From contig JAGDDO010000574.1 in NCBI GenBank assembly GCA_017848205.1, forward strand, positions 1 to 8,950: a DNA stretch of 8,950 nt, in the 5' to 3' direction. A program made the position numbers and the translations under genes. The notes under the pieces are model-generated. The model was not told the origin of the DNA. It was given only the letters and a program-made list of their open reading frames with translations, and ran no database searches. Below, one piece after another: positions 1 through 8,950 of the stretch (its first letter is position 1; each line of letters opens with the position of its first letter). The DNA is from Oscillospiraceae bacterium. GTDB taxonomy: Bacteria > Bacillota_A > Clostridia > Oscillospirales > Ruminococcaceae.

Positions 1-47
1 AGCGTTCTCTGCTCCAGAGTGCATACCTCCCGATAATAAATATAACC
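1..47 (-). other. 5' end of a leftward transcript, product unknown
   Basis: Downstream of the leftward promoter the minus strand carries a ribosome-binding-site-like GGGAGG (26-31) and a small hairpin, CTCTG-GAG-CAGAG (7-19). The only ATG in view (22-24) is one base from GGGAGG, too close for normal initiation. The coding start is therefore either outside the window or absent, in which case this could be a non-coding or leader RNA. Nothing else can be said from 47 bases. Confidence 0.3.
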
Positions 48-53
48 TTTTCT

Positions 54-82
54 ATTATACCAACTTTTTCACAAAAATGCAA
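54..82 (-). promoter_or_regulatory. Leftward sigma-70-type promoter at the window edge
   Basis: On the minus strand TTGCAT (77-82) is followed after exactly 17 bases by TATAAT (54-59), a near-consensus vegetative promoter. It fires leftward out of the window, with a start expected near position 47. It begins five bases beyond the T tract of the terminator for the 217-2766 gene, so it opens a new transcription unit. Confidence 0.7.
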
Positions 83-86
83 CATC

Positions 87-201
87 AAAAAAAATCCGTA
101 AAACTCAAGGAAACACGGGTGGAGAGATTGCGGGGCTTCGCCCCGTCCCCACGCTGATTTATGAATAAATCAGCGTTCCCTTAAAGCAGTTTTACGGATT
201 T
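87..201 (-). terminator. Intrinsic-terminator-like structure after the dockerin/PBP gene
   Basis: Read on the minus strand, transcription leaving the gene at 217 enters repeat copy 1 after 15 bases. The 13-bp outer stem ends in a run of eight T (87-94), five of them unpaired. This is an intrinsic terminator in which the usual short loop is replaced by two internal hairpins. The T run stops five bases short of the -35 of the next leftward promoter. Confidence 0.6.
92..201. repeat. Folded intergenic repeat, copy 1
   Basis: A 110-bp element closed by a perfect 13-bp inverted repeat (92-104 with 189-201, arm GTTTTACGGATTT). Inside are two hairpins: CGGGGC-TTC-GCCCCG (131-145), and a perfect 12-bp palindrome with a two-base spacer (151-162 with 165-176) built on GATTTAT/ATAAATC. 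Weaker complementarity (GTGG 119-122 with CCAC 149-152; AAGG 107-110 with CCTT 179-182) would tighten the fold. Read on the plus strand, the order of parts and the right end (TTAAA, then CAGTTTT) match the element at 7804-7906, so the two appear related. No transposase is present. It could be a MITE-like element or a structured RNA repeat. Confidence 0.7.
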
Positions 202-216
202 CATATCACTTCACAT

Positions 217-2766
217 TCAGTTCAGATGATTTTTATTCATCCAGCCATAGTATTCACCGGTTTTTTTGTCCCAGCATTCCGCCCAGCTAACGTCATGTGA
301 ATATGCATAGGATTTTACAGTAACTTCTGTTCCCTGTTTAAGCTTTAACATAACTTTTTCCGAACCGTAATCAAGAACATATGATTCACTGTAAACCGGA
401 AGATCCGAAGTGCCCCAGTGTCTAACGGTGTGTTTTTCAAACATGTCTTCATCCAGAGTACGCCTTGATGCCTTCTCTTCACCAGGAATAAAGTATTTCT
501 TATCGGCACGGGACGGATCGAATTTAATAATACGGGTAATACACTTCTTTTCTTCATCAAGGTCTGTTGTTTCAACGCAGACTTCACCGGCATTCAGCGA
601 TACAGATTTTATTCTATGTACCGAATCATCAAGATCAGCAAATTCTTTTCCGAATATATCTGAGAACCGAAGCGGATTACCGGATCTGTCAAACATATGG
701 CAGACTTTAACCCGTTCTGATTCCTGATAGCAGAATATATTCATAGTTGTATCCTGAAAACTCCTGTCAGGTTCCTGGATAGCGCCAATATCTGCTGTGA
801 TTCCTTCTGATTCCAGCTGTTTCTTTGCTTTTTCCAGATTTTCTCTGATCGCAGCAGTTTCTTCAGCAGTAAGAAAAGCTGAACCGTCAAGAACACTGGA
901 TTTTTTTCCTTTTTCATCAGTTATTCTCTTAAAAAACAGATCGCCGCGAAAGGCTTTGTTAATGCTGTCAAGATCAATATTCAGCTTTGACTGATCGAGT
1001 ATCTCTCTCATGTCAAAGAATTCACCTGTTATCATTAAATCAGGAAGATAATACTGGTATGCGTTATCGGCCCAATGAGAGTTGGTGCTACATGATGTTG
1101 TTATGAATTTCATGCGCGGATTGCAGAACAGATACGGGTTGTTTTCCGGAATTTCGACAGTTTCTATTGAGAACTCTTCAATATCACCGGTAAGTCCGGT
1201 AAATTCAGACTTAACAACATCATAATAACATTCATTATAGTAAGAGTCGATTATTTCATCTTTTACAGCATCATTTACATAGTTTATAAAGGTTTCGCCT
1301 TTATAAAACAAATCAGAAAATTCCTTTATCTGCGATCCGTTCCTCATATCAAAATTAAGAAAATATGTTCTTTCCGCGTAATCTCTCCCCGTGCCTCTGG
1401 AATGCCAGAGATTAAAAGAAATATATCCGTTTACCGCCACATAACTTATATGCATACTGTCACTGGAAAATTCCTTGACTTCAGCAGAATTTATAAACGT
1501 TTTTAATTTATCATTTATTTTCTCTTCAACTACTTTGTCCTTAAGAAAATCTACGAGAGTGTCACATTCAATGCTGCCGCTAAAAGCCGATCTGAAATAA
1601 TCCGGCTTATAGTCTTTACCTCTTGGTTTTCCTGTCCCCTTCTTCGTATACGGTACGAGCCAGTCCGGTACTTCCATGTCACTGATCGGCAGATAACCGG
1701 TCTCAAGAACACACATCTGTCCTTCTTCCGAAACAGCCCATTTCAGAAAACGATGTACGCTTTCCGGTGCACTGTCCGTATACATTGCAAATGTTGAGCT
1801 TATAAGCGGATACGATCCGTCAGCAAGAGTGGATTTCGACGGTTTTACTCCGTCTACAGCAATAAATTTAACATCAGATGAATTCTCGTACATCTGAGCT
1901 GCATATGAATAAACTGAATAGCCTATTGCCTGCGCAGAATTATCGTACAAAGTCACATGATCCATAAGACTTCCCATAGATATTATAGGCGATCTGTGCC
2001 CTAACTCCGGATCAACAAGTTCTCTGTCACCCATAAACTGCACCACAAGATTCTGACTTCCGGAATCCTTGTTTCTCTGGAAAGGTACGATCGGTGCATC
2101 GTTTCCTCCGACTTCCTTCCAGTTGGTTATTACTCCTGAATATATGTCCATTAACTGATCCTGCGTAAGTGAGTTTACAGGATTATTCTTGTTTACTACA
2201 AATACAAAAGCTTCCTTTGCAACAGGAGTATAATTAAGGTACACCCCTGCATCGGCAGCTTTCTGTTTCTGCTCGTCGGAAATTGGTACTGTGAATATCA
2301 TATCAGTTTCACCGGAAAGCAGCATATCAAAGGCTTCATGCGTTTTATGATGTTCGACCAGTCTTTCAGCTTCCCTGTATGAAACACCAAGCATTCTGGA
2401 TTTAAAACCAGCTTCGAGCGGTGTGGCGGAAGTTGAACCGTCCATAACGGGAATATTCTCTGTTGTCCAGAAAAAGTCTGTTCCGTCTATCACATTTTTA
2501 AGTTTGATAACATCACGTACATTGATTTTCCAGTCACCGTTGAAATCGTACCAGCGGTTTGTTCCGTTCTTGTCCGGTGTATTTATAACATAGGAAGTAT
2601 ATAAACTGAGATCATCTTCGGAAAGCTTACTGTCATTGCTCATATCTCCCCTGATCTTTTCAGGTTTTTCGTCTTCTGTTTTACTGTTACTTCCGGTCAG
2701 TGCATAAACCGGAAAACATGATGCAGCCATTACTGCAGCAATAATGAATGATATTTGTTTCTTCAT
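217..2766 (-). CDS. Secreted dockerin protein with PstS-like binding domain and SH3-like C-terminus
   Basis: 849 residues. Residues 1-22 look like a signal peptide (KK, hydrophobic core, cleavage after VYA). Residues 40-95 are a type I dockerin with two calcium loops: D41/S43/D45/K47/S49/D52 and D74/N76/D78/K80/N82/D85. Residues about 105-370 resemble PstS-type solute-binding proteins: DGSTSATPL (109-117), SGVITNWKEVGG (210-221), SGSQ (235-238), AIGYSVYSY (280-288). Residues about 395-590 resemble DUF3298/RsiV-type extracellular regions, and about 785-849 an SH3-like domain (GTEVTVKS, WAECW, GWM). In cellulosome-forming ruminococci dockerins bind scaffoldin cohesins, so this protein may be displayed on the surface complex; the ligand is unknown. 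No pst transporter genes adjoin it, which argues against simple phosphate uptake. The start is set by AAAGGAGGG (2771-2779) four bases upstream. Dockerin and binding domain are confident; the overall role is not known. Confidence 0.85.
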   Translation of the reverse strand: MKKQISFIIAAVMAASCFPVYALTGSNSKTEDEKPEKIRGDMSNDSKLSEDDLSLYTSYVINTPDKNGTNRWYDFNGDWKINVRDVIKLKNVIDGTDFFWTTENIPVMDGSTSATPLEAGFKSRMLGVSYREAERLVEHHKTHEAFDMLLSGETDMIFTVPISDEQKQKAADAGVYLNYTPVAKEAFVFVVNKNNPVNSLTQDQLMDIYSGVITNWKEVGGNDAPIVPFQRNKDSGSQNLVVQFMGDRELVDPELGHRSPIISMGSLMDHVTLYDNSAQAIGYSVYSYAAQMYENSSDVKFIAVDGVKPSKSTLADGSYPLISSTFAMYTDSAPESVHRFLKWAVSEEGQMCVLETGYLPISDMEVPDWLVPYTKKGTGKPRGKDYKPDYFRSAFSGSIECDTLVDFLKDKVVEEKINDKLKTFINSAEVKEFSSDSMHISYVAVNGYISFNLWHSRGTGRDYAERTYFLNFDMRNGSQIKEFSDLFYKGETFINYVNDAVKDEIIDSYYNECYYDVVKSEFTGLTGDIEEFSIETVEIPENNPYLFCNPRMKFITTSCSTNSHWADNAYQYYLPDLMITGEFFDMREILDQSKLNIDLDSINKAFRGDLFFKRITDEKGKKSSVLDGSAFLTAEETAAIRENLEKAKKQLESEGITADIGAIQEPDRSFQDTTMNIFCYQESERVKVCHMFDRSGNPLRFSDIFGKEFADLDDSVHRIKSVSLNAGEVCVETTDLDEEKKCITRIIKFDPSRADKKYFIPGEEKASRRTLDEDMFEKHTVRHWGTSDLPVYSESYVLDYGSEKVMLKLKQGTEVTVKSYAYSHDVSWAECWDKKTGEYYGWMNKNHLN

Positions 2767-2784
2767 AGCACCCTCCTTTATGAG

Positions 2785-2798
2785 TCAGCTTCGGCTGA
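2785..2798 (-). other. Small 5' UTR hairpin
   Basis: TCAGC-CGAA-GCTGA on the minus strand forms a 5-bp stem with a four-base loop. It lies between the promoter and the ribosome binding site of the dockerin/PBP gene. It may stabilise the mRNA 5' end; no regulatory role is shown. Confidence 0.3.
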
Positions 2799-2812
2799 TA
2801 AAACACGGGTAT

Positions 2813-2841
2813 ATTTTACCATAACATTTTATAAAATGCAA
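2813..2841 (-). promoter_or_regulatory. Promoter for the dockerin/PBP gene
   Basis: On the minus strand TTGCAT (2836-2841) and TAAAAT (2813-2818) are 17 bases apart, with an extended -10 (TGG directly before TAAAAT). It lies about 46 bases upstream of the start codon. It shares the TTGCATTTT -35 region with the leftward promoter at 54-82. Confidence 0.7.
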
Positions 2842-2945
2842 GATGTTAATTGCGGTTATAAAACTGAACTGAATAAATGATTTGTTTCGCCATATAGTAA
2901 ACGGAAAAATCTTTTTGCGTTCACTGCAATTCCGGCAAAATATAT

Positions 2946-2974
2946 TTGCTTTTTCAGAACAAAGATAGTATAAT
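2946..2974 (+). promoter_or_regulatory. Promoter for the ddl-murF operon
   Basis: TTGCTT (2946-2951) and TATAAT (2969-2974) are separated by 17 bases, giving a start near 2981 and a leader of about 54 bases. The leader holds a small hairpin GTGTT-ATG-AACAC (2984-2996) before the GGAGG at 3022-3026. The rest of the 268-bp divergent region (2842-2945) shows no further recognisable signal. Confidence 0.7.
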
Positions 2975-3034
2975 TAGATATTGGTGTTATGAACACTTAC
3001 GGAAACAATTAAACACCCTACGGAGGATTGGTTT

Positions 3035-4072
3035 ATGAATATAACAGTATTATGCGGTGGTCTCAGCGGTGAAAGAGACGTAAGTCTTACTTCAGGTCTT
3101 ATGTGTGCCAAGGCACTCAGCAAGAAGGGTCACGAGGTTTTTCTTCTTGACGTGTTTATGGGAACGGACTTCCCTCCTGAAAAGGCATTCGCTGAAAGAC
3201 AGGACTTTTCAGATGTAACTTCTTCGATCGCTGCCGATGCACCTGACCTTGAAGAGGTAAAGAGACTCAGAGGCGAAAGCCCTGACGGATTCTTCGGCAA
3301 GAACGTAATCGACATATGCAAAAAATCAGACATCGTATTCATGGCTCTTCACGGATGCAACGGCGAAGACGGAAAGATACAGGCAACATTTGACCTGCTC
3401 GGCATTCCTTATACCGGTTCTGACTATCTCGGAAGTGCAAACGCTATGAACAAGGGCATCACAAGAAGACTTCTCATGGCTGACGGCATCAATATGGCAA
3501 ACGGTGCTCACTATACAAAGAATGACTATGAAACAGGAAAGACTAACGAATGGAGCTCATTCCCTTGTATCGTAAAGCCTTGCTGCGGCGGTTCAAGCAT
3601 CGGCGTTTCAAAGGCTGAAAACAAGGAAGAATTCGAAAAGGCTCTTAAGAACTGCTTTAAGTATGAAGATGAAGCTATAGTTGAGGAATTCATAAGCGGA
3701 CGCGAGTTCTCGATCGGCGTTATCGAAGGAAAGGCACTTCCTGTTATCGAGATCATTGCTGACGGATTCTACGACTATAAGAACAAATACTCAGGCAAGA
3801 CCCGCGAAGTATGCCCGGCTGAAATAGACGAAGAAACAAACAGAAAGCTTCAGGCTGCAGCCGAAAAGGCATTTGCTTCCCTCAAGCTCAATATTTACGC
3901 AAGAATCGACTTCATACTCAACAGTAAAAACAACGAACCTTACTGTCTTGAGGCAAACACTCTTCCGGGTATGACACCGGCATCTCTCCTCCCTCAGGAA
4001 GCAAGAGCCGTAGGAATCGAATATCCTGATCTCTGCGAGCTTATCGTAAACAAGTCACTTGCAAGATTTTAA
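3035..4072 (+). CDS. ddl: D-alanine--D-alanine ligase
   Basis: 345 residues, normal for the family. This cytoplasmic ATP-grasp enzyme joins two D-alanines using ATP, making the dipeptide that MurF uses. Visible motifs: SGERDVSLTSG (11-21) with the substrate-contacting Glu13; ALHGCNGEDGKIQ (104-116); the ATP-binding loop KPCCGGSSIGVSK (181-193); EEFISGREFSIG (217-228); ARIDF (289-293); and the metal/substrate segment LEANTLPGMTPASLLPQ (305-321). In the omega loop the KY pair (Tyr252) matches the tyrosine of D-Ala-D-Ala ligases rather than the phenylalanine of VanA-type D-Ala-D-Lac ligases, so ordinary D-Ala-D-Ala termini are inferred. GGAGG (3022-3026), eight bases before the ATG, supports this start. 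It is followed 15 bases later by murF. Confidence 0.96.
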   Translation: MNITVLCGGLSGERDVSLTSGLMCAKALSKKGHEVFLLDVFMGTDFPPEKAFAERQDFSDVTSSIAADAPDLEEVKRLRGESPDGFFGKNVIDICKKSDIVFMALHGCNGEDGKIQATFDLLGIPYTGSDYLGSANAMNKGITRRLLMADGINMANGAHYTKNDYETGKTNEWSSFPCIVKPCCGGSSIGVSKAENKEEFEKALKNCFKYEDEAIVEEFISGREFSIGVIEGKALPVIEIIADGFYDYKNKYSGKTREVCPAEIDEETNRKLQAAAEKAFASLKLNIYARIDFILNSKNNEPYCLEANTLPGMTPASLLPQEARAVGIEYPDLCELIVNKSLARF

Positions 4073-4077
4073 GGAGG
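4071..4077 (+). promoter_or_regulatory. murF ribosome binding site overlapping the ddl stop
   Basis: AAGGAGG begins within the TAA stop of ddl (4070-4072). It lies 10 bases before a TTG at 4088 and 19 bases before the first ATG at 4097. Normal spacing favours the TTG, and the overlap suggests coupled translation of ddl and murF. Confidence 0.7.
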
Positions 4078-4087
4078 ACAGCTTAAG

Positions 4088-5455
4088 TTGAGACCCATGA
4101 CACTTAAGGAGATAGCATCCGCATGCGGCGGAAGACTTGTCTCTGCTGAAAACGTTAATGAACTTACCGTAAACGATATTACCATAGACAGCCGTACAGT
4201 TAAGGAAGGCTCTCTCTACATCCCGATAAAAGGACAGAGATTTGACGGACATGATTTTATTGATTCAGTTTTTGAAAACGGCGCAGTATGCACACTTACG
4301 GAAAACGAAAGAACTGACCTTGCAAAGCCGCAGATAGTAGTTGAATCCACTGCTGCAGCACTGAGGGACATTGCAGAATACTACAGAAGTCTGTTTGGAA
4401 ACCTTAAGGTCATCGGTGTTACAGGAAGCTCAGGTAAAACATCAACAAAGGAAATGATCTATTCCGTTCTTTCAGAACACTTCAATGTACTTAAAACTGA
4501 AGGAAACCTTAACAACGAGATAGGCGTTCCGAAAACTATTTTCAGAATAACCGATGAACACGAAGTTGCCATAATCGAAATGGGTATCAACCACTTCGGT
4601 GAAATGACACGTCTTGCAAAGATGGTTCGTCCGGACATTGCCGTTATAACAAACATCGGCACAGCTCATCTTGAATTTCTTGAAAGCCGTGACGGTATTT
4701 TAAAGGCAAAGACGGAAATGCTTCCTTTCCTTGCGAAAGACGGAACTGCAGTGCTTAACGGCGACGATGATAAACTGTGCACGGTAGATTCTGTTAAAAC
4801 AAGCTTTTTCGGATTCGGCGAAAAGAACGATATAAAGGCAGAAAACATTGTTCAGAAAGGTATTGACGGTACCTCATTTACCATAGTAACAAAGGATATC
4901 CGTCTCAACGCATTCGTTCCTGCTCTGGGAAAACATATGGTAATGAATGCCGTTGCAGCTTTCCGCATTTCCGAACTTCTCGGTATGCCTGCCGGCAAAG
5001 CTCTTGAGGGGATCTCACACTTTAAAAACATCGACGGACGTTTCAACGTTATAAAAACTGACAGTTTCACTCTTGTAAACGACTGTTACAATGCAAATCC
5101 GGACTCGGTAAAAGCTTCTCTTAAGGTTATAAGCACTCTTCCGGGAAGAAAAGCCGCAGTACTTGCTGACATGAAGGAACTCGGTGAAAATTCAGAAAAG
5201 ATGCACCGCGAAACCGGAGCCTTTGCATCGGAATGTCTCGACACTCTTGTGTGCATAGGACCGGAAGCCAACTTTATTTACGAAGAAGCAAAAAAAGCAA
5301 ATCCGTATCTGAAAGCAGTTCACTATAATAACAATGATGAAGCAAAGGCTGATATGCTGAATATCCTTGAAAAATCTGATACTGTACTTATAAAGGGTTC
5401 ACACTCAATGAATTTATCTGAAATCACTTCGTTTTTAAAGGAAACATGTATATAA
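4088..5455 (+). CDS. murF: UDP-N-acetylmuramoyl-tripeptide--D-alanyl-D-alanine ligase
   Basis: 455 residues, typical for MurF. The enzyme uses ATP in the cytoplasm to add D-Ala-D-Ala, made by the upstream Ddl, to UDP-MurNAc-tripeptide, completing the pentapeptide. An N-terminal substrate-binding domain (about 1-105, with DSRTVKEGSLYIPIKG at 34-49) precedes the Mur-ligase ATPase domain: P-loop GVTGSSGKTSTK (110-121), EGNLNNEIGVP (138-148), the EMG and NIGTAHLE segments (164-196), and LKAKTEML (205-212), where the carbamylated lysine normally lies. The C-terminal domain has NDCYNANPDS (331-340), ADMKELGENS (360-369) and KGSHSMNL (436-443). The start is probably the TTG at 4088; an ATG three codons on is the alternative and changes little. 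No intrinsic terminator directly follows, so transcripts may run into the glnN leader. Confidence 0.95.
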   Translation: MRPMTLKEIASACGGRLVSAENVNELTVNDITIDSRTVKEGSLYIPIKGQRFDGHDFIDSVFENGAVCTLTENERTDLAKPQIVVESTAAALRDIAEYYRSLFGNLKVIGVTGSSGKTSTKEMIYSVLSEHFNVLKTEGNLNNEIGVPKTIFRITDEHEVAIIEMGINHFGEMTRLAKMVRPDIAVITNIGTAHLEFLESRDGILKAKTEMLPFLAKDGTAVLNGDDDKLCTVDSVKTSFFGFGEKNDIKAENIVQKGIDGTSFTIVTKDIRLNAFVPALGKHMVMNAVAAFRISELLGMPAGKALEGISHFKNIDGRFNVIKTDSFTLVNDCYNANPDSVKASLKVISTLPGRKAAVLADMKELGENSEKMHRETGAFASECLDTLVCIGPEANFIYEEAKKANPYLKAVHYNNNDEAKADMLNILEKSDTVLIKGSHSMNLSEITSFLKETCI

Positions 5456-5478
5456 TCCACAAAAAACATGCTTCACTA

Positions 5479-5507
5479 TTGACAAACAGAACAAATTAAT
5501 ATATCAT
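5479..5507 (+). promoter_or_regulatory. Main candidate promoter for glnN
   Basis: TTGACA (5479-5484) and TATCAT (5502-5507) with a 17-base spacer; the start is expected near 5514. It begins 23 bases after the murF stop and would give a leader of nearly 190 bases containing the whole folded element at 5537-5681. Confidence 0.65.
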
Positions 5508-5536
5508 ATATTTATATACTTTAAATTGGAACAATG

Positions 5537-5681
5537 GCGTTTCAGTTTCGTCTATAATATCTGTAACTAAGGAATAATACCAGCCGGAGCTTCACTGCAG
5601 TCTTTCTGATGGTGCGGCACCTGCATATTTTTCCTGAATTAAAAATCCGTTATTATTATGATGAAATTGAAACGCTTTTTT
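5537..5681 (+). promoter_or_regulatory. Structured glnN leader, candidate transcription attenuator or riboswitch
   Basis: GCGTTTCAGTTTCGTC (5537-5552) pairs along its full length with GATGAAATTGAAACGC (5660-5675), two of the 16 pairs being G-U. After one bulged T (5553) the helix continues six more pairs (5554-5559 with 5654-5659). TTTTTT (5676-5681) follows the helix directly, and the glnN ribosome binding site AGGAGG (5685-5690) comes four bases later. The interior can fold further: AGGAATAATA (5570-5579) with TATTTTTCCT (5626-5635, one mismatch), enclosing GCCG/CGGC (5583-5586, 5615-5618) and a CAC-TG-CAG stem (5593-5600) around the loop TCTTT. GGTG-CGG-CACC (5611-5621) is a competing hairpin. 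Position and T tract fit conditional termination ahead of glnN. I do not recognise a known riboswitch class or an ANTAR-type tandem hairpin. It could alternatively be a leaky terminator for ddl-murF. Confidence 0.6.
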
Positions 5682-5700
5682 AACAGGAGGATAAATTATT

Positions 5701-7800
5701 ATGGAAGAATCAAAGAGCGTCGCATCAATGTTCGGCTGTAATGTATTCAATCAGCAGGTAATGAGAGAACGTCTTACAAAGGATGTTTACAAAGCTGTAA
5801 TGCAGACCAAGAAAATGGGTACTCCGCTTAACAGCGGTGTGGCAAGTGTAGTTGCAAATGCCATGAAGAACTGGGCTGTTGAAAAGGGCGCAACACATTA
5901 CACACACTGGTTCCACCCTATGACAGGTGTAACAGCTGAAAAGCATGACGCTTTTCTTTCACCAAACCCGGACGGAACTATAATCCTTGAATTCTCAGGC
6001 AAGGAACTCATAAAGGGCGAACCGGACGCTTCCTCATTCCCATCAGGCGGTCTCCGTTCAACATTTGAAGCAAGAGGATATACCGCGTGGGATCCTACTT
6101 CCGATGCATTCATCAAGGACGGAACACTCTACATTCCGACAGCCTTCTGTTCATATACAGGCGAGACACTCGACAAGAAGACACCGCTCCTTCGTTCAAT
6201 GGATGTTCTCAGCGAACAGGCTCTCAGAATTCTCAGACTTTTCGGAAATACAACAGCTACAAGAGTATTCTCAACAGCTGGTGCTGAACAGGAATATTTC
6301 CTCGTTGACAAGGCTCTCTACGACAAGCGTGAAGACCTCGTTATCACAGGCAGAACACTTTTCGGTGCAAAGCCTCCGAAGGGTCAGGAACTTGAAGACC
6401 ACTACTTCGGCAACATCAAGGAAAGAATTTCCGCCTACATGCACGAACTCGACGAGGAACTCTGGAAGCTCGGTATTCCTGCAAAGACAAAGCACAACGA
6501 AGTTGCTCCGGCTCAGCACGAACTCGCTCCTGTTTTCGAAACAACAAACATTGCTTCCGACCACAACCAGCTTACAATGGAACTCATGAAGAAGATAGCT
6601 CTCAAGCACGGTCTTGTGTGTCTCCTTCACGAAAAGCCGTTTGCAGGCGTTAACGGCTCAGGAAAGCACAACAACTGGTCAATGGCTTCAAACGACGGAC
6701 AGAATCTTCTCGATCCGGGCGACACACCTACTGAAAACACACAGTTCCTTACAATACTCGTAGCATTCATCAAGGCAGTGAACAAGTACTCCGACCTTCT
6801 CAGACTTTCAGCATCAAGTGCCGGAAACGATCACCGTCTCGGTGCCAACGAAGCTCCTCCTGCTATTGTTTCAATGTTCCTCGGTGACGAACTCCAGGGC
6901 ATACTCGACGCTCTTGAAAATGATACAAAGGCAGAAGCAAACTCAAACATTAAGTTCAAGATCGGCGTTGACGCTCTTCCTTCATTCAAGAAGGACAACA
7001 CAGACCGTAACAGAACATCACCTATGGCATTCACAGGAAACAAGTTTGAATTCAGAATGCTCGGTTCTGCAGACTCGATCTCATGCACAAACGTAATCAT
7101 AAACACTGCAATGGCAGACGTTCTCTGCGAATTTGCCGATGCTCTTGAAGGTGCTGAAAACTTCAACGAAAAATTAAAGGAAATACTCGTCAAGACTTAC
7201 AAGGAAAACAAGCAGATCATATTCAACGGCAACGGTTACTCCGATGAATGGGTAAAGGAAGCTACCGAAGTAAGAGGTCTTCCAAACTACGTATCAACTG
7301 TTGACTGTCTCCCTGAATATCTTGCTGACAAAAACGTTGCCATGTTCGAAAAGTTCAGGGTATACTCCAGAGTCGAAGTAGCTTCAAGAACTGAAGTGCT
7401 TCTTGACAACTACAGCAAGGTTATAAACATTGAAGCTCTTACAATGATCGACATGGTAAAGAAGCAGATCTACCCTGCTGTTATGGAATACACAAAGGAC
7501 GTATGCAATGCTCTTACTTCAATGAAGAATGCCGGCATCGACAATCCTGCACAGGAAAAGCTCGCTCACAAGCTTTCCGGTTCACTTAACTGTTTAAGCA
7601 ATGCAGTTACTGAACTTGAACAGGTACTTCTCAATGCCAAGGATCATTCTGAAGATGTATACAAGCTCTCACGCTTCTACCGTGATGAAGTATTCGGTAA
7701 AATGCAGAGCCTCAGAGCTGTTGCAGATGAGCTTGAAACCATTGTTTCAGATAAATACTGGCCATTCCCTGTTTACTCTGAATTAATGTTCAAAATCTGA
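5701..7800 (+). CDS. glnN: Glutamine synthetase type III
   Basis: 699 residues, matching the roughly 700-residue GSIII family and far longer than GSI or GSII. It makes glutamine from glutamate, ammonia and ATP in the cytoplasm, the entry point of ammonium assimilation. Family segments visible: [11 protein letters not shown] (76-86), [20 protein letters not shown] (97-116), AEQEYFLVD (195-203, likely metal-binding glutamates), [16 protein letters not shown] (265-280), [12 protein letters not shown] (316-327, the catalytic GSGKHNN loop), [17 protein letters not shown] (375-391), [18 protein letters not shown] (435-452) and [10 protein letters not shown] (508-517). The C-terminal stretch from about 570 is helical and GSIII-specific. 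AGGAGG (5685-5690), ten bases before the ATG, fixes the start. No frameshift or missing catalytic segment was seen. Expression is probably controlled by the folded leader just upstream. The gene looks monocistronic. Confidence 0.97.
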
Positions 7801-7803
7801 TCA

Positions 7804-7906
7804 GTTAAGAAAACATTGACTAATTCCTGGAACCGGGGCGAAGCCCCGGTTCCAGCAAGGATTTGATAAATAAATCTTCGGTTTCTTAAAAAACAGTTTT
7901 TCTGAC
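7804..7906. repeat. Folded intergenic repeat, copy 2
   Basis: Starts four bases after the glnN stop. The outer arms GTTAAGAAAAC (7804-7814) and GTTTTTCTGAC (7896-7906) pair at 10 of 11 positions including G-U. Inside are a perfect 13-bp GC-rich hairpin with a GAA loop (7827-7839 with 7843-7855) and a weaker hairpin AGGATTT/AAATCTT (7858-7864, 7872-7878). The GGGGC-GCCCC hairpin, the following GATTT-(A/T)-AATAAATC hairpin and the right end (TTAAA, then CAGTTTT) match copy 1 at 92-201 in order and plus-strand orientation, while the stems differ in sequence. TTAAGAAAAC (7805-7814) can also pair with GGTTTCTTAA (7880-7889), so two outer folds compete. It may help end or protect the glnN mRNA, but has no clean T tract on the plus strand. 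Confidence 0.65.
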
Positions 7907-7928
7907 AGAGGGGGCAAAAGCCCCCTCT
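7907..7928 (+). other. Strong GC hairpin upstream of the ABC-F gene
   Basis: AGAGGGGGC-AAAA-GCCCCCTCT is a perfect 9-bp stem with an AAAA loop. It touches repeat copy 2 on its left and ends nine bases before the AAAGGAG ribosome binding site (7938-7944) of the ABC-F gene. It is followed by CTCTTATG rather than a T run, so it is a poor intrinsic terminator. It may mark the 3' end of glnN mRNA or act in the ABC-F leader. I found no convincing separate promoter for the ABC-F gene in 7801-7952. Confidence 0.55.
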
Positions 7929-7952
7929 CTCTTATGTAAAGGAGAAAATACA

Positions 7953-8950
7953 ATGAGCATACTCAATGTTGAACACGTTACCCACGGTTTCGGTGCAAGA
8001 CAGATACTTGACGATTCCTCCTTCAGACTTCTTAAGGGAGAACATGTTGGTCTTGTCGGTGCAAACGGTGAAGGTAAATCAACATTTCTCAATATAATCA
8101 CAGGTAAACTTCAGCCGGATGAAGGTAAGATCGAATGGTGCAGACACATCACCACCGGTTATCTCGATCAGTACAGCACGCTTACTCCTGGCAAAACCAT
8201 ACGTGAAGTACTCAGGGAAGCATTCCAGCATCTTTCCGACCTTGAACAGGAAATGCTTGAACTCTACGAAAAGATGGGCGATGCTGACGAAGAAGAAATG
8301 AATGCCATGATGGAAGACGTCGGCGAAATTCAGGAGATACTCGACCAGAGCGGATACTACACCATCGACAGCAAAATCACTGAATACGCAAACGGTCTCG
8401 GCCTCGGTGAGATAGGGCTTGACCACGACGTATCACAGCTTTCCGGCGGTCAGCGAATGAAGGTACTGCTTACAAAGCTCCTTCTCGAAAACCCGATGAT
8501 CCTCATTCTCGACGAGCCTACAAACTTCCTCGACGAGAACCATATCGCATGGCTCCAGAACTTCCTTCAGAACTACGAAAACGCATTTATTCTTGTTTCA
8601 CATGACGTTCCTTTCATGAACTCAGTAGTCAATGTCATCTACAACATCGAGCACGCCGTTCTGACAAGATACACAGGCAACTACGAAGACTTCAAGAGAA
8701 TGTATGAACTGAAGAAACGTCAGACTGAACAGGCCTATGAAAAGCAGCAAAAGGAAATTGCACATCTGCAGGAGTTTATTGCAAAGAACAAGGCAAGAGC
8801 TACTACTGCGACAATGGCGCGTTCACGTCAGAAAAAGCTTGAAGGCATGGAGATAATCACTATCGAAAAGGAAAAGATCAAGCCTTCCTTCTCATTCAAA
8901 TCAGCAAGAACTCCGGGCAAGGTCGTAATTGAAGGAAAAGACATTATAAT
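7953..8950 (+). CDS. ABC-F family ATPase, YfmM-like (3' end outside the window)
   Basis: The first 332 codons are present, open to the right edge. ABC-F proteins are soluble tandem ATPases without membrane segments that act on the ribosome (translation factors or, in some branches, antibiotic protection). Domain 1 is complete: Walker A GANGEGKST (36-44), signature LSGGQ (163-167), Walker B and D-loop LILDEPTNFLD (184-194), switch SHD (216-218). An acidic arm-like insert lies at about 84-135. The inter-domain linker (about 245-315) is charged and helical, with KKRQTEQAYEKQQKEI (254-269) and ARSRQKKLEGME (289-300). The second domain begins just before the edge. The start MSILNVEHVTHGFG and GEHVGLVGANGEGKST closely resemble B. 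subtilis YfmM as I remember it; paralogues such as YkpA and YdiF fit less well. AAAGGAG (7938-7944) lies eight bases before the ATG. Resistance function should not be assumed. Confidence 0.9.
   Translation, partial: MSILNVEHVTHGFGARQILDDSSFRLLKGEHVGLVGANGEGKSTFLNIITGKLQPDEGKIEWCRHITTGYLDQYSTLTPGKTIREVLREAFQHLSDLEQEMLELYEKMGDADEEEMNAMMEDVGEIQEILDQSGYYTIDSKITEYANGLGLGEIGLDHDVSQLSGGQRMKVLLTKLLLENPMILILDEPTNFLDENHIAWLQNFLQNYENAFILVSHDVPFMNSVVNVIYNIEHAVLTRYTGNYEDFKRMYELKKRQTEQAYEKQQKEIAHLQEFIAKNKARATTATMARSRQKKLEGMEIITIEKEKIKPSFSFKSARTPGKVVIEGKDII

What the first reader, a model, noticed from the sequence alone, without database searches (positions are those of the whole stretch)
5514..5700. Candidate attenuator or riboswitch controlling type III glutamine synthetase
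The glnN leader contains a 22-bp long-range helix (5537-5559 with 5654-5675, one bulge) followed at once by TTTTTT and then the ribosome binding site. The roughly 95-nt interior folds into further stems with competing alternatives. A terminator directly before the start codon of a nitrogen-assimilation gene makes sense only if it is conditional. The known glutamine riboswitches are mainly cyanobacterial and I do not recognise their motif here; nor do I see the ANTAR tandem-hairpin pattern. This may be an undescribed nitrogen-responsive RNA.
Basis: partly seen in the sequence, partly recalled or inferred. Interest (0 to 1): 0.75.

Follow-up and report, generated by a model that had tools for sequence, protein, structure and literature searches.

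The report
One-hairpin protein-controlled nitrogen gene attenuator
The leader of this glutamine synthetase gene is a switchable stop signal near the start of the messenger RNA, probably held open by a known type of RNA-binding protein (ANTAR) through one small hairpin instead of the usual two, and gut and rumen bacteria appear to use the same switch on many nitrogen genes.

Summary
Its six-base loop carries A1 and G4, the signature of ANTAR-protein targets. All 10 readable leaders of the genus keep both mutually exclusive structures (one with a stem mismatch), with compensatory changes. 60 of 156 glnN upstream regions carry the unit, against 1 hit in 20 x 156 shuffles. Units also precede amtB, asnA, a glutamate-synthase-like gene and glnA-ANTAR operons. 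A riboswitch is unlikely: the interior is lineage-specific.

Known ANTAR targets have two hexaloops, and deleting the first impairs induction in E. faecalis. Here there is one, near the 5' end of the mRNA, with no excess of a second. The likely regulator is a NitR-like ANTAR protein encoded after type-I glnA in kin, mostly without the phosphorylatable aspartate. Protein binding is inferred, not shown; the window's own genome is not held, and two nearly complete genomes without ANTAR carry a unit. Verdict: new variant of a known kind.

The parts
5479..5484 (+). -35 element TTGACA
   Evidence: sequence; TTGACA-N17-TATxAT-like promoters recur at this place in relatives
5502..5507 (+). -10 element TATCAT; transcription start predicted near 5514-5516
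   Evidence: spacing 17 to TTGACA; start site inferred, not measured
5528..5543 (+). ANTAR-type hexaloop hairpin GGAAC-AATGGC-GTTTC (loop 5533-5538, A1 = 5533, G4 = 5536); the stem can extend to 5523-5548
   Evidence: kept in all 10 readable leaders of the genus, one (G003) with a single stem mismatch
5537..5559 (+). 5' arm of the terminator helix; 5537-5543 overlap the last loop bases and 3' arm of the hexaloop hairpin
5560..5653 (+). interior of the terminator, about 95 nt, lineage-specific extension
   Evidence: similar DNA in G001 and G010 of 6 kin searched; 42-81 nt from loop start to T-tract in ten other leaders, 143-155 in these three
5654..5675 (+). 3' arm of the terminator helix
5676..5681 (+). 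T6 tract, expected termination point
   Evidence: sequence
5685..5690 (+). ribosome binding site AGGAGG
   Evidence: sequence
5701..7800 (+). glnN, type III glutamine synthetase, the controlled gene
   Evidence: Pfam GSIII_N, Gln-synt_C, Gln-synt_C-ter

Best explanation
The glnN leader is a transcription attenuator controlled by an ANTAR-domain antiterminator through a single hexaloop hairpin near the 5' end of the transcript. By default the nascent RNA pairs 5537-5559 with 5654-5675 and stops at the T6 tract. When nitrogen assimilation is needed, a NitR-like ANTAR protein (in near kin encoded directly after type-I glnA) holds GGAAC-AATGGC-GTTTC as a hairpin, which takes the first seven bases of the terminator's 5' arm, so polymerase reads into glnN. 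Shown by sequence: both structures, their mutual exclusion, their joint conservation and compensatory change, the place next to the promoter, the nitrogen regulon, and the co-occurrence with ANTAR genes. Inferred: that ANTAR binds this hairpin, that binding antiterminates, that the signal is nitrogen limitation, and that glnA or its product feeds the signal in.
For: Loop and overlap: with no loop sequence assumed, 41 hexaloop hairpin calls (Watson-Crick stem >= 4) overlap strong terminators upstream of glnN, and 36 of them have A1 and G4 (counted by eye from the list); the published eut core AGCAANGRRGCUY (PMC3369931) reads AGC-AANGRR-GCU, close to AGC-AANGGC-GCT here. Frequency: 60 of 156 glnN upstream regions against 1 positive in 20 x 156 dinucleotide shuffles. 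Covariation: all 10 readable leaders of the genus, and 3 of other genera picked from the positives, keep both folds (G003 with one stem mismatch), with more than one Watson-Crick type at 3 of the 5 inner hairpin pairs and 10 of 14 terminator pairs. On a 32-unit alignment the terminator is 96% paired, covariation 0.72 against 0.34 shuffled; the hairpin is 96% paired, 0.61 against 0.28 (units chosen for pairing). Regulon: of 170 units, 124 have within 700 nt downstream glnN (67), a GATase_2 glutamate-synthase-like gene (25), amtB (21), asnA (8), glnA (2) or ANTAR (1) (loci largely chosen as glnN surroundings). Co-occurrence: strict unit before glnN in 26 of 41 ANTAR-bearing and 3 of 15 ANTAR-lacking relatives, Fisher p 0.006; the 3 are 81-88% complete. 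Class survey: 20 of 343 genomes hold the CAGC-type unit pattern, 19 of these 20 have an ANTAR domain against 185 of 343 overall, p 9e-5. ANTAR gene directly 3' of glnA in 25 of 30 loci. EutV contacts K149, E160 and M172 are invariant in the 21 rows (numbering). A review credits NitR of Clostridium saccharobutylicum with antitermination of GS/GOGAT genes on N limitation (PMC6316151 passage).
Against: The window's own genome is not held, so its ANTAR gene is inferred from kin. Two genomes at least 95% complete without a PF03861 match still carry a unit: G303, and G053 before asnA with a poor T-tract. 96 of 156 glnN upstreams lack the strict unit, and so do 15 of 41 ANTAR-bearing genomes before glnN; some are misses of the scan (G003 has one stem mismatch; G017 a short T-tract), others have a unit before asnA or amtB that lie ahead of glnN (G044, G038). 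For the hairpin, two of the five covariation measures do not exceed the shuffles (pairs with a change on both sides 381/500, further pair types 39/500). EutV's ANTAR part and NasR bind a single hairpin less well than the pair, and P1 deletion impairs eutP induction. Several EutV contacts are not kept: R142 in none of 36 rows, Tyr164 is His in all 36, R168 is Glu or Gln, N173 is mostly Asp, R177 is Ser, Thr, Lys or Pro (AmiR also has His at the Tyr164 position). In the window the -10 box ends 20 nt before the 5-bp stem, more than the usual 9-13. No expression or binding data.
Confidence: 0.78

Rival explanations
1. A metabolite riboswitch (glutamine, ammonia or other) whose aptamer is the ~95-nt interior and whose expression platform is the terminator.
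For: The interior has a stable predicted hairpin and the gene is nitrogen-related.
Against: Similar interior DNA in 2 of 6 near kin searched (G006 not informative, its contig ends in the leader); ten other leaders have only 42-81 nt from loop to T-tract, with unlike interiors; many units have only a short loop between the arms; no Rfam match in the window leader at E <= 1 or, at gathering score, in 20 related loci.
Confidence: 0.04
2. A 5'-proximal hairpin plus terminator bound by a different RNA-binding protein (not ANTAR), or a purely RNA-based timing or stability element.
For: Units occur in G303 and G053, where no ANTAR domain was found; only one hexaloop, unlike published ANTAR targets; several EutV contact residues are not kept.
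Against: A1 and G4 match the ANTAR signature with no loop assumed; 19 of 20 pattern-bearing genomes have ANTAR; near kin have a glnA-ANTAR pair, and in two fetched genomes (G036, G019) a unit lies before that pair.
Confidence: 0.13
3. An ordinary constitutive terminator between the Mur ligase gene and glnN, with the hairpin a by-product of its 5' arm; glnN is driven by another promoter.
For: It lies between two genes, and a TATAAT occurs inside the helix at 5553-5558.
Against: A good promoter sits just upstream of the unit, as in relatives; no good -35 lies 15-19 nt before the inner TATAAT; T6 ends 3 nt before the ribosome binding site, so a downstream promoter is unlikely; the loop bases and the hairpin 5' arm, which the terminator does not need, are conserved.
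Confidence: 0.05

Closest known systems
ANTAR-target RNA with two hexaloops (eutP/G/S/A of Enterococcus faecalis, nasF, amiE; PMC3369931, PMC8934654)
   Same: Short stem with six-base loop, A1 and G4; the terminator-proximal hairpin overlaps the 5' arm of an intrinsic terminator; nitrogen genes; ANTAR proteins in the genomes.
   Different: Only one hexaloop, close to the -10 box (9-13 nt in 78 of 132 units with a promoter; 20 nt in the window), so a P1 with its linker hardly fits; the published search models require two stems, so by their definition they would not include it.
NitR of Clostridium saccharobutylicum (review passage in PMC6316151; primary paper not held)
   Same: ANTAR regulator of ammonium assimilation, said to act by antitermination on GS/GOGAT genes under N limitation; that nitR follows glnA is recalled, not from a call.
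   Different: The RNA element of that system was not seen here, so I cannot say whether a single hexaloop was already proposed there.
AmiR/AmiC and NasT/NasS (ANTAR protein held by a partner; recalled, for NasS-NasT also the abstract start listed)
   Same: ANTAR protein with a partner; for AmiR a receiver without the phospho-aspartate (recalled); AmiR also has His at the Tyr164 position.
   Different: The neighbour here is a glutamine synthetase, not a binding-protein-like sensor; a sensing role for GlnA is conjecture.
Sac/Bgl-type RAT antiterminators
   Same: A single alternative hairpin overlaps the terminator.
   Different: RAT is 29-30 nt (PMC3369931 passage) and its proteins are unrelated (recalled); the loop here is the ANTAR hexaloop.

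Membership tests
Canonical (dual) ANTAR-target RNA | Hexaloop hairpin with A1 and G4 | tested here: met
   AATGGC at 5533-5538; 36 of 41 hexaloop calls with no loop assumed are A1/G4
Canonical (dual) ANTAR-target RNA | Hairpin overlaps the 5' arm of an intrinsic terminator | tested here: met
   5537-5543 shared; both folds kept in all 10 readable leaders of the genus, one with a stem mismatch
Canonical (dual) ANTAR-target RNA | Second hexaloop hairpin P1 with a linker (5-12 nt in the E. faecalis eut genes) | tested here: not met
   9 of 170 units have a second A1/G4 hexaloop ending within 25 nt upstream, shuffled 5.3 +/- 2.3; in the window about 13 nt lie between the predicted start and the 5-bp stem
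Canonical (dual) ANTAR-target RNA | ANTAR protein in the same genome | tested here: inconclusive
   own genome not held; nearest genome G001 has one, 8 of 11 genomes of the genus have a match
Canonical (dual) ANTAR-target RNA | Binding by an ANTAR dimer and antitermination | not testable with these tools
   needs EMSA and in vitro transcription
Glutamine riboswitches and other Rfam families | Match to the Rfam covariance model | tested here: not met
   no match in the leader at E <= 1; none at gathering score in 20 related loci
NitR-like ANTAR regulators (the candidate regulator, in kin only) | Receiver plus ANTAR domain encoded after glnA | tested here: met
   not in the window: PF00072 plus PF03861 in G001; glnA directly upstream in 25 of 30 loci

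The most novel reading that the evidence does not exclude
A distinct class of ANTAR attenuators that work with one hexaloop near the 5' end of the mRNA, some arrayed as tandem complete units, is a general nitrogen-control system of gut and rumen Clostridia (glnN, amtB, asnA, glutamate-synthase-like genes, glnA-ANTAR). Its ANTAR protein mostly has no phosphorylatable receiver and is controlled by a partner, perhaps the neighbouring type-I glutamine synthetase itself, so that one GS would sense nitrogen and set the expression of another.
Probability: 0.45. Interest if true: 0.78.

Novelty: new variant of a known kind. Interest (0 to 1): 0.62.

Why it matters
[quoted passage not shown] If right, these leaders are a natural, widespread class that works with one, which would force a revision of that model or reveal a compensating feature such as the place next to the start site. 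They would also give many unstudied rumen and gut Clostridia a predicted nitrogen regulon that searches built on two stems would by their definition miss.

Tried and rejected
Riboswitch: rejected for want of any conserved interior and of an Rfam match. A hidden P1: sought within 25 nt on either side; upstream 9 of 170 against 5.3 +/- 2.3 shuffled, downstream 4 of 170 against 2.4 +/- 1.3. Repeat element as the source of the interior: one match each in G001 and G010 and none in four other kin, so it is not a dispersed repeat there. Promoter inside the helix (TATAAT 5553-5558): no good -35 at 15-19 nt. The short pattern CARYAAWGGCGYTK is too loose: matches and reversed controls are of the same order in many genomes. 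The covariance model R1 also finds plain terminators (a capped list scored with strict filters): of 40 regions fetched round its matches by my choice, 23 show a hexaloop unit in their first 312 nt (L235 and L250 at another place than the match) and 17 do not; of 11 more 2 do; the other 4 regions lie round ANTAR or glnN genes. His at the Tyr164 position as a mark unique to this clade: dropped, because AmiR has it too. Papers: in the listings and passages seen from the searches I found no description of single-hexaloop attenuators, but most subscription papers are not held, the primary NitR paper could not be read, and no supplementary table was open to me.

Caveats on counts: the glnN set is the window, 30 loci, 48 further places (three C-terminal fragments were not fetched) and the best 80 of 592 matches (a capped list), 159 in all; deduplication removed only one exact repeat of the last 260 nt and 2 were too short, so kin are not independent. 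The 41 hairpin calls can count one leader more than once. The 170 units include homologous copies and some strays. The 36 ANTAR rows include at least 3 repeats (G001/L119, L121/L245, L113/L262); one search has 21 rows without these. One search takes all 10 readable leaders of the genus and 3 of other genera that I picked from the positives; it anchors each on AANGGCG and takes the best register. ANTAR presence for the 20 pattern-bearing genomes was read by eye from the list, and a few of the 20 matches (for example L275, L282) do not look like leaders. Some gene names in regions are by eye only (purF in L236, CTP synthase in L244 and L251, the kin of scanned proteins in L221 and L253).

Full report
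The observation. The region folds far better than its shuffles (z -4.5), and the gene is a type III glutamine synthetase. No Rfam family matches the leader at E <= 1.

Just 5' of the helix lies GGAAC-AATGGC-GTTTC (5528-5543): a 5-pair stem, extendable to 10, with a six-base loop. The last two loop bases and the 3' arm (5537-5543) are the first seven bases of the terminator's 5' arm, so hairpin and full terminator exclude each other. Folding the growing transcript from 5515 shows the hairpin, later joined by the interior stem, until the 3' arm is made; then the terminator wins (-49.8 against -37.6 kcal/mol with the hairpin forced). The loop has A at position 1 and G at position 4, the signature of ANTAR targets (PMC3369931, passages), and the published eut core AGCAANGRRGCUY has the same layout.

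Conservation. The window's genome is not held; the nearest is G001. In the genus, all ten leaders that could be read (the window and nine others) keep the unit at the same place; G003 has one mismatch in the hairpin stem. Of the other two genus genomes, G006's contig ends in the leader and G007 gave no glnN match. With three leaders of other genera of the family, picked from the positives, more than one Watson-Crick pair type occurs at 3 of the 5 inner hairpin pairs and 10 of the 14 terminator pairs examined. Over all glnN upstream regions gathered (159, one repeat removed, two too short) 60 of 156 carry the strict unit, against 1 positive in 20 rounds of 156 dinucleotide shuffles. With no loop sequence assumed, 41 hexaloop hairpin calls overlap strong terminators, and 36 of them have A1 and G4 (counted by eye). 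On a 32-unit alignment terminator and hairpin are each about 96% paired, with covariation scores about twice the shuffled mean and about four times the best slid control; for the hairpin two of five measures do not exceed the shuffles. Those units were chosen for pairing, so one search is the fairer test.

The interior is not the point. The 95-nt interior has a like in G001 and G010 among six genomes searched (G006 is not informative). Ten other leaders have 42-81 nt from loop start to T-tract, against 143-155 in these three, and many units elsewhere have only a short loop between the arms. A conserved aptamer is therefore excluded for the class and very unlikely for the window.

One hexaloop, not two. 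Published ANTAR targets have two hexaloops, 5-12 nt apart in the eut genes; deleting P1 or changing the linker impairs induction in E. faecalis. [quoted passage not shown] Here, of 170 distinct units, 132 have a sigma-70-like promoter within 100 nt; the end of the -10 lies 3-15 nt before the 4-bp stem in 94 (shuffled mean 8.6), in 78 of them 9-13 nt; 38 have no such promoter. So the hairpin is usually at or near the 5' end of the RNA and no P1 fits. A second A1/G4 hexaloop within 25 nt upstream is found in 9 of 170, chance level. The window is looser than the mode: its -10 ends at 5507 and the 5-bp stem starts at 5528, which leaves about 13 nt after the predicted start, still too little for a hexaloop hairpin and a linker. 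Some leaders carry two complete units in series, each with its own terminator (for example L222, L225, L244).

Regulon. Of 170 units, 124 have within 700 nt downstream one of six nitrogen genes: glnN 67, a class-II amidotransferase/glutamate-synthase-like gene 25, amtB 21, asnA 8, glnA 2, ANTAR 1; 46 have none of these (identities of example proteins). The glnN share is inflated because most loci were fetched as glnN surroundings. Of 40 regions fetched by my choice round matches of the covariance model, 23 show a hexaloop unit and 17 do not; of 11 further ones 2 do. They added leaders of amtB-PII, a RelA/SpoT-domain gene, a circularly permuted ATP-grasp gene and, by eye, purF.

The likely regulator. 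42 of 61 relatives have an ANTAR domain. Among 56 genomes with a readable glnN upstream, the strict unit is in 26 of 41 with ANTAR and 3 of 15 without (p 0.006, not corrected for kinship); the three exceptions are incomplete assemblies of the window's genus. In a class-wide draw, 20 of 343 genomes hold the CAGC-type pattern and 19 of these 20 have ANTAR, against 185 of 343 overall. Counter-examples are G303 and, for asnA, G053. Of named species, the records of Herbinix hemicellulosilytica (L037), Clostridium methylpentosum (L048) and Ruminococcus flavefaciens YAD2003 (L049) hold units and their genomes an ANTAR domain; Neglectibacter sp. X58 (L096) has ANTAR but no strict unit before this glnN. 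The ANTAR gene follows type-I glnA in 25 of 30 loci. Its protein has a receiver and an ANTAR domain, but the phospho-aspartate is replaced in 34 of 36 rows, at least 3 of them repeats, and in 20 of the 21 rows. EutV's RNA contacts K149, E160 and M172 are invariant; R142, R168 and R177 are not kept, and Tyr164, which stacks on G4, is His. AmiR also has His, Rv1626 Phe and NasR Trp. This points to a partner-controlled ANTAR protein rather than a kinase-controlled one; that GlnA is the partner is conjecture from gene order. A review passage credits NitR of C. saccharobutylicum with antitermination of GS/GOGAT genes on N limitation, which fits; the primary paper was not available.

Mechanism, with status. 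Default termination at 5676-5681: inferred from sequence, strong. Hairpin and terminator exclusive: shown by sequence. Both selected: shown by compensatory change. ANTAR as the binder: inferred from loop signature, co-occurrence and regulon. N limitation as the signal: inferred from the genes and the NitR precedent. GlnA as the sensor: speculative.

Novelty. It works like an ANTAR attenuator, but fails the published dual-hexaloop definition, so I do not file it as a canonical member; it is a new variant. In the listings and passages I saw no paper describes single-hexaloop ANTAR attenuators, but the library lacks most subscription journals, and the supplementary tables of PMC3369931 were not read. 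What was seen of the papers: PMC3369931 abstract, two sections and passages; PMC8934654 one section and passages; PMC8164766, PMC7496416, PMC6316151 and PMC6958937 passages only (the last is unrelated).

Noticed in passing
window 217-2766 (-): PBP_like_2 protein with a weak N-terminal dockerin type I match (E 0.005, below cut-off) and a weak C-terminal GW match: possibly a cellulosome-linked binding-like protein.
   Followed up: partly
window about 115-185 and 7825-7890; L259 about 2260-2400: Similar palindromic stretches with GCGAAGC-like loops followed by AATAAATC-like and TTCTTAA- or TTCCTTAA-like sequence: perhaps a dispersed palindromic repeat of this genus (by eye).
   Followed up: no
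window 7879-7955: Sub-threshold Rfam match to freshwater-2 (29.2 bits, cut-off 49.9) before the ABC-transporter-ATPase gene; probably chance.
   Followed up: no
L244 241-2051 (G001) and L251 371-2179 (G010): amtB is split over three overlapping ORFs in G001 but is one ORF in G010: a frameshift or an assembly error.
   Followed up: no
L244, L251: The second glnN of G001 and G010 appears to sit in an amtB - CTP synthase (by eye) - glnN run whose leader carries hexaloop units (two in G001, one found in G010).
   Followed up: partly
L220 (G010), L253 (G001, by eye): A RelA/SpoT-domain protein gene under the same type of attenuator: a possible link between nitrogen status and (p)ppGpp.
   Followed up: partly
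L222 (G008), L221 (G004, by eye): A circularly permuted ATP-grasp gene followed by a second gene under hexaloop units, two in tandem in L222.
   Followed up: partly
L236 (G050): A hexaloop unit before a gene that reads like purF by eye; not scanned against a library.
   Followed up: no
G017:C2:7066-7374: One 287-aa frame with two adjacent ANTAR-domain matches.
   Followed up: no
L276, L295: Units whose terminator 3' arm extends to pair with the hairpin's 5' arm and the first loop bases as well (CAGCAAAGGCGCTG...CAGCGCCTTTGCTG), making a near-perfect palindrome.
   Followed up: no
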